A DNA stretch of 64,000 nt from Acidimicrobiia bacterium (GTDB lineage: Bacteria; Actinomycetota; Acidimicrobiia; Spongiisociales; UBA5794): positions 1-64,000 of the forward strand of contig DASWKR010000057.1 of NCBI GenBank assembly GCA_036396535.1, read 5' to 3'. A program made the translations under genes and the position numbers. Below, in pieces: positions 1 to 64,000 of the stretch (position 1 is the stretch's first letter; each line of letters begins with the position of its first letter). The notes beneath the pieces were generated by a model. It was not told the origin of the DNA. It made no database searches and saw only the letters and a list, made by a program, of their open reading frames with translations.

Positions 1-83
1 CTCGGCCTGCGGCGCTTTGTTCACCCTGCTCGACCTGACCAGTGCCACACCGAGCAAGGAAAGGTCAAGCAGGGTGAATCCGC

Positions 84-108
84 TCCCCCGCAAAGTGGGG
101 GACAGCGT
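84..108. repeat. Hairpin repeat, family B (single copy)
   Basis: A C-rich arm, a CAAAG loop region and a G-rich arm are followed by GACAGCGT. The same design (CCCGCAAAGCGGG then AGAYAGCGT) is at 21266-21289 and in the tandem array at 59838-60000. Its function is unknown. It has no T-run, so a simple intrinsic terminator is not favoured. Confidence 0.6.
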
Positions 109-235
109 AAGAGGAGCGGGAAACACTGTGTGAGGCGGCGAGAGCTCACCCCACCACGTAATCCCCCGGCGAGAGCTCACCTCCCCACGCAATCCCCCGG
201 CGAGAGCCGGGGGATCGACGAGCGTCCCGCCAGGG

Positions 236-359
236 ACCGAGTCGAGGGGGCCCACCAGTGACAGCAAACCCGCGCGCCCGGCCTCTCGACTCGGCCTGCG
301 TGCTTCGTGCACCTGCTCGGTCTGGCGCGTGCCCCACCGAGTCGAGGGGGCCCACCAGT
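236..359. repeat. 24-bp perfect direct repeat pair
   Basis: The 24 bases at 236-259 recur exactly at 336-359, 100 bp apart, beginning ACCGAGTCGAGGGGG and ending CCACCAGT. The intervening DNA includes the start of the longer imperfect repeat at 290-347. It could mark a small duplication or an old recombination site; nothing nearby identifies an enzyme. Confidence 0.75.
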
Positions 360-421
360 CAGGATGAGTCCGCTCAGCTGCCCTTAAGGGCGCTCGAAGG
401 TCGCGGCTGCATGATCGTGCC

Positions 422-2767
422 ATGGGCACGCTCGACACATCGTGGAAGCGGGTGCCTCGCTTCGAGGTGGCGGTCGTCGTGCTCGCGATGGCCGCGGCGG
501 CGTGTGGCGGGTCGGGGAATGCCGCTGAGGACGAGACACCCGGCCAGCCGTCCCAGGAGCAGGCCGCCTTGGCGGCGGAGGGGGTGGCGGCGCGCTTCGA
601 CGGGGTCGGTATCGGCGTGTTCGACGACGTCGAGGGCTCGGGGGACACGGACTCCCCGATCAGGCTCATCGACGACCAGATCGACGGACTTGTCGCCGAG
701 CTGAACTCCGGGGGCGGCGTCACGGGCGCCCAACTCGACGACCTGGTGCCGATGCCGGACGACGCCCCGCCCTTCTCGTACCTGGTCGCCGGATGGCTCG
801 ATTCCGTCGACAGCCCCGAGACGGAGTACGCACTCGAGCTGATGGGCGGGCGCGGCGCCCACGACTGGACCCGCACCACCGACGTCATCTTCCCGAACGC
901 CGTCCTGATGCTGTTCGTCTCGAACATCGGGCGTGAGGTGGCGGACGAGGCCGGGGTCGACTTCGAAGCATCGCCGGCGGCACAGGAGGTGATCCTCGCT
1001 GCTGGTGAGTCGCTCACGCTCGCTCAGAACGACGTGTGCAGCCAGTTGCAGGGGTGGCTCAACAAGGTGCTCACCGCCTTGTTCGATGTGCTCAAGATCG
1101 AGGAGTCGACCTGGATCCCGGGTTTCATCCAGGTCATCTGGAACGCCGCGGTCGACATCGCCAAGACAGTCATCACCGGGCTCATCGAGGTGCTGACCGC
1201 CCCGATCCTGCAGGCGATCAAGGTCGGCATCGGCATCGTCGGGACGCTGGCGCTCGCTGCTTCGTTCCTGAAGTCGTGGACGGTGGAGGTGATGCCGTCG
1301 CCGATCATCGACCACTTCGCTCACCCAGGTGAACCCGACCACGACGGGACGTTCACGGCCAGCGTCGGCATCGGCAAGGACGCCTCGTTCGCAGCGGCCC
1401 TCGTGAAGTGCGCCGAGGTCGCCGGCTTCACGCTTCCCAGCCCGCTCCCACCGGGCAAGCCGATCGAATGGGACATGAACCAGCTGGGAGCGATCACCGT
1501 TGCCACGGACATCGGGCACGACGACGAGATCAGGGACGACAGCAGCGCCCAACTGCGCTACCGCACCGGGCGCGAAGGTCCGAAGGATCCCGAAGGCGAC
1601 CTCCACAACGGCAGCGTCCAGGTGATCGCGACGGTGGAACGTCTGAGCGAGGAGGACCTCCAGGCATTGCTCGACACGATGATGTTCAAGGGGACCGTCG
1701 GCGAGCTGCTCGGCAAGGTCCTCGGCGCGCTGCTCGGCGACGTGAAAGACAAGCTCTCTGCGCTCATGGACGTCAACGGATCGATCGTCCTCGCCGTCGA
1801 CTATCACGTCAACGAAGAAGAGGACGAGCCGGAGGAGGCGGCCTCGTGCTTCCAGGGGGTCTGGTCGAGCACGTCGTACCACGCCATGGACCAGACCGTC
1901 ACCGGAGGAACGGGCATCGAGTTGATCATCGGAAGCAACCTGAACGGCACGATCGACTTCGACGGTTCGGAGCCGATCGTGGGAAGCCTCAACTTCTCGG
2001 GAGCACCACAGACGATGGTGGTCCAGGCTGGAGGAGCAACCCTCACGATCTCGGAGGCCTCGGAGGGCCACGGCACGGTGAGTGCCTCGGCAACCCACGA
2101 TTACTCGGCCATTCCGTTCGTGTTCCTCGATGAATGGGTGCAGTCCGGCCCCGGCACTCAGAGCCTGAGCGGTGGGGGCGCCAACTCACTGCTGCAGCTC
2201 ACGTGCGGCGGGGACACGATCACCTGGGACGTGCCCGGAATCTCGGGCTATGTATTCGAAAGGGTCGGCGCCTACGCGGGAGAGCTGCCCCCGCCCGACA
2301 CGGGCTCGGGGGATGGCGACGACTCTCCGCCATCGACGGTGCCACCCGACTGGGGTGAGAGCCTCGACGCCTGCTCCCTCCTCACCCTGAAGGAGGTCCG
2401 CAGCCTGGCCGCCGACGCCGAGAAGCCGGAGGGCGAGGACGACTTGAGCTCACAGTTCTTCCACCAATGCACCTACTCCCCGGCGCTCAGCATCCAGGCG
2501 ACCCCACCGCAACAGCAGGAGGGATTCCGGGAAGGGGCGGAGAGCTTCGGGTTCGCGGTCCTCGAGATAGACGGCATCGGCGACTGGGCGCTGGCCATGG
2601 TGAACATCCCCGATCCCGACTTCGGCACGGACGACTCGGTGTTCACCGTGGTGGCGACGAGCGCCGACGCCACGGTCTCGATCGTGCCCTGGACAGGGGT
2701 CCACGAGGACACAGCGGAGTGGGAGACGCTCCTCGAGCTGCTCGAGATCGCGCTCGGCAACGTGTGA
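422..2767 (+). CDS. Large secreted lipoprotein with DUF3558-like C-terminus
   Basis: A 781-residue protein with a signal peptide ending in a lipobox (MAAAAC, Cys28), so it is probably a lipoprotein on the outer face of the membrane. The middle of the protein has an alpha-helical hydrophobic stretch near residues 260-290 and many acidic segments; I do not recognise it. A Pro/Asp/Gly linker near 620-645 leads to a C-terminal domain (about 648-781) starting DACSLLTLKEV, with two Cys and a layout like actinobacterial DUF3558 lipoproteins. The fusion of a long unknown module to that domain is unusual. The ATG start fits the signal peptide, but its ribosome binding site is weak. Function is not assigned. 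Confidence 0.75.
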   Translation: MGTLDTSWKRVPRFEVAVVVLAMAAAACGGSGNAAEDETPGQPSQEQAALAAEGVAARFDGVGIGVFDDVEGSGDTDSPIRLIDDQIDGLVAELNSGGGVTGAQLDDLVPMPDDAPPFSYLVAGWLDSVDSPETEYALELMGGRGAHDWTRTTDVIFPNAVLMLFVSNIGREVADEAGVDFEASPAAQEVILAAGESLTLAQNDVCSQLQGWLNKVLTALFDVLKIEESTWIPGFIQVIWNAAVDIAKTVITGLIEVLTAPILQAIKVGIGIVGTLALAASFLKSWTVEVMPSPIIDHFAHPGEPDHDGTFTASVGIGKDASFAAALVKCAEVAGFTLPSPLPPGKPIEWDMNQLGAITVATDIGHDDEIRDDSSAQLRYRTGREGPKDPEGDLHNGSVQVIATVERLSEEDLQALLDTMMFKGTVGELLGKVLGALLGDVKDKLSALMDVNGSIVLAVDYHVNEEEDEPEEAASCFQGVWSSTSYHAMDQTVTGGTGIELIIGSNLNGTIDFDGSEPIVGSLNFSGAPQTMVVQAGGATLTISEASEGHGTVSASATHDYSAIPFVFLDEWVQSGPGTQSLSGGGANSLLQLTCGGDTITWDVPGISGYVFERVGAYAGELPPPDTGSGDGDDSPPSTVPPDWGESLDACSLLTLKEVRSLAADAEKPEGEDDLSSQFFHQCTYSPALSIQATPPQQQEGFREGAESFGFAVLEIDGIGDWALAMVNIPDPDFGTDDSVFTVVATSADATVSIVPWTGVHEDTAEWETLLELLEIALGNV

Positions 2768-2789
2768 GCCGGCCTCGCCTTCTCGCTCA

Positions 2790-2803
2790 GGTTCAATTGA
2801 ACC
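2790..2803. promoter_or_regulatory. Perfect 14-bp palindrome, likely DtxR-type operator
   Basis: GGTTCAATTGAACC is a perfect palindrome 47 bp upstream of the DtxR-like gene. Known DtxR/IdeR boxes have GGTT and AACC half-sites five bases apart; here the spacing is six. Autoregulation by the downstream gene product is inference. Confidence 0.5.
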
Positions 2804-2811
2804 GAAAACGA

Positions 2812-2830
2812 GGTTTCGTCGAGACGAACC
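2812..2830. promoter_or_regulatory. Second inverted repeat upstream of DtxR-like gene
   Basis: GGTTTCGTC and GACGAACC form an inverted repeat, imperfect by one base, centred 29 bp upstream of the TTG start. With the palindrome at 2790 it makes two adjacent GGTT/AACC sites, as expected for cooperative repressor binding or promoter overlap. This is a candidate operator only. Confidence 0.4.
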
Positions 2831-2849
2831 CTGGCTAACGTCTCCAGCC

Positions 2850-3524
2850 TTGGAGCTCTCATCAGTCGAACGCGAGACCTTGAAGGCGATCTATCGGCTC
2901 GCCGGAATCGACGCGATGGTGAAGGCGGGACCACTCGCCGAGGCTCTCGACATCTCCCCAGCGAGCGTAACGGCGAGGCTGCGACGCCTCGACGAGAGGG
3001 GCCTGGCAGTCCATGCCCGATACCACGGCGTCAGCCTGACGCAGACCGGCCGTGAGCTGGCCATCTCGGCGATCCGGCGGCATCGCATAGTCGAGAGGTT
3101 CTTGGCGGACTCGCTCGGCTTCGACTGGGAGGAGGCGGACGGCTTGGCCGTGACCTTCGAGCACGACCTCCCGGTCGATGTCGTGCGGCGAATGTTCGCC
3201 ATGCTGGGCAGTCCGACCACTTGCCCTCATGGGTTCCCGATCCCCGATGCCGGCGCAGACGAGCTGCCCCGTCTTCCGAGGCTGACAGATCTCACCGTCG
3301 GTGAGGTGGCCGACGTGGCCGTCTCGAGGGACGTAGATCCGGAAGCCGCCGCCTTCCTCGAGGATCTCGGCGTCCGACCAGGGGTGCGCGTCGAGGTGAT
3401 CGAGAAGCACCCGTTCGACGGGCCCGTCGTCATCGCGATCGACGGAGCGCCACGAACGATCGGCAACAACCTGGCCCGCGAGATCTACATGCTCGCCGCC
3501 ACCGGCACGGAGGTAACGACCTGA
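2850..3524 (+). CDS. DtxR/MntR-family metal-dependent regulator
   Basis: A 224-residue protein with the full IdeR/DtxR layout: winged helix (about 1-70, ISPASVTARLRRLDERG), dimer and metal domain (GRELAISAIRRHRIVERFL, then FEHDLP), the family segment CPHGFPIP, and an SH3/FeoA-like domain (about 150-220). His and Glu of the ancillary site (RRHRIVER) are present. By hand alignment the position of DtxR Cys102/MntR Glu99 is Val, so metal choice is unclear. The TTG start fits the helix start. The stop lies 2 nt before hppA, so the two are cotranscribed and the regulator may control pyrophosphatase supply. Confidence 0.85.
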   Translation: MELSSVERETLKAIYRLAGIDAMVKAGPLAEALDISPASVTARLRRLDERGLAVHARYHGVSLTQTGRELAISAIRRHRIVERFLADSLGFDWEEADGLAVTFEHDLPVDVVRRMFAMLGSPTTCPHGFPIPDAGADELPRLPRLTDLTVGEVADVAVSRDVDPEAAAFLEDLGVRPGVRVEVIEKHPFDGPVVIAIDGAPRTIGNNLAREIYMLAATGTEVTT

Positions 3525-3526
3525 CA

Positions 3527-5830
<2,304 letters not shown>

Positions 5831-5867
5831 GCATCGCACCCGCCCCACCCGTCCCTCTTGGAGCCGC

Positions 5868-8027
5868 TTGATCATCACCCCTTCGCCGCACGACCAGGTG
5901 CTCCAGCTGGTGATACAGCTGGCGATCCTGCTCGGTGTGGCGCGACTGCTCGGGGAGGTTGCCAGGCGCTTCCGACAGCCTGCCGTCGTCGGGGAGATCC
6001 TCGCAGGAGTGCTGCTCGGACCATCGGTCGCCGGGGCGCTGGCGCCGGCACTTGCGTCGAACTGGATCCCGGCGACCGTCGAGCAGGGCAGGCTGCTCGA
6101 GGTGGTCGCCCTCCTGGGGGCGATGCTCCTCCTCGCGGTCACCGGCCTCGAAACCGACGTCCCGCTCATCAGGAGGAGAGCGGGATCGGCCGTTGGGATC
6201 GCGGCCGGCGGCCTCGTCCTCCCCTTCGCGGCGGGGCTCGCCCTCGGTGGGGTCTTCCCGGAGGACCTGGTCGGCGATCCGTCGCGCAGGCTGCTGTTCG
6301 CATTCTTCCTGGCGACGGCGCTGGCAGTCTCGGCGATCCCGGTCCTGGCCTCGATCCTCCTCGAGCTCGGGATGATGCGCCGCAACGTCGGCCAGGCGAT
6401 GCTCGCCGCCGGCATGATCGACGACCTCATCGGGTGGACGGTGCTCGGCGTCGTTGTTGCCCTCGCCAACGAGGGCACCGGCGTCGGAGCACTCACCGCA
6501 ACGGCACTGACGGTCGGCGGGTTCGTCGCCGCCACGATCTTCGTCGCTCCGCGGCTCGTGGGCAGCGCCGTGCGCGCCGTTCACTCGGCAGGCGGCAGCA
6601 GCCATCGCTTCCTCAGCCTGGCGCTGGTACTCGTCTTCGGGTGGAGCGCGCTGAGCCAGGCGCTCCACCTCGAGCCTGTCATCGGCGCCTTCGCGATGGG
6701 GGTGCTCCTCGGCAGGACGAAGCGGCTCCCCGTGGCGACGATCGAGTCGATCGAAGCGCTGGCTTTCGGGGTGTTCGCGCCGATCTTCTTCGCCGTCGCC
6801 GGACTCAAGGTCGACGTCGGGTCGATTGCGTCCACCCGACTGGCGCTGCTGACGCTACTCGTGCTCGGGGTGGCGATCGTCGGCAAGGTAGCGGGCGCCT
6901 ACCTCGGGGCACGGTTCCTCTCGCGGGCGGACAACGCATCGGCCCTCGCCTACGGCATCGGGCTCAGCGCTCGCGGCGCCATCGGTATCGTCGTCGCCAC
7001 CGTTGGGCTCTCGCTCGAGATCCTCACCCCGGAGGTGTTCTCGATGATCGTCGTCATGGCCGTCGCCACGTCGCTCATGACGCCACCGGCCCTGAAGGCA
7101 GTCCTCCACAGGATCGCACCAGACGAGGACGAGGCAGTGCGGCTTCGCAGGGAGTCGGCCGAAGCGGCCGGCATGGCCGGGAGAGTGCGCCGCGTGCTGC
7201 TAACCGTGCGGCCTCGCTCCGAGCCGGGCAGCGCGGTCGACGTCCAGGCTGCGATTCTCGACAGGCTCGCCGAGGACGTCGGCCTGGCGGTGACGGTCGC
7301 GGCCGTCGCCGAGCCGGGCGAGGCCTCGTCTGCCGAGGCCTCGGCAGCCGACGTCTCGGCCGCCGAGGACGCCGTTCGCCGGATGGCCGACCGCCTGGCA
7401 GCTGCCCAGGACGTCACCACGAAGGTCCTCTCGGGCGATCCGGTGACGTCGATCATCACAGAAGCGGCCAAGGGATACGACCTCGTCGTCCTCGGAGCGA
7501 CGGAGGCGACTGCCCCCGCGGCTCTCTTCGGCAGCGCCGTCGACGAGATCGTCCGCATGGTGGCGGTGCCTGCCCTGCTCGTGCGCGGCGGGAGTGCGCC
7601 CGAGGGTTGGCTGCCCCGCCACATCCTCGTTCCCGTCGACGGCACCGCGGCTGCCATTCGTGCCGCCGAGTTGGCTTTCGCCATCGCCGGCCGTGAGGCG
7701 AAGGTGACGGTGTTGCACGCCGTCCAGGACCTCAGCCCCGTCGTGTCAGTGTCGGACACCGGCCCGATGCGCCGCCTCGACATGGGCCATCAGGTCGTGG
7801 CGGCCGTCCGGGCGATCGGCGACTCGCTGGGGGTCGAGACGGAGGGCCTCGTCGAGTTCAGCCCAGAGCCCGAGGTCGCCATCCTCACGGTGGCGGCGTC
7901 GATCGGGGCCGACCTCGTCGTGCTGAGCACGGCCGCCCGTACCGGGACGAGCCGGCTGTTCCTGGGACCAAGAGTCGAGCGGATCCTGGCCGAATGCACT
8001 TGTGCCGTGGCCGTCCTCAACAGTTGA
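5868..8027 (+). CDS. CPA2-type Na+/H+ antiporter with two C-terminal USP domains
   Basis: A 719-residue protein. Residues 1 to about 400 are a run of hydrophobic helices typical of CPA2 (NapA/KefB-like) antiporters, beginning with the QPAVVGEILAGVLLGPS segment. Two universal-stress-like domains follow (about 430-575 and 588-719); the second opens RHILVPVDGTAAAIRAAELA. Their glycine-rich nucleotide loops are degenerate (STAARTGTSRLFLG), so nucleotide sensing is uncertain. It lies downstream of the proton pump, consistent with a role in pH or sodium homeostasis driven by that pump. The start is TTG. The gene ends 3 bp from the convergent USP gene. Confidence 0.88.
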   Translation: MIITPSPHDQVLQLVIQLAILLGVARLLGEVARRFRQPAVVGEILAGVLLGPSVAGALAPALASNWIPATVEQGRLLEVVALLGAMLLLAVTGLETDVPLIRRRAGSAVGIAAGGLVLPFAAGLALGGVFPEDLVGDPSRRLLFAFFLATALAVSAIPVLASILLELGMMRRNVGQAMLAAGMIDDLIGWTVLGVVVALANEGTGVGALTATALTVGGFVAATIFVAPRLVGSAVRAVHSAGGSSHRFLSLALVLVFGWSALSQALHLEPVIGAFAMGVLLGRTKRLPVATIESIEALAFGVFAPIFFAVAGLKVDVGSIASTRLALLTLLVLGVAIVGKVAGAYLGARFLSRADNASALAYGIGLSARGAIGIVVATVGLSLEILTPEVFSMIVVMAVATSLMTPPALKAVLHRIAPDEDEAVRLRRESAEAAGMAGRVRRVLLTVRPRSEPGSAVDVQAAILDRLAEDVGLAVTVAAVAEPGEASSAEASAADVSAAEDAVRRMADRLAAAQDVTTKVLSGDPVTSIITEAAKGYDLVVLGATEATAPAALFGSAVDEIVRMVAVPALLVRGGSAPEGWLPRHILVPVDGTAAAIRAAELAFAIAGREAKVTVLHAVQDLSPVVSVSDTGPMRRLDMGHQVVAAVRAIGDSLGVETEGLVEFSPEPEVAILTVAASIGADLVVLSTAARTGTSRLFLGPRVERILAECTCAVAVLNS

Positions 8028-8030
8028 CGG

Positions 8031-8459
8031 TCACTCCTGTTCCTCCGCCTTGACGACGAGGACGTCGCACGGGGCGATGTGGATCGCCCTGTGGCTCGTC
8101 GAGCCGAGCACGAGCGCTCCGATCTGCCCGCGGCTCCGTGTGCCCACAACGAGCAGGTCCGCCCCCACGTCGGCGGCGTGGTCGGCGAGCGCGTCCGGCG
8201 GGTAGCCCCACAGGTCGATCTTCTCCATCTCGACGTCGTCGACGCCGTCGAGCAGGCCGTCGATGAACTCCCAGAGAGACTTGCGAACCGCCACCGCGAT
8301 GGCGTCGACGTCAACGGGGAAGTCGACGTACGCCAGCGGCGGCTGATGGAACACGTGCACGATGTCGAGCGAGGCGCCGTGGGTACGCGCTTCGATCACG
8401 GCCCGCTCGAGCACGCCGGCACTACGCGGCGACTCGTCCACGCCGACGACGATCTTCAT
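8031..8459 (-). CDS. Universal stress protein, UspA family
   Basis: A 142-residue single-domain cytoplasmic protein. It starts MKIVVGVDESPRS and has a loop GTRSRGQIGALVLGS at 106-120, matching the ATP-binding G-2x-G-9x-GS pattern except that the second Gly is Ser109. It has a good site (AAAGGAG) upstream of the ATG. It is convergent with the antiporter that carries two related domains, so gene capture or duplication within this locus is plausible. Expression under stress is known for the family but no SigB-type promoter is seen upstream. Confidence 0.92.
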   Translation of the reverse strand: MKIVVGVDESPRSAGVLERAVIEARTHGASLDIVHVFHQPPLAYVDFPVDVDAIAVAVRKSLWEFIDGLLDGVDDVEMEKIDLWGYPPDALADHAADVGADLLVVGTRSRGQIGALVLGSTSHRAIHIAPCDVLVVKAEEQE

Positions 8460-8635
8460 GGTGGGCTCCTTTCTCCATCAGCGTCGCGCACGTGAGCGCG
8501 GCGAGCAATGGTCCTTTGCCCCTTGTCGGGCTCCTTGATCGACGCTTGATGATCGCTTACCCGTCCCGTAGCGCGGACCAATCAGGGGCGGTGCACAGTG
8601 GCCGCAGACCGCAAGCGAGACACAAGGAGCAAGTC

Positions 8636-9016
8636 ATGCGGAAGATGATCAAGGTGACGACGGTGGGGGCTCTCGCCCTCGCACTCCTCGCCCCGACGGC
8701 GGCGTGGGCCAAGGCCGACGTCATCAAGACCGGCGACTGCACCGCCGCCAGCGACTGGAAGCTCAAGCTCGACAACGAGAACGGGCAGATCGAGCTGGAG
8801 TACGAGGTCGATCAGAACGTCGTCGGCGACGTCTGGCGGGTGAAGATTCGCCACAACGGCGACCTGGCGTACAAGTTCAAGAAGACCACCAAGGCGCCGA
8901 GCGGATCGTTCGAGGCTCGCAGGCTCCTTCCGAACGAGGCGGGCAAGGATCACTTCAAGGTGAGGGCCATCAACCTGTCGACGGGCGAGGAGTGCGTGGG
9001 CAGGGCATCCCTCTGA
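8636..9016 (+). CDS. Small secreted protein of unknown function
   Basis: A 126-residue protein with a clear Sec signal peptide (MRKMIKVTTVGALALALLAP, cleavage after AWA or AKA near 24-26) and a charged mature part with two Cys about 80 residues apart (DCTAAS and EECVG) that could form a disulfide. The ATG at 8636 is chosen over an upstream in-frame start because it has AAGGAG seven bases before it and begins the signal peptide. It is followed directly by a strong intrinsic terminator, so it is probably a single-gene transcript. No family is recognised. Confidence 0.8.
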   Translation: MRKMIKVTTVGALALALLAPTAAWAKADVIKTGDCTAASDWKLKLDNENGQIELEYEVDQNVVGDVWRVKIRHNGDLAYKFKKTTKAPSGSFEARRLLPNEAGKDHFKVRAINLSTGEECVGRASL

Positions 9017-9032
9017 ACTGATCGTCTGGAAC

Positions 9033-9062
9033 GGAACCCCCGGATCCTCCCCCGGGGGTTCC
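9033..9062 (+). terminator. Intrinsic terminator
   Basis: A perfect 11-bp stem (GGAACCCCCGG pairing with CCGGGGGTTCC) with an 8-nt loop begins 17 bases after the stop of the secreted-protein gene. The U-tract is poor, as is usual at this GC content. Confidence 0.85.
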
Positions 9063-9104
9063 GCCGTGTCTGGGCAGAGAGTGAGTGGGCCTAGATTCGG
9101 GCTC

Positions 9105-9773
9105 ATGACTCCCGTCCTCGTCTTCGACGTCAACGAGACCCTCCTCGACCTGCGAGCCCTCGACCCGCACTTCGAAAGGATCTTCGGCGACGGAAGCATC
9201 CGTAGGGGCTGGTTCGGGCTCGTCCTGCGCAACGCCCTGTGCGTCACCATCACGGGCCTCGTCGTCGATTTCCTCGCCGTCGGCGCTGCCTCGCTGCAGA
9301 TGGTCGCCGACCAGCATGGTGTCGCCCTCGACGATGAGGATCGGGGCGCCGTGCGGCAGGCGATGCTGACGCTCCCGCCTCACGACGACGTGGTGGAGGG
9401 ACTCGACGCCCTGCGCAGGGCCGGCTACCGGCTCGTGGCCCTCACCAACTCACCGCAGGCCGGAGCGGAGGCGCAGCTCACGAACGCCGGGCTCGCCGAC
9501 CGCTTCGAGCGAATCTTCTCGGTCGAGACCGTCGGGAGGTTCAAGCCGGCGGCCGAGGTGTATCGGATACCTTCCGACGCCCTTCGAGTGGAGATGGCCG
9601 ACATGACGATGTTTGCTGCTCACGACTGGGACGTGGCAGGGGCGATGATGGCCGGCATGCGGGGCGCTTACGTCACGAGACCGGGCATGGTCCGCAACCC
9701 CCTGTACCCGCCGCCCGACTTCGAGGGCCCCACGCTCGTCGAGGTGGCCGAGAAGCTCATCGCGGCGAGCTGA
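9105..9773 (+). CDS. Haloacid dehalogenase type II (HAD superfamily)
   Basis: A 222-residue cytoplasmic hydrolase. The nucleophile Asp8 lies in VLVFDVNETLLDL; motif II is LTNS; motif III Lys is in VGRFKPAAEVY; and the acidic motif is AAHDWDVAGA. The family converts 2-haloacids to hydroxyacids, but many members act on other small substrates. The ATG at 9105 is preferred: a TAGATT -10-like hexamer ends 7 nt before it, so the transcript may be leaderless, and the upstream extension has no family sequence. Confidence 0.85.
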   Translation: MTPVLVFDVNETLLDLRALDPHFERIFGDGSIRRGWFGLVLRNALCVTITGLVVDFLAVGAASLQMVADQHGVALDDEDRGAVRQAMLTLPPHDDVVEGLDALRRAGYRLVALTNSPQAGAEAQLTNAGLADRFERIFSVETVGRFKPAAEVYRIPSDALRVEMADMTMFAAHDWDVAGAMMAGMRGAYVTRPGMVRNPLYPPPDFEGPTLVEVAEKLIAAS

Positions 9774-9921
9774 CAACGCCTCGGCGCTCCTTGTGGAGCT
9801 GCCGGCCGGATCGTCGCGCGCGTGCCCGCCCGGACGGCGGATCTGTGTGAGACGTCCAGACAGCCCTGTTCGGGCGCCGGGTAGTCTCGGCCGACAGGCA
9901 CAGGCACGCGGAGGACGACCG

Positions 9922-10596
9922 ATGGGCACATGGGAGACGATCGACGCGGCAGGCACGCCGGCGCGGCAATACGTGGCCGGGGCCGAGACCCGGGGGATGC
10001 CCGGCGTGGTGCTGCTCCACGCCTGGTGGGGACTCGATCCGGACGTGACGGCCTACGCCGACCGCTTGGCGGCTGCCGGGTTCGCGGTGGCGGCGCCGGA
10101 CCTCGTGGCCGGCAAGGTGGCAACCACCGTCGAGCAGGCCGAGGAGCTGAGTGCGGGAGCCGACACGGCAATGGCCGACGCGGCGGCGCTGGCAGCCGTC
10201 GACGGGCTGGCGGCCCGCTTGGGCCCGGACGCACGACTCGGCTCGATCGGGTTCTCGTTCGGAGCGGCATGGTCGATCTGGTGCGCGGCCGAGCGGGGCC
10301 GGATCGCGGCTTCGGTCGTGTACTACGGCACCGTGCTCGGGGGCAGCCTGGCACGTGCCTCGGCGCCTGTGCTGGGGCACTTCGCGGCGAGCGACCCATA
10401 TGAGACGGAGGAAGGCGTCGCCGCGTTCGAGGCGGCGCTCCGAGCCGCCGGGCGAGAGGTGACCATCCACCGCTACCCGGACACGGGCCACTGGTTCGCC
10501 GAGCCCTCGCGCGACGCCTACCGTCCCGAGCCTGCGGAGCTGGCCTTCACGCGCACGGTCGACTTCCTCGAGAACAACCTAGGATCGACGGGCTAG
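9922..10596 (+). CDS. Dienelactone-hydrolase family alpha/beta hydrolase
   Basis: A 224-residue alpha/beta hydrolase. The nucleophile elbow GSIGFSFGAAWS places Ser near 112 where classical dienelactone hydrolases have Cys. The acid is Asp in AASDPYE, and the His is in DTGHWFAEP. HAWWGLDP forms the oxyanion region. Start ATG 9922 has CGGAGGAC upstream. The Ser variant fits esterase-like members; substrate unknown. It is probably cytoplasmic since no signal peptide is present. Confidence 0.87.
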   Translation: MGTWETIDAAGTPARQYVAGAETRGMPGVVLLHAWWGLDPDVTAYADRLAAAGFAVAAPDLVAGKVATTVEQAEELSAGADTAMADAAALAAVDGLAARLGPDARLGSIGFSFGAAWSIWCAAERGRIAASVVYYGTVLGGSLARASAPVLGHFAASDPYETEEGVAAFEAALRAAGREVTIHRYPDTGHWFAEPSRDAYRPEPAELAFTRTVDFLENNLGSTG

Positions 10597-10659
10597 GCGC
10601 ATCCGCCAATCCCGGGGTATTTTGCATCGGGCCTGCAGGCTGCCACCATCGACGGACCC

Positions 10660-11181
10660 ATGCTGGCGCTGACGGGACCCTTCTACATCACGGCTGTCCT
10701 GCTCATCGTGGGAGGAGCCCCGAAGATCCTGGAGCCCTCGGCGACCGCCGGAGCGCTCGGCTCGGTCGGCTTGCCCCGCTCCCGCCTGCTGGTCAGGCTC
10801 ATGGGTGTGGCCGAGGTGACGATCGGGGCGGCCGCCATTGCCTTCGGAGGACCGGTGACCGCGGCCCTCGTCGCGTCCGCCTACGTCGGCTTCGCGGCAT
10901 TCGTCGCCGCAGCCATGGCGCGGGGCGGCTCGGTGTCATCGTGCGGCTGCTTCGGGAGCGACGACACCCCTCCGACGTTCTTCCACCTCGCCATCGACGT
11001 CGCCGCTGCCGCAATCGCAGTCGCCGCCATGTCCTCACCTGTCGATGGAGTCGTTTCTTCCCTAGGGGAGAGTCCGCTGGCGGGCGTGCCGTTCGTTGCG
11101 CTCGTCGCCGTGGCCACCTGGTTCACGTATCTGGCGCTCAGCGTCCTGCCGACCGTCATCCCGAGAGGAAGCCACGAATGA
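10660..11181 (+). CDS. MauE/DoxX-like redox-associated membrane protein
   Basis: A 173-residue membrane protein with about four helices. It carries SSCGCFGSDDTPPTFFHL, the CGCFG block typical of MauE-like proteins, which support disulfide formation in exported partners. It heads a run of genes joined by overlaps; its stop overlaps the ATG of the Cys-rich Tat substrate (ATGA), implying coupled translation. In methylotrophs MauE and MauD are needed for maturation of methylamine dehydrogenase light chain, so the same task here is inferred for the next gene. Confidence 0.82.
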   Translation: MLALTGPFYITAVLLIVGGAPKILEPSATAGALGSVGLPRSRLLVRLMGVAEVTIGAAAIAFGGPVTAALVASAYVGFAAFVAAAMARGGSVSSCGCFGSDDTPPTFFHLAIDVAAAAIAVAAMSSPVDGVVSSLGESPLAGVPFVALVAVATWFTYLALSVLPTVIPRGSHE

Positions 11182-11798
11182 CGAAGACACTCGTCAACAG
11201 GACCATCCGGGTGATGTCGCGCCATGAGTCGCGCCGCAACTTCCTGCGCAAGTTCGCCCTCGTCGGATCGGCGCTGGTGACGGCGCCTCTCGACTTCCTC
11301 CTCAAACCGGTCTCCGCCTACGCCGCGGTGTGCGGCCCGGGCGCCGAGTGCAACCAGGGCTGGAGCGTCTTCTGCTGCACGGTGAACCGCGGGGTCAACA
11401 AGTGCCCCCCGGGGACCTTCGTCGGCGGATGGTGGAGAGCGTCGGGCTCGTCGTATTGCTGCGACTCGGGGGGCGGCGCCGGCAGCCGGTACTACATCGA
11501 CTGCCACCCGGAGTGCGAGTGCACGTCGGGCTGCGGCCCGTTCTGCACCTCGTCGTGCCTGGCGTGCAAGTGCCGCTGCAACAACGTCTCCTCGACGTGC
11601 GACCGGAGGCGCATCTGCTGCAACGTGTTCCGCTATGGCCAGTGCCACACGGAGATCGGATGCAGTGGAGGCGTAGCCTGCCGAGTCGTCACGTGCACTC
11701 CCCCGTACGTCCTGTTCGACTCTTGCGGCTCGTCGCTTCGCACCGACAACGCCACCGCCCAGCACACCGCCCCATGTCTTTCAGGACCATGTACCTGA
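11178..11798 (+). CDS. Tat-exported 26-Cys protein, MADH light-chain-like
   Basis: A 206-residue protein with a twin-arginine motif (SRRNFLRK, 18-25), a hydrophobic segment and probable cleavage after AYA near 49. The mature part has 26 Cys in about 155 residues. CPPGT at 76-80 followed by WW (85-86) resembles the Trp57 region of methylamine dehydrogenase light chain, and the order of Cys clusters is similar. Where that family has the second cofactor Trp before a Cys, this protein has Gln155-Cys156, so the tryptophan tryptophylquinone cofactor probably cannot form. A Cys-dense insert (about 109-141) is extra. No large-chain gene is present. It may be a structural or redox protein of the cell surface. 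Confidence 0.7.
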   Translation: MTKTLVNRTIRVMSRHESRRNFLRKFALVGSALVTAPLDFLLKPVSAYAAVCGPGAECNQGWSVFCCTVNRGVNKCPPGTFVGGWWRASGSSYCCDSGGGAGSRYYIDCHPECECTSGCGPFCTSSCLACKCRCNNVSSTCDRRRICCNVFRYGQCHTEIGCSGGVACRVVTCTPPYVLFDSCGSSLRTDNATAQHTAPCLSGPCT

Positions 11799-11820
11799 CC
11801 TCACACCGGGAGCCAGCACC

Positions 11821-12564
11821 ATGACAGCGCTCGTCGTCGTCGAAGCCGTCGCCATCCTCCTCCTCGGCCTGCTCGTCGCGGGCCTGCTGCGCAGCCACGC
11901 CGAGATCCTCCGCAAGCTCCACGACCTCGGCGTCCACCTCGACGACGACGAAGAGGCTCCGCGTGTGCCCGACCTGGCGTACGCCGAGTCCGTCACGCCT
12001 CCACGCGAGAGAGTCACACCTGCGTTCGACGTGTCTGGGCTCACGCACCGCAACGACGCCGTCGGGATCTCCGTGCGCGGCCAGGACCGGTCCACACTGC
12101 TCGCCTTCCTTTCGAGCGGGTGCAAGACCTGCAAGGGGTTCTGGGAGAGCTTCGCAACGGACGAGGCCCTCGGCTCCATCGGAAGCACTCGAGTCGTGAT
12201 CGTCACCAAGGACGACGCCGAGGAGAGCCCCACCAAGATCGCCAACCTCGCCCCAGCCGGCGTGACGCTCGTGAAGTCGTCCCAGGCATGGCTCGACTAC
12301 GAAGTACCCGGGTCACCGTACTTCGTGCTCGTCGACGGCCGGTCGGGCACCATCGGAGGCGAGGGCTCGGCTGGTACGTGGGACCAACTCGAGAACCTCC
12401 TGACGGAGGCGACCGCCGACGATGGCGACGCCAGGAGACGCCGCAAGTGGCAAGCCGATGCAACCAGGGAGGCGCAGGCAGACCGTGAGCTGATGGCCGC
12501 CGGCATCCATCCGGGCCATCCGAGTCTCTACCCCGAGCCAGAGGCGAAGTCCGAAACGCCATGA
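11821..12564 (+). CDS. MauD-like membrane-anchored thioredoxin
   Basis: A 247-residue protein: one N-terminal helix (about 4-24), a charged linker, and a thioredoxin-fold domain facing outside. The active site is SSGCKTCKGFW with Cys101 and Cys104; the cis-Pro segment is probably VPGSPYFVL. The C-terminal tail (about 200-247) is charged and Pro-rich. The layout matches MauD, the thioredoxin-like partner of MauE. Its job is likely oxidation or isomerisation of disulfides in the 26-Cys protein encoded 22 bp upstream. The start has GGGAGCC upstream. Confidence 0.82.
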   Translation: MTALVVVEAVAILLLGLLVAGLLRSHAEILRKLHDLGVHLDDDEEAPRVPDLAYAESVTPPRERVTPAFDVSGLTHRNDAVGISVRGQDRSTLLAFLSSGCKTCKGFWESFATDEALGSIGSTRVVIVTKDDAEESPTKIANLAPAGVTLVKSSQAWLDYEVPGSPYFVLVDGRSGTIGGEGSAGTWDQLENLLTEATADDGDARRRRKWQADATREAQADRELMAAGIHPGHPSLYPEPEAKSETP

Positions 12565-12638
12565 CGGCAGGACTCCTGCTGGCCATCGGGGTCGTCACGG
12601 CAGTGGCTGCCGGGCTGAGGTCGGCGTGGTCACCATGA
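12561..12638 (+). CDS. Possible 25-residue hydrophobic peptide
   Basis: A start overlapping the MauD-like stop (ATGA) opens a frame of 25 codons: MTAGLLLAIGVVTAVAAGLR followed by SAWSP. It would be a single-span peptide with a positive end. It ends 9 bp before the next gene. The same overlap style occurs in most junctions of this operon, which supports it, but it may be only a coupling device. Confidence 0.4.
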   Translation: MTAGLLLAIGVVTAVAAGLRSAWSP

Positions 12639-12647
12639 GGGGAGTCG

Positions 12648-13250
12648 ATGCTGGCGAGCATCACCCCGCTCGGCGAGCGGGGACGGCACAGGAGATGGGC
12701 GGTGACCGCCGGCTGGTACCTGGCGGGATCGGCGCTCGGGGGCGCGACGATCGGGGCAGCGATGGGCGCCGCCGGCTCCATCGTGCCTGAGTCGATTCGC
12801 CCAGCCGGAGCCGTGCTGACATGGCTCGCCTTCGCCCTCCTTGCGCTGGCGGCCGCGATCGAGCTGCGCCTGGTCCCTCTCGGGCTCCCCAGCCTGAGAC
12901 GCCAGGTCAACGAGAACTGGCTCAACATGTACCGCGGCTGGGTCGTTGGCGTCGGCTTCGGTTTCCAGCTCGGCCTCGCAGTGGTGACCATCATCACATC
13001 GCCTGCGATCCACGCCATGCTGGCGATCGCCTTCCTCACCCACTCACCCGCGGCCGGGCTCCTGGTGGGCGTGGCGTTCGGCGTGGCCCGGACCTTGCCT
13101 CTCCTGACGACGATGCGGGTGACGAGCCCGGACCGCCTCGTCCGCCTCCACACGATGTTCCTGGCGGCGAGCCGCCCAGCGAACGGTGTGGTCGCGGCCG
13201 TGCTCGTGACGTCTGCCGTGGTTGCAGCCGTCGCAAGCGGCTTCGCATGA
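12648..13250 (+). CDS. Cys-less polytopic membrane protein in mau-like operon
   Basis: A 200-residue protein with about five or six helices. The central sequence NENWLNMYRGWVVGVGFGFQ begins the segment most likely to be diagnostic. Its position beside MauE- and MauD-like genes is that of MauF, a DsbD/CcdA relative that moves electrons to the outside. However, it has no cysteine at all, so it cannot carry thiol electrons itself. It may be a degenerate member or a transporter of other kind. The start ATG has AGGGGAG upstream. The stop overlaps the next start. Confidence 0.65.
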   Translation: MLASITPLGERGRHRRWAVTAGWYLAGSALGGATIGAAMGAAGSIVPESIRPAGAVLTWLAFALLALAAAIELRLVPLGLPSLRRQVNENWLNMYRGWVVGVGFGFQLGLAVVTIITSPAIHAMLAIAFLTHSPAAGLLVGVAFGVARTLPLLTTMRVTSPDRLVRLHTMFLAASRPANGVVAAVLVTSAVVAAVASGFA

Positions 13251-13720
13251 GGGTCGCGGCACATGGGCTCACCGTGGCAACGCCCGACGGATGGGAGACG
13301 CGTATCGAGCGGCCCGAGGCGATCGAGGAAGGAGCGGTCGCGCTGCCCCGGATACACGCCGCCACGTTCCCGCTCCCGGAGGAGCGCGGCGACTTCGGAT
13401 CGGGTGCGGTCGACCTCATGGCAGGCGGCGACGTGTTCGTCTCGCTCCTCGAGTACGAGGCACGGGAGGCGGAGAGCGCCCTGTTTGGCAAGCGCGGGCT
13501 CCCCCGCACCCTCGATCCGGAGCGGTTCAAGACGAACCAGCTGCAGCGCTGGATCCCGGGCCAGGCCGGCCTGCAGGAGTTCCTCGTCGAGAAAGGCCGG
13601 CCGTTCTGCCTGTACGTCGTGATCGGCAGCTTCCTCAACCGGGTGACGCTCGCACAGCTCGCCGGCGAGCTGCTCGCCACGATCATCGTCGAGTCTCCGA
13701 CACCGCCCGGCATCAGATGA
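13247..13720 (+). CDS. Conserved-looking protein of unknown function
   Basis: A 157-residue soluble protein with no signal peptide and no motif I recognise. It has one Cys. Its ATG overlaps the upstream stop and its stop overlaps the next ATG (both ATGA), which makes it a firm operon member. The fold looks mixed alpha/beta (VFVSLLEYE, FCLYVVIGSFLN). It could be a cytosolic accessory to the export system; this is position-based inference only. Confidence 0.7.
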   Translation: MRVAAHGLTVATPDGWETRIERPEAIEEGAVALPRIHAATFPLPEERGDFGSGAVDLMAGGDVFVSLLEYEAREAESALFGKRGLPRTLDPERFKTNQLQRWIPGQAGLQEFLVEKGRPFCLYVVIGSFLNRVTLAQLAGELLATIIVESPTPPGIR

Positions 13721-16011
13721 GGGCCGCGGTACCCATCGCCGTGCTGGTCGTGGTTGCAATCGCCTCCCCCGCCGCGGCCGCGGACGAGCAATTCGTCTCG
13801 CTCGAGTCGCGCGACGGCGGGTTCACGTACGAGGTCGTCGTGCTCGAAGGTGACGGATCGGGTAAACGGCGCCCAATCGACGGCCAGGTGATCGGGCGAC
13901 CTGCCCTCGCTCCCAACGGCAACCGCATCGTGTACGCCGCGCCCCTGTCCGACGGCACGGACGGCCGTTGGGGCATCTTCCGATCGAAGATCGACGGCAC
14001 TGGGAGGAAGCGGCTCACGGCCCCCCCGATCGCCGACGGTGACCCTGCGTGGTCGTCCGACGGGCGATGGATCGCATACTCGCGGGTCACCAAGGGGAGC
14101 CTGCGCGCCGACACCTGCTGCATCATCCGGGTGATGCGCACCACGGGGAAGAACCAGGCGAAGGTCCCCGGCACGCGCGGCGGCATCAACCCCTCGTGGT
14201 CCCCGAGCGGCAACCGGATCGTGTACGAGAAGAACGGCGGGCTGTGGGTGACCAACCTCAACGGCCGCAACACGTATCAACTCGCCGTGAACGGTCGCGA
14301 GCCTGCCTGGTCGCCGGACGGCGACAAGGTCGCCTACGTCCGCAGCGTTGGAGGCGGTCACGAGCTCGTCGTGATCCCGGCCGGAGGCGGTGCGCCGAAA
14401 GTCCGGGCGGCCGGCTCCCGATCGCTCGAGTCTCCGGTGTGGGACGAGGACGGCTCGACGCTGTATTTCGTGCGATACGCCGGCACCGGCTACGACGGAC
14501 GTAGCGGCACGGCGGTGTGGTGGGACCGGGCCGGAACCCCCGCAGAGCGACTCTTCACACAGAAGAGGGCACTCGTCCACCTCGCCCACTCGGGCGGTCG
14601 CCAGGTGGACTGCGACCTCGACGGCGACCTCATCGGCGATCTCGCCGTGGGCGCGCCGGACGACGACGAGGCGGGTCAGCGCGATTCAGGAGTCGTCAAC
14701 GTGTTCATGGGTCGGACGGGCGGTCTCGGTACGGGCGACGACGATCTGTGGCATCAGGGGAGGCCGATCGGCGGCTCTCCCGGGCCCGACGACGGGTTCG
14801 GGGCGGCACTGGCGTGCGGGGACTTCGACGGGGACGGGCGTGACGACCTGGCCGTCGGGGCACCGACGGACTTCCTCGGACGGGGTGTGGTGAACGTCAT
14901 CTACGGTTCCGGGTCGGGGCTGATCGCTGTGGGCTCCCAGCTCCTCCACCAGGACGTCGATGGTGTCGACGGGGCAGCGGAGAGCGGCGACCGGTTCGGC
15001 GCCTCGCTGGCGGCAGGCGACTTCGACGGCGATGGACGAGACGATCTCGCCATCGGAGCCCCAGGCGACGGCGCCGGAGGAGCGGTGAACATCCTCTATG
15101 GATCGGCGAGCGGTCTGACCGCCGCAGGCAGCCAGCTGTGGAGCCAGGCCACGTCCGGCATCAAGGGCGACGCCGAGGCGGGCGACGGGTTCGGCTCCTC
15201 ACTTGCCGTGGGTGACTTCGACGGCAATGGGCGAGACGATCTCGCCGTCGGGGTGCCCGGCGAGAACCGCAACCGCGGGGCAGCCGCCGTCATCTATGGC
15301 AAGGCGTCCGGGCTGACGGCCGCCGGTGACCAGCTCTGGCGACAAGGCTCGTCGGGGATACAGGGCGATGCCGAACGCGGCGACGTGTTCGGCAAGGCGG
15401 TTGCGGCCGGGGACCTCGACGGGGACGGCAGGGACGACCTCGCCGTCGGCGCGCCCGGGGAGAACGACGACAGGGGCGCCGTCGCGGTCCTCTACGGGTC
15501 GAAGTCGAAGCTCGCGGCCTCCGGCGACGACTCATGGATGCAGGGCTCGGGAGGCGTGCGCGGTTCGGCGGAGCGCAATGATCGGTTCGGAGATGCCCTG
15601 GCGATCGGCGACTTCGATCACGACGGCCACGGCGATCTCGCCATCGGAGTACCTGGTGAGAACCAGCGGCGAGGCGCGGTGGCGGTCCTCTACGGCACGG
15701 TGACGGGCGTCGACGCGTCGCGCGACGACCTCTGGCGGCAGGGCAGCCACGGAGTCAAGGGCAAAGGGCAGAAGGGAGACCTGTTCGGCAAGTCGCTCTC
15801 TGCCGGCGACTTCGACGGCGACCGCAGGGGCGACCTGGCGATCGGCGTCCCCCGCGAGGACCACGCCGGATCGCCCAACGAGGGGGCGGTCAACGTGCTG
15901 TACGGCTCGGCGGGCGGGCTGTCGGCCGAGGGTGACGACCTGTGGCGCCAGGACGGGTCGGGCGTGGCCGGCACAGGGGCCGCCGGGGACAAGCTGGGGA
16001 TCCTCCGCTGA
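13717..16011 (+). CDS. Secreted TolB-propeller plus FG-GAP repeat protein
   Basis: A 764-residue exported protein (signal peptide MRAAVPIAVLVVVAIASPAAAA). Residues about 25-290 contain PD40/WD40-like strands (PSWSPSGNRIVYEK, PAWSPDGDKVAYV), as in TolB propellers. From about 297 to the end are seven FG-GAP/integrin-alpha-type blades, each with a calcium-loop core such as DFDGDGRDDLAVGAP and a VNVLYG strand. Such blades bind Ca2+ and mediate surface interactions. It is the last gene of the operon that begins at 10660. The pairing of a propeller with FG-GAP blades in a MauD/MauE operon is unusual. Confidence 0.85.
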   Translation: MRAAVPIAVLVVVAIASPAAAADEQFVSLESRDGGFTYEVVVLEGDGSGKRRPIDGQVIGRPALAPNGNRIVYAAPLSDGTDGRWGIFRSKIDGTGRKRLTAPPIADGDPAWSSDGRWIAYSRVTKGSLRADTCCIIRVMRTTGKNQAKVPGTRGGINPSWSPSGNRIVYEKNGGLWVTNLNGRNTYQLAVNGREPAWSPDGDKVAYVRSVGGGHELVVIPAGGGAPKVRAAGSRSLESPVWDEDGSTLYFVRYAGTGYDGRSGTAVWWDRAGTPAERLFTQKRALVHLAHSGGRQVDCDLDGDLIGDLAVGAPDDDEAGQRDSGVVNVFMGRTGGLGTGDDDLWHQGRPIGGSPGPDDGFGAALACGDFDGDGRDDLAVGAPTDFLGRGVVNVIYGSGSGLIAVGSQLLHQDVDGVDGAAESGDRFGASLAAGDFDGDGRDDLAIGAPGDGAGGAVNILYGSASGLTAAGSQLWSQATSGIKGDAEAGDGFGSSLAVGDFDGNGRDDLAVGVPGENRNRGAAAVIYGKASGLTAAGDQLWRQGSSGIQGDAERGDVFGKAVAAGDLDGDGRDDLAVGAPGENDDRGAVAVLYGSKSKLAASGDDSWMQGSGGVRGSAERNDRFGDALAIGDFDHDGHGDLAIGVPGENQRRGAVAVLYGTVTGVDASRDDLWRQGSHGVKGKGQKGDLFGKSLSAGDFDGDRRGDLAIGVPREDHAGSPNEGAVNVLYGSAGGLSAEGDDLWRQDGSGVAGTGAAGDKLGILR

Positions 16012-16067
16012 CGCGGCGGCGCTCCGGGGGAGGGCCCGGGGCGCATGAATCCTCGCGGCCGGCCGGC

Positions 16068-17132
16068 TCAGCCGTGCTCGCCCCCGGTGGCGACGAAGCC
16101 GAAGACGGCACGGCCCCCATCCGACGACTCGACGACCACCCGGAACTCATCGCCGATGGGAGCGTCCGGGAACTCGACCCTGACCTCCCACTTGCCACGC
16201 TCGTCGATGGTGACCCGGCCCGAGCCGTACGGGGACTCGACAACGACCCTGGCGCCCGGCGTGCCCGTCCCGTAGAACACGTCGAACGGGATCGGCTCGC
16301 CGCAGGACCCGTACTTCTGGTGGGCGGTGAACTCGTGGCCAACCCGGCAGACCCGCTCCATCTCGAACCCGACCCGGGCATCACCCGACTCGGCCGCCAC
16401 CCGGAACGGCTGGTTGCACGGCGCCTCGAACGCCACCCGCAACTCCCACACCCCGGCGTCGTTCACCTTGGTGGCACCGCGCCCGTACTCGGAACCGACA
16501 TGGACCTCGGCACCGGGCCGGCCCGTCCCCCAATAGAAGTTCACGACCGGGTTCTCACCATCCACCACCTCGTACTTCTGATGAGCGATGAACTCATGCG
16601 TCTCGTCGTAGAAGACGACCACGTGGTCGCGGCTCATGGTGCCGTCCGGGGCGGTGGCGACCGCCACGATGCGGTTCCGTCCGCCTTCGAGCTCGACCCG
16701 CGCCCACCAGTGTCCCGAGTCATCGACGGTGGCGTGATGATCGGCGACGGCAACGGTGGCCGGCAGCTCGACCTTGCCGGAAACCACGATCACCTTCGAG
16801 TCGACGTGGGCGCCGTGCTCCGGACGCAGGATCTCGATCCGCGGTGCCGCGTCGCCGTCGTCGTCGCCGTCGCCGTCGCCTCGGTCGCCTTCGTCGCCGG
16901 CGGTCCTCTCATCTCCGCCCGACGGCTCGGCGCCGACCTGCCGTGCCTCGTCGCCAGTCTCGGCGGTTGCCTGGGTCTGCCCGGCTTGGCCGCCGGCGAG
17001 GGCAGTCGCGGCCGCCGTGTCGTCGCCGACATCGTCCGGGCCCCATGGTCCGACGCCTGCCATGGCGACGCCGCCGATGAGCAGGACGGCGAATGCGACC
17101 GCGATCACTGCGAACCCTCGCTTCTTCAACAT
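16068..17132 (-). CDS. Secreted/anchored protein with duplicated C-terminal module
   Basis: A 354-residue protein with an N-terminal hydrophobic signal or anchor (about 7-27), a low-complexity Asp/Gly/Glu linker (about 30-95), an Ig-like beta domain (about 97-175, PRIEILRPEHGAHVDSK) and two tandem modules of about 90 residues. Each module begins HEFxAHQKY, then has FYxGTGxPGAxVxVxSxYG and a WExRVxF strand, with a disulfide-capable Cys pair in the second. It is likely an extracytoplasmic adhesion or cell-wall protein. GGGAG precedes the ATG. It converges on the FG-GAP gene, and no enzyme function is seen. Confidence 0.78.
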   Translation of the reverse strand: MLKKRGFAVIAVAFAVLLIGGVAMAGVGPWGPDDVGDDTAAATALAGGQAGQTQATAETGDEARQVGAEPSGGDERTAGDEGDRGDGDGDDDGDAAPRIEILRPEHGAHVDSKVIVVSGKVELPATVAVADHHATVDDSGHWWARVELEGGRNRIVAVATAPDGTMSRDHVVVFYDETHEFIAHQKYEVVDGENPVVNFYWGTGRPGAEVHVGSEYGRGATKVNDAGVWELRVAFEAPCNQPFRVAAESGDARVGFEMERVCRVGHEFTAHQKYGSCGEPIPFDVFYGTGTPGARVVVESPYGSGRVTIDERGKWEVRVEFPDAPIGDEFRVVVESSDGGRAVFGFVATGGEHG

Positions 17133-17224
17133 CGGTCCACTCCCTGGTCGTTGTGCGCTGACTTCGAGTGGTCACTCGCCGCAGAGAGCGTTCGGGTTTA
17201 CCCGACTCCACGAACTGGTCGGAT

Positions 17225-17273
17225 GTTCCGGCGTCCCACCGTCGCACATGTGCGATGCGAGGACGCAAGAACG
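17225..17273. repeat. Family-A intergenic palindromic repeat, copy 1
   Basis: A nested palindrome: outer arms GTTCCGGCGTCC and GGACGCAAGAAC, inner perfect palindrome CGCACATGTGCG. It is identical over 49 bp to the copy 70 bp downstream, which implies recent duplication or active homogenisation. Confidence 0.9.
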
Positions 17274-17294
17274 AGAGGGCGCCAGGCACCAGAT

Positions 17295-17343
17295 GTTCCG
17301 GCGTCCCACCGTCGCACATGTGCGATGCGAGGACGCAAGAACG
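17295..17343. repeat. Family-A intergenic palindromic repeat, copy 2
   Basis: Exact copy of 17225-17273, in the same orientation. Confidence 0.9.
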
Positions 17344-17492
17344 GCACGGGGCGCGGTCGTGGCTCCTTGACACGACGGGTCAGGGCTGCGAATCTCACCG
17401 CCGAGGCCGCCGCAGTCCAAGTATTTGCCGCGGCCGTTTCGCATGTAGGCATCGACCCGGGACGGGTCACGAGCGAGGAAAGGAGCCCCACA

Positions 17493-17552
17493 GTGTTGAG
17501 GAAAGAACCCAACACCGCCGCGGGCCCGGCTCACCTCGCGGCGCTGCGGTAG
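17493..17552 (+). CDS. Possible 19-residue leader peptide
   Basis: A GTG start with a strong site (GAGGAAAGGAGC) seven bases before it opens a 19-codon frame that ends 107 bp before the ABC exporter gene. The strength of the site for such a short frame is what draws attention; a leader peptide is possible but unproven. Confidence 0.3.
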   Translation: MLRKEPNTAAGPAHLAALR

Positions 17553-17659
17553 CTCACCAGAGCTCGTAGAGCCAGAGGCAGGCGGCACACCGCCTGCCGT
17601 TCTTCACCCGTCCCGAAGCGCCCAGCACCCGCGGTCGCTTCCCTCAACAAGGGTCGCCC

Positions 17660-19423
17660 ATGATCCCCGTACGTGCCTACAGCCGACTTCTCTACCGCTA
17701 CTTGCGGACGCAACGCCGCCGGGTGGCGCTCCTCGTCGCGGCCCTGCTCGGCAGCATCGCCCTCGACCTGATCAACCCCCAGCTCATCCGGGCCTTCCTC
17801 GACGGAATCACGGGCGACGCTCCCCAGAGCCGCCTCCTGACCATTGCTGCGTGGTTCATGGGCCTGGCCTTGTTCCAGCAGATCTGCACCGTATCGGCGG
17901 CGTACTTCGCCGAACAGGTGGGCTGGACCGCCACCAACCAGATGCGCGAGGACCTCACCCGCCACGTGCTCGACCTCGACATGGGGTTCCACAAGCGCCA
18001 CACACCGGGCGAGCTCATCGAACGTGTCGACGGTGACGTCACGTCGCTCGGCAACTTCTTCTCGTCGTTCACCATCAAGGTGCTCGGCAACGCGGTGCTG
18101 ATCCTCGGCGTCCTGGTGCTGCTGTGGACCGAGAACGTGTGGGTCGGCTTCGGGATGACGAGCTTCGTCGCCATCGCCTTGTGGGGGATGATCCGCATCC
18201 AGGCCTCCTCCGTGCCGATCTGGAAGCAGGTGCGAGCTCGCGCCGGAGAGCTCTACGGTTTCCTCGGAGAGCAGCTCGAGGGCACCGAGGACATCCGCGC
18301 CAACGGGGGTGTTCCATACATGGTCCGTCGCTTCACCGGGATCATGCGTGCCTGGCTGCCCGAAAGGGTGCGCGGCTTCGTGCGCTTCGGGGCGCTGTGG
18401 TCGACCAGCATCGGGGCATACGTCATCGGGACGAGCATGGTCTTCTGGCTCGGTTCGATCTTTTTCGGCAACGGCACGATCACGATCGGCTCCGTCTACC
18501 TGATCTTCTATTACACGGAGATGATCCGGCACCCGATGGAGGAGATCCGCTCGCAGATGGAGGACTTCCAGAAGGCGGCGGCCGGCATCTCTCGCGTCGA
18601 GTCGATGTTCGGCATCGAGTCGGCCATCGACAAGGAAGGGGCGGTGCACCTCCCCGACGGACCGCTATCCGTCGACTTCAAGGCGGTCCGCTTCGCCTAC
18701 GACAGCGCCGAGGACCCTGACGACCACACGGACATCGTGATCGACGACGTGACGTTTGGTATTGCTCCGGGAAGGGTCCTCGGTGTCCTCGGCCGATCGG
18801 GGTCGGGAAAGACGACGATGGCGCGTCTCCTCACCCGCCTCTACGACCCACAGGACGGCGAGGTGCTGATCGGCGGCGTGCGCACGGCGGACGCCGTCAT
18901 CACCGAACTGCGCGGCAGGGTGGGGATGGTCACCCAGGACGTCCAGCTCTTCCAGGCGAGCATCCGCGACAACCTCACGTTCTTCGACCAGGAGATCGAC
19001 GACGACCGGTTGATGGAGGTGCTCGACCATCTCGGGCTGCGGGACTGGGTCGAGGCGCTCCCCGACGGCCTCGACACGTCGTTGCAGGCGGGCGGCGGGG
19101 GGTTGTCAGCGGGGCAGGCCCAGCTCCTGGCGTTCACGCGCATCTTCCTGCGTGATCCGGGCCTCGTCGTCCTCGACGAGGCCTCCTCCCGGCTCGACCC
19201 CGCAACCGAGGCTCTCATCGAGCGGGCGGTCGATCGGCTGCTGGCCGGGCGTACGGCGGTCATCATCGCCCACAGGCTGGGGACGGTCACCCGCGCCGAC
19301 GACATCCTGATCCTCGAGGACGGCCAGGTCGTCGAGTTCGGCCGGAGGGTCGAGCTCGCCTCCGACCCCGAATCGCGCCTCGCCCAGCTGCTCAGGACGG
19401 GCATGGAGGAGGTGCTGGCATGA
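17660..19423 (+). CDS. ABC exporter half-transporter, catalytically competent subunit
   Basis: A 587-residue type-IV (exporter-fold) half-transporter: six-helix membrane domain (about 1-320), then an ATPase domain with Walker A GRSGSGKTT (about 378), Q-loop VTQDVQL, signature LSAGQ, Walker B LVVLDEAS with catalytic Glu507, and H-loop IAHR. Its stop overlaps the start of the second half-transporter (ATGA). The signature is slightly altered (Ala for Gly). It pairs with the next gene product as a heterodimer. Substrate is unknown; multidrug or lipid-like export is typical for the family. Confidence 0.92.
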   Translation: MIPVRAYSRLLYRYLRTQRRRVALLVAALLGSIALDLINPQLIRAFLDGITGDAPQSRLLTIAAWFMGLALFQQICTVSAAYFAEQVGWTATNQMREDLTRHVLDLDMGFHKRHTPGELIERVDGDVTSLGNFFSSFTIKVLGNAVLILGVLVLLWTENVWVGFGMTSFVAIALWGMIRIQASSVPIWKQVRARAGELYGFLGEQLEGTEDIRANGGVPYMVRRFTGIMRAWLPERVRGFVRFGALWSTSIGAYVIGTSMVFWLGSIFFGNGTITIGSVYLIFYYTEMIRHPMEEIRSQMEDFQKAAAGISRVESMFGIESAIDKEGAVHLPDGPLSVDFKAVRFAYDSAEDPDDHTDIVIDDVTFGIAPGRVLGVLGRSGSGKTTMARLLTRLYDPQDGEVLIGGVRTADAVITELRGRVGMVTQDVQLFQASIRDNLTFFDQEIDDDRLMEVLDHLGLRDWVEALPDGLDTSLQAGGGGLSAGQAQLLAFTRIFLRDPGLVVLDEASSRLDPATEALIERAVDRLLAGRTAVIIAHRLGTVTRADDILILEDGQVVEFGRRVELASDPESRLAQLLRTGMEEVLA

Positions 19424-21189
19424 CGGGACGACCGCTGACGACGCGGCGCGGCGTGTTCCGGCTGATCCGGTTCGTGCCGGTCCGCTGGTCGATCAACGCA
19501 GTGGTGTGGACCTCGATGTGGGTGATGCCGGTGATCCCGGCGCTCATCATCAAGGCGTTCTTCGACCGGCTGGATGCCGAGGTCGGATTCAACCCGGCAA
19601 CGCTGATCGCCTCGATGATCGCGTACGGGGCCGGAAGGATCGGCGTGATCCTCTTCGGCATGCGCAACGATGCCAACTTCCACTTCAGGATCGGGGCGCT
19701 GCTCAGGCGCAACATGCTCGCAAGGATCTTCCAACTGCCGGGGGCGGCCGCCATCGAGGAATCTCCCGGCGAGGTGATCTCGTACTTCCGCGAGGACATC
19801 GAGCAAACCGAGGAGACGATGTCGTGGACCGTCGACCTCGCCGGCGCGCTCGTGTTCGGGATCGTGGCGACGTTCATCATGGTGTCGGTCGACGGCCGGC
19901 TCACCATCGTGGTGTTCGCCCCTGCCCTGATCGTCATCGCCCTGGTGGCGCGCATCGGCGGTCGCATCCGCCGCTACCGGGAACAGGCGAGGGAGGCGAC
20001 CGAGGCGATCACGGGTGCCCTCGGCGAGACCTTCGGCGCAGTGCAATCCATCAAGGTGGCCCGAGCCGAGGAGTCGATGGTGGGCCACTTCGCCGGGCTC
20101 AACGATGTGCGCCGCGTCGCCATGGTGCGCGACAAGCTGCTGACCGCCATCACCGAGTCGGTGTTCTGGAGCACCCTCAGCATCGGCACGGGTTTCATCC
20201 TGCTGATCGTCGCCACCAGGGTCGGCTCGTCGAACGAGATCACGATCGGCGAGTTCGTGCTGTTCGTCTACTTCCTCGACTTCGTGACCGACGCAGGGGA
20301 GTTCCTCGGGATCGCCATCGTGAAGTTCAAGCAGCTCGGCGTGTCGTTCGACCGGATGGTGAAGCTGTTGCGAGGTGCCCGCCCCGAGAGCCTCGTCGAG
20401 AAGACGGAGCTGTTTCTCACGGGCGACGAAGAGCCACTGTCCGGGATCGGCCAGGGTGAAGCCCGCCTCGAGCTACTCGAGGTTCGGAGCCTCACGTATC
20501 ACTACCCCGGCACGGTCAACGGCGTGGACGACATCGACCTCATAGTGCCCCACGGAAGCTTCACGGTGGTGACTGGCCGGATCGGGTCAGGCAAGACGGC
20601 GCTGCTGAGGGCACTTCTCGGCCTCCTGCCTGCCGAATCGGGCGAGATCGTATGGAACGGCGCCAGGGTGGCCGATCCAGCCGCCTTCTTCGTGCCTCCC
20701 GTGTCGGCCTACACCCCGCAGGTGCCGCGCTTGTTCTCGCTCTCGTTGCGCGACAACTTGCGGCTCGGCCGGGATGACACGGACGAGGAGATCTGGGATG
20801 CCATCCGGTCGGCGGCACTCGACGAGGACGTCGCCGCCATGCCGAATGGCCTCGACACGATCGTCGGGCCGCGCGGCATGCGCCTCTCCGGCGGTCAGGT
20901 GCAGCGCACCGCGGCCGCTCGGATGTTCCTGCGCCGTCCAGCGTTGCTCGTGTTCGACGACCTCTCGTCTGCGCTGGACGTCGAGACGGAGCGCACCCTC
21001 TGGGAACGCCTGTTCAGCAGGCAGGAGGGCGCCACCGCCCTCGTCGTGTCGCACAGGCGCCCGGCACTCCAGCAGGCTGACCAGATCGTCGTCCTCGAAG
21101 ACGGCCGGGTCTCTGCGGTTGGAGACCTGGAGACCCTCCTGGAGACCAGCGACGAGCTGCGGCGACTCTGGTCGGGTGAGATCGAGTAG
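19420..21189 (+). CDS. ABC exporter half-transporter with degenerate Walker B
   Basis: A 589-residue partner of the upstream half-transporter. Membrane domain about 1-330; ATPase with Walker A GRIGSGKTA, Q-loop YTPQVPR, canonical signature LSGGQ, Walker B LLVFDDLS where the catalytic Glu is Asp514, and H-loop SHRRP. This is the asymmetric arrangement known from TM287/288 and BmrCD: one competent and one degenerate ATP site per heterodimer. The competent site would use the Glu507 of the partner and this subunit's LSGGQ. Confidence 0.92.
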   Translation: MTGRPLTTRRGVFRLIRFVPVRWSINAVVWTSMWVMPVIPALIIKAFFDRLDAEVGFNPATLIASMIAYGAGRIGVILFGMRNDANFHFRIGALLRRNMLARIFQLPGAAAIEESPGEVISYFREDIEQTEETMSWTVDLAGALVFGIVATFIMVSVDGRLTIVVFAPALIVIALVARIGGRIRRYREQAREATEAITGALGETFGAVQSIKVARAEESMVGHFAGLNDVRRVAMVRDKLLTAITESVFWSTLSIGTGFILLIVATRVGSSNEITIGEFVLFVYFLDFVTDAGEFLGIAIVKFKQLGVSFDRMVKLLRGARPESLVEKTELFLTGDEEPLSGIGQGEARLELLEVRSLTYHYPGTVNGVDDIDLIVPHGSFTVVTGRIGSGKTALLRALLGLLPAESGEIVWNGARVADPAAFFVPPVSAYTPQVPRLFSLSLRDNLRLGRDDTDEEIWDAIRSAALDEDVAAMPNGLDTIVGPRGMRLSGGQVQRTAAARMFLRRPALLVFDDLSSALDVETERTLWERLFSRQEGATALVVSHRRPALQQADQIVVLEDGRVSAVGDLETLLETSDELRRLWSGEIE

Positions 21190-21265
21190 CGCACCGAGCC
21201 GCCACCCCAAGGTTCCCGTGGCCGGGCACCCCCTCGGGTCGGTCCCTGACGGGACGCTCGCCGGT

Positions 21266-21289
21266 CCCCCGCAAAGCGGGAGACAGCGT
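21266..21289. repeat. Hairpin repeat, family B (single copy)
   Basis: CCCCCGCAAAGCGGG followed by AGACAGCGT, 77 bp after the exporter operon. It is the same element as at 84-108 and in the array at 59838-60000. It might end transcription of the exporter operon, but there is no T-run. Confidence 0.65.
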
Positions 21290-21382
21290 TGGACGAGCCG
21301 GCGCCAGCTCGCCATCGTCTACGGGTGCCCGGCGGCCTCGACCGGAAGCCTCCTGCCGGTCGGCATCCTCGCTACATTCGGT

Positions 21383-21392
21383 CAAACGTTTG
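21383..21392. promoter_or_regulatory. LacI-type operator candidate
   Basis: CAAACGTTTG, a perfect palindrome with the central CG seen in LacI/GalR operators, 13 bp upstream of the cyclase ATG. A -10-like TACATT lies at 21373-21378, so a bound repressor would cover the transcription start. Similar sites are at 24819 and 26446. Confidence 0.5.
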
Positions 21393-21405
21393 CAGAACGG
21401 TGACG

Positions 21406-22407
21406 ATGGACGACGGTCTCCCGACGTATCGACAGCTCTTGCGGCGTGACGATGCCCCGTCCGGATCGTCGTGGGGAGTGTGGGGTGCGAACGATCAACT
21501 GGGGACGCTCAACCTGCTCACAGACGAGCGGACGAGGCGGGCCGCCGCCCTCGTGACACGGGGCGCGGTGTTCCCGCTCAACCTCCCGCTTCACGAACTC
21601 GACCCACAACTGGCGTGGCGAACCCCGGTCGAGCACCACATCCTCCACGTCGGCCACGAGGCGCGTGACGTTCGTGCGGGTGGAGTCGACGACGCTTCGC
21701 AGGGGCATTTCGACCGAGACGACTACCTCGACGGCTTGTGGCTGCAAGGCGGAAGCCAGTGGGACGGGCTCACACACGTCCGCCACCGCGAGCACGGGAA
21801 CTACAACGGTGTGGCGGACGCCGACATACACGGGGGTCCGGGCACGCGCCTGGGCATCGATCAGTGGGCGAAGCGGGCCATCGTCGGCAGAGGCGTGCTT
21901 CTCGACATCCCCGGGTATCGCGCCGCCGCCGGGCTTCCGTACGAGGTCGACAGCTCGTACCAGGTCACCGTCGCCGACCTGGACAGCGCAGCCGGTGCGC
22001 AGGGCGTCACCATCGAAATGGGCGACATCCTGCTCCTCCACACCGGATGGCTTGCGTTCCTTCTGGCAGAGAACCGCTCCGACCGCGAGCGCCTGATGGA
22101 GCACGCGACCCTGCGTTCGCCCGGACTCGAACCGTCCTACGAGATGCTCGAGTGGATCTGGGACAATCGCCTTGCAGCCATCGTCAGCGACAACGGCGGT
22201 GTCGAATCGATGGCGCCAGACCCGCAGTTCTTCCTCCACCTCAATCTGCTCCCGCTGCTCGGGATGCCGATCGGAGAGTTCTGGGATCTCGACGCGCTGG
22301 CTGCCGACTGTGCAGCGGACGGCGCGTACGAATTCCTGTTCGTGAGCATCCCCCTGCCGGTTCGCGGCGGCGTCGGCTCGCCCTCGCAGGCCGTGGCCCT
22401 GAAGTGA
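21406..22407 (+). CDS. Cyclase-family (kynurenine-formamidase-like) hydrolase
   Basis: A 333-residue cytoplasmic protein of the metal-dependent cyclase family. The segment GGSQWDGLTHVRHREHGN (about 115-132) corresponds to the metal-binding motif of the longer cyclase subfamily, and GDILLLHTGW is another family block. Substrates are usually amides, lactones or small cyclic compounds. The ATG is preferred over upstream in-frame codons because family similarity starts near it. A shared palindrome suggests coregulation with the convergent sugar-type importer, so the hydrolase may act on its imported substrate. Confidence 0.82.
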   Translation: MDDGLPTYRQLLRRDDAPSGSSWGVWGANDQLGTLNLLTDERTRRAAALVTRGAVFPLNLPLHELDPQLAWRTPVEHHILHVGHEARDVRAGGVDDASQGHFDRDDYLDGLWLQGGSQWDGLTHVRHREHGNYNGVADADIHGGPGTRLGIDQWAKRAIVGRGVLLDIPGYRAAAGLPYEVDSSYQVTVADLDSAAGAQGVTIEMGDILLLHTGWLAFLLAENRSDRERLMEHATLRSPGLEPSYEMLEWIWDNRLAAIVSDNGGVESMAPDPQFFLHLNLLPLLGMPIGEFWDLDALAADCAADGAYEFLFVSIPLPVRGGVGSPSQAVALK

Positions 22408-22430
22408 GGTGTTGGAGCAACCACCGCCCG

Positions 22431-22474
22431 CTTCTGCGTCCCTGCATCGCACATGGGCGACGCCAGTACGCGGA
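22431..22474. repeat. Family-A intergenic repeat, degenerate copy
   Basis: CTTCTGCGTCCCTGCATCGC then ACATGGGCGACGCC and a changed right arm. It lies between convergent genes and appears decayed relative to the 49-bp consensus. Confidence 0.6.
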
Positions 22475-22485
22475 ACCCCAGAAAC

Positions 22486-23520
22486 CTAGGTCTCCTCGGC
22501 CTCGCCTGCGGTCACCCTGGCAAGCACGAGAGCGATGAGGATCACGGCTCCGAATGCGGCGTCGATCCAGAACGGCTGGATCCGTGACAGCGTCAGGATG
22601 TTGCCGATGACGCCGAGCAGGACGACCCCGGTGAGCGCACCGAACATCGTGCCCCGGCCGCCGCTGAGACTGATCCCGCCGATGACGCTGGCGGCGAACA
22701 CAGTGAAGATCATGTTCTGGCCCTGGCCGGAGAGCACCGAAGCCAGTCTCCCCGTGAGCAGCAGGCCCGCGATGGCGGCGAGCACCGAGCCTGCAATGTA
22801 GACGACCCAGATGACCCGCTCGACCCTGATGCCCGCCGCCCTTGCCGCCTCGGCGTTGCCGCCGACGGCGTATATCGACCGTCCGAAGCTGTGGCGACTG
22901 AGGAAGAGCCCGACGCCTAGGAACAGGACGGCGGCGATCCACACCGAGGCCGGGACGCCGAGCCATCTCGCCGAGCCCAGGTAGGTGAAAGCGGTCGGCA
23001 GGTCGTAGAGCGTCCGCCCGTCGGTGAGCCCGATGGTGACGCCTCTCAGGAGGATGAGCATCGCCAGCGTCACCATGAAGGCGTTGAGCCTCAGCTTGGC
23101 GACGAACCAGCCGTTGACGACTCCGATGACGGCACCGACCACGAGCAGGATCGCCACGGCGACATAGGGATTGATGCCGAAGCCCTTGCCGCCGATCGAA
23201 GGCGCTGCGATCAGCCACGCCGCGAACATCGGGGCGACGCCGACCGTCGACTCGAGCGACAGGTCGAACTTGCCGACGACGAGGATGAGCGCCTCGGCGA
23301 GGACGAGCACCGCCAACTCCGAAGACTGCTGGAGGATGTTGATGATGTTCGCCCTTGTGAGGAAGGCGTCGTGGACGAACGAACCGATCACGACTGCGAC
23401 CGCAACGACCGGCAACAGGGCGAACTTCTGCAGGAAGACCGTCACCGGCCTCGTACGGTTGAGGACCGACCAGCCAGGCTCGGCACCCGGGCTGGGGCCG
23501 TCCGCTGTCGCCGAATCCAT
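22486..23520 (-). CDS. Ribose-type ABC transporter permease
   Basis: A 344-residue integral membrane protein of the BPD_transp_2 (RbsC/BmpC) type, about eight to ten helices. It contains KFDLSLESTVGVAPMFAAW and GGRGTMFGALTGVVLLGVI, both typical of the family. It is the last gene in the order ATPase, binding protein, permease. A strong hairpin lies between it and the binding-protein gene, which would lower permease expression relative to the binding protein. Sugar or nucleoside-like substrates are usual. Confidence 0.93.
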   Translation of the reverse strand: MDSATADGPSPGAEPGWSVLNRTRPVTVFLQKFALLPVVAVAVVIGSFVHDAFLTRANIINILQQSSELAVLVLAEALILVVGKFDLSLESTVGVAPMFAAWLIAAPSIGGKGFGINPYVAVAILLVVGAVIGVVNGWFVAKLRLNAFMVTLAMLILLRGVTIGLTDGRTLYDLPTAFTYLGSARWLGVPASVWIAAVLFLGVGLFLSRHSFGRSIYAVGGNAEAARAAGIRVERVIWVVYIAGSVLAAIAGLLLTGRLASVLSGQGQNMIFTVFAASVIGGISLSGGRGTMFGALTGVVLLGVIGNILTLSRIQPFWIDAAFGAVILIALVLARVTAGEAEET

Positions 23521-23626
23521 GCGGCCGCCCTCTCTCGATCGGTCGTCACATGCCCCGAGCGGCGATGCCAGGCGCCCGGCGCCGCCGCACCATTTCCCCC
23601 CCGGCCACGGTCGTCAAGCCGGCCGC

Positions 23627-23672
23627 GACGAGCGCGGAGTGCCCCAGGAAGCAAGGACGCTCCGCGCTCGTC
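23627..23672 (-). promoter_or_regulatory. Intercistronic stem-loop
   Basis: GACGAGCGCGGAG pairs perfectly (13 bp) with CTCCGCGCTCGTC around a 20-nt loop, 24 bp after the binding-protein stop. There is no T-run. Such hairpins often protect the upstream message from decay and set a binding-protein:permease ratio; that role is inferred. Confidence 0.7.
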
Positions 23673-23696
23673 CGCTCATGGTCGGACAGGGCGATC

Positions 23697-24761
23697 TCAG
23701 CCCTCGACCTGGTTGGCCCACAACGCCGGATCGTCGACGTTGTCGATCGTCACCAGGACGGCGGCCACCAGGTCCATCAGGTTGCCGCTGAACTCGACGA
23801 TCTCGCTGCCGTGGTCGGTCGGTCCGACCTCGAACGCCTCGCTATTCATCGCGGCGACGAGATACTCGACGCCCAGTGAGGCGTAGAGGTCGATCGGCTG
23901 CGAGATGGCGGCGTCCAACTCGCCCGAGCGCACGAGGTCGAGAGCCTCCCTGGTGGCGTCGATGCTGATGTTGTAGATGTGGCCCTCCTCACCGACCTTG
24001 GCGGTGTAGCCCGCCTGGGCGAGAACGGCGTTCGTGGCAGCCAGGGCGTACTCGGACTGCTGGAAGACACCCTTCAGGTCGGGGTTCGCCGTGAGCACCG
24101 TTTGCAGCGCAGCCACCTGCTTTTGCGGATCCCAATCGGTCGGCTCTTCGATGAGCTCGATGTCTGGGTACTGCGCCATGCACTCGGCGAAGCCCTGGGT
24201 TCTCTCGCGTCCGTTGATGGACGTGGCCGCGCCCTGCAGGGACAGCACCTTGCCCTCGTACCCGATCGCCTCCGCCATGTCCTCACAGGCGATCGTCCCC
24301 ATGCCGATGTTGTCGACGCGGACGATCATCGCGACCGGACCGCCGTCTGGCCCGACGTCGATGGCGACGGTCGTCACGCCCTGCTCCTCCGCGTACTCGA
24401 GGGCCGGGACGATGGCGTTGCTGTCGTTGGCGAACACGACCAGCCCGTCTGCGCCCGCCGAGATCAGGTTGCGGATGTCGGTGTTCTGCTGGGCCGAGTC
24501 GCTGTCGGCGTTGGTGGGCGGGAGCACCTCGAACGAGGCGCCCTCACCTGCGGCGGCGACGAGGTCTTGGAGCACGACCGAGTACTCGTTGAACAGGAAC
24601 GGGGCCGAGTAGCCGAGCTGCAGCATCTCCGCTGCCGCCGTGGTGGTGGCCTCGCCGCCGCCTGCAGTGGTGGTCGTTTCGTCGCCTGACTCTCCGCATG
24701 CCACCGCCAAGAGTGCGAAGGTCAATCCGAGCACGGCATATCTGGTACTCGCGCGATGCAT
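23697..24761 (-). CDS. Sugar-type ABC substrate-binding lipoprotein
   Basis: A 354-residue periplasmic-binding-protein type 1 protein (Peripla_BP_4-like) with lipobox LLAVAC (Cys22), so it is anchored outside the membrane. A Thr/Gly/Ala-rich spacer follows the Cys. The hinge and binding segments include NTDIRNLISAGADGLVVFAN and TNAVLAQAGY, as in ribose-type proteins. ATG 24761 is chosen because it opens the signal peptide and has AAGGAGA upstream; longer in-frame extensions do not. It serves the permease and ATPase on either side. Confidence 0.92.
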   Translation of the reverse strand: MHRASTRYAVLGLTFALLAVACGESGDETTTTAGGGEATTTAAAEMLQLGYSAPFLFNEYSVVLQDLVAAAGEGASFEVLPPTNADSDSAQQNTDIRNLISAGADGLVVFANDSNAIVPALEYAEEQGVTTVAIDVGPDGGPVAMIVRVDNIGMGTIACEDMAEAIGYEGKVLSLQGAATSINGRERTQGFAECMAQYPDIELIEEPTDWDPQKQVAALQTVLTANPDLKGVFQQSEYALAATNAVLAQAGYTAKVGEEGHIYNISIDATREALDLVRSGELDAAISQPIDLYASLGVEYLVAAMNSEAFEVGPTDHGSEIVEFSGNLMDLVAAVLVTIDNVDDPALWANQVEG

Positions 24762-24818
24762 GCGCGTCTCCTTGTCTCCCCGGTGATCGTGCGCCCGCGG
24801 CGCGGGCGTCACGGCGCC

Positions 24819-24830
24819 GCAAACGTTCGC
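24819..24830. promoter_or_regulatory. LacI-type operator candidate
   Basis: GCAAACGTTCGC, one mismatch from GCAAACGTTTGC, 58 bp upstream of the binding-protein ATG. A further half-site TCAAACGG is at 24848. It matches the sites at 21383 and 26446. Confidence 0.45.
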
Positions 24831-24872
24831 ATTGAGGTGAGGGTGTGTCAAACGGTCCGAGGCAGCGAACTC

Positions 24873-26378
24873 TCAGATGCCCTCGATGGCGGACACGAGC
24901 TGGTGCTCGTCCCAGCCCTTCTCGAACTCGCCGACGATCTCGCCGGCGAACATGACGAGCACCCGGTCGCACAACGCCAGTTCGTCCAGCTCGTCCGAGA
25001 CCATCAGCACCGCGGTGTCGACCGATTCCTGGATGGCCGTCATGAGGATCACCTTCGAGGCGATGTCGACGCCTGCCGTCGGGTTGGCGAGCACGAGCAC
25101 CTTCGGGTCGGACGACAGGGCCCTGCCCATGACGGTCTTCTGCTGGTTGCCTCCGGACAGCTCGGTCACGAGCTGCTCGGGCCGACCGACGACGTCGAGG
25201 AACTCGATGAGTCGGGTGGCGGTCGCCCGGCGACGCTTGAAGTCGACGAAGCCGCCACGGCCGAGCCCCCTGAGGATCGGCAGCGTCACGTTCTCCTCGA
25301 TCGACAGGTTCGGTGAGAAACCCCGGGCGTGTCTGTCCTGCGGGACGTACCCGACGCCCGCGGCGATCGAGCCGGCAACGTCGCCGGGCTCGAGGACTGC
25401 GTCGCCGACGACGATCTCGCCGCGGTCGTGCTTGACGATGCCGACGATGGCGTCTGCGACGTGGCCCTTGCCCGACCCGGCGAGCCCGGCCAGCCCGACG
25501 AACTCACCGCGCCGGACCGTGATGTCGACGTCGCGGCACTCGGTGCCGACGCCGAGGCCCCGCACCTGGAGCACCGCGTCTGCTTCCGCGGCCGCCACGC
25601 GGTGACGCTCGGGCACCTCGCCTGCGGCGCGCCCGACCATCGCGGTCACGATGTCCTCCGTCGTCAGGTCGTCGACCCGGGCCGTCGTCACGTGCCGGCC
25701 GTCCCGCAGCACCGTGACCTTCTGGCACACCTGATGGATCTCGTCGAGGTGGTGCGAGATGTAGAGGAACGTGACCCCGCTCTCTTGGAGTCGCCGCATG
25801 TGGTCGAAGAGCTGCTCGATGTCCGAGCCCTTGAGCTGGGCGGTCGGCTCGTCGAGCACGATGAAGCGGGATCCGAGCCGCAGCGCCCTGGCGATCTCGA
25901 CGAGCTGGCGCTGGCCGACGTCGAGCCGGGAGGCGTCGACACCGACGTCGACGTCGATGCCCCACTCATCGAGCAGCTTCCTGCCCTCGGCGCGCATCGT
26001 CCTCCACCTGATGAGCCCCGCCTTGGCATCGGGGTATGCGTTGAGGAAGAGGTTCTCGGCGACCGTGAGGCTGGGGATGACCGTCGACTTCTGATAGACG
26101 CAGGCGACCTGCTCGCGCCATCCGGTCCTGTCTGCCATCCCCGGGGCGGCCTCGCCGTTGAAGCGCACCTCACCTGCGTCCGGCTTGATGAGACCCGTGA
26201 TGACCCCGACCAGCGTCGACTTGCCGGCGCCGTTGCGCCCGACGAGGGCGTGCGACTCGCGAGGGAGGACGGCCATGGTCACGTCCCGCAGCGCCCTGGT
26301 CACGCCGAAGGACTTCGAGATCCCACTGACCGCCACCACCGGCGCTTCGTTTGGCTGGACGGCAGCCTCAGCGTTCAC
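24873..26378 (-). CDS. Ribose-type ABC transporter ATPase (double NBD)
   Basis: A protein of about 501 residues with two fused ATPase domains, as in RbsA/XylG. NBD1 has Walker A GRNGAGKST, signature-region LDVGQRQLVEIA and Walker B FIVLDEPTAQL. NBD2 has the degenerate loop GLAGSGKG, LSGGNQQK and VLVLANPTAGVD (no catalytic Glu), all normal for this family. GTG 26378 is preferred: GAGGG lies five bases before it and it leaves a normal N-terminus; an in-frame ATG at 26438 without a good site is the alternative. A palindrome at 26446 sits upstream. Confidence 0.92.
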   Translation of the reverse strand: MNAEAAVQPNEAPVVAVSGISKSFGVTRALRDVTMAVLPRESHALVGRNGAGKSTLVGVITGLIKPDAGEVRFNGEAAPGMADRTGWREQVACVYQKSTVIPSLTVAENLFLNAYPDAKAGLIRWRTMRAEGRKLLDEWGIDVDVGVDASRLDVGQRQLVEIARALRLGSRFIVLDEPTAQLKGSDIEQLFDHMRRLQESGVTFLYISHHLDEIHQVCQKVTVLRDGRHVTTARVDDLTTEDIVTAMVGRAAGEVPERHRVAAAEADAVLQVRGLGVGTECRDVDITVRRGEFVGLAGLAGSGKGHVADAIVGIVKHDRGEIVVGDAVLEPGDVAGSIAAGVGYVPQDRHARGFSPNLSIEENVTLPILRGLGRGGFVDFKRRRATATRLIEFLDVVGRPEQLVTELSGGNQQKTVMGRALSSDPKVLVLANPTAGVDIASKVILMTAIQESVDTAVLMVSDELDELALCDRVLVMFAGEIVGEFEKGWDEHQLVSAIEGI

Positions 26379-26445
26379 GATGTCCCTCGATCGCGGTCGG
26401 CGGGACTCACTGCGCTCGATCCCTGGTGTCTCGGGCATCCGGTGT

Positions 26446-26457
26446 GCAAACCTTTGC
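26446..26457. promoter_or_regulatory. LacI-type operator candidate
   Basis: GCAAACCTTTGC, one base from the perfect palindrome GCAAACGTTTGC, about 70 bp upstream of the ATPase GTG start. It is the third such site around this importer and the cyclase gene. No LacI-family gene is in the window. Confidence 0.45.
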
Positions 26458-26510
26458 GCCGCTGCGCAGCGAGCGTAGGGGTCGGGCGGGGGGCCGTCAA
26501 AGGGTAGGGC

Positions 26511-26951
26511 TCAGGGCACACCGCGCAGCAAGGTCACCTCGGCCTCGGCGGAAACCCGGATGGGATCGGCGTCACCTCCGAACACGGAGACCGCCCTCAG
26601 CAACGTGAGCGGGACGTCCCGTCGATACCGGACGAACACCGTGTCGGTGGCGATGCCGACCTCGACGTCCGGACCGGGGCACTGCCCTGCCGGGACGCCG
26701 GCGTGCTCGGCGAGGTAGGAGCAGACACGCTCCCTGGCGAGCGAGGCGTCGAGGCGTGCCGGAAGGTCCGCATAGAGGGCATCGGCGTCGATGGCGGTCG
26801 CTCCTGCGATGGCGGCTCCGTCGACGATCCCGGCGACCTCGCGATGGTCGGACAGGACGCGCCACAGGTCGACAGAGATCCCACCGAGGAACAAGACCAT
26901 CATGGCCAACAGAAGCACCATCACAGGCGAGGAGAACCCATCTTGATCCAT
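26511..26951 (-). CDS. TadE/TadG-like pseudopilin-type protein
   Basis: A 146-residue protein starting MDQDGFSSPVMVLLLAMMVL. It has a short charged leader, Gly-Phe, then a hydrophobic helix, like TadE/TadG minor pilins processed by prepilin peptidase, although position 5 after the Gly is Val, not Glu. A segment DGAAIAGATAID is typical of Tad-associated proteins (TadG-like). The ATG overlaps the upstream stop by one base (TGATG), with CAGGAG nine bases before it. It is the last gene of the small-pilin operon. It probably sits in the membrane and envelope as an accessory pilus part. Confidence 0.8.
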   Translation of the reverse strand: MDQDGFSSPVMVLLLAMMVLFLGGISVDLWRVLSDHREVAGIVDGAAIAGATAIDADALYADLPARLDASLARERVCSYLAEHAGVPAGQCPGPDVEVGIATDTVFVRYRRDVPLTLLRAVSVFGGDADPIRVSAEAEVTLLRGVP

Positions 26952-27400
26952 CACGGAAGGCTCCTGAAATCGTCGACGCGCTCGGTGTGCTCTGCGGTGT
27001 ACGTCATCTCCGTCCACCGCTCGGGGATGAGTGGGATGGCGACCGCGGGGATGGGGACGGCGACGGTGACGATCACCTCATTGCCCCGGACGAGTTCGTT
27101 CCCCAGGGTGCCCGCGATCGAGACGGTCATGCACCCGGCCCCGGCACAGGCGATCTCGCCCAGGCCGTGGTTGGCGGCGATCTCGTCGGCGAGTGCGAGA
27201 GCGGCGCCTGTCCCGCTCTGCCAATCGTCTGCGAGCACCACGGCGCGGGCCGCCTCCTGGGCGATGAGCCGGGCGACGTTCGTCCGCTCACCCCAGGTGC
27301 CGATCGTGAGCACGAGGATGGCGACAGGCATGAGGAGAAGCCCGAGGCCGATCGTCCACTCGACGGCGGTGAACCCACGTTCGCCACGTTCGGCCTTCAC
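26951..27400 (-). CDS. TadE-like pseudopilin
   Basis: A 149-residue protein. MKAERGERGFTAVEWTIGLG shows a class-III signal: Gly, Phe, and Glu at +5 of the mature form (cut after G in ERG), then one hydrophobic helix. The rest is extracytoplasmic with a Cys pair (IACAGAGCM). It is TadE-like by size and layout. The GTG start overlaps the stop of the gene before it (GTGA). It is one of three TadE-type genes in a row. Confidence 0.82.
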   Translation of the reverse strand: MKAERGERGFTAVEWTIGLGLLLMPVAILVLTIGTWGERTNVARLIAQEAARAVVLADDWQSGTGAALALADEIAANHGLGEIACAGAGCMTVSIAGTLGNELVRGNEVIVTVAVPIPAVAIPLIPERWTEMTYTAEHTERVDDFRSLP

Positions 27401-27810
27401 GGCGAGGCCGGTTCGTCGACCGGCCGTTCGACGACGGAGCGGCCCTCGATGTCGATGTCGATCTTCGGAAGACCACCCACCCACCAATCGAATTGACCGG
27501 TCGCTCTGGCGACCATCACGCCCCCGGCGTCCCCACACGTGACCACGATCGACTCCCCGAGTCCGCCGCGCAGCAGGCCGGACTCGCCGCGCAGGATGCG
27601 ATCTGCTCGCTCGGCACATTCGTCTGCCGTGCGACCGAGCGCCGCACCCCATCGGGCTCCCTCGTCGACGGCGGCGCGGATGGCACCACCCCCGTACTGG
27701 AAGGCGATCACGTTGGCGATCATCAGCAGCAGCACCATGGCGAACGAGATCATCACCACCCACTGGATGGCGGCGAACCCGTCCTCGGCGCGCCCGGCGG
27801 GCAGCGTCAA
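27397..27810 (-). CDS. TadE-like pseudopilin, Gln in place of Glu5
   Basis: A protein of about 137 residues with AEDGFAAIQWVVMISFAMVL: the Gly-Phe junction and helix of a TadE protein, but Gln rather than Glu at mature position 5. The C-terminal half has two Cys (ECAERA and VTCGDAG). The start is assigned to a TTG overlapping the Flp stop (TTGA); its Shine-Dalgarno is too close, so the start is uncertain and translation is probably coupled. Confidence 0.75.
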   Translation of the reverse strand: MTLPAGRAEDGFAAIQWVVMISFAMVLLLMIANVIAFQYGGGAIRAAVDEGARWGAALGRTADECAERADRILRGESGLLRGGLGESIVVTCGDAGGVMVARATGQFDWWVGGLPKIDIDIEGRSVVERPVDEPASP

Positions 27811-27980
27811 CCTCCCGGTACGCCGAACGTGTCTCGGATCCAGTTGACGACGTCGACGCCGAGCACCTCGAGCACGCCCCAGATGGCGACGAGTACGAGC
27901 AAGCCGACGGCGGCGATGCCGATAGCCTCGGCCGTCTGGAACCCGCTCTCGGATTCGAGCGTCGTCCATGCCTTACTCAT
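27807..27980 (-). CDS. Flp-like small pilin
   Basis: A 57-residue protein: leader MSKAWTTLESESG, cut predicted after Gly13, then FQTAEAIGIAAVGLLVLVAI with Glu at position 5 of the mature form. This is the prepilin peptidase signature, and the size is that of Flp/Fap major pilins. It is the first of four small envelope genes (27980 down to 26511), with a strong site AAGGAGAGACC. Likely the pilus subunit of this Tad system. Confidence 0.82.
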   Translation of the reverse strand: MSKAWTTLESESGFQTAEAIGIAAVGLLVLVAIWGVLEVLGVDVVNWIRDTFGVPGG

Positions 27981-28013
27981 GGTCTCTCCTTCCCCACGAA
28001 CAACGGACCCCTC

Positions 28014-28061
28014 GTTCCTGCGTCCCCACATCGCGTATGTGCGACCAGGGGACGCACGAAC
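28014..28061. repeat. Family-A intergenic palindromic repeat
   Basis: GTTCCTGCGTCC and GGACGCACGAAC arms with an inner CGCGTATGTGCG. It sits inside the Tad cluster, between the TadC-like gene and the Flp gene, so it divides the assembly genes from the pilin genes. Confidence 0.85.
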
Positions 28062-28072
28062 ACGTGGGCGGC

Positions 28073-29029
28073 TCATCCCAGACCTCTGAGGACGATCCAC
28101 GGCAGCGGGGCGGCGACGAACAGGATCAGGATCGGGGCGAGGATGGCGATGATCGGTATCAGCATCACCGCACGCCGCCGAGTTGCCTGACGGCGCATCG
28201 CCTCCTGCCTGTCGTCTCGAATGTCCTCGGACAGGGCCAGGAGGGCTCCGGCGAGGTCGGATCCTCTCTCGTCTGCGGTGGCGAGCACCTGATAGCAGCG
28301 CCTGGCGTGCGGCTCGGGTGTCAACGCTGCGATCCTGCGAAACGCTGCGCCGGCGGGCATTCCGCTCTGATGGAGGCGCAACGCTTCACCGAGCTCGTCG
28401 ATGATGGCGCCATGTCCCCGCTCGGTGAGCCCGCGCACTGCAGAAACGACCCCGCCCCCGACACGGATCCTCATCGCCAGCAGCTGGTTGATGGTGTAGA
28501 GCTCGATCCGCATGCGGTTGCTGCGGTCTTCGATGGCACCGTCGACCTTACCGCGCCAGTAGGCGGCCCCGCCGACGAAACCGATGACGGACGAGAGCAG
28601 CGTCAATGCAGCTGAACGTCTCGTGACGATCGCCACGAGGAATCCGACTGATCCGCCCGTCGCTGCGAGCAACAGCTGCCTGACTCTGTACTCCTGGACC
28701 CGAGTGGCGGCGGGGACGTTCTGGAGCAGGCCGGCTTGTCGGAGCCGTCTGGCGACGCCGTCCTCGCTCGTTGCGTCGATGAGCCTTCCGAGCTTGTCGG
28801 CGAGAGAGAGGAGCGGCGGAGCGAAGAGCCGCGCCACAGTCGACTCCCCTCCGCGGCTCGGCATGACTGCAGTGACGTCGACGCTCCGCCCGAGCATCGA
28901 TCTGGCGGCTGCCGTGTACGGCCGCACTCGGGCCGACAGGCGCACCTGCGGCCTGACGATGTAGCCGGCGAACAAGGCGGCGGCGATTCCTGCGAGCGCG
29001 GCGGCCAGAACGGGTAGACCGAACATCAC
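28073..29029 (-). CDS. TadC-like pilus assembly membrane protein
   Basis: A 318-residue inner-membrane platform protein of the T2SSF family. Four hydrophobic helices (near 3-25, about 115-160 and 290-310). The cytoplasmic domain contains RVGGGVVSAVRGLTERGHG and DERGSDLAGALLALSEDIRDD, as in TadC. Its ATG overlaps the TadB-like stop (ATGA). With TadB it forms the base on which CpaF acts. A family-A repeat lies directly after the gene. Confidence 0.88.
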   Translation of the reverse strand: MMFGLPVLAAALAGIAAALFAGYIVRPQVRLSARVRPYTAAARSMLGRSVDVTAVMPSRGGESTVARLFAPPLLSLADKLGRLIDATSEDGVARRLRQAGLLQNVPAATRVQEYRVRQLLLAATGGSVGFLVAIVTRRSAALTLLSSVIGFVGGAAYWRGKVDGAIEDRSNRMRIELYTINQLLAMRIRVGGGVVSAVRGLTERGHGAIIDELGEALRLHQSGMPAGAAFRRIAALTPEPHARRCYQVLATADERGSDLAGALLALSEDIRDDRQEAMRRQATRRRAVMLIPIIAILAPILILFVAAPLPWIVLRGLG

Positions 29030-29916
29030 ACCCCGATCTCAGCCGGCTCGGACCCGAAGACCCGCTCTTCGACCGGTTCCCGCCCGAGCCGCGCCACCCA
29101 GACGGCACCGGCGAGGCTCAACACACCGGCGACGACCACGACGACGAGACCGAGGGAGCTGCGATAGAAGTCCCGATACTGGCCGGGCCGCGCCGTCAGC
29201 AGGAGCAGCACGAACCACGGGACGGCGAACACGATCCTGGCGTTGATCCGCTGTTCGAGTGCATTCGAGCGGATCTCCTCGAGCGTTCGGAGGTCTCGGG
29301 TCGTGGCTTCAGCCAGGTCGTAGAGGATCTCCGGCACGATCGAGCCGCCTCGCTGGTATGCGAGCAGCAGCACCTCGACGATCCGGTCGGTCGTCGGGTC
29401 GGCCAGCTCGTCGCGTACCGCCTCGAGTGCCGCCGTCGGGCCGAGGACCCGAGCCAGCGTCGGGTATCTGGCGAACGCCTCCCGAAGGCCGTCCGGCCCG
29501 GTGAGAGAGAGCTCGTCGAGCGCCGCCGCAAGAGACATGCCGCTGCGAACGGACCCAACGAGATGGCGGAGGCCATCAGGCCATGCCTGCTGAGTCTCGG
29601 CCAGCCTACGAAGCCGCCGTCGGGCGTAGAACCAGCGTGGCAGGGCCGCCATGGAGATCGCCGGCGGAAGGGCCACCCAAACGGTGCCACTCATGGCGAC
29701 GCCGGCGAAAAGCCCGACCAAGCCCACCACGAGGGAGGCCGCCCAGAAGCGGGCCGGCGACATCTGCAAGCCGGCTTGGAGCAACCAGAGCTGCCCGCTC
29801 GACACGACGGCACGAGACCCGGAGGTGCGCCACGACAGGCTTGGTGCCACCCCCGTGATGTAGCCCGCTGCGAGATAGGCGAAGACCCCGGCGGACAGGG
29901 CGGCGAGCAGTCTCAC
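29026..29916 (-). CDS. TadB-like pilus assembly membrane protein
   Basis: A 296-residue T2SSF-family protein with helices at the N-terminus, about 75-110 and the C-terminus. The domain has LRHLVGSVRSGMSLAAALDE and AYQRGGSIVPEILYDLAEAT, typical of TadB. The GTG at 29916 overlaps the CpaF stop (GTGA), so it is preferred over upstream in-frame codons. It partners TadC. Confidence 0.88.
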   Translation of the reverse strand: MRLLAALSAGVFAYLAAGYITGVAPSLSWRTSGSRAVVSSGQLWLLQAGLQMSPARFWAASLVVGLVGLFAGVAMSGTVWVALPPAISMAALPRWFYARRRLRRLAETQQAWPDGLRHLVGSVRSGMSLAAALDELSLTGPDGLREAFARYPTLARVLGPTAALEAVRDELADPTTDRIVEVLLLAYQRGGSIVPEILYDLAEATTRDLRTLEEIRSNALEQRINARIVFAVPWFVLLLLTARPGQYRDFYRSSLGLVVVVVAGVLSLAGAVWVARLGREPVEERVFGSEPAEIGV

Positions 29917-31199
29917 AGCGGGTTCACCGTCCCGTCGCATATCGCCCGCAAGGAGTGATTCCCACCGATCGCAGCCTCGATTCGCTCGGCAATTTCGACG
30001 GGTGGGAGGCTCCCCGTCCACGCGAACGGCTTGCCGAGCGCCTCACGGAGAAAGATCGGCTCCGTGGTGAAGTCGTCGGTGAGTGACGGAGTGACTGCCA
30101 GGATCTCAGTCGTCTGGCGCCGCAGACCGTCACTCCTGGCGACCGCATCCCTGTCGAGGTGAACGACGAAGTCGATCGTGCTCGCAAAGACCTTGCGGAC
30201 GACGCGCTCCGTGACGTTCTCTCCCGCCATGAGCGCCGCGTTCGAGATCGCATTGAGCGCGTCTCGCGCCGAATTCGCATGCACGGTGCAACAGAATCCG
30301 CAACCGGCGTTGGACGCCCTCGTCAACTCGAAGGCCTCGGCGCCGCGGACTTCGCCGACCACGATGCGGTCGGGCCGCATCGCCAATACGAGCTTCACGA
30401 GGGCGCGCAACGAGATCTCGCCTCGGCCGTCGAGACCGGGGGGCCGCGCTTCGTAGTAGGACGAGTGCGGGCTGAGCGGCACGTGCAGCTCTCGCACCTC
30501 CTCGACGCACCGGACGCAATGGCTGGCAGGAGTCGCATCGAGGAGAGCGGACAGCAGTGACGTCTTGCCGGCCCCCGGAGGACCGGACACGAGCACCGAC
30601 GTCGATGCCTGCATGACCGCCCAGAGAAAGCCCGCCGCCGGCGGCGACAACGAGCCGCGCTCGACTAGGTAGGGAAGCGTCTCCCGCCGGAGCGCATACC
30701 GACGGATCGTCGCGGAGATCTTGTCCGAGATCGGCGGGATGACCGCGGTGAGCCGGGCGGTGTCTTCGAGCACTCTCGCCTGAACGATGGGGCTCGATGT
30801 GTCGAGATGGCGATCGGTGTCGCCCAGGAGCCGACTGATCACCTGCATCGTCTCCTCGCTCGTCGTCGGTGTCGTCAGAGACTGCAGGCGCCCGTCGCCG
30901 TCGATGTAGGTGACGCGGTCTCCCTCGATGAAGATCTCCTCGATCTCCCCGCGAGCGAACAGCTCGGTGAGAGCACCGTGCTGGGTGATGGAACGAATCA
31001 CCCGGCGCGACATCTCGGCAGGGTCGCGCAGTGTTCTCATGCCGGCGGCGCCCTGATGGGCCATCGCCTGATAGGCCTCGACTGCCTCCGAGATCACGGT
31101 CTGGACGCGGCCCTCGTCGAGCCGCGGGTCGAGCTTCTCAGCATCGATCTTGTCGAGGACCCTTCGCCGTATGTGCTCATAGGCGCTCGTCTGGCTCAC
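29913..31199 (-). CDS. CpaF/TadA pilus assembly ATPase
   Basis: A 428-residue hexameric secretion ATPase (T2SSE family). N-terminal domain about 1-190; Walker A SGPPGAGKTSLL near 210; Asp-box and Walker B PDRIVVGEVRGAEAFELTRA; His-box CTVHANSARDALN. It powers assembly of the Flp pilus. The GTG start overlaps the TadZ-like stop (GTGA). Several Cys (HCVRCVEE, GCGFCCTVHA) resemble the zinc-binding CxxC seen in some relatives, which is notable but unproven. Confidence 0.93.
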   Translation of the reverse strand: MSQTSAYEHIRRRVLDKIDAEKLDPRLDEGRVQTVISEAVEAYQAMAHQGAAGMRTLRDPAEMSRRVIRSITQHGALTELFARGEIEEIFIEGDRVTYIDGDGRLQSLTTPTTSEETMQVISRLLGDTDRHLDTSSPIVQARVLEDTARLTAVIPPISDKISATIRRYALRRETLPYLVERGSLSPPAAGFLWAVMQASTSVLVSGPPGAGKTSLLSALLDATPASHCVRCVEEVRELHVPLSPHSSYYEARPPGLDGRGEISLRALVKLVLAMRPDRIVVGEVRGAEAFELTRASNAGCGFCCTVHANSARDALNAISNAALMAGENVTERVVRKVFASTIDFVVHLDRDAVARSDGLRRQTTEILAVTPSLTDDFTTEPIFLREALGKPFAWTGSLPPVEIAERIEAAIGGNHSLRAICDGTVNPL

Positions 31200-32413
31200 C
31201 GGCGTACCCCCATCGGGACGGCGACGCGAGCCAGCCTGGCGACGGCCTTCGTGAACGGCCCTCTGGGGACGGGATCACCGCTCCAGGCGGCTCGAGCGAC
31301 ACGCCTGTCGTGAGGCACCATCGTCACCGACCGAGGCGAGACGGCCTTACGAACCTCGGCCTCGAGCTCGCCAGCCGCGAAGGCGCCACCAGAATGCTGG
31401 TTGATGACGACATGCAGCGGCTTGCCGGCGATGAGACGTCTTCCGTCCGCCAGCCAGTCGATGATGCGACCCGCGCCAAGTGGCGAGGCCGAGCCGACGA
31501 GGACGATCACGTCTGCGGCAACGAGGAGACTCCGCGAGACTCCGAAACGCGCCGGGCCGCCCTGGTCCGGCAGGTCATCGATCCTCGATCCGACGTTCAC
31601 GACGACCTGGGCGCGCGTCGCCCGGAGCTCGGCGAGGACTTCGGTGACGTCGCCGGGACGGAGCTCGAACCAGTCGCGAGGGTTGGGGAGCCCGCACAGC
31701 ACCTCGATCCCGATCGACGTGAGGCGGTGGAGCGTCGCGTCGAGTTGAGTCGTCCTGTGGAGGACTGCGTCAACGGCAGATCGGATGTTGGGGTGGAGCC
31801 CGAGCCCGAGCCGCTGTGCGATCGACGGTGCCTGCTCGTCAGCGTCGACGAGGACGGTCGAAACCTCGTTGTCACGCAATGCCGCCGCCAGCGCGATCGC
31901 GATCTCCGTGGCGCCGCTGCCTCCCGTGGCTGCCGAAACGGCAACCACGGTCCCTCGGTTGCCTCCATGTGGGACGGCGTCGTGATCTGCCACAACCGAT
32001 GGCGGCCTCCCGCGAAAGGCGTCGACCGGGCTCGCCGGCTTCGCATCGTCCGTGACGACCGGACCGACGAGGCGTACCACGATCTCGAGGATCTCGGCCG
32101 CCGGAGAGTCCGCGGCGACGGCCTCGTCGACGCCAAGGTCGAGCAGGCGAGCCTTGCCGGCCCCCTCGGTGTCGGCGCCGTCGTAGAAGCCGATCACACG
32201 CGCCCCGCGCCGTTGCAGCGCCGCGACGAGCCTGTGGCTGAGGAACGAAGTGACGTCGTCGACGAGCAGAGCGTCGTACTGCTCCGCAATCGCGTCCTCA
32301 GGTGAGACCACGTAGCCGCGCACGACGGCGCCGCCATGATCCATGAGGAAGAAGTGCAGGTCCTGGGCCCATTCGCGTGTCGAGTGGGCGAGCACGACGG
32401 TTGGCTCACGCAT
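31196..32413 (-). CDS. TadZ/CpaE-like pilus localisation ATPase
   Basis: A 405-residue protein with a receiver-like N-terminal domain (about 1-120, YDALLVDDVTSFL) and a MinD/ParA-like ATPase domain from about 155. The ATP loop is AVSAATGGSGATEIAIAL: both Lys residues expected in the deviant Walker A (KGGxGKT) are absent, as in some CpaE/TadZ proteins. It probably positions the Tad machine at a cell site. The ATG at 32413 overlaps the CpaB-like gene by eight bases; longer frames have no family sequence. Confidence 0.85.
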   Translation of the reverse strand: MREPTVVLAHSTREWAQDLHFFLMDHGGAVVRGYVVSPEDAIAEQYDALLVDDVTSFLSHRLVAALQRRGARVIGFYDGADTEGAGKARLLDLGVDEAVAADSPAAEILEIVVRLVGPVVTDDAKPASPVDAFRGRPPSVVADHDAVPHGGNRGTVVAVSAATGGSGATEIAIALAAALRDNEVSTVLVDADEQAPSIAQRLGLGLHPNIRSAVDAVLHRTTQLDATLHRLTSIGIEVLCGLPNPRDWFELRPGDVTEVLAELRATRAQVVVNVGSRIDDLPDQGGPARFGVSRSLLVAADVIVLVGSASPLGAGRIIDWLADGRRLIAGKPLHVVINQHSGGAFAAGELEAEVRKAVSPRSVTMVPHDRRVARAAWSGDPVPRGPFTKAVARLARVAVPMGVRR

Positions 32414-33125
32414 CGCCGGATCTCGGGTCGAACACGGCGAGCGGATCGGCCGGCGACGCTCCCGTGGCGCGCACGACGTATATCTCACCGTCCGTGAGAG
32501 CCGAGGCGAGGCGCAAGGTGGTCGGCCCGTCGGCCGCGATGGTGACGATGAGATCCGATGAAGCAGCGACGGACGAGCCGCTCGAGAGGACATCGATCAC
32601 CTCCACGTTCGTGACGACATACGAGGCAATGCCATCACGAACGACGACCACGTCGACCTGATCGCCCACGTCTATGTCGCCGCCCACCGACCGGCCTGAT
32701 GTGAGCTCGATGGCCATCGCCCTCAGCCCCTCGGCACCGAGCGCGGCCCGCAGGTCGGTGGCGAGGATCGGATCACCGCCACGGATGGAGGCGCCGGCGA
32801 CTCTGCCGGCTTCGATGGCCTCGGCGACTTCGGCATCGCTCAACAGCGCATCGATGAGAGCGATGTCGTCGGCGGACGTCTCGACCATGCGAACATCCTC
32901 GGCCACGAGGCTCGCCCCGGCCGGGATGTCGTGGGCGGCGACCGCCACGAGGGCCGCTTCGGATCTGTCGCGCAGCAGGGCAAGGACGAGTAGGAACGCC
33001 AGCAGCCCGGCAAGCACCATGATCACGTGGCCGATCGACAGTTGCGTGAGCAACGGTCGGCGCGGAACCGGCTCCGTGATCGGCGATTCCATCGGTGGAT
33101 CCGCCCGTCGCGCAGTCTGAGTCAT
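32406..33125 (-). CDS. CpaB/RcpC-like pilus assembly protein
   Basis: A 239-residue protein with one N-terminal helix (about 32-52) and an extracytoplasmic SAF domain (VAVAAHDIPAGASLVAEDV), then a beta-rich region. This is the RcpC/CpaB layout. In monoderm bacteria it would stabilise the pilus in the wall since no secretin is present. It is the first gene of the assembly operon, with GGAGGTGA about seven bases before the ATG. Order: cpaB, tadZ, cpaF, tadB, tadC, then pilins. Confidence 0.87.
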   Translation of the reverse strand: MTQTARRADPPMESPITEPVPRRPLLTQLSIGHVIMVLAGLLAFLLVLALLRDRSEAALVAVAAHDIPAGASLVAEDVRMVETSADDIALIDALLSDAEVAEAIEAGRVAGASIRGGDPILATDLRAALGAEGLRAMAIELTSGRSVGGDIDVGDQVDVVVVRDGIASYVVTNVEVIDVLSSGSSVAASSDLIVTIAADGPTTLRLASALTDGEIYVVRATGASPADPLAVFDPRSGDA

Positions 33126-33249
33126 CCCCTGTCACCTCCCCCAGTCGAAGTCCCCCGGTGCGATGATGAGTGCGATCAGCCGGGCGGCTCGTTCGGCCTG
33201 GGTGAGGCCCTGCTGGATCTTATTGCCTTGCGGTGGTCGGCCGCCACCG

Positions 33250-33471
33250 TCACGTGTCGACGTCCTGGTCGAGCCGCTCGCTCACGGGGAAGCCCTTCAG
33301 CCATTCGAGCACCTCGTCGCGGAAGAAGCGGAAGGAGCGGCCGCCCGGAAGCCGGTATGCGGGGATCGAGCCTTCTCGCGCCATCCGGCGAACCACCTGG
33401 ACGTTCATCCCCAGGAGCTCGGCGACCATGGCGGTGTCGAGCACTTGTGGATAGTCCTCGCTCCGTGCCAC
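33250..33471 (-). CDS. Excisionase/MerR-type DNA-binding protein
   Basis: A 73-residue helix-turn-helix protein: MVAELLGMNVQVVRRMAREG then IPAYRLPGGRSFRFFRDEVL, the winged helix of the HTH_17 (excisionase/MerR-like) family. GTG 33471 has an excellent site, AAGGAGG, seven bases before it. It is encoded 124 bp upstream of the Tad operon on the same strand, so it may regulate that operon. No integrase or phage gene is near, so a true excisionase role is unlikely. Confidence 0.85.
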   Translation of the reverse strand: MARSEDYPQVLDTAMVAELLGMNVQVVRRMAREGSIPAYRLPGGRSFRFFRDEVLEWLKGFPVSERLDQDVDT

Positions 33472-33565
33472 TGCCCAGCCTCCTTCGCCGCCCTTTTGTG
33501 GATGGTACACGATTGAGAACGGGCTGTGGCGAGATTTAACGATACTCTTCGCGTCCCACCCTCTG

Positions 33566-33612
33566 CTCTTGCGTCCCACCGTCGCACACATGCGATGCAG
33601 GGACGCAGGAAC
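33566..33612. repeat. Family-A intergenic palindromic repeat
   Basis: Left arm CTCTTGCGTCCC, inner CGCACACATGCG, right arm GGGACGCAGGAAC. The left end has lost the GTT. Confidence 0.85.
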
Positions 33613-33631
33613 CTCGAGACCGCCGCCCCAG

Positions 33632-33680
33632 CATTCCGGCGTCCCACAGTCGCACCGACGCGATGCAGGGACGCAGGATC
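33632..33680. repeat. Family-A intergenic palindromic repeat
   Basis: ATTCCGGCGTCCC, inner CGCACCGACGCG and GGGACGCAGGAT. It is 20 bp from the previous copy and in the same orientation. Confidence 0.8.
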
Positions 33681-33998
33681 GGGGGTGGAGGCGGCCCCCC
33701 GCCTCAGCGGGGGTCCCACCCGGCGCGGATGTTGCGCTTGAACTTCGGCTTGCGGCGCGGACCCCTGGCGGCCTCGAACCCGGACGCCACCCTTCCTCCC
33801 GTTGCGTCGCACAGAACGCTTGGGAGCAACGAGCGGCGGGTTTCGCATCGTCCCACAGGGCCCCCGCCAGGCCATGCTTCCTCACTCGACGTCGAAACGT
33901 CCTGCCTGGGCACCACACCCACAGGGCGTAGCCAACCATGCACATAGCGCGTTGTGGAGGAAAGTTCTCTCTCACTCTGCGCAAGTGGTCTGCCGGCC

Positions 33999-34047
33999 GT
34001 TCATGCGTCGCACCGTCGCAAATGTGCGATGCAGGGGCGCCGGAACG
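33999..34047. repeat. Family-A intergenic palindromic repeat
   Basis: GTTCATGCGTCGC, inner CGCAAATGTGCG, right arm GGGGCGCCGGAAC. It ends 34 bp before the GTG of the next gene, so it could lie in its promoter. Confidence 0.85.
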
Positions 34048-34080
34048 GCCCACGTTCGCTCCAGGTGCGACAATCGCCGT

Positions 34081-34629
34081 GTGACGACCGGCGACCCATT
34101 CGAGGAGCTGGACGAGGAGCTGCGGCACCGGATGGCGGGCGAGTTCCGGAGGACGGCCGAGGAGGACGAGTACGCCGCCCGCAAGGCGGCGCTGCGTTCC
34201 CGATCCCTCGCTGACGTCGCATTCGAGCTGCTCGGGCGGGGCGACGTCGTCGCAGCCGTCGTCGGGAGCTGGCACCGCTACCAGGGGACCATGAGTCACG
34301 CCAAGGGATCGCTGGCGAGCCTCACCACGGGGATCGGGGACTCGGTGCACCTCAACCTGGAGGGCCCGGTGTCACTGGAGGTGGTCGAACGCAGCGCCGC
34401 CGGCGGCCGCTCGCGAGAGCCCATGGCCGCCGAGTCGTTCATGGCGAAGCTGAGGGAGATCGAACTCAGCGAGCATCCCGTCGACATCGTGCTGCACTCG
34501 GTCGAGGAGTCGATCGCCGGGCGCATCGAGGCGGTCACGAAGGATCACGTGATGCTCGTGACGACGGACTCGCGGACCTGGTTCGTCCCCATCAGGGAGA
34601 TCGCGGCAGTCGTCGAACGGGAAACGTGA
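34081..34629 (+). CDS. Protein of unknown function
   Basis: A 182-residue soluble protein. The first 60 residues are rich in Glu and Arg and likely helical. Residues about 70-182 look beta-rich (VDIVLHSVEESIAGRIEAVT, then MLVTTDSRTWFVPIREIAAV), like a small SH3- or Sm-type barrel. I recognise no family. GTG 34081 is chosen: a GACAAT -10-like hexamer ends 6 nt before it and no ribosome site exists, so a leaderless transcript is likely. Confidence 0.65.
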   Translation: MTTGDPFEELDEELRHRMAGEFRRTAEEDEYAARKAALRSRSLADVAFELLGRGDVVAAVVGSWHRYQGTMSHAKGSLASLTTGIGDSVHLNLEGPVSLEVVERSAAGGRSREPMAAESFMAKLREIELSEHPVDIVLHSVEESIAGRIEAVTKDHVMLVTTDSRTWFVPIREIAAVVERET

Positions 34630-34753
34630 ACCAGTCATGTGCGTGATGACACGCCAGAGCGGTGGGCCGGCGGTCCCCCCAGAACTCTCGCCTTTGAGCA
34701 AGCAAGAGGAAGAGCGTCCGAAGTGCAACCGCCGACCCACCGGGCCTCGTGCG

Positions 34754-34900
34754 TCAGATCCTGCGTCGGGCCGACCAGCCACTGAACGCGCCGAGCAGGA
34801 GCATGACGAGAGCGATGATGAGCAGCCAGCGCAGAGCCTCGACTGCCAGTCCAACCCCGCCCAACAGCAGAGCCAGGATCAAAAGGATGACAATCCACAT
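34754..34900 (-). CDS. Small two-helix membrane protein, SigB-type promoter
   Basis: A 48-residue hydrophobic protein (MWIVILLILALLLGGVGLAV, a short EALRW turn, a second helix, then SARRRI). It resembles small stress-induced membrane proteins of actinobacteria. GAGGAGAACC precedes the ATG. A GTTTAC-14-GGGTAG promoter lies 31 bp upstream, inside the 3' end of the preceding gene. Expression as part of the general stress response is therefore likely; the molecular role is unknown. Confidence 0.75.
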   Translation of the reverse strand: MWIVILLILALLLGGVGLAVEALRWLLIIALVMLLLGAFSGWSARRRI

Positions 34901-34931
34901 TTTCGGTTCTCCTCACGGTCGATGCAGGTCC

Positions 34932-34957
34932 CTACCCGTCGCGAGAGCCCGGTAAAC
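34932..34957 (-). promoter_or_regulatory. SigB-type promoter
   Basis: Read on the minus strand: GTTTAC (34957-34952), 14-nt spacer, GGGTAG (34937-34932). It fits the SigB/SigF consensus GTTT-N13-16-GGGTAT. It overlaps the last codons of the DUF6328-like gene and would serve the 48-residue membrane protein. Confidence 0.7.
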
Positions 34958-35459
34958 CGTTCGGCTCGAACGTGACGGCAGGTACGTAGAACCACGACCA
35001 GGCAATCCCGAGCGAGACGACAACGGTCGCAACTGACGCGGCGACGTCGGCGAACACCAGCGTCGACACCAGGAACACGGCCGATGCGAGGGCGATCGCG
35101 AATATGACCGAGCCGACGATCGTGAGCATGACCGTGAAACGCAGGTGCGCGGACGACCGGCGCCGCACCCCGGAGATGGGGGCTCTGACGCGCTGGTGCA
35201 CGCTCGGCGCGATGAGGATCACAGACGAGACGGCCGAGCCGAAGAAGGCAACGTAATACGCCGTCCGGTCGACACCGCGAAGGTCGCCGAACGCCGGCTG
35301 AAACGGGAGCGTGAGGAGGAAGGCGAAGAGGACCTGCACACCGGGCAACGTCGTCCGCAACCCTTCGAGGATCGCTCGGAAGGCATCGTCGACGTCGTTC
35401 TGCGACAGGCCCTCTCCGCCGTTCCGGACTTCAGCTGTCTCAGCCAAGCCCCGTACCAA
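34932..35459 (-). CDS. DUF6328-like membrane protein
   Basis: A 175-residue membrane protein with about four helices. AILEGLRTTLPGVQVLFAFL followed by LTLPFQPAF is the segment I associate with DUF6328, a family of stress-locus membrane proteins in actinobacteria. TTG 35459 has GGAG four bases before it and overlaps the upstream gene by 20 bp; a TTG at 35447 is the alternative. It is cotranscribed with the next upstream gene, which has a SigB-like promoter. Role unknown. Confidence 0.75.
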   Translation of the reverse strand: MVRGLAETAEVRNGGEGLSQNDVDDAFRAILEGLRTTLPGVQVLFAFLLTLPFQPAFGDLRGVDRTAYYVAFFGSAVSSVILIAPSVHQRVRAPISGVRRRSSAHLRFTVMLTIVGSVIFAIALASAVFLVSTLVFADVAASVATVVVSLGIAWSWFYVPAVTFEPNGLPGSRDG

Positions 35460-35658
35460 CGGTCTCCGTCACGGTGGTGGGTACGACGCCGTCACCTGCC
35501 GACTCCTCGCCACCTCCGATGGCGGCGAGCAAGACGAGAAGAGCGACGATGGCGACGATGACGAGCAGCACGACCCAGGCGGGGCGTCCGTCACGCCACT
35601 CGAAGTCCTCGGCTTCCTGGTTCTGATCAGGAAGGGGATCGAGCATCATGGGTTGCAT
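35440..35658 (-). CDS. Small single-span membrane protein
   Basis: A 72-residue protein: acidic cytoplasmic N-terminus (PLPDQNQEAEDFEWRDGRP), one helix (about 28-47, WVVLLVIVAIVALLVLLAAI) and a Gly/Thr-rich tail outside. GGAGGTGAG precedes the ATG. A SigB-like promoter starts 33 bp upstream. It shares the 'short charged part plus one helix' form with the protein at 40238. Function unknown; likely stress-induced. Confidence 0.75.
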   Translation of the reverse strand: MQPMMLDPLPDQNQEAEDFEWRDGRPAWVVLLVIVAIVALLVLLAAIGGGEESAGDGVVPTTVTETVGTGLG

Positions 35659-35691
35659 CAGGTCTCACCTCCATTCGTGAAACAGGGAGCG

Positions 35692-35717
35692 ATACCCGAT
35701 TCGTCGAGATCTCAGAC
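35692..35717 (-). promoter_or_regulatory. SigB-type promoter (weak -35)
   Basis: On the minus strand GTCTGA, 14-nt spacer, GGGTAT, 33 bp before the ATG at 35658. The -10 is perfect; the -35 matches GTTTAA in four of six bases. Spacer length is the same as in the other three sites. Confidence 0.5.
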
Positions 35718-35730
35718 CGAAGCAAACCCC

Positions 35731-35780
35731 GTTTCCGGCGTCCCGGCATCGCACATACGCGTCAGGGGTACGCCAGAACG
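35731..35780. repeat. Family-A intergenic palindromic repeat (variant)
   Basis: GTTTCCGGCGTCCCGGCATC, then GCACATACGCGTCAGG and GTACGCCAGAACG. Nearly identical to the next copy at 35804; both belong to a variant with GTACGCCAGAAC on the right. Confidence 0.85.
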
Positions 35781-35803
35781 GACCCCAGGGGCTCGGCCCC
35801 CCC

Positions 35804-35852
35804 GTTCCGGCGTCCCGGCATCGCACCTACGCGTCAGGGGTACGCCAGAACG
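35804..35852. repeat. Family-A intergenic palindromic repeat (variant)
   Basis: Almost identical to 35731-35780, including the downstream GACCCCAGGGGCTC, so the duplicated unit is about 72 bp and longer than the palindrome itself. Confidence 0.85.
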
Positions 35853-35875
35853 GACCCCAGGGGCTCCGTGACGAA

Positions 35876-36247
35876 TCAGCCGGAGACGCGGTACCGGGCG
35901 AGAACCCCTCCCTGTCCCGAGACGTCCACCTCGTCGGCGACGGCTGCGAGCACCCGCTGCTCGAGAGATCCCTCCCAGGTGGCAGGGGGCCATGCGCCGG
36001 AGCCCCTCGGGTCGATGGACATCTCGACGTGCACCTCGCCCGCGGCCACGGTGAAGCCGGCTTCGATCCTGGCCTTCGTGTCGGCCGCGACCATCAACGA
36101 GGCCATCTCGTTCGTTGCGAGCATGGCGTCCTCTGCGCTGTCGTAAGGGATGTCCGCCTGGGTCGCCGCCCCGCACGCAACCACCCGCAAGACGGCGAGC
36201 GCCTCCCGATTGGCTGGAACCGACACCGAGATCGAGGAGGTTGTCAC
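35876..36247 (-). CDS. RsbW-like anti-sigma protein lacking the N-box Asn
   Basis: A 123-residue protein of the RsbW/SpoIIAB fold by layout: VPANREALAVLRVVACGAAT, DSAEDAMLATNEMASL, and a C-terminal beta part. In active kinases the N-box is E-x3-N; here it is NEMASL, so the Mg-binding Asn is Ser. No clear G1 box is seen. It is divergent from the sigma operon with 58 bp between starts. It may bind sigma or STAS proteins without kinase activity. GTG 36247 is the start that fits the fold. Confidence 0.6.
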   Translation of the reverse strand: MTTSSISVSVPANREALAVLRVVACGAATQADIPYDSAEDAMLATNEMASLMVAADTKARIEAGFTVAAGEVHVEMSIDPRGSGAWPPATWEGSLEQRVLAAVADEVDVSGQGGVLARYRVSG

Positions 36248-36305
36248 CCGCTGGATACTACGGTGCGAGCGCCGTCGTCCGATCCTGGTCGGGGCGGCAC
36301 ACCAC

Positions 36306-36683
36306 ATGACAACGCCGCACAGACCAGACACCGCCTACCACATCACCGTTCCGGCGAGCCCGGAACAGGTCGGGCTCGCCCGTCTCTTCCTGGCGGCTGT
36401 CTTGCGCGGCACCGACCTCGGCGACCACACCCAGGAGACCATCGAGGACGCCAAGCTCGCCGTCTCCGAGCTCGTCACTGCGCTCATCTCCGGCGGGAGC
36501 GCCGAGCGCATCGACGTGACCGCCTGGCGAGGACCGAACGCCGCCTTTGCGGTCAGGCCATGGGTCGATCCGGCTGAAGGTGACGACTTCGGACCCCTGT
36601 CGATCGTCGAGGCCCTGTTCCCGGGAACGACGGTGCTCGTCGGCGAGGTCTTCGTTCCCTTGGAGCCCGGTGTCGATGGCTGA
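36306..36683 (+). CDS. RsbW-like protein cotranscribed with sigma factor
   Basis: A 125-residue protein with the RsbW N-terminal half: ITVPASPEQVGLARLFLAAV and ETIEDAKLAVSELVTALISG. The N-box Asn is replaced by Ala (ELVTAL), and no DxGxG box follows, so ATP binding is doubtful. The last eight bases overlap the sigma-factor start, which makes it the obvious partner of the sigma factor. Likely an anti-sigma or scaffold protein in the partner-switching system. Confidence 0.7.
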   Translation: MTTPHRPDTAYHITVPASPEQVGLARLFLAAVLRGTDLGDHTQETIEDAKLAVSELVTALISGGSAERIDVTAWRGPNAAFAVRPWVDPAEGDDFGPLSIVEALFPGTTVLVGEVFVPLEPGVDG

Positions 36684-37425
36684 GCCCCGGCCCGAGGAGG
36701 ACACCGTCATCGCCCTCTTCGAGCGCCGCGACGAGGAGGACGCCAGGCGGGCCATCGTCGAGAGGTTCGACCCGCTCGCCCGCAGCCTGGCGAAGCGCTT
36801 CACGGGCCGCGGCGTCCCACTCGACGACCTCGAGCAAGTCGCCCGCTTCGGGATGCTCAACGCCATCGACCGCTTCGACGCCGAGCGGGGGGTGAAGTTC
36901 GCCACGTTCGCGGGCAGGACCATCATCGGGGAGTTGAAGCGTCATCTCCGCGACCAAGCCTGGTCGCTTCGGGTGCCCCGCTCCCTCCACGACCTCTGGC
37001 TCGAGACCGGCAAGGCGATCGACACCCTGACCCAGCGCCTCGCCCGAACCCCCACCATCAGGGAGATCGCAGCTGAGCTCGACGAGGACATGGACAGGAT
37101 CATCGAAGCGATCGACGCCGGCAGCGCATTCACAGCCGGCTCGCTCGACAGCCCCGTCGGCGAAGAGGGAAGCGCGACGCTCGCCGACGTGCTCGGTGAC
37201 GTCGACTCGGCTCTCGAGAGAGCAGGTGAGCGCTCGACACTCTCGGAGCACCTGACGAGGCTGCCTGACAGGGAGAGAACGATCCTGTACCTCCGGTTCT
37301 TCGAGGGGAAGACCCAGAGCGAGATCGCCATCGTCGTCGGCGTCTCACAGGTCCATGTCGGGCGGATCCTGGCTCGAACGCTGGACGACCTTCGAAACGC
37401 CATCTCGGAGAGCGGCGGAGCCTGA
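36676..37425 (+). CDS. SigB/SigF-family sigma factor
   Basis: A 249-residue group-3 sigma factor. Region 2: LDDLEQVARFGMLNAIDRFD and GVKFATFAGRTIIGELKRHL; region 3: RTPTIREIAAELDEDM; region 4: LPDRERTILYLRFFEGKTQS then VSQVHVGRILARTLDDLR. The length and motifs are those of actinobacterial SigB/SigF. The ATG is inside the upstream gene, with GGAG before it. A matching promoter class (GTTT-14-GGGTA) occurs four times within 12 kb, including directly after this gene. It directs RNA polymerase to stress genes when released from an anti-sigma protein. Confidence 0.93.
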   Translation: MAEPRPEEDTVIALFERRDEEDARRAIVERFDPLARSLAKRFTGRGVPLDDLEQVARFGMLNAIDRFDAERGVKFATFAGRTIIGELKRHLRDQAWSLRVPRSLHDLWLETGKAIDTLTQRLARTPTIREIAAELDEDMDRIIEAIDAGSAFTAGSLDSPVGEEGSATLADVLGDVDSALERAGERSTLSEHLTRLPDRERTILYLRFFEGKTQSEIAIVVGVSQVHVGRILARTLDDLRNAISESGGA

Positions 37426-37427
37426 GG

Positions 37428-37453
37428 GTTTGCACCTTCGCCGTTCGGGGTAT
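37428..37453 (+). promoter_or_regulatory. SigB-type promoter
   Basis: GTTTGC, 14-nt spacer, GGGTAT, starting 3 bp after the sigma-factor stop. It would drive the rsbW/rsbV pair from 37548, giving feedback by the sigma factor on its own regulators. The leader is about 90 nt. Confidence 0.7.
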
Positions 37454-37547
37454 CTGAGGCTGAGACTCATCGGGTCCCGCGACGATCGATGATCGGCGGG
37501 GGCCGCGTGACGACCCCAGGCGGTGACCACGCACGACGAGGAACGGA

Positions 37548-37913
37548 ATGCGACTTGAGCTCCCGGCGGACGAGTACGCGCCTGCGGCGGTGCGCCGCGG
37601 GATGGAGACGGAGCGGGGTCGGCTCGGATCATGCTTCGACGACGTCGCCCTCATCCTCTCGGAACTCGTCAGCAACAGCGTTCGGCATGCCGGCGCCCAC
37701 GAGATCGAGGTCGTCGTGGATTTCGAAGGACCTCGAGTCCATGTCGCGGTGACGGACGCAGGAACGGGATTCGAGCGTGTTGCGGCCGCGGAGAACGGGG
37801 GTCTCGGCCTCGTCATCGTCGACGAGCTCGCGTCAGACTGGGGAGTCGAGCGAGGAGACGGGACGACCGTGTGGGCGTCGGTGGATCGAGATCGGTGCCA
37901 CGCCTCCGGGTAG
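37548..37913 (+). CDS. RsbW-type anti-sigma serine kinase, intact ATP site
   Basis: A 121-residue GHKL protein. N-box LILSELVSNSVRHA has the Asn; G1 box VTDAGTGF and G2 region GGLGLVIVDELASDWG are intact. It should bind ATP, phosphorylate the STAS protein encoded 78 bp downstream, and hold the sigma factor when the STAS protein is phosphorylated. GAGGAACG precedes the ATG. Among three RsbW-like genes here this is the only one with a normal N-box. Confidence 0.9.
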   Translation: MRLELPADEYAPAAVRRGMETERGRLGSCFDDVALILSELVSNSVRHAGAHEIEVVVDFEGPRVHVAVTDAGTGFERVAAAENGGLGLVIVDELASDWGVERGDGTTVWASVDRDRCHASG

Positions 37914-37990
37914 CCCCCCGGCGACTTGATCTCGGGTCGTTGCTACGCTCGCGCTCTGCAATCGAGGCCACTCAATCGACGAGGGAATCG

Positions 37991-38305
37991 GTGTCCACAT
38001 TCTCCTATTCCATCGAGCAGCTCGGCGACCGCCCGGTGGCCAAGGTCGAGGGTGAGATCGATCTCGCAGCGGTAGACGGGTTCGAGGGCGCCATCGACGC
38101 CCTGACGGCGGAGGCCGGCGACCGCGACGCGTTGCTCGACATGGCCGACGTCACGTTTCTCGACTCGAGCGGCCTGCGGGTACTCATGAAGGCTCACCAG
38201 CGCTGGACCGACGCCGGGAGCACGCTCACGATCCGCAATCCCTCATCAGCGGTCTCCCGAATCCTCGAGATCACCGGGTTGTTGGACAAGCTCGATCTGG
38301 AGTGA
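37991..38305 (+). CDS. STAS-domain anti-anti-sigma factor (RsbV-like)
   Basis: A 104-residue STAS protein. VTFLDSSGLRVLMKAH carries the phosphorylatable Ser (DSSGL) used in partner switching. When dephosphorylated it captures RsbW and frees the sigma factor. The GTG start has GAGGGAATCG before it. Its last 60 bp overlap the 3' end of the phosphatase gene on the other strand, so the two messages are complementary over about 20 codons. Confidence 0.93.
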   Translation: MSTFSYSIEQLGDRPVAKVEGEIDLAAVDGFEGAIDALTAEAGDRDALLDMADVTFLDSSGLRVLMKAHQRWTDAGSTLTIRNPSSAVSRILEITGLLDKLDLE

Positions 38306-40051
38306 GCGAGCCCCCTGGTCTCGCCGCACGATGAGGAGCGAGAGGTCGTCCTCGTCCGCCCGATGAGGGCGACGAGCAACGAGCCCGTCGGCCAGGGCTC
38401 CGAGGTCCCCATCACCATGTGAGGCGATGAAGGCCGCCGTCGCCTCGATGGACTCGAGCAGATCCGACCCGGGTGCCTCGACGAGGCCGTCCGTGAAGAG
38501 CACGATCAGGTCGCCGGGATCGAACGTCACCGACGCTTCAGTCCGGGGCCCCTCGAAGCCGATCCCGAGCGGCGGATCGGACCCTTCGCCGAGCAGCTCC
38601 GTCGAGCCGTCGGCCCTGCGAATGATGCCCGGCAGGTGGCCTGCCCGGCTGTACAACAGCGACTCGCCATCGGCGGCAAGCACCGCGTACAGGAGTGTCG
38701 TGAGGTCGGCCAGCTCGATCGTCTGGTCGACGAGCTCGAGCTGCCTCGCAGGGCCACCGATGGCGGCCTGACCGAGGCCTCGGAGGACGTTGCGGGTCTC
38801 GGCCATGTGGGCGACCGCTCGCGAGCCGTGGCCCGCGACGTCGCCGACCACCAAGGCGAGGGCGCCGGTACCGTCGATGAACAGGTCGTACCAGTCTCCC
38901 CCGGCGCCGGCGTACGCTGCTGATGGCACGTATCGCACCTCGGACTCGATCCCGGCGATCGCTGGTCGAGACTCCGTGCCGAACCAGCGCAGCAGCCCTG
39001 CGACGAGCTCTCCGTGCTCGTGCAGCGCAGTGATGCGGCCTCGGGTTGCGTTGATGGCGCCGATCGCCGCCAGCACGGACAGAGCCAGCAGCCCGCCGAG
39101 CAGCAGACTCGTGAGGGTGACGGCCCGCCTGCTGCCCAGGACGCCTTGGACGGCACGCTCCTCGATGTCGTCGCCGAGTACCGCGGTCACATCGACGACC
39201 TCTTCGAGTTGCGCCGTCGCCACGTCGAACCAGTCCCTGTGGCTTGTCATGAAGATGCCCGCACGGGCGTCCTCGAGGATCGTCCGGAGCGCGCTCTCGG
39301 CGGCGCCGCCGGCGTCCGAGTCGTCGAGTGACTCGACCATGTCACGAGCCTCGCCCTCGAGCAGGTCGGCGCCCTCGGTCCGGTTGAACGCCAGGTCGCG
39401 CCCGATGAGGATCAGCTGGGTCTCCTCCTCCCGAGACGGCGGCTCACGGCGAGCGATCAACTCGACGATCAAGTCTCGGCGAGCCGCCAGCGCATCGACG
39501 ACGCCGACCAGCCTGGCGATCGCTCGCCTCGTCTCGGCATCCGAGGCGTTCTGGGTGAAGAAGGCCGCCTCTCCGAGTGCTTCCCGCATCGGGGCCACCA
39601 CGGCGGCGTAGAGATTCGAGTCGTCGCCGGCGTCGCGGACAGACACGCTGGCACGGATCTGCTGCAGTGCCGCCAGCGCCCCGGATGCCTGGTCGAAAAC
39701 GGCAGCCACCCGACGCGGCGCCTCCGCCCGCGCCTCCTGGAAAGCCGACACCGCGGCATCCGTCGACGACGCCGTCGCCCGGTACTCCTCGAGCATGGCG
39801 GAATCGCCGGAAACCAAGAACAACGCCCCGAGCCCGCTCTCCCGATAGGCGGTGGCGAGCACCTCGATCGAGGACGATGAGACCATCGCCACCTCGGACG
39901 ACTCACGGGCATCGGTGACGCGGCCCGCGGCGGCGCGGACGAGGACGAACAGAGCGATCGCCAATCCGACGACGACGAGAACCGCGAAGGGAGCGACGGT
40001 GGTCGCGCCCCCGATACGCAGCCGTCGACGCGTCGGCCGGAGCAGCGTCAT
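38246..40051 (-). CDS. Membrane sensor with SpoIIE-type PP2C phosphatase (RsbU-like)
   Basis: A 601-residue protein: helix near 17-40, an extracytoplasmic helical sensor of about 250 residues resembling a NIT domain (LYAAVVAPMREALGEAAFF), a second helix near 310-332, and a PP2C domain from about 375 with AGAGGDWYDLF, VVGDVAGHG, FTDGLVEAPG and DEDDLSLLIV. The metal-binding Asp residues are present. It would dephosphorylate the STAS protein and so turn on the sigma factor in response to an outside signal. The gene is convergent with and overlaps the STAS gene. Confidence 0.92.
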   Translation of the reverse strand: MTLLRPTRRRLRIGGATTVAPFAVLVVVGLAIALFVLVRAAAGRVTDARESSEVAMVSSSSIEVLATAYRESGLGALFLVSGDSAMLEEYRATASSTDAAVSAFQEARAEAPRRVAAVFDQASGALAALQQIRASVSVRDAGDDSNLYAAVVAPMREALGEAAFFTQNASDAETRRAIARLVGVVDALAARRDLIVELIARREPPSREEETQLILIGRDLAFNRTEGADLLEGEARDMVESLDDSDAGGAAESALRTILEDARAGIFMTSHRDWFDVATAQLEEVVDVTAVLGDDIEERAVQGVLGSRRAVTLTSLLLGGLLALSVLAAIGAINATRGRITALHEHGELVAGLLRWFGTESRPAIAGIESEVRYVPSAAYAGAGGDWYDLFIDGTGALALVVGDVAGHGSRAVAHMAETRNVLRGLGQAAIGGPARQLELVDQTIELADLTTLLYAVLAADGESLLYSRAGHLPGIIRRADGSTELLGEGSDPPLGIGFEGPRTEASVTFDPGDLIVLFTDGLVEAPGSDLLESIEATAAFIASHGDGDLGALADGLVARRPHRADEDDLSLLIVRRDQGARSLQIELVQQPGDLEDSGDR

Positions 40052-40237
40052 CGGCGAATCAACCGTCCGTTCGGCGCCGGGGGAGGCCGGAGCTCATCAC
40101 CGCGAGCCTACGTAGGACCGTGCCACCAGTCGAACCGCTGAGGCTGACGCGGAACGGTCCCGGGGCGGGATCCGGGACCGAACCGCGACCCTTGCGAGCC
40201 CCTTCGGCTCAGTTCTGGCGTGCGCGGCCCGTGGGAG

Positions 40238-40435
40238 TCAGTTCTCCTCGACCGTGACGTCGACGTCGTCGGGCACGACCTGGTCACGGGTTTCGTCGCC
40301 GGCGAGGAAGAGCAGCCAGACGGCACCGGCGATCACCAGCGCGAGGAGCAGTGCGACGATGACCCCCATCGGGCTCGGCGGACGCTCCACGATGATCGGG
40401 TCGTGGAGGTGGTCATAGTCGATGTGATCGGACAT
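40238..40435 (-). CDS. Small single-span membrane protein, SigB-type promoter
   Basis: A 65-residue protein with an acidic, His-rich N-terminus (MSDHIDYDHLHDPIIVERPP), one helix (about 24-44) and an acidic outside tail (DETRDQVVPDDVDVTVEEN). AAGGGGAC precedes the ATG. A strong SigB-type promoter is 35 bp upstream. It resembles the gene at 35440 in layout. It is probably part of the stress response of this locus; its role is unknown. Confidence 0.75.
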   Translation of the reverse strand: MSDHIDYDHLHDPIIVERPPSPMGVIVALLLALVIAGAVWLLFLAGDETRDQVVPDDVDVTVEEN

Positions 40436-40470
40436 GGGTGTCCCCTTCTCGAATGCTTGAATCGAGAGTC

Positions 40471-40496
40471 GTACCCGCATGTCGAAGTCGATAAAC
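40471..40496 (-). promoter_or_regulatory. SigB-type promoter
   Basis: On the minus strand GTTTAT, 14-nt spacer, GGGTAC, 35 bp before the ATG at 40435. It agrees with the other three sites in spacing and distance. Confidence 0.7.
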
Positions 40497-40533
40497 GGCG
40501 GGAGGCGCGTGGAATCAGCGGGACCCGGGCGTA

Positions 40534-41055
40534 TCAGTCGAGCGCCGCCAGGAATGCCCCGGCCACGTCGCCGTCGTGTCCCACGAGCCGCACCTCGTCG
40601 AGCGCCTCTGGGTGGCTCTTCACCCACCGCATGGTGGCGGACGCGATGACTGCGGTCGCCTCGACGAGGGGATACCCGAAGACCCCGGCCGAGATGGCAG
40701 GGAGCGCCACCGTGCGAGCACCGTGAGCGGTGGCGGCGTCGAGCGCCGTCGCGACGGCCTGGGCGAGCAATCGGGCGTTGTCCCCGTCAGGTTCGTATCG
40801 AGGGCCGACGACGTGGACGACGTGGTGGGCCGGCATCGACCCGGCCGAGGTCACCGCCGCGCTGCCGGCACCGACGGGGCCGTGCTCGAGGACCCATCGG
40901 TCGGACTCGTCCTGCACGATGTCACCCCCGGCGCGCACGATGGCGGCCGCTACCCCGCCCCCGTGGGCGAGCTGCTCGTTGGCGGCGTTGACGATGACGT
41001 CTGTGTCCTGTGTCGTGAGATCGCCCTGGACGACCCGGATCACCGTGGTGGTCAT
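40534..41055 (-). CDS. Macro-domain ADP-ribose-binding protein
   Basis: A 173-residue single macro domain: VVQGDLTTQDTDVIVNAANE, LAHGGGVAAAI and SAGVFGYPL are the ADP-ribose loop motifs of the MacroD/YmdB group. It probably removes ADP-ribose or hydrolyses O-acetyl-ADP-ribose. The ATG at 41055 overlaps the murI stop (ATGA), so the two are cotranscribed; an ATG 15 bp upstream is less likely. No toxin partner is seen. Confidence 0.92.
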   Translation of the reverse strand: MTTTVIRVVQGDLTTQDTDVIVNAANEQLAHGGGVAAAIVRAGGDIVQDESDRWVLEHGPVGAGSAAVTSAGSMPAHHVVHVVGPRYEPDGDNARLLAQAVATALDAATAHGARTVALPAISAGVFGYPLVEATAVIASATMRWVKSHPEALDEVRLVGHDGDVAGAFLAALD

Positions 41056-41822
41056 GGGATCGTCACCCATCCCGGTTCGGGGCCGCCGGCTACGAGCCGG
41101 CGCAGCTGCTCGCCGAACCTCCCGGCGTCACCCGTCGTGAGGTACTCGACGGAGCCGCTTCCGACCCCGGCGGTGTCGACGAGCCTCCCGAGCTGCCTGG
41201 CCACCGCGCCGGAGGGGTCGACGAGCTCGACGTCCGGCCCGAGCACCTCTGCGATGAGGTGAGCGATGAAGGGGTAGTGGGTGCAACCGAGCACCAGCTT
41301 GTCGATGCCGGCGACAAGCAGCGGCTCGAGGTACCGGACGAGGAGGTCACCCGCCAGCTCGTCGCGACCCTCCTCGACGGCAGCCGCCAGCCCCGGGGCG
41401 GGGACGGCGATCACCTGGACACCGGCGGCGTGGCGATCGACGACCGAGGCGTAGAGCTCACCCTGAAACGTCGCCGTCGTGGCCAGCACGCCGACTACTC
41501 GCTTGGAGCTGTTGGCTGCGGCGGGCTTGACGGCCGGTTCCATGCCGACGAATGGGACGGGCGAGAACCGGGCGCGCAGATGATGCAAGGCAGCAGCGGA
41601 TGCACTGTTGCATGCCACGACGATCGCTTCGGCGCCTCGACCGAGGAGGAAGGTGCTGACGGCGACCGCCCTGGCCCGTACCTCGGCGAGGGTGCGCTCA
41701 CCGTACGGGGCGTGGCGCTGGTCGGCGAGGTAGATCACGTGAACAGAAGGGTGCTGGACGCGTATCTGGTCGAGGATCGAGAGGCCTCCGACGCCTGAGT
41801 CGAACACTCCGATGGTCGCCAC
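41052..41822 (-). CDS. murI: Glutamate racemase
   Basis: A 256-residue enzyme that makes D-glutamate for peptidoglycan. It begins MATIGVFDSGVGGLSIL and has both catalytic Cys residues: VACNSASA and LGCTHYPF, with DSG and the PYG block. The GTG start lies 10 bp after the metX stop. Cotranscription with metX and the macro protein is likely; the link is probably incidental. Confidence 0.95.
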   Translation of the reverse strand: MATIGVFDSGVGGLSILDQIRVQHPSVHVIYLADQRHAPYGERTLAEVRARAVAVSTFLLGRGAEAIVVACNSASAAALHHLRARFSPVPFVGMEPAVKPAAANSSKRVVGVLATTATFQGELYASVVDRHAAGVQVIAVPAPGLAAAVEEGRDELAGDLLVRYLEPLLVAGIDKLVLGCTHYPFIAHLIAEVLGPDVELVDPSGAVARQLGRLVDTAGVGSGSVEYLTTGDAGRFGEQLRRLVAGGPEPGWVTIP

Positions 41823-41831
41823 GGGCGCCGC

Positions 41832-42989
41832 TCACCAGCCCGACAGCGTGTTCGCCAGGTGCGGGGCGTAGAGGTCCGGCTCCAGGAGAAACGAGTCGTG
41901 TCCCTTGTCCGAGTGGACCGTGATCCAACGGTTGGGCACGTCGGCGGTCTCGAGGTACTCGACCATCTCCTGCTGCTCGTCCTGGTAGTAGCACACGTCC
42001 GAGTCGATCGAGAAGACGAGGTAGCGCTGGTGCTTGCAGGCGACGAACACCTCCGACATGTCCTCGACCCCCGCTTCGGTGACGAGATCGAAGTTCTGCC
42101 ACGCATCCACGATCCTGAGGTAGGAGTTTGCGTCGAAGCGGTCGACGAACTTGGCGCCCTGGTGCCACATGTACGACTCGAGGGGGTGCTCGATCGGCAG
42201 CGCGCCCGGCTGGTCGGACGTCTCGATCACCTCGTCGCGGGCTCGCAGGCGGAGATCCTTCAGTGAGATGAAGCTCTTGTGGCTGATGATCCTCGCCAGC
42301 GCCAGCCCGCGGTTCGGAGGACGTTCGACGTGGTAGTCGCCACCCCTGAAGTCCGGATCCGCGTAGATGGCGTTCATCTGCTCGAAGTTGAGGAGGGTGT
42401 GCAGCGACGTGGTGCGCAGACCGGACGCGATCGGGACGGCGACGTCGACGAAGTCGGGGTAGCGAGTGGCGAGCGACAGCACCATGAAGCCCCCCGTCGA
42501 ACCGCCGATGGCCGCATGGAGCTTCTCGATGCCGAGGCTGCGCGCCAGTTCGACCTGCGTGTCGACCATGTCGCCGAACCGAACCCTCGGAAATCGTGAG
42601 GAGTATGGGACTCCCGTCGCAGGATCGATCGAGGTCGGGCCGGTCGAGCCGTAGCAGCCGCCCAGGTAGTTGGCACAGATGACGAACCACTTGTCCGTGT
42701 CGACCGCCTTCCCCGGCCCGATGAAGTCGTCCCACCACCCGACGTGATACTCCTCGGTCCAGCGAGTTCCCACCTCGGGGAGCGACGGGTTGTGCCCGGC
42801 GGCGTGGTGGCTGCCTGTGAGAGCGTGGAACACGAGGACGGCGTTGTCCCTGGCCTCGTTGAGGGCTCCGTACGTCTCGTACGCCAGGGTCACCTCGGGC
42901 AGCGCCGCCCCGTTCATGAGCACGAACGGACGGTCGGCGGAGCCGAACGTGAAGAACTTGGTGCTTACCGAGCCGACGCCTTCCGGCAT
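41832..42989 (-). CDS. metX: Homoserine O-acetyltransferase
   Basis: A 385-residue alpha/beta hydrolase-fold acyltransferase of methionine synthesis. Family blocks: NAVLVFHALTGSHHAAGH, GGCYGSTGPTSIDP, nucleophile AAIGGSTGGFMVLS, and C-terminal SDKGHDSFLLEPD with the catalytic His. Length is normal. ATG 42989 has GGGAGGG upstream. It could be the succinyl-transferring variant (MetXS), which sequence alone does not settle here. It is divergent from an SDR gene with 72 bp between. Confidence 0.93.
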   Translation of the reverse strand: MPEGVGSVSTKFFTFGSADRPFVLMNGAALPEVTLAYETYGALNEARDNAVLVFHALTGSHHAAGHNPSLPEVGTRWTEEYHVGWWDDFIGPGKAVDTDKWFVICANYLGGCYGSTGPTSIDPATGVPYSSRFPRVRFGDMVDTQVELARSLGIEKLHAAIGGSTGGFMVLSLATRYPDFVDVAVPIASGLRTTSLHTLLNFEQMNAIYADPDFRGGDYHVERPPNRGLALARIISHKSFISLKDLRLRARDEVIETSDQPGALPIEHPLESYMWHQGAKFVDRFDANSYLRIVDAWQNFDLVTEAGVEDMSEVFVACKHQRYLVFSIDSDVCYYQDEQQEMVEYLETADVPNRWITVHSDKGHDSFLLEPDLYAPHLANTLSGW

Positions 42990-43061
42990 GCTGCCCTCCC
43001 GGAGACGGCAACAGGGTAATCGGCTCCTCGGAGGCGGCCGGTGGGTCGCTACGCTCGAACG

Positions 43062-43913
43062 ATGGTGTCCAGGGCCGTGTTGATCACGGGCTGCTCGTCC
43101 GGGATCGGTGAAGCAACGGCCAGGCGGCTGGTAAGGGCCGGATGGCCGGTCTACGCCAGTGCCCGCAACGTGGCGGACCTCGCCGCCCTCGAGGAGGAAG
43201 GTGCCACCCCGCTTCGCCTCGACGTGACGGACCGCGATTCGATGGACGCCGCCGTCGATGCCGTCGTCTCCGACCACGGCGCAGTCGGCGTCCTCGTCAA
43301 CAACGCCGGGTACAGCCAGAGCGGTACGATCGAGGAGGTCACGGACGACAAGATCCGGCGTCAGTTCGAGACGAACCTGTTCGGCCCGATCCATCTGATC
43401 AGGCGGGTTCTCCCGGGGATGCGCGCCCAGCGGTGGGGCAAGGTCGTCAACCTGTCGTCCATCGGCGGGCGCCTCGTGTTCCCCGGCGCGGGCTATTACC
43501 ACGCCGCCAAGCACGCCATCGAGGCGCTCAGCGACGCCCTGAGGCTCGAGGTGCGCGACTTCGGCATCGACACGATCGTCATCGAACCGGGCCTCATCCG
43601 CACCGGGTTCGCAGACGGCATCACCGAGCACATCGACATCGACGAGGACAGCCCCTACGCCGACTTCGTTGCGAGCGTCCACGCCGTCTCGGTCGGGGCG
43701 TACGGCCCGGATGGGACGGCGAGCCGGTGGGGAGGCGATGCCGACCGCGTCGCCGCCGCAATCGAGAAGGCGATCACGGCGAAACACCCCGGAACGAGGT
43801 ATCGAGTGACCGCATCGGCCAAGGTGCTCTTGACGGCCCGCGACCTCGTCCCCGACCGGGTCTGGGATGCCGCTGTGCGACGGGCCTTCGGTCGGCCGGC
43901 CGATCGCCGCTGA
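43062..43913 (+). CDS. Short-chain dehydrogenase/reductase
   Basis: A 283-residue classical SDR: cofactor loop TGCSSGIGEA, NNAG (VNNAGYSQSG), active Ser (NLSSIGG) and YxxxK (YYHAAK). Substrate unknown. ATG 43062 begins the fold, and a TACGCT -10-like hexamer ends 6 nt before it with no ribosome site, so the transcript is probably leaderless. The C-terminal extension resembles long-chain or sterol-type SDRs. Confidence 0.93.
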   Translation: MVSRAVLITGCSSGIGEATARRLVRAGWPVYASARNVADLAALEEEGATPLRLDVTDRDSMDAAVDAVVSDHGAVGVLVNNAGYSQSGTIEEVTDDKIRRQFETNLFGPIHLIRRVLPGMRAQRWGKVVNLSSIGGRLVFPGAGYYHAAKHAIEALSDALRLEVRDFGIDTIVIEPGLIRTGFADGITEHIDIDEDSPYADFVASVHAVSVGAYGPDGTASRWGGDADRVAAAIEKAITAKHPGTRYRVTASAKVLLTARDLVPDRVWDAAVRRAFGRPADRR

Positions 43914-43921
43914 TCTCTTCC

Positions 43922-43970
43922 GTTCCTGCGTCCCCCTGTCGCACCCTTGCGATGCGAGGACGCCGGAACG
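43922..43970. repeat. Family-A intergenic palindromic repeat
   Basis: GTTCCTGCGTCCCCCTGTCG, inner CGCACCCTTGCG, right arm AGGACGCCGGAACG. It fills the gap between two convergent genes, ending 4 bp before the next stop, so it would form a hairpin at both 3' ends. Confidence 0.85.
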
Positions 43971-43973
43971 GGA

Positions 43974-45362
43974 TCACAACGTGTGGCAGGGACCCTCGAA
44001 CGTGTAGTCCGCTGCGGCTGGAGAGACGAAGAAGCCCTCGACGGACACGAAAGGCGACGCCGCTCCGGCACCGAGGCTCGCTCCGAGGCCGCCCGCCTGG
44101 TCGAAGAGCTGCTTCGAAGGGCGATACAGCGCCGAGGCCCGCGTGACGGCGTCGTTCGGGTTGCCGGCGTACACGTTGGCGGGCGAGAGTCCGTCGAACA
44201 CGTACGACCCGATGGAGCCCGCCGCCACCTCGAGCCCCTCGGGAGTCATGTCGCCGATCTCGGCTGCCCGCTCCAGCACGGAGCGAACCACCGAGAACTC
44301 CAGGTAGCCCTTCACGAGCGCATCGCTCGGATAGCGGCTTGGGAAGGCGTCCGCCAGCACGTCGTAGACGTCTCCCATACCCTCGACGTCTGCACCGATC
44401 GGAGTGAAGAGCGCTGACATGAGCCAGGTCTGCGACAGGTAGTCGCCGAGCGCGGTGTCGAGCAGGCGCGCCGAGAACGACGGCATCGCCCCCGACCACT
44501 CACCCGCGTAGCCCTGCTGGATGGCCGCCCTGACGATGGCCGCGGAAGACGTCGGATCGGTCGCCAGCCAGGCCCAATCGGCGCCGCTCTGCGCGATGCC
44601 GGCGCCGATGGCGGCCAGATCGGCGCTCGACGAGATGGCCCCCTCACCGTCGAAGACCACCTCGGCGCCGAGCGACGCCAGCACGTGCTTGGCACCTGCT
44701 GCCGAGTCCTGCCCATAGTCGCCGGCATCCGTTGCGATGGCTACCTGCGGCAAGGCTCCCGCCTGCGCCCTCTGCTCCTCTGCGATGTACGTGAGGGCGT
44801 TCATGGCTTCCAAGCAGTAGTTGCTGCCGGTCTCGAGGATGTTGGCACCAAGCACCGGGTCGGCCCAGCCGGAGTACCACGTGGCAACGGTCGCCAGGCG
44901 GTGATCGGCGACGAGGTCGTCGGCGATGGCGGCAGTGTGCGGCGATCCGGTCGAGTGGGCGAACATCACCACGTGGTCGCGCAATGCTTCGTACTTCAGC
45001 CGATGCCGTGCGACGTCGTACCCGGTGTCGGACACCATCAGCTCGATCTGGCGATCTGCGATCCCACCGCGCTCGTTGAGGTCGGCCCAGAACACCAACT
45101 GGGCGTCCACGATATCGACCACCAGGCCGCTGAACGGCCCGGAGAGGTCGGCGAGCACGCCGAGATAGATCGTGTCGTCGGTGACGGTGACCCCGTCCGC
45201 CCTGATCTCGGGTGTCGCGGGAGAGGTGGTGGCCGTCTGGCTGGGAGCGATTGTCGGCTGCGTCGCCGCAGGAAGCGCCGCCTCGGTGGTCGGAGGAGTT
45301 GTGTCGCCCGTGCACGCTGCCGAGACGATCACGAGCGCAAGAAGGCCCCACGGGCGTCTCAC
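43974..45362 (-). CDS. ABC branched-chain-type substrate-binding lipoprotein
   Basis: A 462-residue binding protein (Peripla_BP_6/LivK type) with a lipobox (VSAAC, Cys17) and a Thr/Pro-rich tether (about 18-50). GVLADLSGPFSGLVVDIVDA is the typical first strand, and GGIADRQIELMVSDTGYD follows. No permease or ATPase gene is adjacent, so it is an orphan binding protein or sensor. GTG 45362 overlaps the stop of the BON/OmpA gene (GTGA). Confidence 0.87.
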   Translation of the reverse strand: MRRPWGLLALVIVSAACTGDTTPPTTEAALPAATQPTIAPSQTATTSPATPEIRADGVTVTDDTIYLGVLADLSGPFSGLVVDIVDAQLVFWADLNERGGIADRQIELMVSDTGYDVARHRLKYEALRDHVVMFAHSTGSPHTAAIADDLVADHRLATVATWYSGWADPVLGANILETGSNYCLEAMNALTYIAEEQRAQAGALPQVAIATDAGDYGQDSAAGAKHVLASLGAEVVFDGEGAISSSADLAAIGAGIAQSGADWAWLATDPTSSAAIVRAAIQQGYAGEWSGAMPSFSARLLDTALGDYLSQTWLMSALFTPIGADVEGMGDVYDVLADAFPSRYPSDALVKGYLEFSVVRSVLERAAEIGDMTPEGLEVAAGSIGSYVFDGLSPANVYAGNPNDAVTRASALYRPSKQLFDQAGGLGASLGAGAASPFVSVEGFFVSPAAADYTFEGPCHTL

Positions 45363-46912
45363 GGGCCGACCTCGAACTCGACCCGCCGATCGGCGTCGCC
45401 GCCCTGCTCGCCAGGGAAGAGCTCCCCGTATGCCACGACGAAGAGCCGGTTGGCGGGGACGCCTGCTGCGACGAGGTACGAGCGCACCGCGTCGCCTCGC
45501 CCTTGGGCGAGGGAGGCATTCGGCGCGGCCTCTCCTGTCGCGTCGGTGTGCCCGGCGATGAGCACGCGCAGTCCCGGCTGGCCAAGGATGATGCGAGCGG
45601 CCTCGTCGAGGGCGGCGAGGCTCTCCGGCGACAACTCGGACGACGCAGAAGGGAAGACGATCGGGCTGGCGTCGATCAGGGTGACCAGGGCCTCACGGAG
45701 GCGACCCTCGTCGCCCTTGAGCTGGAGACGGAGACGGACGACGCCGACCCCGTCGATCGCCAGCAATCGCAGCTTCAGCGGCTCGACCGACTCGAAGACT
45801 CCCCCTTCGATACCGGCACGATCGACGACGCCGGACAGGGTGGCCACGTCTGCCTCGACCTCGATCGAGAGATGGGAATAGCCGCTCGCCGCCACGATCG
45901 CACGTGCCTCTGCTGCAAGCTCGCTCTGGGGACGAAGCGGGACGACTTCGAGGTCGCTGACGACTCGGGCGACCCCGTTGAGACGCTCGACGGCCGCAAC
46001 GGCCTGACTCTCCTGCTCCGTCGTGCGAACGGTCCCCCGCAGCGTGACCACCTGGTCCTCGACGGTCGCCTCGACGCGGGTGAACCCGTTGGCATCGAGC
46101 GTCGACTGTGCGTCGGCCAGGATGTCGGCGTCGGAGCGCACGACGGCGGCTCCGAGCGACACGACGAGGCGGTTGTCGATCGACTCGAATCCCGGGATCC
46201 TGCCGAAGACGCGGGTGGCGGCCGCCACGAGCTCCTCGTCGGCTACGACGCCGACGAGGACGAGGGTCCGGTCCTCGACTCGGGTGGCGATGCCGGCGAA
46301 CTCGGGGACCGCCAGTGCCTGGTCGATCCGCTCCTGCACGGAAACGGGGTCGCCGGCGCCCGACTCGAACCAGGCGGCCAGCCAGATGGCGACCAGTCCC
46401 AGGAACACCACGCCGAGGAACGGGACGATGAATCGCTTCGGGTCGGCGGGTTCGGGTTGGGCACGCCGTATCGGGCGCCGCACGGGAATCCGCACGTCGG
46501 TGTTGACGGGCCGCGGCCACGGACGAGCGGGAGCATCCGTCGCAAGGTTCGAGGCGACCTCGAGGTCGTCGAGGAGAGCGGGCTCGTCCTGCTCGGCGTG
46601 TGGCGCAGCATCGTCGTCGTCGGCAGCAGGCTCGGGATCGAGCTCGAAGAGCGTCCCATCGTCATCGACGACGGCGGGCTCGATCACGGGAACCGCCATG
46701 TCCGTGCGGTGGCTGCGGTGCCTCACCGCCAGGCCCTCGACCGCGTTGACCTCGAGCTCCTCGACCTGGCGATCGTCGATGTGGACGTCCGGCTCATGGC
46801 GCGTCGGCCCGAGGACGCGCGCCGATGCTTCTTCGTAACGCCTCTGAATGCGTTCGACGTACTCGTCGACGCTCGCCGCGTCTGGCGTGTCTGCCGCGTG
46901 AGGTTCCTGCAT
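45359..46912 (-). CDS. ArfA-like protein: one TM helix, BON repeats, OmpA C-domain
   Basis: A 517-residue protein: acidic cytoplasmic part (about 1-150), one helix (about 160-180, FIVPFLGVVFLGLVAIWLA), BON-like alpha/beta units (about 195-380) and a C-terminal OmpA-like domain (LRVLIAGHTDATG, DAVRSYLVAAGVP) that binds peptidoglycan. The layout is like mycobacterial ArfA (Rv0899). It would span from membrane to wall. The start is ATG 46912; a GTG at 46948 with GAAGGAGGGG just before it is an alternative. The binding-protein gene is translationally coupled behind it. Confidence 0.87.
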   Translation of the reverse strand: MQEPHAADTPDAASVDEYVERIQRRYEEASARVLGPTRHEPDVHIDDRQVEELEVNAVEGLAVRHRSHRTDMAVPVIEPAVVDDDGTLFELDPEPAADDDDAAPHAEQDEPALLDDLEVASNLATDAPARPWPRPVNTDVRIPVRRPIRRAQPEPADPKRFIVPFLGVVFLGLVAIWLAAWFESGAGDPVSVQERIDQALAVPEFAGIATRVEDRTLVLVGVVADEELVAAATRVFGRIPGFESIDNRLVVSLGAAVVRSDADILADAQSTLDANGFTRVEATVEDQVVTLRGTVRTTEQESQAVAAVERLNGVARVVSDLEVVPLRPQSELAAEARAIVAASGYSHLSIEVEADVATLSGVVDRAGIEGGVFESVEPLKLRLLAIDGVGVVRLRLQLKGDEGRLREALVTLIDASPIVFPSASSELSPESLAALDEAARIILGQPGLRVLIAGHTDATGEAAPNASLAQGRGDAVRSYLVAAGVPANRLFVVAYGELFPGEQGGDADRRVEFEVGP

Positions 46913-46976
46913 GTGTGCCGGGCGTCCCTGCACGGACGCCGCACTCACCCCCTCCTTCGAGGGTGAGTATCGGCAG

Positions 46977-47495
46977 TCAGGCTCGGTTACTTGACGTGCC
47001 GTAGCGGTTGCGATGGACGAGCTCGGCGAGTGGCTTGCGGCCTCCGAGCGGCCGCGGCTCGGTGCCCTTGCTCGGGTAGCCGAATGCGATGGCATACCGG
47101 CAGCGCCTGCCGGCCGGGAGGCCGAGCACGGCGGCGGCATCTCCGTCGCGGTGCAAGGTAACCGGGCAGGACGCCACGCCAACCGTGGATGCTGCGAGCA
47201 TCATGTTCTGGGCGAGGCGTCCGGTGTCGAGCTCGTAGCCGTCCGGCTCCTGGACGAGCGCGATGGTCAGCGGGGCATGGCGGACCGGGGTCATGAAGTC
47301 TCCGCAGCCTGCGAGCGCTTCTCTCTGGCCGGGTTCGTCGACGACGATGAACGACCAGTTCTGCGCGTTCTTGGCGCTCCCCGTCCACCTTCCCGCCTCG
47401 AGGATCGCTTCGAGGTGCTCGTCGGCGAGCGGGTCCGGCCGAAACGAGCGGATGGCTCGCAGCCCCAAGATCTGTCGGTAGATGTCGTTCTTCAT
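46977..47495 (-). CDS. Nitroreductase-family FMN oxidoreductase
   Basis: A 172-residue flavin enzyme. RAIRSFRPDPLADEHLEAIL and EAGRWTGSAKNAQNW are the FMN-binding start of the family. GRLAQNMMLAASTVGVASC and the AIAFGYPSKG segment follow. Length is on the short side, as for BluB/NfnB-like minimal members. ATG 47495 opens the family similarity; there is no strong ribosome site. Substrate unknown. Confidence 0.9.
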   Translation of the reverse strand: MKNDIYRQILGLRAIRSFRPDPLADEHLEAILEAGRWTGSAKNAQNWSFIVVDEPGQREALAGCGDFMTPVRHAPLTIALVQEPDGYELDTGRLAQNMMLAASTVGVASCPVTLHRDGDAAAVLGLPAGRRCRYAIAFGYPSKGTEPRPLGGRKPLAELVHRNRYGTSSNRA

Positions 47496-47517
47496 CGCGG
47501 CGAGCGTACTCAATTCT

Positions 47518-47545
47518 GTTCCGGCGTCCGGGCGACGCACGCATC
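47518..47545. repeat. Family-A repeat, truncated left half
   Basis: GTTCCGGCGTCCGGGCGACG then CACGCATC. It matches the left half of the full copy that starts 29 bp later and then stops, as if a new copy had inserted into or duplicated from it. Confidence 0.8.
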
Positions 47546-47546
47546 T

Positions 47547-47595
47547 GTTCCGGCGTCCGGGCGACGCACATGTGCGACCACGGTACGCAAGAACG
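47547..47595. repeat. Family-A intergenic palindromic repeat
   Basis: GTTCCGGCGTCCGGGCGACG, inner CGCACATGTGCG, right arm GGTACGCAAGAACG. The inner palindrome is identical to that of the 17225 copy. Confidence 0.9.
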
Positions 47596-47606
47596 GAATG
47601 CGAATG

Positions 47607-49409
47607 TCAGAAGGCGGCGTCCGGCATCTCCATGAGGGCGCCGTCTTCACGCTCCGCCGCCTCACGGCGCAACCGGGCCTTCGGCAAGGCGTGATGGGCG
47701 AAGAACCGTGCGGATTCGACCTTCCCTCGGTAGAAGCTCGCGTCCGACGCCGATGCGCCGTCGATCGAACGCAACGCCACGGCGGCGTGGCGAAGCATGA
47801 GCCAGGCGATCACGATCTCGGCCAACGTCTCGAGGAGGGCGTTGGCGTGCAACCCCACCTTGTAGAGCTCCGGTGCGTCGGACTGCGATGCGATCGCATG
47901 CCCGACCATCACGCCGATGTGAGCCTGGGCGTGCTCGACCGCCTCGCCGAGCAGGAGGCGCTCGGACTGGAGCGCCTCGGGGCCGTCGTCGACGATCTCC
48001 ATGACCTCGGCGGTGGTCCCCCGCAAGGTCTCCCCTTGGTCGCGCACGATCTTGCGAAAGAAGAGGTCGAGCGCCTGGATGCCCGTGGTGCCTTCGTAGA
48101 GCGAGTCGATCTTCACGTCGCGGATGTACTGCTCGAGCGGGTAGTCCTGGAGGAACCCGGAGCCGCCGAATACCTGGAGCGCCTGACCGAGCAGCTCATA
48201 CGACTTCTCGGAGCCGTAGCCCTTGAGGAGCGGGAGCAACAGATCGGCGTGCCTCATGAACGACTCGTCCTCCGGGTGCATCCGCTCTTGATCGCTCGCC
48301 CAGGCCGTGTAGTAGAGAAGCGCTCGCATGCCTTCGGAGTGCGACTTGAGAAGCATCAGCATCCTGCGCACATCCGGGTGCCGGATGATCTCCACCCGGG
48401 GCGCCGACTTGTCGGGCATCTGGGTGAGATCGGCAGATTGAACCCGGTGCTTGGCGTATTCGAGGGCGTTGAGGTAGCCCGTGGAGAGAGTGGCGGCCGA
48501 TTTGCAGCCGATGAGGAGGCGCGCATCCTCGATGACCCTGAACATCTGCCTGATGCCCGTGTGGACGCCACCGACTAGGTAGCCGACCGCCGGTCTGCCG
48601 GCCCCGAACGTGAGCTCGCAGGTCGACGAGCCCTTGATGCCCATCTTCTTCTCGACGTTGGTGGCGACGACGCCGTTGCGCTCCCCGAGGCTGCCATCCT
48701 CGTTCACCAGATACTTGGGGACGATGAACATCGACAGCCCGGGCGTGCCGGGCTCGCCTCCCTCACGCCTGGCGAGGACGAGATGGACGATGTTCTCGGC
48801 GTAGTCGTGGTCGCCGGAGGTGATGAAGCGCTTGACCCCCTCCAGGTGATACGTCTCCCCCTCCACGTGGATCGCCTTCGTCGTCCCGGCGCCCACGTCG
48901 GACCCGGCGTCCGGCTCCGTGAGGACCATCGTTCCGCCCCAGCGGCGGTCGATCATCGGCTTGGCGAAACGCTCGACCTGTTCGGGCGTCCCGACCAGGC
49001 CGAGCACCACGGCCATGAGGATCCCGGAGACGTAGAAGAACACCGCCGGGTTGGCGCCGACGAGCATCTCCTGGGTCGCCCACCGGACGAGCCCGGGGGC
49101 ACCGAACCCGCCCAGCTCTTCCGGAGCGCCGAGGAGGTGCCAGCCACCCTCGAAGTATGCGTCGAGGCTCTTCTTGACGGCGTCGGGCAACACGACCTCT
49201 CCGTCTCGCAACGTGGGCGGGTTGCGGTCGGCTTCCTCGAAGCTGGCGGCGAAATCCTCTCTCGAGAGCCGCTCGACCTCACGAAGGGCATCCAACACGG
49301 CGTCGTGGTCGACGTCCCCGAACGGCGGCTTGCCGAGGTAGTCGTCGAGATCGAGCACCTCGAAGAGGTTGAACTCGATGTCCCTGAGATTGCTCTTGTA
49401 GTGACCCAT
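47607..49409 (-). CDS. Acyl-CoA dehydrogenase (large, about 600-residue type)
   Basis: A 600-residue flavoprotein of fatty-acid beta-oxidation: N-terminal helical extension, middle domain with TMVLTEPDAGSDVGAG and VKRFITSGDHD, and C-terminal domain with YEGTTGIQALDLFFRKI containing the catalytic-type Glu. The length fits the long FadE5-like subgroup with an extra C-terminal domain (about 460-600). ATG 49409 has GAGGGA before it. It is divergent from a TetR regulator, which likely controls it. Confidence 0.93.
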   Translation of the reverse strand: MGHYKSNLRDIEFNLFEVLDLDDYLGKPPFGDVDHDAVLDALREVERLSREDFAASFEEADRNPPTLRDGEVVLPDAVKKSLDAYFEGGWHLLGAPEELGGFGAPGLVRWATQEMLVGANPAVFFYVSGILMAVVLGLVGTPEQVERFAKPMIDRRWGGTMVLTEPDAGSDVGAGTTKAIHVEGETYHLEGVKRFITSGDHDYAENIVHLVLARREGGEPGTPGLSMFIVPKYLVNEDGSLGERNGVVATNVEKKMGIKGSSTCELTFGAGRPAVGYLVGGVHTGIRQMFRVIEDARLLIGCKSAATLSTGYLNALEYAKHRVQSADLTQMPDKSAPRVEIIRHPDVRRMLMLLKSHSEGMRALLYYTAWASDQERMHPEDESFMRHADLLLPLLKGYGSEKSYELLGQALQVFGGSGFLQDYPLEQYIRDVKIDSLYEGTTGIQALDLFFRKIVRDQGETLRGTTAEVMEIVDDGPEALQSERLLLGEAVEHAQAHIGVMVGHAIASQSDAPELYKVGLHANALLETLAEIVIAWLMLRHAAVALRSIDGASASDASFYRGKVESARFFAHHALPKARLRREAAEREDGALMEMPDAAF

Positions 49410-49478
49410 CTCGATCCCTCGGCCGACGCTTCGTTCATCGGCAGACCGGCACTCCATCCCCAGCTCGGTCTGTATTTT

Positions 49479-49508
49479 GAGTTTACACTCTAATTTGAGC
49501 GAACGTTC
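49479..49508. promoter_or_regulatory. TetR operator candidates between divergent genes
   Basis: GAGTTTACACTC (49479-49490, palindromic in 10 of 12 bases) and GAACGTTC (49501-49508, perfect) lie in the only AT-rich patch between the acyl-CoA dehydrogenase and tetR starts. Either could be the operator of the TetR protein. Confidence 0.5.
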
Positions 49509-49555
49509 CAGAACTGTCGGAACGGCTACCCTTGGCGGGACTGCGGGGAGGTGCC

Positions 49556-50101
49556 GTGGCGCGCTACAGAGCCGGGATCGAGACCGAGGGCAAGATCATC
49601 GCGGCCACCCGAGAGCTGCTCGGCGACGTCGGACTCGAAGGAACGACGCTGAAGGCCATCTGCGACAAGGCCGAGGTCAGGGCGGGAAGCTTCTACAACC
49701 TCTTCGACTCGAAGGAGGAGGTCGTGCTGCGGGTCGTCGGAGAGGCGATCAACGCGGTCGACCCCGACCCTGAAGGGCTCCACACCGACACGGTCGAGGA
49801 TCTGGTGGAGGCGCACATCGCGTTCATCACGGGCGACCCGGCCGTGGCCCGGATCTACCTACAGATCGCAGTGGGCAGGTCACAGTCCGACTCGACGATC
49901 GGCAATCGCTTCTTGCGCCATCACCGCAGGCGCTTCGAGCGATTCGCCGACGCCATGCGCCGGGCCGAGCCGGCGCTGGAAGCCACCGAGGTGGCTGCCC
50001 GAACCGAGATCCTGCTCGCCACCCTCAACGGGCTGGCCTTCCACTGGTTCCTCGAGCCCACCTTCGACTTCGCGGCGCACGCCAGGCGCGTGGTCCAGTA
50101 G
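49556..50101 (+). CDS. TetR-family transcriptional regulator
   Basis: A 181-residue regulator. The helix-turn-helix is at about 8-54: IIAATRELLGDVGLEGTTLK then AGSFYNLFDSKEEV. The ligand domain is the rest, with a Phe/Trp-rich helix (LNGLAFHWFLEPTF). GTG 49556 has GGGGAGGT five bases before it. By position it controls the divergent acyl-CoA dehydrogenase, so an acyl-CoA effector is plausible. Confidence 0.92.
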   Translation: MARYRAGIETEGKIIAATRELLGDVGLEGTTLKAICDKAEVRAGSFYNLFDSKEEVVLRVVGEAINAVDPDPEGLHTDTVEDLVEAHIAFITGDPAVARIYLQIAVGRSQSDSTIGNRFLRHHRRRFERFADAMRRAEPALEATEVAARTEILLATLNGLAFHWFLEPTFDFAAHARRVVQ

Positions 50102-50116
50102 CCGTCGCGCCCATCC

Positions 50117-50164
50117 TTTCCGGCGTCCCCCCATCGCAGGTACGCGGCACAGGTACGCAAGAAC
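50117..50164. repeat. Family-A intergenic palindromic repeat (variant)
   Basis: TTTCCGGCGTCCCCCCATCG, then CAGGTACGCGGCACAG and GTACGCAAGAAC. It lies between convergent genes (tetR and the LLM oxidoreductase). Confidence 0.8.
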
Positions 50165-50197
50165 ACCCTTCATCGTCGCCGCTGAGGAGCCCGGCCC

Positions 50198-51034
50198 TCA
50201 CAAGTCGGCCAGGGCCTCCACCGTTTCCGTGAGCAGCTCTGGGGTCGCCGAGATGAAAGAGAGTATGAGGTGCTCGGCGCCCGCCTCGATGAGGGCCTCG
50301 GCCTTGGCTCTCGCCTTCCCGATGTCCTTGCCGATCCAGAACTGAACGGAGCGCTCGATCTCGCTCTCGTCGCGTCCCACCCGCCGACACGCCTCACGCA
50401 GGTCGGCGAGGCTGCGAGCGAATCGATGGGCGTCGCTCCCGTCGACGTTCCAGTGATCGGCGTGGCGGGCGACGATGAGGAGCATCCTCGGCTTCGAGCC
50501 GCCGATCAGCAATGGCATCTCGTCCTGTATCGGCGCCGGGTCGGATTTCGCATCGTGCAGCCGGTAGTGCCGACCGTCGAACGTCGTCGTCTCGTTGCGC
50601 AGCAACGATGAGACGATCTGGACGGCCTCTTCGAATGCGTCGACCCTGGATGCCACCGGATGCAGGAGGAGACCGTGATCAGCGTGCTCCTCCTCGTGCC
50701 ACCCGGCGCCGATTCCGAGCTCGAATCGTCCTCCCGAGATGTGGTCGATCGTGATCGCCATCTTGGCGAGCAATGCCGGGTGGCGGAACAGGTTGGCCGC
50801 CACCATCGTGCCGAGGCGCACCCGGCTCGTCTCGACGGCGAGCGCAGCGAGCAGCGTGAACGACTCGTAGCAGCGCGTCGTCTCGGCGCCGTTCGGGTAG
50901 AACGGGTTGTACAGGTGGTCGTTCACCCAGCCGGCGTGCAGCCGATCCAACTCGTCGCCGCGCCGCCACACAGCGCGCAGGGACTCCCAGTCCGTAGCGT
51001 GCGATCCGGTCTTGAACGAGAGGCGTGTGGTCAC
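50198..51034 (-). CDS. LLM-class F420/FMN-dependent oxidoreductase
   Basis: A 278-residue luciferase-like TIM-barrel enzyme: RVRLGTMVAANLFRHPALLA, KMAITIDHISGGRFELGIGAG and LLIGGSKPRMLLIVARHAD are family blocks. F420 use is common for this group in actinobacteria. The GTG start overlaps the stop of the nucleotidyltransferase gene (GTGA). Substrate unknown. Confidence 0.9.
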   Translation of the reverse strand: MTTRLSFKTGSHATDWESLRAVWRRGDELDRLHAGWVNDHLYNPFYPNGAETTRCYESFTLLAALAVETSRVRLGTMVAANLFRHPALLAKMAITIDHISGGRFELGIGAGWHEEEHADHGLLLHPVASRVDAFEEAVQIVSSLLRNETTTFDGRHYRLHDAKSDPAPIQDEMPLLIGGSKPRMLLIVARHADHWNVDGSDAHRFARSLADLREACRRVGRDESEIERSVQFWIGKDIGKARAKAEALIEAGAEHLILSFISATPELLTETVEALADL

Positions 51035-51627
51035 GACTGGTCGGCGGCAAGCAACGCCGCGTAGTCGGCAGGCGTGTCGAGATCGATCGGCTGCGGCCCG
51101 CCGAGCCGCACGCACAGCCGTCGGTCGCTGTCGAGCCCGGTGATCATGCCCCACAGCGGCTTGGCGCCCTGCAGCGACGCGATGCGCTCGACCGCCACGG
51201 CGGACAGCAGGAACGGATGGCCTATCCCGTCGTCATACTTCGTAACGGCGATCTCGTGGGGATCGGAGCGCCACCCCGACACGAGGGCGTCGATCGCGAC
51301 CCTGTCGATCCCGGGCATGTCGCCGAGCACGAGGACGACGGCGTCACAGTCACCTGCGGCGTCGATCCCTGTCAGCAGGGACGTCAGGTTGCCCTGGCGA
51401 AAGCGCGGGTTGTATGTGATGAGAGCGTCGCGCCCCGAGAGCGAGGCGACCACGGCCGGCGCGTGCGCCCCGACAACGACGACGGCTTCGTCGACCAGCG
51501 AGGTCTCGACCTGTTGCACGACGTGATCGATCACGGTGGTCTCGCGGTATTGGAGCAGCTGCTTCGGCCGACCCATCCGCTCCGAGAGCCCGGCAGCGAG
51601 GACGACTGCAGCGACCCGGCCGCTCAT
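51031..51627 (-). CDS. MocA/MobA-like nucleotidyltransferase
   Basis: A 198-residue NTP-transferase: VVLAAGLSERMGRPKQLLQY is the nucleotide-binding start, VLVLGDMPGIDRVAIDAL the metal site, and GIGHPFLL a later family block. It resembles MocA/YgfJ, which add CMP to the molybdenum cofactor of hydroxylases, but a CofC-like role is possible given the LLM neighbour. Overlaps on both sides (ATGA, GTGA) place it in one operon with the amidohydrolase and the LLM enzyme. Confidence 0.82.
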   Translation of the reverse strand: MSGRVAAVVLAAGLSERMGRPKQLLQYRETTVIDHVVQQVETSLVDEAVVVVGAHAPAVVASLSGRDALITYNPRFRQGNLTSLLTGIDAAGDCDAVVLVLGDMPGIDRVAIDALVSGWRSDPHEIAVTKYDDGIGHPFLLSAVAVERIASLQGAKPLWGMITGLDSDRRLCVRLGGPQPIDLDTPADYAALLAADQS

Positions 51628-52994
51628 GTGGCCTCCACCAACCGCCTGGCCGCAGCATTGTGCTGGTGGACCGCCCGGTCGAGGTCGACGGTCGTGAGCC
51701 GGCCGCCGTCCACCACTGCTCTCCCGTGTACGTAGACCGCCTCGGCCCTCGTCGGCGATGCGAGCAGGAGAGCGGCGACCGGGTCGTGCAAGGCCCCGGC
51801 ATACTCGACCCGATCGAGCGAGAACACCGCGAAGTCGGCGCACTTACCGGCCGTCAGCGAGCCGATGTCGTCGCGGCCGAGAACGGCTGCGCCGCCCCGA
51901 GTCGCCATCTCGAGGCCCGTCCTCGCCGGCATGAGCCGGCCGCCTCGGAGCCCCGGAGACGCTTCGAGTCTTGCCAGCAGCATGGCCTGGCGGGCTTCCC
52001 CGAGCAGGTCGCACCCGTCGTTCGACGCCGAGCCGTCGACGCCGATACCGACGTGCACGCCCGCCTCGAGGTAGCGCCTCACAGGCGCGATGCCTGACGC
52101 GAGACGCATGTTCGACGTCGGGCAGTGGGCCACACACGTCCCGGTCGCCGCCAGCAGCCCGATCTCGGCCTCGTCCACGTGCACTGCGTGGGCGTATGAG
52201 ACGTCCTTGCCCACCCACTCGACGCTCTCGGCGAGAGCGATCGGCCGCATGCCGTGGGTGGCGAGGCAGAAGTCCTCCTCGTCCTTCGTCTCCGCCATGT
52301 GGGTGTGGAGCGTCACGCCGTACTGTCTCGCCAGCTTGGCGATCTGGCGCATGAGATCGACGGTCACCGAGAATGGGGAGCACGGCGCAGCCACGATGCG
52401 GCGCATCGAGCCCGGCTGCGGGTTGTGATATGTCTCGATCAGCCGGGCGGTGTCGGCGAGGATCGAGTTCTCGTCCTCGACGACGGAGTCGGGAGGCAGG
52501 CCGCCCCTGCTGGCGCCCAGGCTCATCGCGCCCCGGGAGGCGTGGAATCGCACGCCGACGCCGAGAGCCGCCTGCAGTTGGTTGTCTACCCGGCAGCCGT
52601 TCGGGAACAGGTACGTGTGGTCCATGACCGTGGTACAGCCGCTGAGCGTCAACTCGGCGACACCGACCTGAGTCGCCAACCTCAGGTCGTCGGGCGTCAT
52701 ACGTGCCCAGATGGGGTAGAGCGTGCGCAGCCATTCGAACAGCCCGACGTCCTGGGCGGCCGGGATCGCTCTCGTGAGCGTCTGCGAGAGGTGATGGTGG
52801 GTGTTGACGAGCCCCGGGATGACGATTCGATCCCTGGCGTCCACGACGACGTCGGCCGTCGCAGGCAGTTCGGACGATGGCCCGACGCCGATTATCCATC
52901 CATCGTCGGCGTAGAGGCCGCCGCTTGCGATCTCACGCCGCTCGTCGTCCATCGTGACGAGGACGGTGGCGTTCTTGACGAGCAGCGAGACCAT
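51624..52994 (-). CDS. 8-oxoguanine deaminase-like amidohydrolase
   Basis: A 456-residue metal-dependent hydrolase of the AtzA/TrzN/SsnA group. Zn site NTHHHLSQTLTRAIPAAQD (HxH), HTHMAETKDEEDF, SYAHAVHVDEAEI and GVDGSASND. The run through LFEWLRTLYPIWARMTPDDL is the pattern I associate with 8-oxoguanine deaminase. It likely deaminates a purine or related ring. ATG 52994 starts the family sequence. A MocA-like gene follows in the same operon, as in purine-catabolic loci. Confidence 0.85.
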   Translation of the reverse strand: MVSLLVKNATVLVTMDDERREIASGGLYADDGWIIGVGPSSELPATADVVVDARDRIVIPGLVNTHHHLSQTLTRAIPAAQDVGLFEWLRTLYPIWARMTPDDLRLATQVGVAELTLSGCTTVMDHTYLFPNGCRVDNQLQAALGVGVRFHASRGAMSLGASRGGLPPDSVVEDENSILADTARLIETYHNPQPGSMRRIVAAPCSPFSVTVDLMRQIAKLARQYGVTLHTHMAETKDEEDFCLATHGMRPIALAESVEWVGKDVSYAHAVHVDEAEIGLLAATGTCVAHCPTSNMRLASGIAPVRRYLEAGVHVGIGVDGSASNDGCDLLGEARQAMLLARLEASPGLRGGRLMPARTGLEMATRGGAAVLGRDDIGSLTAGKCADFAVFSLDRVEYAGALHDPVAALLLASPTRAEAVYVHGRAVVDGGRLTTVDLDRAVHQHNAAARRLVEAT

Positions 52995-53044
52995 GAGCGG
53001 CCACGCTAATGGCTGAACGAGGAGGCGATCCCGGTCCCCCATCC

Positions 53045-53093
53045 GTTCTTGCGTCCCCACGTCGCGCTCATGCGATGGAGGGACGCAGGAACG
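53045..53093. repeat. Family-A intergenic palindromic repeat
   Basis: GTTCTTGCGTCC and GGACGCAGGAACG arms, inner CGCGCTCATGCG. It ends 3 bp before the DUF2017-like stop. Confidence 0.85.
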
Positions 53094-53096
53094 TGA

Positions 53097-53564
53097 TCAA
53101 CCCTCCAACTCGACTCCCCCGAGCAGCGCATCGACCAAGGCGTCCTGGAGGTACGACAGGTAGTTGAGCGCGATGATCTGCGGATCTCGTGACCGAGAGT
53201 CCGGTTGCCAGTCCTCTGTGATGCCGAGGCGGGCAGCCAGGCTGAGACGTGCCTCGCCGAGGACCCTCAGCCAGGCGTCTGCCGTCTCGATGTCGAGCAT
53301 CGCCTCCCCGACGAGGGACGCCTCGAAGGCCATACGGTCGTGGCGTCGCTCCCGCTCGAGGCGGTCGCCGAGCATGTCGGCGTACGCCGTCGCCGCGTCG
53401 GGGTCGTCGGGGTGCGGCTGGTAGTCGAGCCGCTGCGCCGCCGGGTCGCCTACCTGGTGGCCGACGCCTGCCAGCAGCGCGGGGAGCTGCCTCAGGAGGG
53501 CGACCTCGGCCTCGGTGAGCCTGACGGTCACCGTGTCGCCGACGAGAACGAACGGCGCGGTCAC
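53097..53564 (-). CDS. DUF2017-like protein
   Basis: A 155-residue mostly helical protein: VRLTEAEVALLRQLPALLAG, RLDYQPHPDDPDAATAYADM, then a long helical part ending in ALNYLSYLQDALVDALLGG. It occurs beside clpS in many actinobacteria and is named DUF2017. The GTG start overlaps the clpS stop (GTGA). Its function is unknown; a link to Clp proteolysis is inferred from position. Confidence 0.85.
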   Translation of the reverse strand: MTAPFVLVGDTVTVRLTEAEVALLRQLPALLAGVGHQVGDPAAQRLDYQPHPDDPDAATAYADMLGDRLERERRHDRMAFEASLVGEAMLDIETADAWLRVLGEARLSLAARLGITEDWQPDSRSRDPQIIALNYLSYLQDALVDALLGGVELEG

Positions 53565-53851
53565 GCCCGCTCCAGGGTCGCCCACAGTCCGTACCCGTGG
53601 AGCCTGTGACAATCGAGCTCGGCCCGCTCGAGGGGGCCGCTGGAGACGATCGCCCTGCCTTCGTTGTGGATCTGCAGCATGAGCCGGGTCGCCTTGTCGA
53701 CGCTGTACCCGAACAGGCGGCGCAAGACGAGCACCACGTAGCTCATGAGGTTGACGGGGTCGTTCCAGACGACGACGTTCCACCCCAGGTCGATGTCGGA
53801 GCGCTCCCCCGTCTCGGGTCGCTCGACCTCGACAGGAGCGGTCGTCGTCAC
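53561..53851 (-). CDS. clpS: ATP-dependent Clp protease adaptor ClpS
   Basis: A 96-residue N-end-rule adaptor. VVVWNDPVNLMSYVVLVLRR has the Asn-Asp pair that binds the N-terminal residue of substrates; LMLQIHNEGRAIVSSGPLER has the pocket His. It hands substrates to ClpC/ClpA-ClpP. GTG start. The acidic N-terminal tail (about 1-22) is normal. Confidence 0.95.
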   Translation of the reverse strand: MTTTAPVEVERPETGERSDIDLGWNVVVWNDPVNLMSYVVLVLRRLFGYSVDKATRLMLQIHNEGRAIVSSGPLERAELDCHRLHGYGLWATLERA

Positions 53852-53916
53852 CGGTCACCGCCTCGGAGGCGGCCGCCGCCCGAGGCGCCCCGCCGCACGC
53901 GCCGACAGTTGCGGCA

Positions 53917-54678
53917 TCACTTCGGCCCCATGCGGATGCCGCCGTCCATCCGGATCGTCTCGGCGTTCATGTAGCTGTGGGTGACGAGCAGCATCGCAAC
54001 TTCGGCGTACTCCTCCGGCGTGCCGAGGCGCTTGGGATGGAGAACCTGTTGACCGAGAGATTCGCGGGCCTCCTCGGGAAGGCCGGCGAGCAGCGGCGTG
54101 TCGATGATCCCAGGCGCGATCGTGTTCACCCGGATGCCGCGCGATGACAAGTCGCGGGCGATGGGGAGCGTCATGCCCACGATCCCGCCCTTCGACGCCG
54201 AGTATGCCGCCTGGCCGACCTGACCGTCGAAGGCCGCAACCGACGCGGTGTTGACGATGGCGCCTCGCTCGCCGTCCGCCAGCGGTTCGTTGCCGACCAT
54301 GCGGGCCGCCGCCAGCCGGATGCAGTTGAAGGTGCCCGTCAAGTTGATGCCGATGACGGCATCCCAGTGGTCGAGCGTGTGCGGTGAACCGTCGCGATTG
54401 ATCGTCCGCTGCGGCGGCCCGATTCCGGCGCAGTTGACGAGGACCCTGAGCGGAGCCATCTCGTAAGCGGCGTCCACGGCCGCTTGGACCTCGTCCGGCC
54501 GGCGTACGTCTGCGTGGACGTACGCCCCCCCGATGCCGGTCGCCAGGACGTCGCCTTGCTCGTCCTGGATGTCGACGATCACCACGTGGACTCCAGCATC
54601 CGCCAGACGGCGGGCGGTCGCCGCCCCGAGACCTGAGGCGCCTCCGGTCACGATTCCCGACGATCCTGCGATCTCCAC
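53917..54678 (-). CDS. 3-hydroxyacyl-CoA dehydrogenase-like SDR (HSD17B10 type)
   Basis: A 253-residue SDR: TGGASGLGAAT cofactor loop, NCAGIGPPQ, and AAYSASKGG active site. The run IARDLSSRGIRVNTIAPGII then DTPLLAGLPEEARESL is typical of the type II 3-hydroxyacyl-CoA/2-methyl-3-hydroxybutyryl-CoA group. NAD is expected from Asp after strand 2 (VIVDIQDE). The GTG start has GAAGGG upstream. It may serve branched-chain amino acid or fatty acid breakdown. Confidence 0.9.
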   Translation of the reverse strand: MEIAGSSGIVTGGASGLGAATARRLADAGVHVVIVDIQDEQGDVLATGIGGAYVHADVRRPDEVQAAVDAAYEMAPLRVLVNCAGIGPPQRTINRDGSPHTLDHWDAVIGINLTGTFNCIRLAAARMVGNEPLADGERGAIVNTASVAAFDGQVGQAAYSASKGGIVGMTLPIARDLSSRGIRVNTIAPGIIDTPLLAGLPEEARESLGQQVLHPKRLGTPEEYAEVAMLLVTHSYMNAETIRMDGGIRMGPK

Positions 54679-54714
54679 GCTTCGAGTCCCTTCTCTCGGT
54701 ACGGCCCGGCTACG

Positions 54715-56376
54715 TTAGGAGGGCGCCTCGGCGGCGGGCACGGCGCCGGACAGCACCTGTCCTGAGACGACCATCCGCCCGCCGACCCACACCGATTCGA
54801 TCCCGTCTCCAGCCAACCGGGGCTGCTCGTACGTCGCCTTGTCCCTCACGGTGGCCGGATCGAACAGGACGAGATCGGCCGGGCGTCCGGGCGTGATCGA
54901 CCCGAGGCGGTCGGCGGCCCCGACGATGGCGGCGGCCCTTCCCGTCATCTTGTGGATCGCGTCGCGGAGCGACATGACCCCGAGCTCACGGACGAACCGG
55001 CCGAGCACCCTGGTAAACGTGCCGTAGAGACGCGGGTGCGGCATCCCGCCGGGGTTGACGACGCCGTCCGACCCGATCGACGTGTACGGCATGCCCATGA
55101 ACACCGCCACGTTCTCTTCGACGTTGTTGAACGAGATGAGCGACACCGCCAGATCGTTGCGAGCGAGGATCTCGAAGACGGCATCGAATGCCTCCTGGCT
55201 CATCGGGTCGGCGACGCCCGATCGGTGGATGATGTCGGCGAAGCTCCGCCCTGCGAGGCTCGGGTCGACGGCGTCGGCCACTGTGAGGCCTTCCCACCCC
55301 CCCGAGAAGCGGAACCAGTTGTCCCACCCGGTCACGTCTTCGAGAAGCTGGCGCCTGGCACGCTGTCGTACCGCCGGGTCGGCCAGTCGGCGAATGGCCG
55401 CAACGTGGCCGCCTTCGAGCAGCCACGGCGGGAGGAGAACCGTCGCCGTGGACGAGCCGGCGGTGTACGGGTGGATGTCGGCGGTGATGGCGACGCCGGC
55501 CCCCTGGGCGACGGCGATCTTGTCGAGAAGCGACTGAGCCTTCGGCCAGTTCGCCCGGCCGGCCGTCTTGATGTGGCTGTAGTGGAGGTGAACACCGGTG
55601 GCGGCGGCGACATCGATGACCTCGTCCGTCGCCTCCTCGACGTTCTCGCTCTCGGAGCGGACGTGGACGAAGAACGGCTTGCCCTTGGCCGCCGCCACCT
55701 CGCACAACGCGGCCACCTCGGCGGTGTCGGCGTAGGCGGCAGGTACGTACACCAGGCCGGTCGACAGCCCGGCGGCGCCGTCGTCGAGCGCCCCGGCCAG
55801 TGCCTCCTGCATCGCGGCGAGCTCGTCGGCGGTCGGGGGACGGCTCTCCATTCCCATCACGTATCGGCGGATGGTGCCATGCCCGACGAGCCCTATCGCC
55901 CTCGTCGACGAGTGGCGGCGCAGCTCGGCGAGATATTCGCCGAACGTCGACCACGTCCACCTGTCGCGAGGGAGGCGCCCGTCGAGGCCTGCGATGTAGT
56001 GGCCGAAGTCGTCGATGTCGCCTTCGTGGACGGGCGCCGCCGACATTCCGTCCTGGCCGAACACCTGGGCGGTGCAACCTTGGAGCAGCTTTGGCGCGTC
56101 GCCTATCGGGGCTCCGTCGCCGTCGCGCAACACCGTGTAGAGGTCGGAGTGCGAGTGGAGGTCGACGAACCCCGGCGCCAGCGCCATGCCGGCGCCGTCG
56201 ACGACCCGCTCCGACTCCGCCGGTGGGAGCGCCGCCGCGATCTCGACAACGGTGCCTGCGCCGTCGACGCGGACGTCGCCGCGCACCGGGTCGCGGCCCG
56301 ACCCGTCATGGATGTCGGCGCCTCGAATGAGCCAGGGCCCGGTCGCGCCGAGATGTGGGGAAGGCGCTCTCGACAT
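54715..56376 (-). CDS. N-acyl-D-amino-acid deacylase-like amidohydrolase
   Basis: A 553-residue metal hydrolase of the D-aminoacylase family: GFVDLHSHSDLY metal site, FVHVRSESENVEEATDEVID, HYSHIKTAG and SIGSDGVVNPGG. TPGRPADLVLFDPATVRDKA is the usual C-terminal block. It removes acyl groups from D-amino acids or related N-acyl compounds. ATG 56376 begins the family sequence; no strong ribosome site. It precedes (divergently) the carbamoyltransferase cassette, and both may act on N-substituted amino acids. Confidence 0.88.
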   Translation of the reverse strand: MSRAPSPHLGATGPWLIRGADIHDGSGRDPVRGDVRVDGAGTVVEIAAALPPAESERVVDGAGMALAPGFVDLHSHSDLYTVLRDGDGAPIGDAPKLLQGCTAQVFGQDGMSAAPVHEGDIDDFGHYIAGLDGRLPRDRWTWSTFGEYLAELRRHSSTRAIGLVGHGTIRRYVMGMESRPPTADELAAMQEALAGALDDGAAGLSTGLVYVPAAYADTAEVAALCEVAAAKGKPFFVHVRSESENVEEATDEVIDVAAATGVHLHYSHIKTAGRANWPKAQSLLDKIAVAQGAGVAITADIHPYTAGSSTATVLLPPWLLEGGHVAAIRRLADPAVRQRARRQLLEDVTGWDNWFRFSGGWEGLTVADAVDPSLAGRSFADIIHRSGVADPMSQEAFDAVFEILARNDLAVSLISFNNVEENVAVFMGMPYTSIGSDGVVNPGGMPHPRLYGTFTRVLGRFVRELGVMSLRDAIHKMTGRAAAIVGAADRLGSITPGRPADLVLFDPATVRDKATYEQPRLAGDGIESVWVGGRMVVSGQVLSGAVPAAEAPS

Positions 56377-56399
56377 GGCGGCATTATCACCCGCCAACC

Positions 56400-56448
56400 G
56401 TTCCTGCGTCCCATCATCGCAACGAAGCGATGCCGGGACGCAGGAACC
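56400..56448. repeat. Family-A intergenic palindromic repeat
   Basis: GTTCCTGCGTCCC and GGGACGCAGGAACC arms, with an inner CATCGCAACGAAGCGATG hairpin. Almost perfectly self-complementary. Confidence 0.85.
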
Positions 56449-56469
56449 GGATTGGGGCCACCGCTCACC

Positions 56470-56517
56470 GTTCGGGCGTACCCCCGTCGCAGCGATGCGA
56501 CGGGGGTACGCAGGAAC
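56470..56517. repeat. Family-A repeat, near-perfect hairpin variant
   Basis: GTTCGGGCGTACCCCCGTCG and GCGACGGGGGTACGCAGGAAC-type arms around a short AGC-AT loop; the stem CGTACCCCCGTCGC pairs perfectly with GCGACGGGGGTACG. It is 21 bp from the previous copy and 16 bp before a -35 promoter element. Confidence 0.85.
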
Positions 56518-56533
56518 AGAGTGAGGACGATGA

Positions 56534-56562
56534 TTGACAAAACGTAAACCGGCTCCGATAGT
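56534..56562 (+). promoter_or_regulatory. SigA-type promoter for carbamoyltransferase cassette
   Basis: TTGACA (perfect -35), 17-nt spacer, GATAGT (-10, four of six). It gives a leader of about 67 nt before the ATG at 56636. Confidence 0.6.
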
Positions 56563-56635
56563 TGATCGGACGGCCGGGCCATGCGGATCGACCTCGAGAG
56601 GCGCCGGCAACCCACTCTGCTTGCAGGAGAAGAGC

Positions 56636-57589
56636 ATGCGCAGCTTCGCCGGTCGGGACGTCCTCTCCCTGAAGGACATGGAACGGGCTGAGTTCGACCA
56701 CATCTTCGAGGTGTGCGACGAGCTGGAACCGATCGCCAAGGAACGCATCAACGTCGACCTGCTGTCAGGGAAGACCCTGGTCACGGCGTTCTACCAGCCG
56801 TCGACGCGCACCCGTCTGGCTCACGAGGCAGCCATGCACCGCCTCGGCGGCCACGTGCTCGGCTTCTCCGACGCCAAGATGACGCGGGCCGGCGACTTCT
56901 ACCAGGAGTCGATCAAGGACACCGTTCACATGCTCGAGTACTACGGCGACGTCATCGTCATGCGCCACTTCCAACAGGGGGCGCCCCACGAGGCGGCCAA
57001 ATGGGCGTCGATCCCGGTCATCAACGCAGGCGACGGCTGGGGCGAGCACCCCACCCAGGTCCTCACCGACCTCTACACCGTGCGGCGCGAACGGGGACAC
57101 ATCGACGGGCTCACGTTCCTGTGCATCGGCGACGGACGGATGCGCACGATGCACTCGATCGGCTACGCCCTCACCCAGTTCGACTGCCAGGCGATCTTCA
57201 TATCGCCGGAAGAGATGGCGATCACCGACGAGTTCAAGGCAGAGCTGCGAGAGAGGAACCTCGATTTCCGGGAGGCGGACCACGTCAAGGATGCGATCGC
57301 CGACGCCGACGTGATCTACATGGAGCCGGTGGTCCAGGCCGACTACACCCAGGGCAGGGTCGGCAAAGAGGAGCAGTACGGCACAACCCCCGACAACTAT
57401 CGGGTCACCCGCCGGCTTCTCGCCGACCAGGCGAGGCGTGATGCCATCATCCTCCACTCCCTTCCGCGGATGGACGAGCTCCCCCCGGACGTGGACGCCA
57501 CCAGGCATGCTCGCTACTGGCAGGAGGCCTACTACGGCGTCGTCATGCGCATGGGCTTGCTCTCCCTCGTCCTCGGGGCCATGGAGTAG
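56636..57589 (+). CDS. Aspartate-carbamoyltransferase-like enzyme, altered amino-acid site
   Basis: A 317-residue transcarbamylase. The carbamoyl-phosphate site is intact: STRT at 56-59, HPTQ, and the GDGRMRTMHS segment. The C-terminal HSLPRMDEL replaces the usual HPLPR. Around residues 228-235 the aspartate-binding pattern TRxQxER is EPVVQADY: Arg229 of the E. coli enzyme aligns with Val232, while the Gln (234) is kept. So the acceptor is probably not aspartate. It is followed 3 bp later by carbamate kinase, which suggests catabolic use: a carbamoylated amine to carbamoyl phosphate. ATG 56636 has CAGGAGA upstream. Confidence 0.85.
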   Translation: MRSFAGRDVLSLKDMERAEFDHIFEVCDELEPIAKERINVDLLSGKTLVTAFYQPSTRTRLAHEAAMHRLGGHVLGFSDAKMTRAGDFYQESIKDTVHMLEYYGDVIVMRHFQQGAPHEAAKWASIPVINAGDGWGEHPTQVLTDLYTVRRERGHIDGLTFLCIGDGRMRTMHSIGYALTQFDCQAIFISPEEMAITDEFKAELRERNLDFREADHVKDAIADADVIYMEPVVQADYTQGRVGKEEQYGTTPDNYRVTRRLLADQARRDAIILHSLPRMDELPPDVDATRHARYWQEAYYGVVMRMGLLSLVLGAME

Positions 57590-57592
57590 CTC

Positions 57593-58531
57593 ATGCCGAC
57601 GGCCGTCGTCGCCATCGGCGGCAACTCGCTGATCCTCGATGCGGCCCACCAGACGGTCGCCGACCAATACCGGGCGGCGGGAGAGACGACCCAGCACATC
57701 GCCGGCCTCATCGAGGGAGGATGGGATGTCGTCATCGTCCACGGCAACGGACCACAGGTCGGCTTCATCCTCCGTCGCAGCGAGCTGGCAGCCCACGAGC
57801 TGCACGAGGTTCCGCTCGAGGCCTGCGTGGCGGACACGCAGGGCGCCATCGGGTTCGCCATCCAGCAGAACCTCCAGAACGACTTGCGGCACATGGACGT
57901 GAGGCGGCGCGTCGTCACGATCGTCACCCAGGTCGAGGTGGCCGCCGACGACCCCGCCTTCCAGGATCCGTCCAAGCCGATCGGGTCGTTCATGGACGAG
58001 GAGCAGGCGAGGCAGCGACTCGCCCAGGGCTGGCAGGTGCGCGAGGACGCCGGGCGTGGCTGGCGTCGTGTCGTCGCCTCCCCGCAGCCGCTGCGCATCG
58101 TCGAGCAGGAGACGATCACCGCTCTGATCGACTCCGGGGCCGTCGTCATCGCCGTCGGCGGCGGCGGCATCCCCGTCATCAGGGACGCCAACGGCGATCT
58201 GCGCGGCGTGGCAGCGGTCATCGACAAGGACCGGGCGGCGGCGTTGCTCGCCCGCGACATCCACTCCGACCTGCTCCTCATCTCGACGGCGGTCGAGAAG
58301 GTGGCACTCGACTTCGGCACGCCGGAACAGCGGGACATCGACGTGATGCGAGCCGACGAGGCTCGGCGCCGGCTGGCCGAGGGGAGACACTTCGCCGAGG
58401 GCTCGATGGCGCCCAAGATCGAGGCGGCCATCTCGTACCTCGACGATGGAGGCAAGCAGGTGGTCATCACGGACCCGGCACACCTCGAAGAGGCTGTGAA
58501 GGGAGAGACAGGCACCTGGATCGTGCCGTGA
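57593..58531 (+). CDS. arcC: Carbamate kinase
   Basis: A 312-residue amino-acid-kinase-fold enzyme: AVVAIGGNSLI, VIVHGNGPQVG, DTQGAIGFAIQQ, VIAVGGGGIPV and IDKDRAAALLA. It converts carbamoyl phosphate and ADP to ATP plus carbamate, which breaks down to ammonia and CO2. Placed between a carbamoyltransferase and a PLP enzyme, it would harvest ATP from a carbamoyl compound. The stop overlaps the next start (GTGA). Confidence 0.94.
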   Translation: MPTAVVAIGGNSLILDAAHQTVADQYRAAGETTQHIAGLIEGGWDVVIVHGNGPQVGFILRRSELAAHELHEVPLEACVADTQGAIGFAIQQNLQNDLRHMDVRRRVVTIVTQVEVAADDPAFQDPSKPIGSFMDEEQARQRLAQGWQVREDAGRGWRRVVASPQPLRIVEQETITALIDSGAVVIAVGGGGIPVIRDANGDLRGVAAVIDKDRAAALLARDIHSDLLLISTAVEKVALDFGTPEQRDIDVMRADEARRRLAEGRHFAEGSMAPKIEAAISYLDDGGKQVVITDPAHLEEAVKGETGTWIVP

Positions 58532-59763
58532 GCCACGTCACCGACCTCGTGTGCACGACGTGCGCCAAACCGGTCGTGGCCGGCGCCCTCACCTGCCAGG
58601 ACGACGGAGGGACACTCGACGTCCGCTACGACTACGAAACCGTCGGCAGGGTCATGTCGCCCGACACGCTCAGCGCCGACCGCAACCCGACGATGTGGCG
58701 CTATCGGGCGCTGCTGCCGATCGAGGACGACGCCCACCTCCCGCCCCTCACCGTCGGCGGCACGCCGCTCTACGCGGCGCCGCGCCTCGCCATCGACAGC
58801 GGCGTCGGGGCGATGTGGATCAAGGACGAGACCAGGCAGCCGACAGGATCACTCAAGGACAGGGCTTCGGCGCTGGCCGTCGTCAAGGCGAGGGAAGCGG
58901 GTGCAAAGGTCGTGACCACGGCGAGCACCGGCAACGCCGCCGCCGCGCTGGCGGGAATCAGCGCCAGCGTCGGACAGGAGAACGTGATCTTCGTCCCCGA
59001 TGCCGCCCCTGAGGCGAAGATCGCCCAGCTGCTGGCGTACGGGTCCCGCCTCGTGCTCGTGAGGGGGAATTACGCGGCGGCGTTCGATCTGTGTTCCGCA
59101 GCCGTGGCGCGTTACGGCTGGTACGACCGCAACACCGGCATCAACCCGTACATGACCGAAGGCAAGAAGACGGTCGCCCTCGAGATCCTCGAGCAGCTCG
59201 AGTGGTCGGCCCCGGACGTGATCCTGGTGAGCGTCGGCGACGGCTCCATCATCGGCGGCGTCCACAAGGGTGTGAAGGACGCCCTGGCGCTCGGCTGGAT
59301 CGAGCGGATGCCGCGACTCATCGGCGTCCAGGCGGAGGGCAGCGACTACATGGCTCAGGCATACGAGTCCGGCGAGAACGTGACGTCGAAGCCGCCGATC
59401 GAAGCGTCGACGATCGCCGACTCGATCAGCGCCGACCTGCCGAGGGACCGCGTCAAGGCGTTGGCCGCGGTCACGGAGACGGGCGGCGCCTACCTGCGGG
59501 TCACGGACGAGGAGATCCTGGCCGCCATCCCTCTGTTGGCGCGCGGCAGCGGCGTCTTCGCCGAGCCTGCGGGGGCGGCCGCGTACGCCGGGCTGCTGGC
59601 CGCCAAGCGGCTGGGACACATCGGCGGCGACGACGAGGCCGTCGTCATCGCCACCGGCAGCGGCCTCAAGGACGTCGCGTCGGCGCGGAGGGCCACCGCA
59701 GCCGAGACGCCGATCCACGTCGCTCCAGACATCGACGAGCTGGCCAGGGCGTTGGAGCCGTGA
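58528..59763 (+). CDS. Threonine-synthase-fold PLP-dependent enzyme
   Basis: A 411-residue type-II PLP enzyme. The PLP Lys is Lys110 in PTGSLKDRAS; ASTGNAAAALAG binds phosphate; VSVGDGSIIGGVHKG and GVFAEPAGAAAYAG follow. An N-terminal Cys pair (VCTTCAKP) is a remnant of the zinc ribbon often found in threonine synthase. It is translationally coupled to carbamate kinase, so it could be a lyase for the amino acid released by the carbamoyltransferase (compare the YgeW/YgeX/YqeA genes of E. coli) rather than a biosynthetic threonine synthase. Confidence 0.85.
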   Translation: MSHVTDLVCTTCAKPVVAGALTCQDDGGTLDVRYDYETVGRVMSPDTLSADRNPTMWRYRALLPIEDDAHLPPLTVGGTPLYAAPRLAIDSGVGAMWIKDETRQPTGSLKDRASALAVVKAREAGAKVVTTASTGNAAAALAGISASVGQENVIFVPDAAPEAKIAQLLAYGSRLVLVRGNYAAAFDLCSAAVARYGWYDRNTGINPYMTEGKKTVALEILEQLEWSAPDVILVSVGDGSIIGGVHKGVKDALALGWIERMPRLIGVQAEGSDYMAQAYESGENVTSKPPIEASTIADSISADLPRDRVKALAAVTETGGAYLRVTDEEILAAIPLLARGSGVFAEPAGAAAYAGLLAAKRLGHIGGDDEAVVIATGSGLKDVASARRATAAETPIHVAPDIDELARALEP

Positions 59764-60170
59764 GGACGCTTGCGGCGAGGCGTCGCCGGCCAGCAGCAGG
59801 CCACCCTCTCGGCTCGGGGCTACGCCCGCTCGCCGATCTCCCGCAAAGCGGGAGATAGCGTCTCCCGCAAGCCGGGAGATAGCGTCTCCCGCAAGCCTTG
59901 AGATAGCGTCTCCCGCAAGCCTTGACGCTATCTCCCGCAAGCCTTGACGCTATCTCCCGCAAGCCTTGACGCTATCTCCCGCAAGCCGGGAGATAGCGTC
60001 AAACGCACGCTCGGCGACCTCCCGTCACGCGAACGATCGAGTCCCTACCGAAGTCAACGCCCACACGGCTGAGGGCAGCGGACGCTCGCACTCACAGAGT
60101 GAGAGGCCGCCCCGGTCCGGGAAGCCGCGTACGCTCCTTCTGCCGATGACGCAGCTGAGCAGGAGGAAAC
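59764..60170. other. Intergenic region with tandem hairpin array
   Basis: This 407-bp gap holds a seven-unit tandem array (listed). Upstream of it is only GC-rich sequence. Downstream, 60001-60170 contains a possible promoter for the next gene but no clear hexamers; the ribosome site AGGAGG is at 60161. Confidence 0.6.
59838..60000. repeat. Tandem hairpin array, family B, seven units
   Basis: Seven units start at 59838, 59862, 59886, 59910, 59932, 59954 and 59976, so spacing is 24, 24, 24, 22, 22 and 22. Each begins CTCCCGCAA. Units 1, 2 and 7 are self-complementary hairpins ending AGATAGCGT. Units 3 to 6 have CTTG in place of the pairing arm. In units 4 to 6 the tail is inverted (ACGCTAT), so tails of neighbouring units can pair with each other. 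Confidence 0.9.
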
Positions 60171-61631
60171 GTGATCGACCTCACCATCAACGAGGCGGGA
60201 CGCCGCGCCGCGGCAGCCACGGCGAGAGGGCGGTCGATCCGCATCCCGACGTTCGCCGAGATGCGGGACCCGTCGCTCGTGCCTACCGACGTACGGGCCG
60301 CACTGGGTGGAGTGGGCCTCTGGGACCTCGACCCACTCAACCTCTTCCGGATCACGTGGCATAACGAGCCCGTGGCGCACGGCGGTGGCTTCGGTCCCGT
60401 CAATTTCGTCGAGCTTCCGCCCGAGCTGACCGGAGTCCCGGCCCGCATCATCCAGCTCATCGGCAAGTGGTTCCCAACCGGCGCCCACAAGGTGGGAGCA
60501 GCCTTCGGGTGCCTCGTTCCCCGGCTGGTGACCGGGCAGTTCGACCCGGGCACCCAGAAGGCGGTCTGGCCGTCGACGGGCAACTACTGCCGCGGCGGCG
60601 CCTACGACTCCCACCTCCTCGGTTGCGAGTCGATCGCCATCCTCCCTGAGGGGATGAGCCGGGAGCGCTTCGCGTGGCTCGAGGGCGTCGCAGGCGAGAT
60701 CATCAAGACGCCCGGCTCCGAGTCGAACGTCAAGGAGATCTTCGACAAGTGCAACGAGCTGCGGGCGTCGGGCGAGGATCTCGTCATCTTCAACCAGTTC
60801 GACGAGTTCGGGAACTATTTGTGGCACTACACGGTCACGGGACCGGCGATCGTCGAGGTGCTCGAATCGGCCATGAGGCCCGGCGACGCCTATCGGGGAT
60901 TCACGGTGACGACCGGGTCGGCCGGGACGATCGCCGCCGGGGATCACCTCAAGGTGGTGTACCCGACCTCGATGGTCGCAGCGGGCGAGGCGATCCAATG
61001 CCCGACGATGCTCTACAACGGCTTCGGGGCGCACCGCATCGAAGGCATCGGCGACAAGCACATCCCGTGGATTCACAACGTCAGGGACACCGACCTGGCG
61101 ATCGGGCTCGACGACGAGGCGGCCATCACGACCCTCCGCCTCTTCAACGAGCCGGCCGGGCAGGCGTACCTCGTCGACCAGGGGGTCAAGCCGGACGTCA
61201 TCGACCAGCTCCCGCTGCTCGGCATCTCGGGTGTCGCCAACATGCTGGCGGCCGCCAAGTTCGCCAAGTACTTCGAGCTGACCGAGCGCGACGTGGTCGT
61301 CACGATCGGGACAGATTCGATGGAGATGTACGGCTCCCGGCTCCACGAGCTCACAGACGAGCGAGGTGAGTTCACCCAGCTCGACGCGGCTGCTGCGTAT
61401 CACCGCCACCTGCTCGGCACGGCGATCGACCACGTCCACGAGCTGAGCTACTGGGACCGCAAACGGATCCACAACCTCAAGTACTACACCTGGGTCGAGC
61501 AGCAGGACAAGACATACGCCGAGATCCAGGCACAGTGGTACGACCCCGACTACTGGACATCGATCCAGGCACTCGCCGAGCCGATCGACCGCCTCATCGA
61601 CGAGTTCAACGGCATCGCGGCGGCCCTGTGA
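60171..61631 (+). CDS. PLP-dependent enzyme, tryptophan-synthase-beta-like fold
   Basis: A 486-residue type-II PLP enzyme. KWFPTGAHKVGAA puts the PLP Lys at 107; PSTGNYCRGGAYDSHLLGCE and TTGSAGTIAAGDHLK are the phosphate and cofactor loops. It is longer than cysteine synthase or TrpB, and no partner alpha subunit is near. NCBI-style names for relatives are only 'PLP-dependent protein'; the substrate is not known to me. The GTG start has AGGAGGAAAC before it. A strong terminator follows at 61755, so it is probably monocistronic. Confidence 0.85.
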   Translation: MIDLTINEAGRRAAAATARGRSIRIPTFAEMRDPSLVPTDVRAALGGVGLWDLDPLNLFRITWHNEPVAHGGGFGPVNFVELPPELTGVPARIIQLIGKWFPTGAHKVGAAFGCLVPRLVTGQFDPGTQKAVWPSTGNYCRGGAYDSHLLGCESIAILPEGMSRERFAWLEGVAGEIIKTPGSESNVKEIFDKCNELRASGEDLVIFNQFDEFGNYLWHYTVTGPAIVEVLESAMRPGDAYRGFTVTTGSAGTIAAGDHLKVVYPTSMVAAGEAIQCPTMLYNGFGAHRIEGIGDKHIPWIHNVRDTDLAIGLDDEAAITTLRLFNEPAGQAYLVDQGVKPDVIDQLPLLGISGVANMLAAAKFAKYFELTERDVVVTIGTDSMEMYGSRLHELTDERGEFTQLDAAAAYHRHLLGTAIDHVHELSYWDRKRIHNLKYYTWVEQQDKTYAEIQAQWYDPDYWTSIQALAEPIDRLIDEFNGIAAAL

Positions 61632-61754
61632 GGGCCATCCGACTCCCACTCGCCGGAACCGATCCCGGCCCCTCATCCGTGATCAACACGTGTGAACCCC
61701 GACGCGGAGTCTCCTGAGTCGCATCGACGCGGGAGCGAGCGTGCCGGAGGCCGA

Positions 61755-61784
61755 CCGGAGCGTGCGCCCTGCACGCTCCGGTTT
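61755..61784 (+). terminator. Intrinsic terminator
   Basis: CCGGAGCGTGC pairs perfectly (11 bp) with GCACGCTCCGG around a 5-nt loop, followed by TTT. It is 123 bp after the PLP-enzyme stop. Confidence 0.85.
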
Positions 61785-61853
61785 CGTCGGGGGTGCCCCC
61801 GGAGCGCCGGGCACCGTCGGACCCGGACCATCGTGCTGTCTACCGTTGTGGCT

Positions 61854-62657
61854 GTGGTGACACAGCAGCAGAAGTCGGCCCGGTTCAGGGAGCTCCACCA
61901 GTCCGGGACCTTCGTCATACCCAACCCGTGGGACGTCGGGTCCGCCAAGCTCCTCGAGTCCTTCGGCTTCCAGGCACTTGCGACGACGAGCTCCGGCATG
62001 GCATATGCCATGGGCGCAGTGGACGGGGGCGTCGGCCTCGACGACGTCCTCGACCACGTCCGCCGGCTCACCGAGGCGACATCGGTTCCCCTGTCGGTCG
62101 ATCTCGAGAACGGCCACGGCGCGGAACCGCATCACACGGCCGTCGCCGTGCTGCGAGCCGCCGATGCCGGAGCCGTAGGCGGATCAATCGAGGACTACGA
62201 CCACGAGCGGGGCATCTACGGCCTCGATCTCGCCGTCGAGCGCGTCAGAGCCGCAGTCAACGCCGCCCATAGCCTCTCCTTCCGGTTCACCCTGACAGCG
62301 AGGGCGGAGAATCTCATCCGTGGCAAGCCGGACCTCGTCGACACGATCGCCAGGCTCCAGGCGTACGAGGAGGCGGGTGCCGACGTGCTGTACGCGCCGG
62401 GTCTCCGTGACGCCGACGAGGTGCGCACGGTGTGCCACGCCGTGTCGAAGCCGGTCAACGTCTTGGCGCACTCGGGGCTCACGGTCGCCGCGATCGCCGA
62501 AGCAGGCGCCCGTCGGATCAGCGTCGGCGGGGGCCTGACGTGGGCCGCGGTCGGTGGGCTGCAGCGCGCTGCGATGGAGATCCTCGCCGAGGGCACGTTC
62601 GGCGCCTTCGCCGACAGCCCCCAGTACTCGGAGATCAAGGAGTGGCTCGGAGCCTGA
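61854..62657 (+). CDS. Isocitrate lyase/PEP mutase family enzyme
   Basis: A 267-residue TIM-barrel enzyme. FVIPNPWDVGSAKLLESFGF, VPLSVDLENGHG (metal Asp), SIEDYD and FTLTARAENLIRG are family blocks of the small oxaloacetate-decarboxylase/carboxyvinyl-phosphonate mutase group. The exact substrate is uncertain: 2-methylisocitrate lyase, oxaloacetate decarboxylase and phosphonate enzymes all look alike at this level. GTG 61854 is chosen: TACCGT ends 7 nt before it and no ribosome site exists, which fits a leaderless transcript. Confidence 0.88.
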   Translation: MVTQQQKSARFRELHQSGTFVIPNPWDVGSAKLLESFGFQALATTSSGMAYAMGAVDGGVGLDDVLDHVRRLTEATSVPLSVDLENGHGAEPHHTAVAVLRAADAGAVGGSIEDYDHERGIYGLDLAVERVRAAVNAAHSLSFRFTLTARAENLIRGKPDLVDTIARLQAYEEAGADVLYAPGLRDADEVRTVCHAVSKPVNVLAHSGLTVAAIAEAGARRISVGGGLTWAAVGGLQRAAMEILAEGTFGAFADSPQYSEIKEWLGA

Positions 62658-62705
62658 TCGCAGCCGGCGACGGTAGCCGGCAGGCGTCGGTAGCCTCGGA
62701 AACGC

Positions 62706-63527
62706 ATGGTCCGATTCGGTATCTCAGTGCCCAACTTCGGCGACCTGGCGAACCCCGGCGTACTCGTCGACCTGGCGGTACGGGCCGAGCCCGCCGGCTG
62801 GGACGGGTTCTTCGTTTGGGACCACATCGTGATCGGCGACGGCGTCGCCGTCGGCGATCCCTGGGTGCAGCTCTCTGCGATCGCCCAGGCGACGGAGCGC
62901 ATCCTCCTGGGGCCCATGGTCACGCCGCTCCCGAGGAGACGCCCGTGGGTCGTTGCGCGCCAAGCGGCCACACTCGACCACCTGAGCGGCGGCCGGCTCA
63001 TCCTGGGCGTCGGCATCGGCTACCCACCGGAGACCGAGTTCGCAACCTTCGGAGAGCCGACCGGGGACCGGGTGCGAGCCGACATGCTCGACGAGGGCCT
63101 CTCGATCCTCGACGGGATGTGGAGCGGGTCGGCGTTCAGCCATACCGGCGACCACTACACCGTCGCCGAGACGAGGTTCGCCCCGAAGCCGATGCAGCAG
63201 CCGAGGATCCCGATATGGGTCGCCGCCGAGTGGCCGAACCGCAGGCCGCTGCGCCGAGCAGCCCGCTTCGATGGTGCCTTCCCGGTGAAGATGGACTTGT
63301 CGGACTGGACGCCGGACGAGGTGGCTGCGCTCACGACGATGATGCGAGCCGACCGAGGCGACGTGTCGGGCTTCGAGATCGTCGTAGGCGGATCGTTCGA
63401 GGCCGGCAGAGCGTTGGCGGACTCCTACGGCGAGGCCGGGGCCACGTGGTACCTGGCGAGCCCCGATCCCGATGGGACGACGGACGACCTGATGGCGACC
63501 GTCGCCGAGGGTCCCGGAGTGTCGTGA
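62706..63527 (+). CDS. LLM-class flavin/F420-dependent oxidoreductase
   Basis: A 273-residue luciferase-like enzyme: MVRFGISVPNFGDLANPGVL, WDGFFVWDHIV, GPMVTPLPRRRPWVVARQAA and DHLSGGRLILGVGIGYPPE. It is a second LLM protein, only distantly like the one at 50198. ATG 62706 follows a TAGCCT hexamer by 9 nt with no ribosome site. Substrate unknown. Confidence 0.9.
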   Translation: MVRFGISVPNFGDLANPGVLVDLAVRAEPAGWDGFFVWDHIVIGDGVAVGDPWVQLSAIAQATERILLGPMVTPLPRRRPWVVARQAATLDHLSGGRLILGVGIGYPPETEFATFGEPTGDRVRADMLDEGLSILDGMWSGSAFSHTGDHYTVAETRFAPKPMQQPRIPIWVAAEWPNRRPLRRAARFDGAFPVKMDLSDWTPDEVAALTTMMRADRGDVSGFEIVVGGSFEAGRALADSYGEAGATWYLASPDPDGTTDDLMATVAEGPGVS

Positions 63528-63697
63528 GCGAGAATCGGGATTCGAACCGACCTATCGTTGTAGAGCCATCGCGCCGACTCGTCATACCCAGCGGCAGCCA
63601 CACGACCGAGCATCGGGCCGTGCGGGGCGCGGCGGCGTGACGCGACCGACGGTCCGACCGGCGGCGCACGATCGATCGCGACGCGGCGGCTGACCCG

Positions 63698-64000
63698 TGG
63701 ACCTGTGGCTGCGGATCGGGATGGTGGTGGTGCTGGTGGCGCTGAACGGCGCCCTGGCAGGCAGTGAGATCGCATTGATCTCGCTGCGGGAGCCGCAGAT
63801 CCGACGGCTCGAGGAGCGGGGCAGGACCGGCCAGGTCCTTGCCCGTCTCGCCAGGAACCCGAGTCGCTTCTTCTCCACCGTCCAGATCGGCATCACGCTT
63901 GCGGGATTCCTCGCCTCGGCGGCGGCGGCGGTGACGATCGCCGAGCCCTTGGAACGCAATCTGACGATCTTCGGGACGTGGGCCCGGCCCGTGGCGATCA
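63698..64000 (+). CDS. CNNM/DUF21-type membrane protein (CorC/HlyC family), truncated by window end
   Basis: The first 101 codons of a membrane protein that continues past the window. Helix 1 (about 3-22) then GSEIALISLREPQIRRLEER and FFSTVQIGITLAGFLASAAA are typical of the DUF21/CNNM domain at the front of HlyC/CorC-type magnesium or cobalt transporters. A GTG start is assigned. CBS and CorC domains would lie beyond 64000. Confidence 0.88.

Follow-up and report, generated by a model that had tools for sequence, protein, structure and literature searches.

A recurrent actinobacterial mau-like gene set with a probable selenocysteine-containing MauF homologue, proposed to mature and display a cysteine-rich protein

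We propose that a five-gene module of Actinomycetota, joined by a sixth gene in the genome studied here, exports, disulfide-bonds and displays one cysteine-rich, light-chain-like protein, a reading to which we give a probability of roughly 0.72. The locus lies in the window, by which we mean the whole 64,000-nucleotide stretch of contig DASWKR010000057.1 that was analysed, from a draft Acidimicrobiia genome of 3.1 Mb in 94 contigs that is 96% complete. Six genes, A to F, run in the same direction on the forward strand between positions 10660 and 16011. A preliminary description had recognised here a mau-like operon of six genes joined mostly by ATGA overlaps, and this held up, with all six open reading frames (ORFs) confirmed where they had been placed, a conserved neighbourhood in relatives, and ATGA overlaps between A and B, D and E, and E and F; the corrected start of D, described below, overlaps C in the same manner. 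A Glucodextran_B and Big_6 Ig-like protein is encoded on the minus strand at 16071–17132, convergent with F.

The light chain of methylamine dehydrogenase (MADH) is matured with the help of MauD, MauE and MauF, the last sharing its maturation step with the other two. Paracoccus needs both MauE and MauD to metabolise methylamine, and a part for MauE in forming the light-chain disulfides has been suggested (van der Palen 1997, cited in PMC7794033). Proteobacterial MauE, MauD and MauF from annotated mau operons served as our references. Gene A (10660–11181) encodes a 173-residue membrane protein of the MauE/DoxX family with a CGC motif, which passed the PF07291 cut-off (51.9 bits against 27) and matched MauE by hhalign (97.3%, E 1.8e-11). 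Gene C (11821–12564) encodes a membrane-anchored thioredoxin with a CKTC active site, its CxxC being invariant among homologues, that matched MauD by hhalign (98.3%, E 1.4e-14); judged by this profile match, C is a distant MauD homologue despite scoring 34.2 bits against TIGR02661, the MauD equivalog model, below the cut-off of 188.6. In hhalign, the profile of each accessory protein (A, C and D) found its own counterpart (MauE, MauD and MauF respectively) at 97–98% probability, with no cross-matches. A second MauE-family gene lies elsewhere in the genome (G000 C48:64234–64584, L063), near aminotransferase-like and LigD-like genes, and was rejected as a member of a mau set, having no Cys-rich partner beside it.

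The remaining accessory gene, D, turned out to be longer than its plain ORF. It had been described as a membrane protein at 12648–13250 in a set likened to MauE and MauD; the membrane assignment and both homologies stand, but that ORF is truncated at its 5′ end, with the conserved frame running from an ATG at 12561, and a MauF, very likely a selenoprotein, had been missed. Read upstream in frame, the window gives '...GLRSAWSP-TGA-GES-MLASITPLGERGR', a layout found in 46 loci in all, where MauF has '...LLSTWSP-C-GYSSISLLRPDGRG' and L038 and L100 have 'WSPCGLSMLSTITP'. The in-frame TGA (12636–12638) occupies the Cys position of the MauF motif WSP-C-G and is proposed to encode selenocysteine (Sec), U26 of a 229-residue protein (12561–13250). 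When U was read as C, the hhalign E-value of D against MauF went from 1.3e-14 to 1.6e-21 (99.4%, 174 columns including WSP-C-G), and the corrected D scored over the cut-off of the Pfam DsbD_2 model. By these alignments D is a MauF homologue, whose full-length form would have been hidden, and its plain ORF truncated, because the putative selenocysteine codon is read as a stop.

That D is a selenoprotein, with its in-frame TGA read as selenocysteine, is very likely given the TGA/Cys alignment, a hairpin that is lost in Cys forms, and the presence of SelA, SelB, SelD and tRNA-Sec. The codon at this site is TGA in 58 homologues and Cys (TGC/TGT) in 11, with TAA or TAG in none, and both before and after the TGA the frame and the neighbouring residues are conserved. 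Eight nucleotides 3′ of it lies a SECIS-like hairpin, GATGCT-GGCG-AGCATC (12647–12662), which matched no known SECIS in an Rfam search. Its arms are GATGCT/AGCATC in the window's clade and GATGGT/ACCATC in a second clade, a complete exchange of C-G for G-C. When shared ancestry is ignored, not one of 500 shuffles attained the covariation score of the hairpin, nor did any slid register; at least five of the six pairs form in 57 of 58 TGA forms versus 2 of 11 Cys forms (Fisher p 9e-9); and the serine codon within the 3′ arm is AGC in 46 of 46 cases, versus 27% of serine codons across the module.

The same observations bear on whether D could instead be two genes, the first encoding a membrane peptide of 25 residues that stops at the TGA, the second restarting by translational coupling at ATG 12648. 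The shorter ORF does possess a start codon, preceded in the window by a Shine-Dalgarno-like GGGGAG-N3-ATG after the TGA, but the single frame conserved across the TGA in all homologues, the Cys that replaces it in 11 of them and in MauF, the lack of TAA or TAG at the site and the loss of the hairpin in Cys forms all speak against two genes. Moreover, synonymous variation is seen in the Gly and Ser codons that separate TGA from ATG, and L118 has CTG where the restart ATG is supposed. We regard such a split as scarcely credible, and the reading of D as one selenoprotein gene is retained in what follows.

The window's genome encodes SelB, SelA and SelD, with selA and selB adjacent, and its tRNA-Sec was detected by both Infernal and ARAGORN. 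Among genomes with TGA-type D, 41 of 44 have a clear tRNA-Sec, the remaining three being drafts that all have SelB, and 5 of 8 genomes of the same clade with only Cys-type D are without it. One in-frame TGA was counted in the SelD match (G000 C35:175508–176434, L143), and SelD of this genome may itself be a selenoprotein. The 119 prokaryotic selenoprotein families inventoried in 2026 (PMC13188914) do not include MauF, NCBIfam holds no model for the family, and our literature search found MauF and selenocysteine nowhere treated together. Sec-type MauF is very likely a new selenoprotein family, unlisted so far.

Another Sec-MauF clade of Actinomycetota, reading 'FGP-U-GLSMVETITPVVHGG', lies next to MauD, MauE and another Tat protein, one with 10 Cys, which suggests that Sec-MauF may serve more than one Cys-rich client. 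Across the loci of this second orphan mau-like module (L164–L177, for example L170:4964–6508), MauF is of the Sec type in 11 and of the Cys type in 3, and the Tat protein has a RINGD motif. At L172, a Cys-type MauF homologue continues in frame after position 5815 into a long extension with a propeller-like look.

We searched B-encoding loci with A to F by tblastn, found the same genes adjoining B in relatives, and then used clean profiles for A, B, C, D and E. These profiles located about 60 loci, in the orders ABCDE (21 times), ACDEB (15 times) and, more rarely, CDEAB or E′D′C′AB. Actinomycetota repeatedly carry MauE, B, MauD, D and E together, and the constant gene content despite changing order argues for a functional unit; the profile matches place the five-gene set, variously ordered, in dozens of genomes, far beyond what chance would be expected to give. 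The checks that had been proposed, of the gene order in other actinobacteria and of mauD and mauE homologues beside the Cys-rich protein, showed a conserved neighbourhood in several orders, with accessory genes accompanying B.

Of 396 genomes sampled evenly across the phylum, 30 encode B. All 30 also have E, which turned up in one further genome, G420, on a contig that breaks off 3′ of E, at the place expected for B. Gene E (13247–13720) encodes a conserved 157-residue protein with no match in Pfam, NCBIfam or the PDB, and in the sampled genomes it was seen only with the module. D is present in all sampled genomes bearing B/E, inside or outside the cluster. Genomes with a D-less module (L158–L163) encode a MauF of the Cys type at another place, and three of them keep tRNA-Sec. 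A secreted protein with SLH-like repeats adjoins the module in 12 loci (for example L042:4529–5524). The characterisation of the set as an orphan also stands: within the operon, the extent covered for these two, there is neither a MauB large chain nor MauG, and no PF02975 light chain was found in the window's own genome or, over the cut-off, in 296 genomes of the phylum.

The presumed client, B (11178–11798), is a 206-residue Tat substrate with 26 cysteines, a light-chain-like candidate whose fold weakly matches that of TTQ light chains. Its head is conserved, with invariant GWW, RY..DC, FRYG.C and CR...C (FRYGQC and CR..TC in the window). In most homologues this head is followed by a C-terminal surface region: LGFP (22 of 58), SLH (6 of 58) or CWB2 (5 of 58) domains, or, in other relatives, FG-GAP/VCBS-like and propeller-like repeats visible in their sequences. 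Relatives such as L032, L050, L054 and L042 differ in the C-terminal half of B, where LGFP, SLH, CWB2 and propeller-type repeats replace one another. In loci with a short B (L028–L030, L039, L040, L117 and L118), a separate F-type propeller gene follows E. In the window, F (13717–16011) encodes a secreted TolB/PD40 and FG-GAP propeller protein, as judged from domain matches, and likely replaces, as a separate protein, the surface domain that relatives carry at the C-terminus of B. The fused domains, or an F-type gene accompanying a short B, suggest that the head would be held on the cell envelope, which indirectly supports the surface display envisaged by the preliminary description. B, alone or as a profile, matched no PDB sequence, and PADLOC returned nothing for it. 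Selenocysteine in the B homologues L093–L096 was considered and rejected, the in-frame TGA there being the natural stop of a short B.

Sequence comparison of B with TTQ light chains gave no match to PF02975 and a short match to the light chains of MADH and the related aromatic amine dehydrogenase (AADH), N.CPPGT..W..C, that was reached by 3–5 of 300 shuffles with ancestry ignored. A first structure model of B (pLDDT 66.7) yielded no useful fold match. A template-free AlphaFold2 model of the compact B head (pLDDT 79, pTM 0.76), compared by Foldseek with 350,542 PDB chains, had as its top match an AADH light chain, weakly (E 7.1, prob 0.03), and VIA gave Z of at least 2 solely for AADH light chains, again weakly (Z 2.2–2.5, 62–63 residues, 2.6–2.8 Å). 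At the ungapped start of the alignment, two conserved light-chain cysteines fall on Cys17 and Cys27 of the B model. When aligned by hand, the second Trp of TTQ lines up with Gln86 of the model, a nearly invariant residue, which makes a normal TTQ unlikely in B. On balance, a TTQ-light-chain-like fold is somewhat more probable than not for the B head.

This fold match raises the question of whether B is itself a quinoprotein light chain with a modified Trp, part of a surface redox enzyme in which F or a fused propeller would act as the large chain. Besides the AADH match and the placement of the two cysteines, the invariance of GWW and of the Asp in RY..DC would suit such an enzyme, as would the propellers, MADH large chains being propellers likewise. 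Weighing against it are the Gln in place of the second Trp, the failure to match PF02975, an operon without a MauG-like gene, and the many homologues that bear SLH, CWB2 or LGFP in place of a propeller; in addition, a neighbour survey of module loci found no recurrent cytochrome, cupredoxin or other electron carrier beside the module. We consider a quinoprotein role unlikely. A more specific version, in which an envelope-displayed B of TTQ-like fold bears a new Trp-based or cross-linked redox cofactor whose construction needs the Sec-MauF relay, is likewise doubtful; if true, B would be a selenium-dependent surface quinoprotein system new to knowledge.

It could also be asked whether B is a RiPP precursor with MauE and MauD as tailoring factors, since mauE and mauD beside Cys-rich precursors have been proposed in some Streptomyces clusters (PMC7794033, in an excerpt). 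Against this, B and its homologues span about 200 to 700 residues and carry a Tat signal and fused envelope domains, and its neighbourhood shows no recurrent enzyme of the protease, lanthipeptide or ATP-grasp type, making a RiPP precursor very improbable.

Our preferred reading therefore remains the maturation and display of B. The orphan status, the conserved neighbourhood and the accessory genes found with B agree with the original suggestion that the set is dedicated to one Cys-rich Tat substrate. We envisage that B is exported by Tat, after which A, C and D would, by analogy, oxidise, isomerise and repair its disulfides: the CKTC thioredoxin C would make or reshuffle them, and the MauE-type A would recycle C. 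D, a DsbD/CcdA-like protein, is predicted to carry its single Sec in the first transmembrane segment, and in 38 of 47 homologues it has no Cys besides the Sec, so it would have to act via a mixed bond with a partner, the simplest candidates being the CKTC motif in C or the CGC motif in A. The Sec may join C or A in a mixed selenylsulfide and hand on reducing equivalents, a relay that would let wrongly paired cysteines of B be corrected; which way electrons pass through D is assumed solely by analogy with the DsbD/CcdA family. Selenocysteine at this position could provide a fast, low-pKa relay resistant to over-oxidation. The mature head would then be held on the envelope by a fused domain or, in this genome, probably together with F.

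Should this be correct, the list of selenoproteins would gain a family that is widespread in Actinomycetota and was missed through a start cut at the Sec codon, and the little-studied MauF step would be seen to rely on the residue at the WSP-C/U-G site being redox-active. The maturation of a multi-disulfide protein by MauD, MauE and MauF would become directly testable, and B and its relatives would form a new class of envelope-displayed, disulfide-rich proteins with interchangeable wall-binding domains.

Among known systems, the candidate RiPP clusters of Streptomyces share orphan mauE and mauD homologues next to Cys-rich proteins, but their precursors are short peptides, and MauF and Sec are not described in the excerpt concerned (PMC7794033). 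TsoB, a bacterial selenoprotein of the thiol-disulfide type resembling a rhodanese/DsbD fusion, is similarly a DsbD-related membrane protein with UGA-encoded Sec at a redox Cys position (PMC13188914); unlike TsoB-type selenoproteins, D has a single U without UxxC. TTQ light chains (AADH; 2agy, 2i0r, 2h47) match the B model weakly in fold, with compatible Cys and Asp positions, whereas B has twice the cysteines, lacks a significant sequence match and apparently misses the second TTQ Trp. The mau systems of Paracoccus and Methylobacterium have counterparts here of all three accessory proteins, MauF, MauE and MauD, as well as an adjoining Cys-rich Tat substrate with a long N-region. In contrast to them, the operon described here has no large chain, MauG, amicyanin or PF02975 light chain; it has Sec in place of Cys in MauF, an extra protein, E, and a substrate that in relatives bears wall-binding domains.
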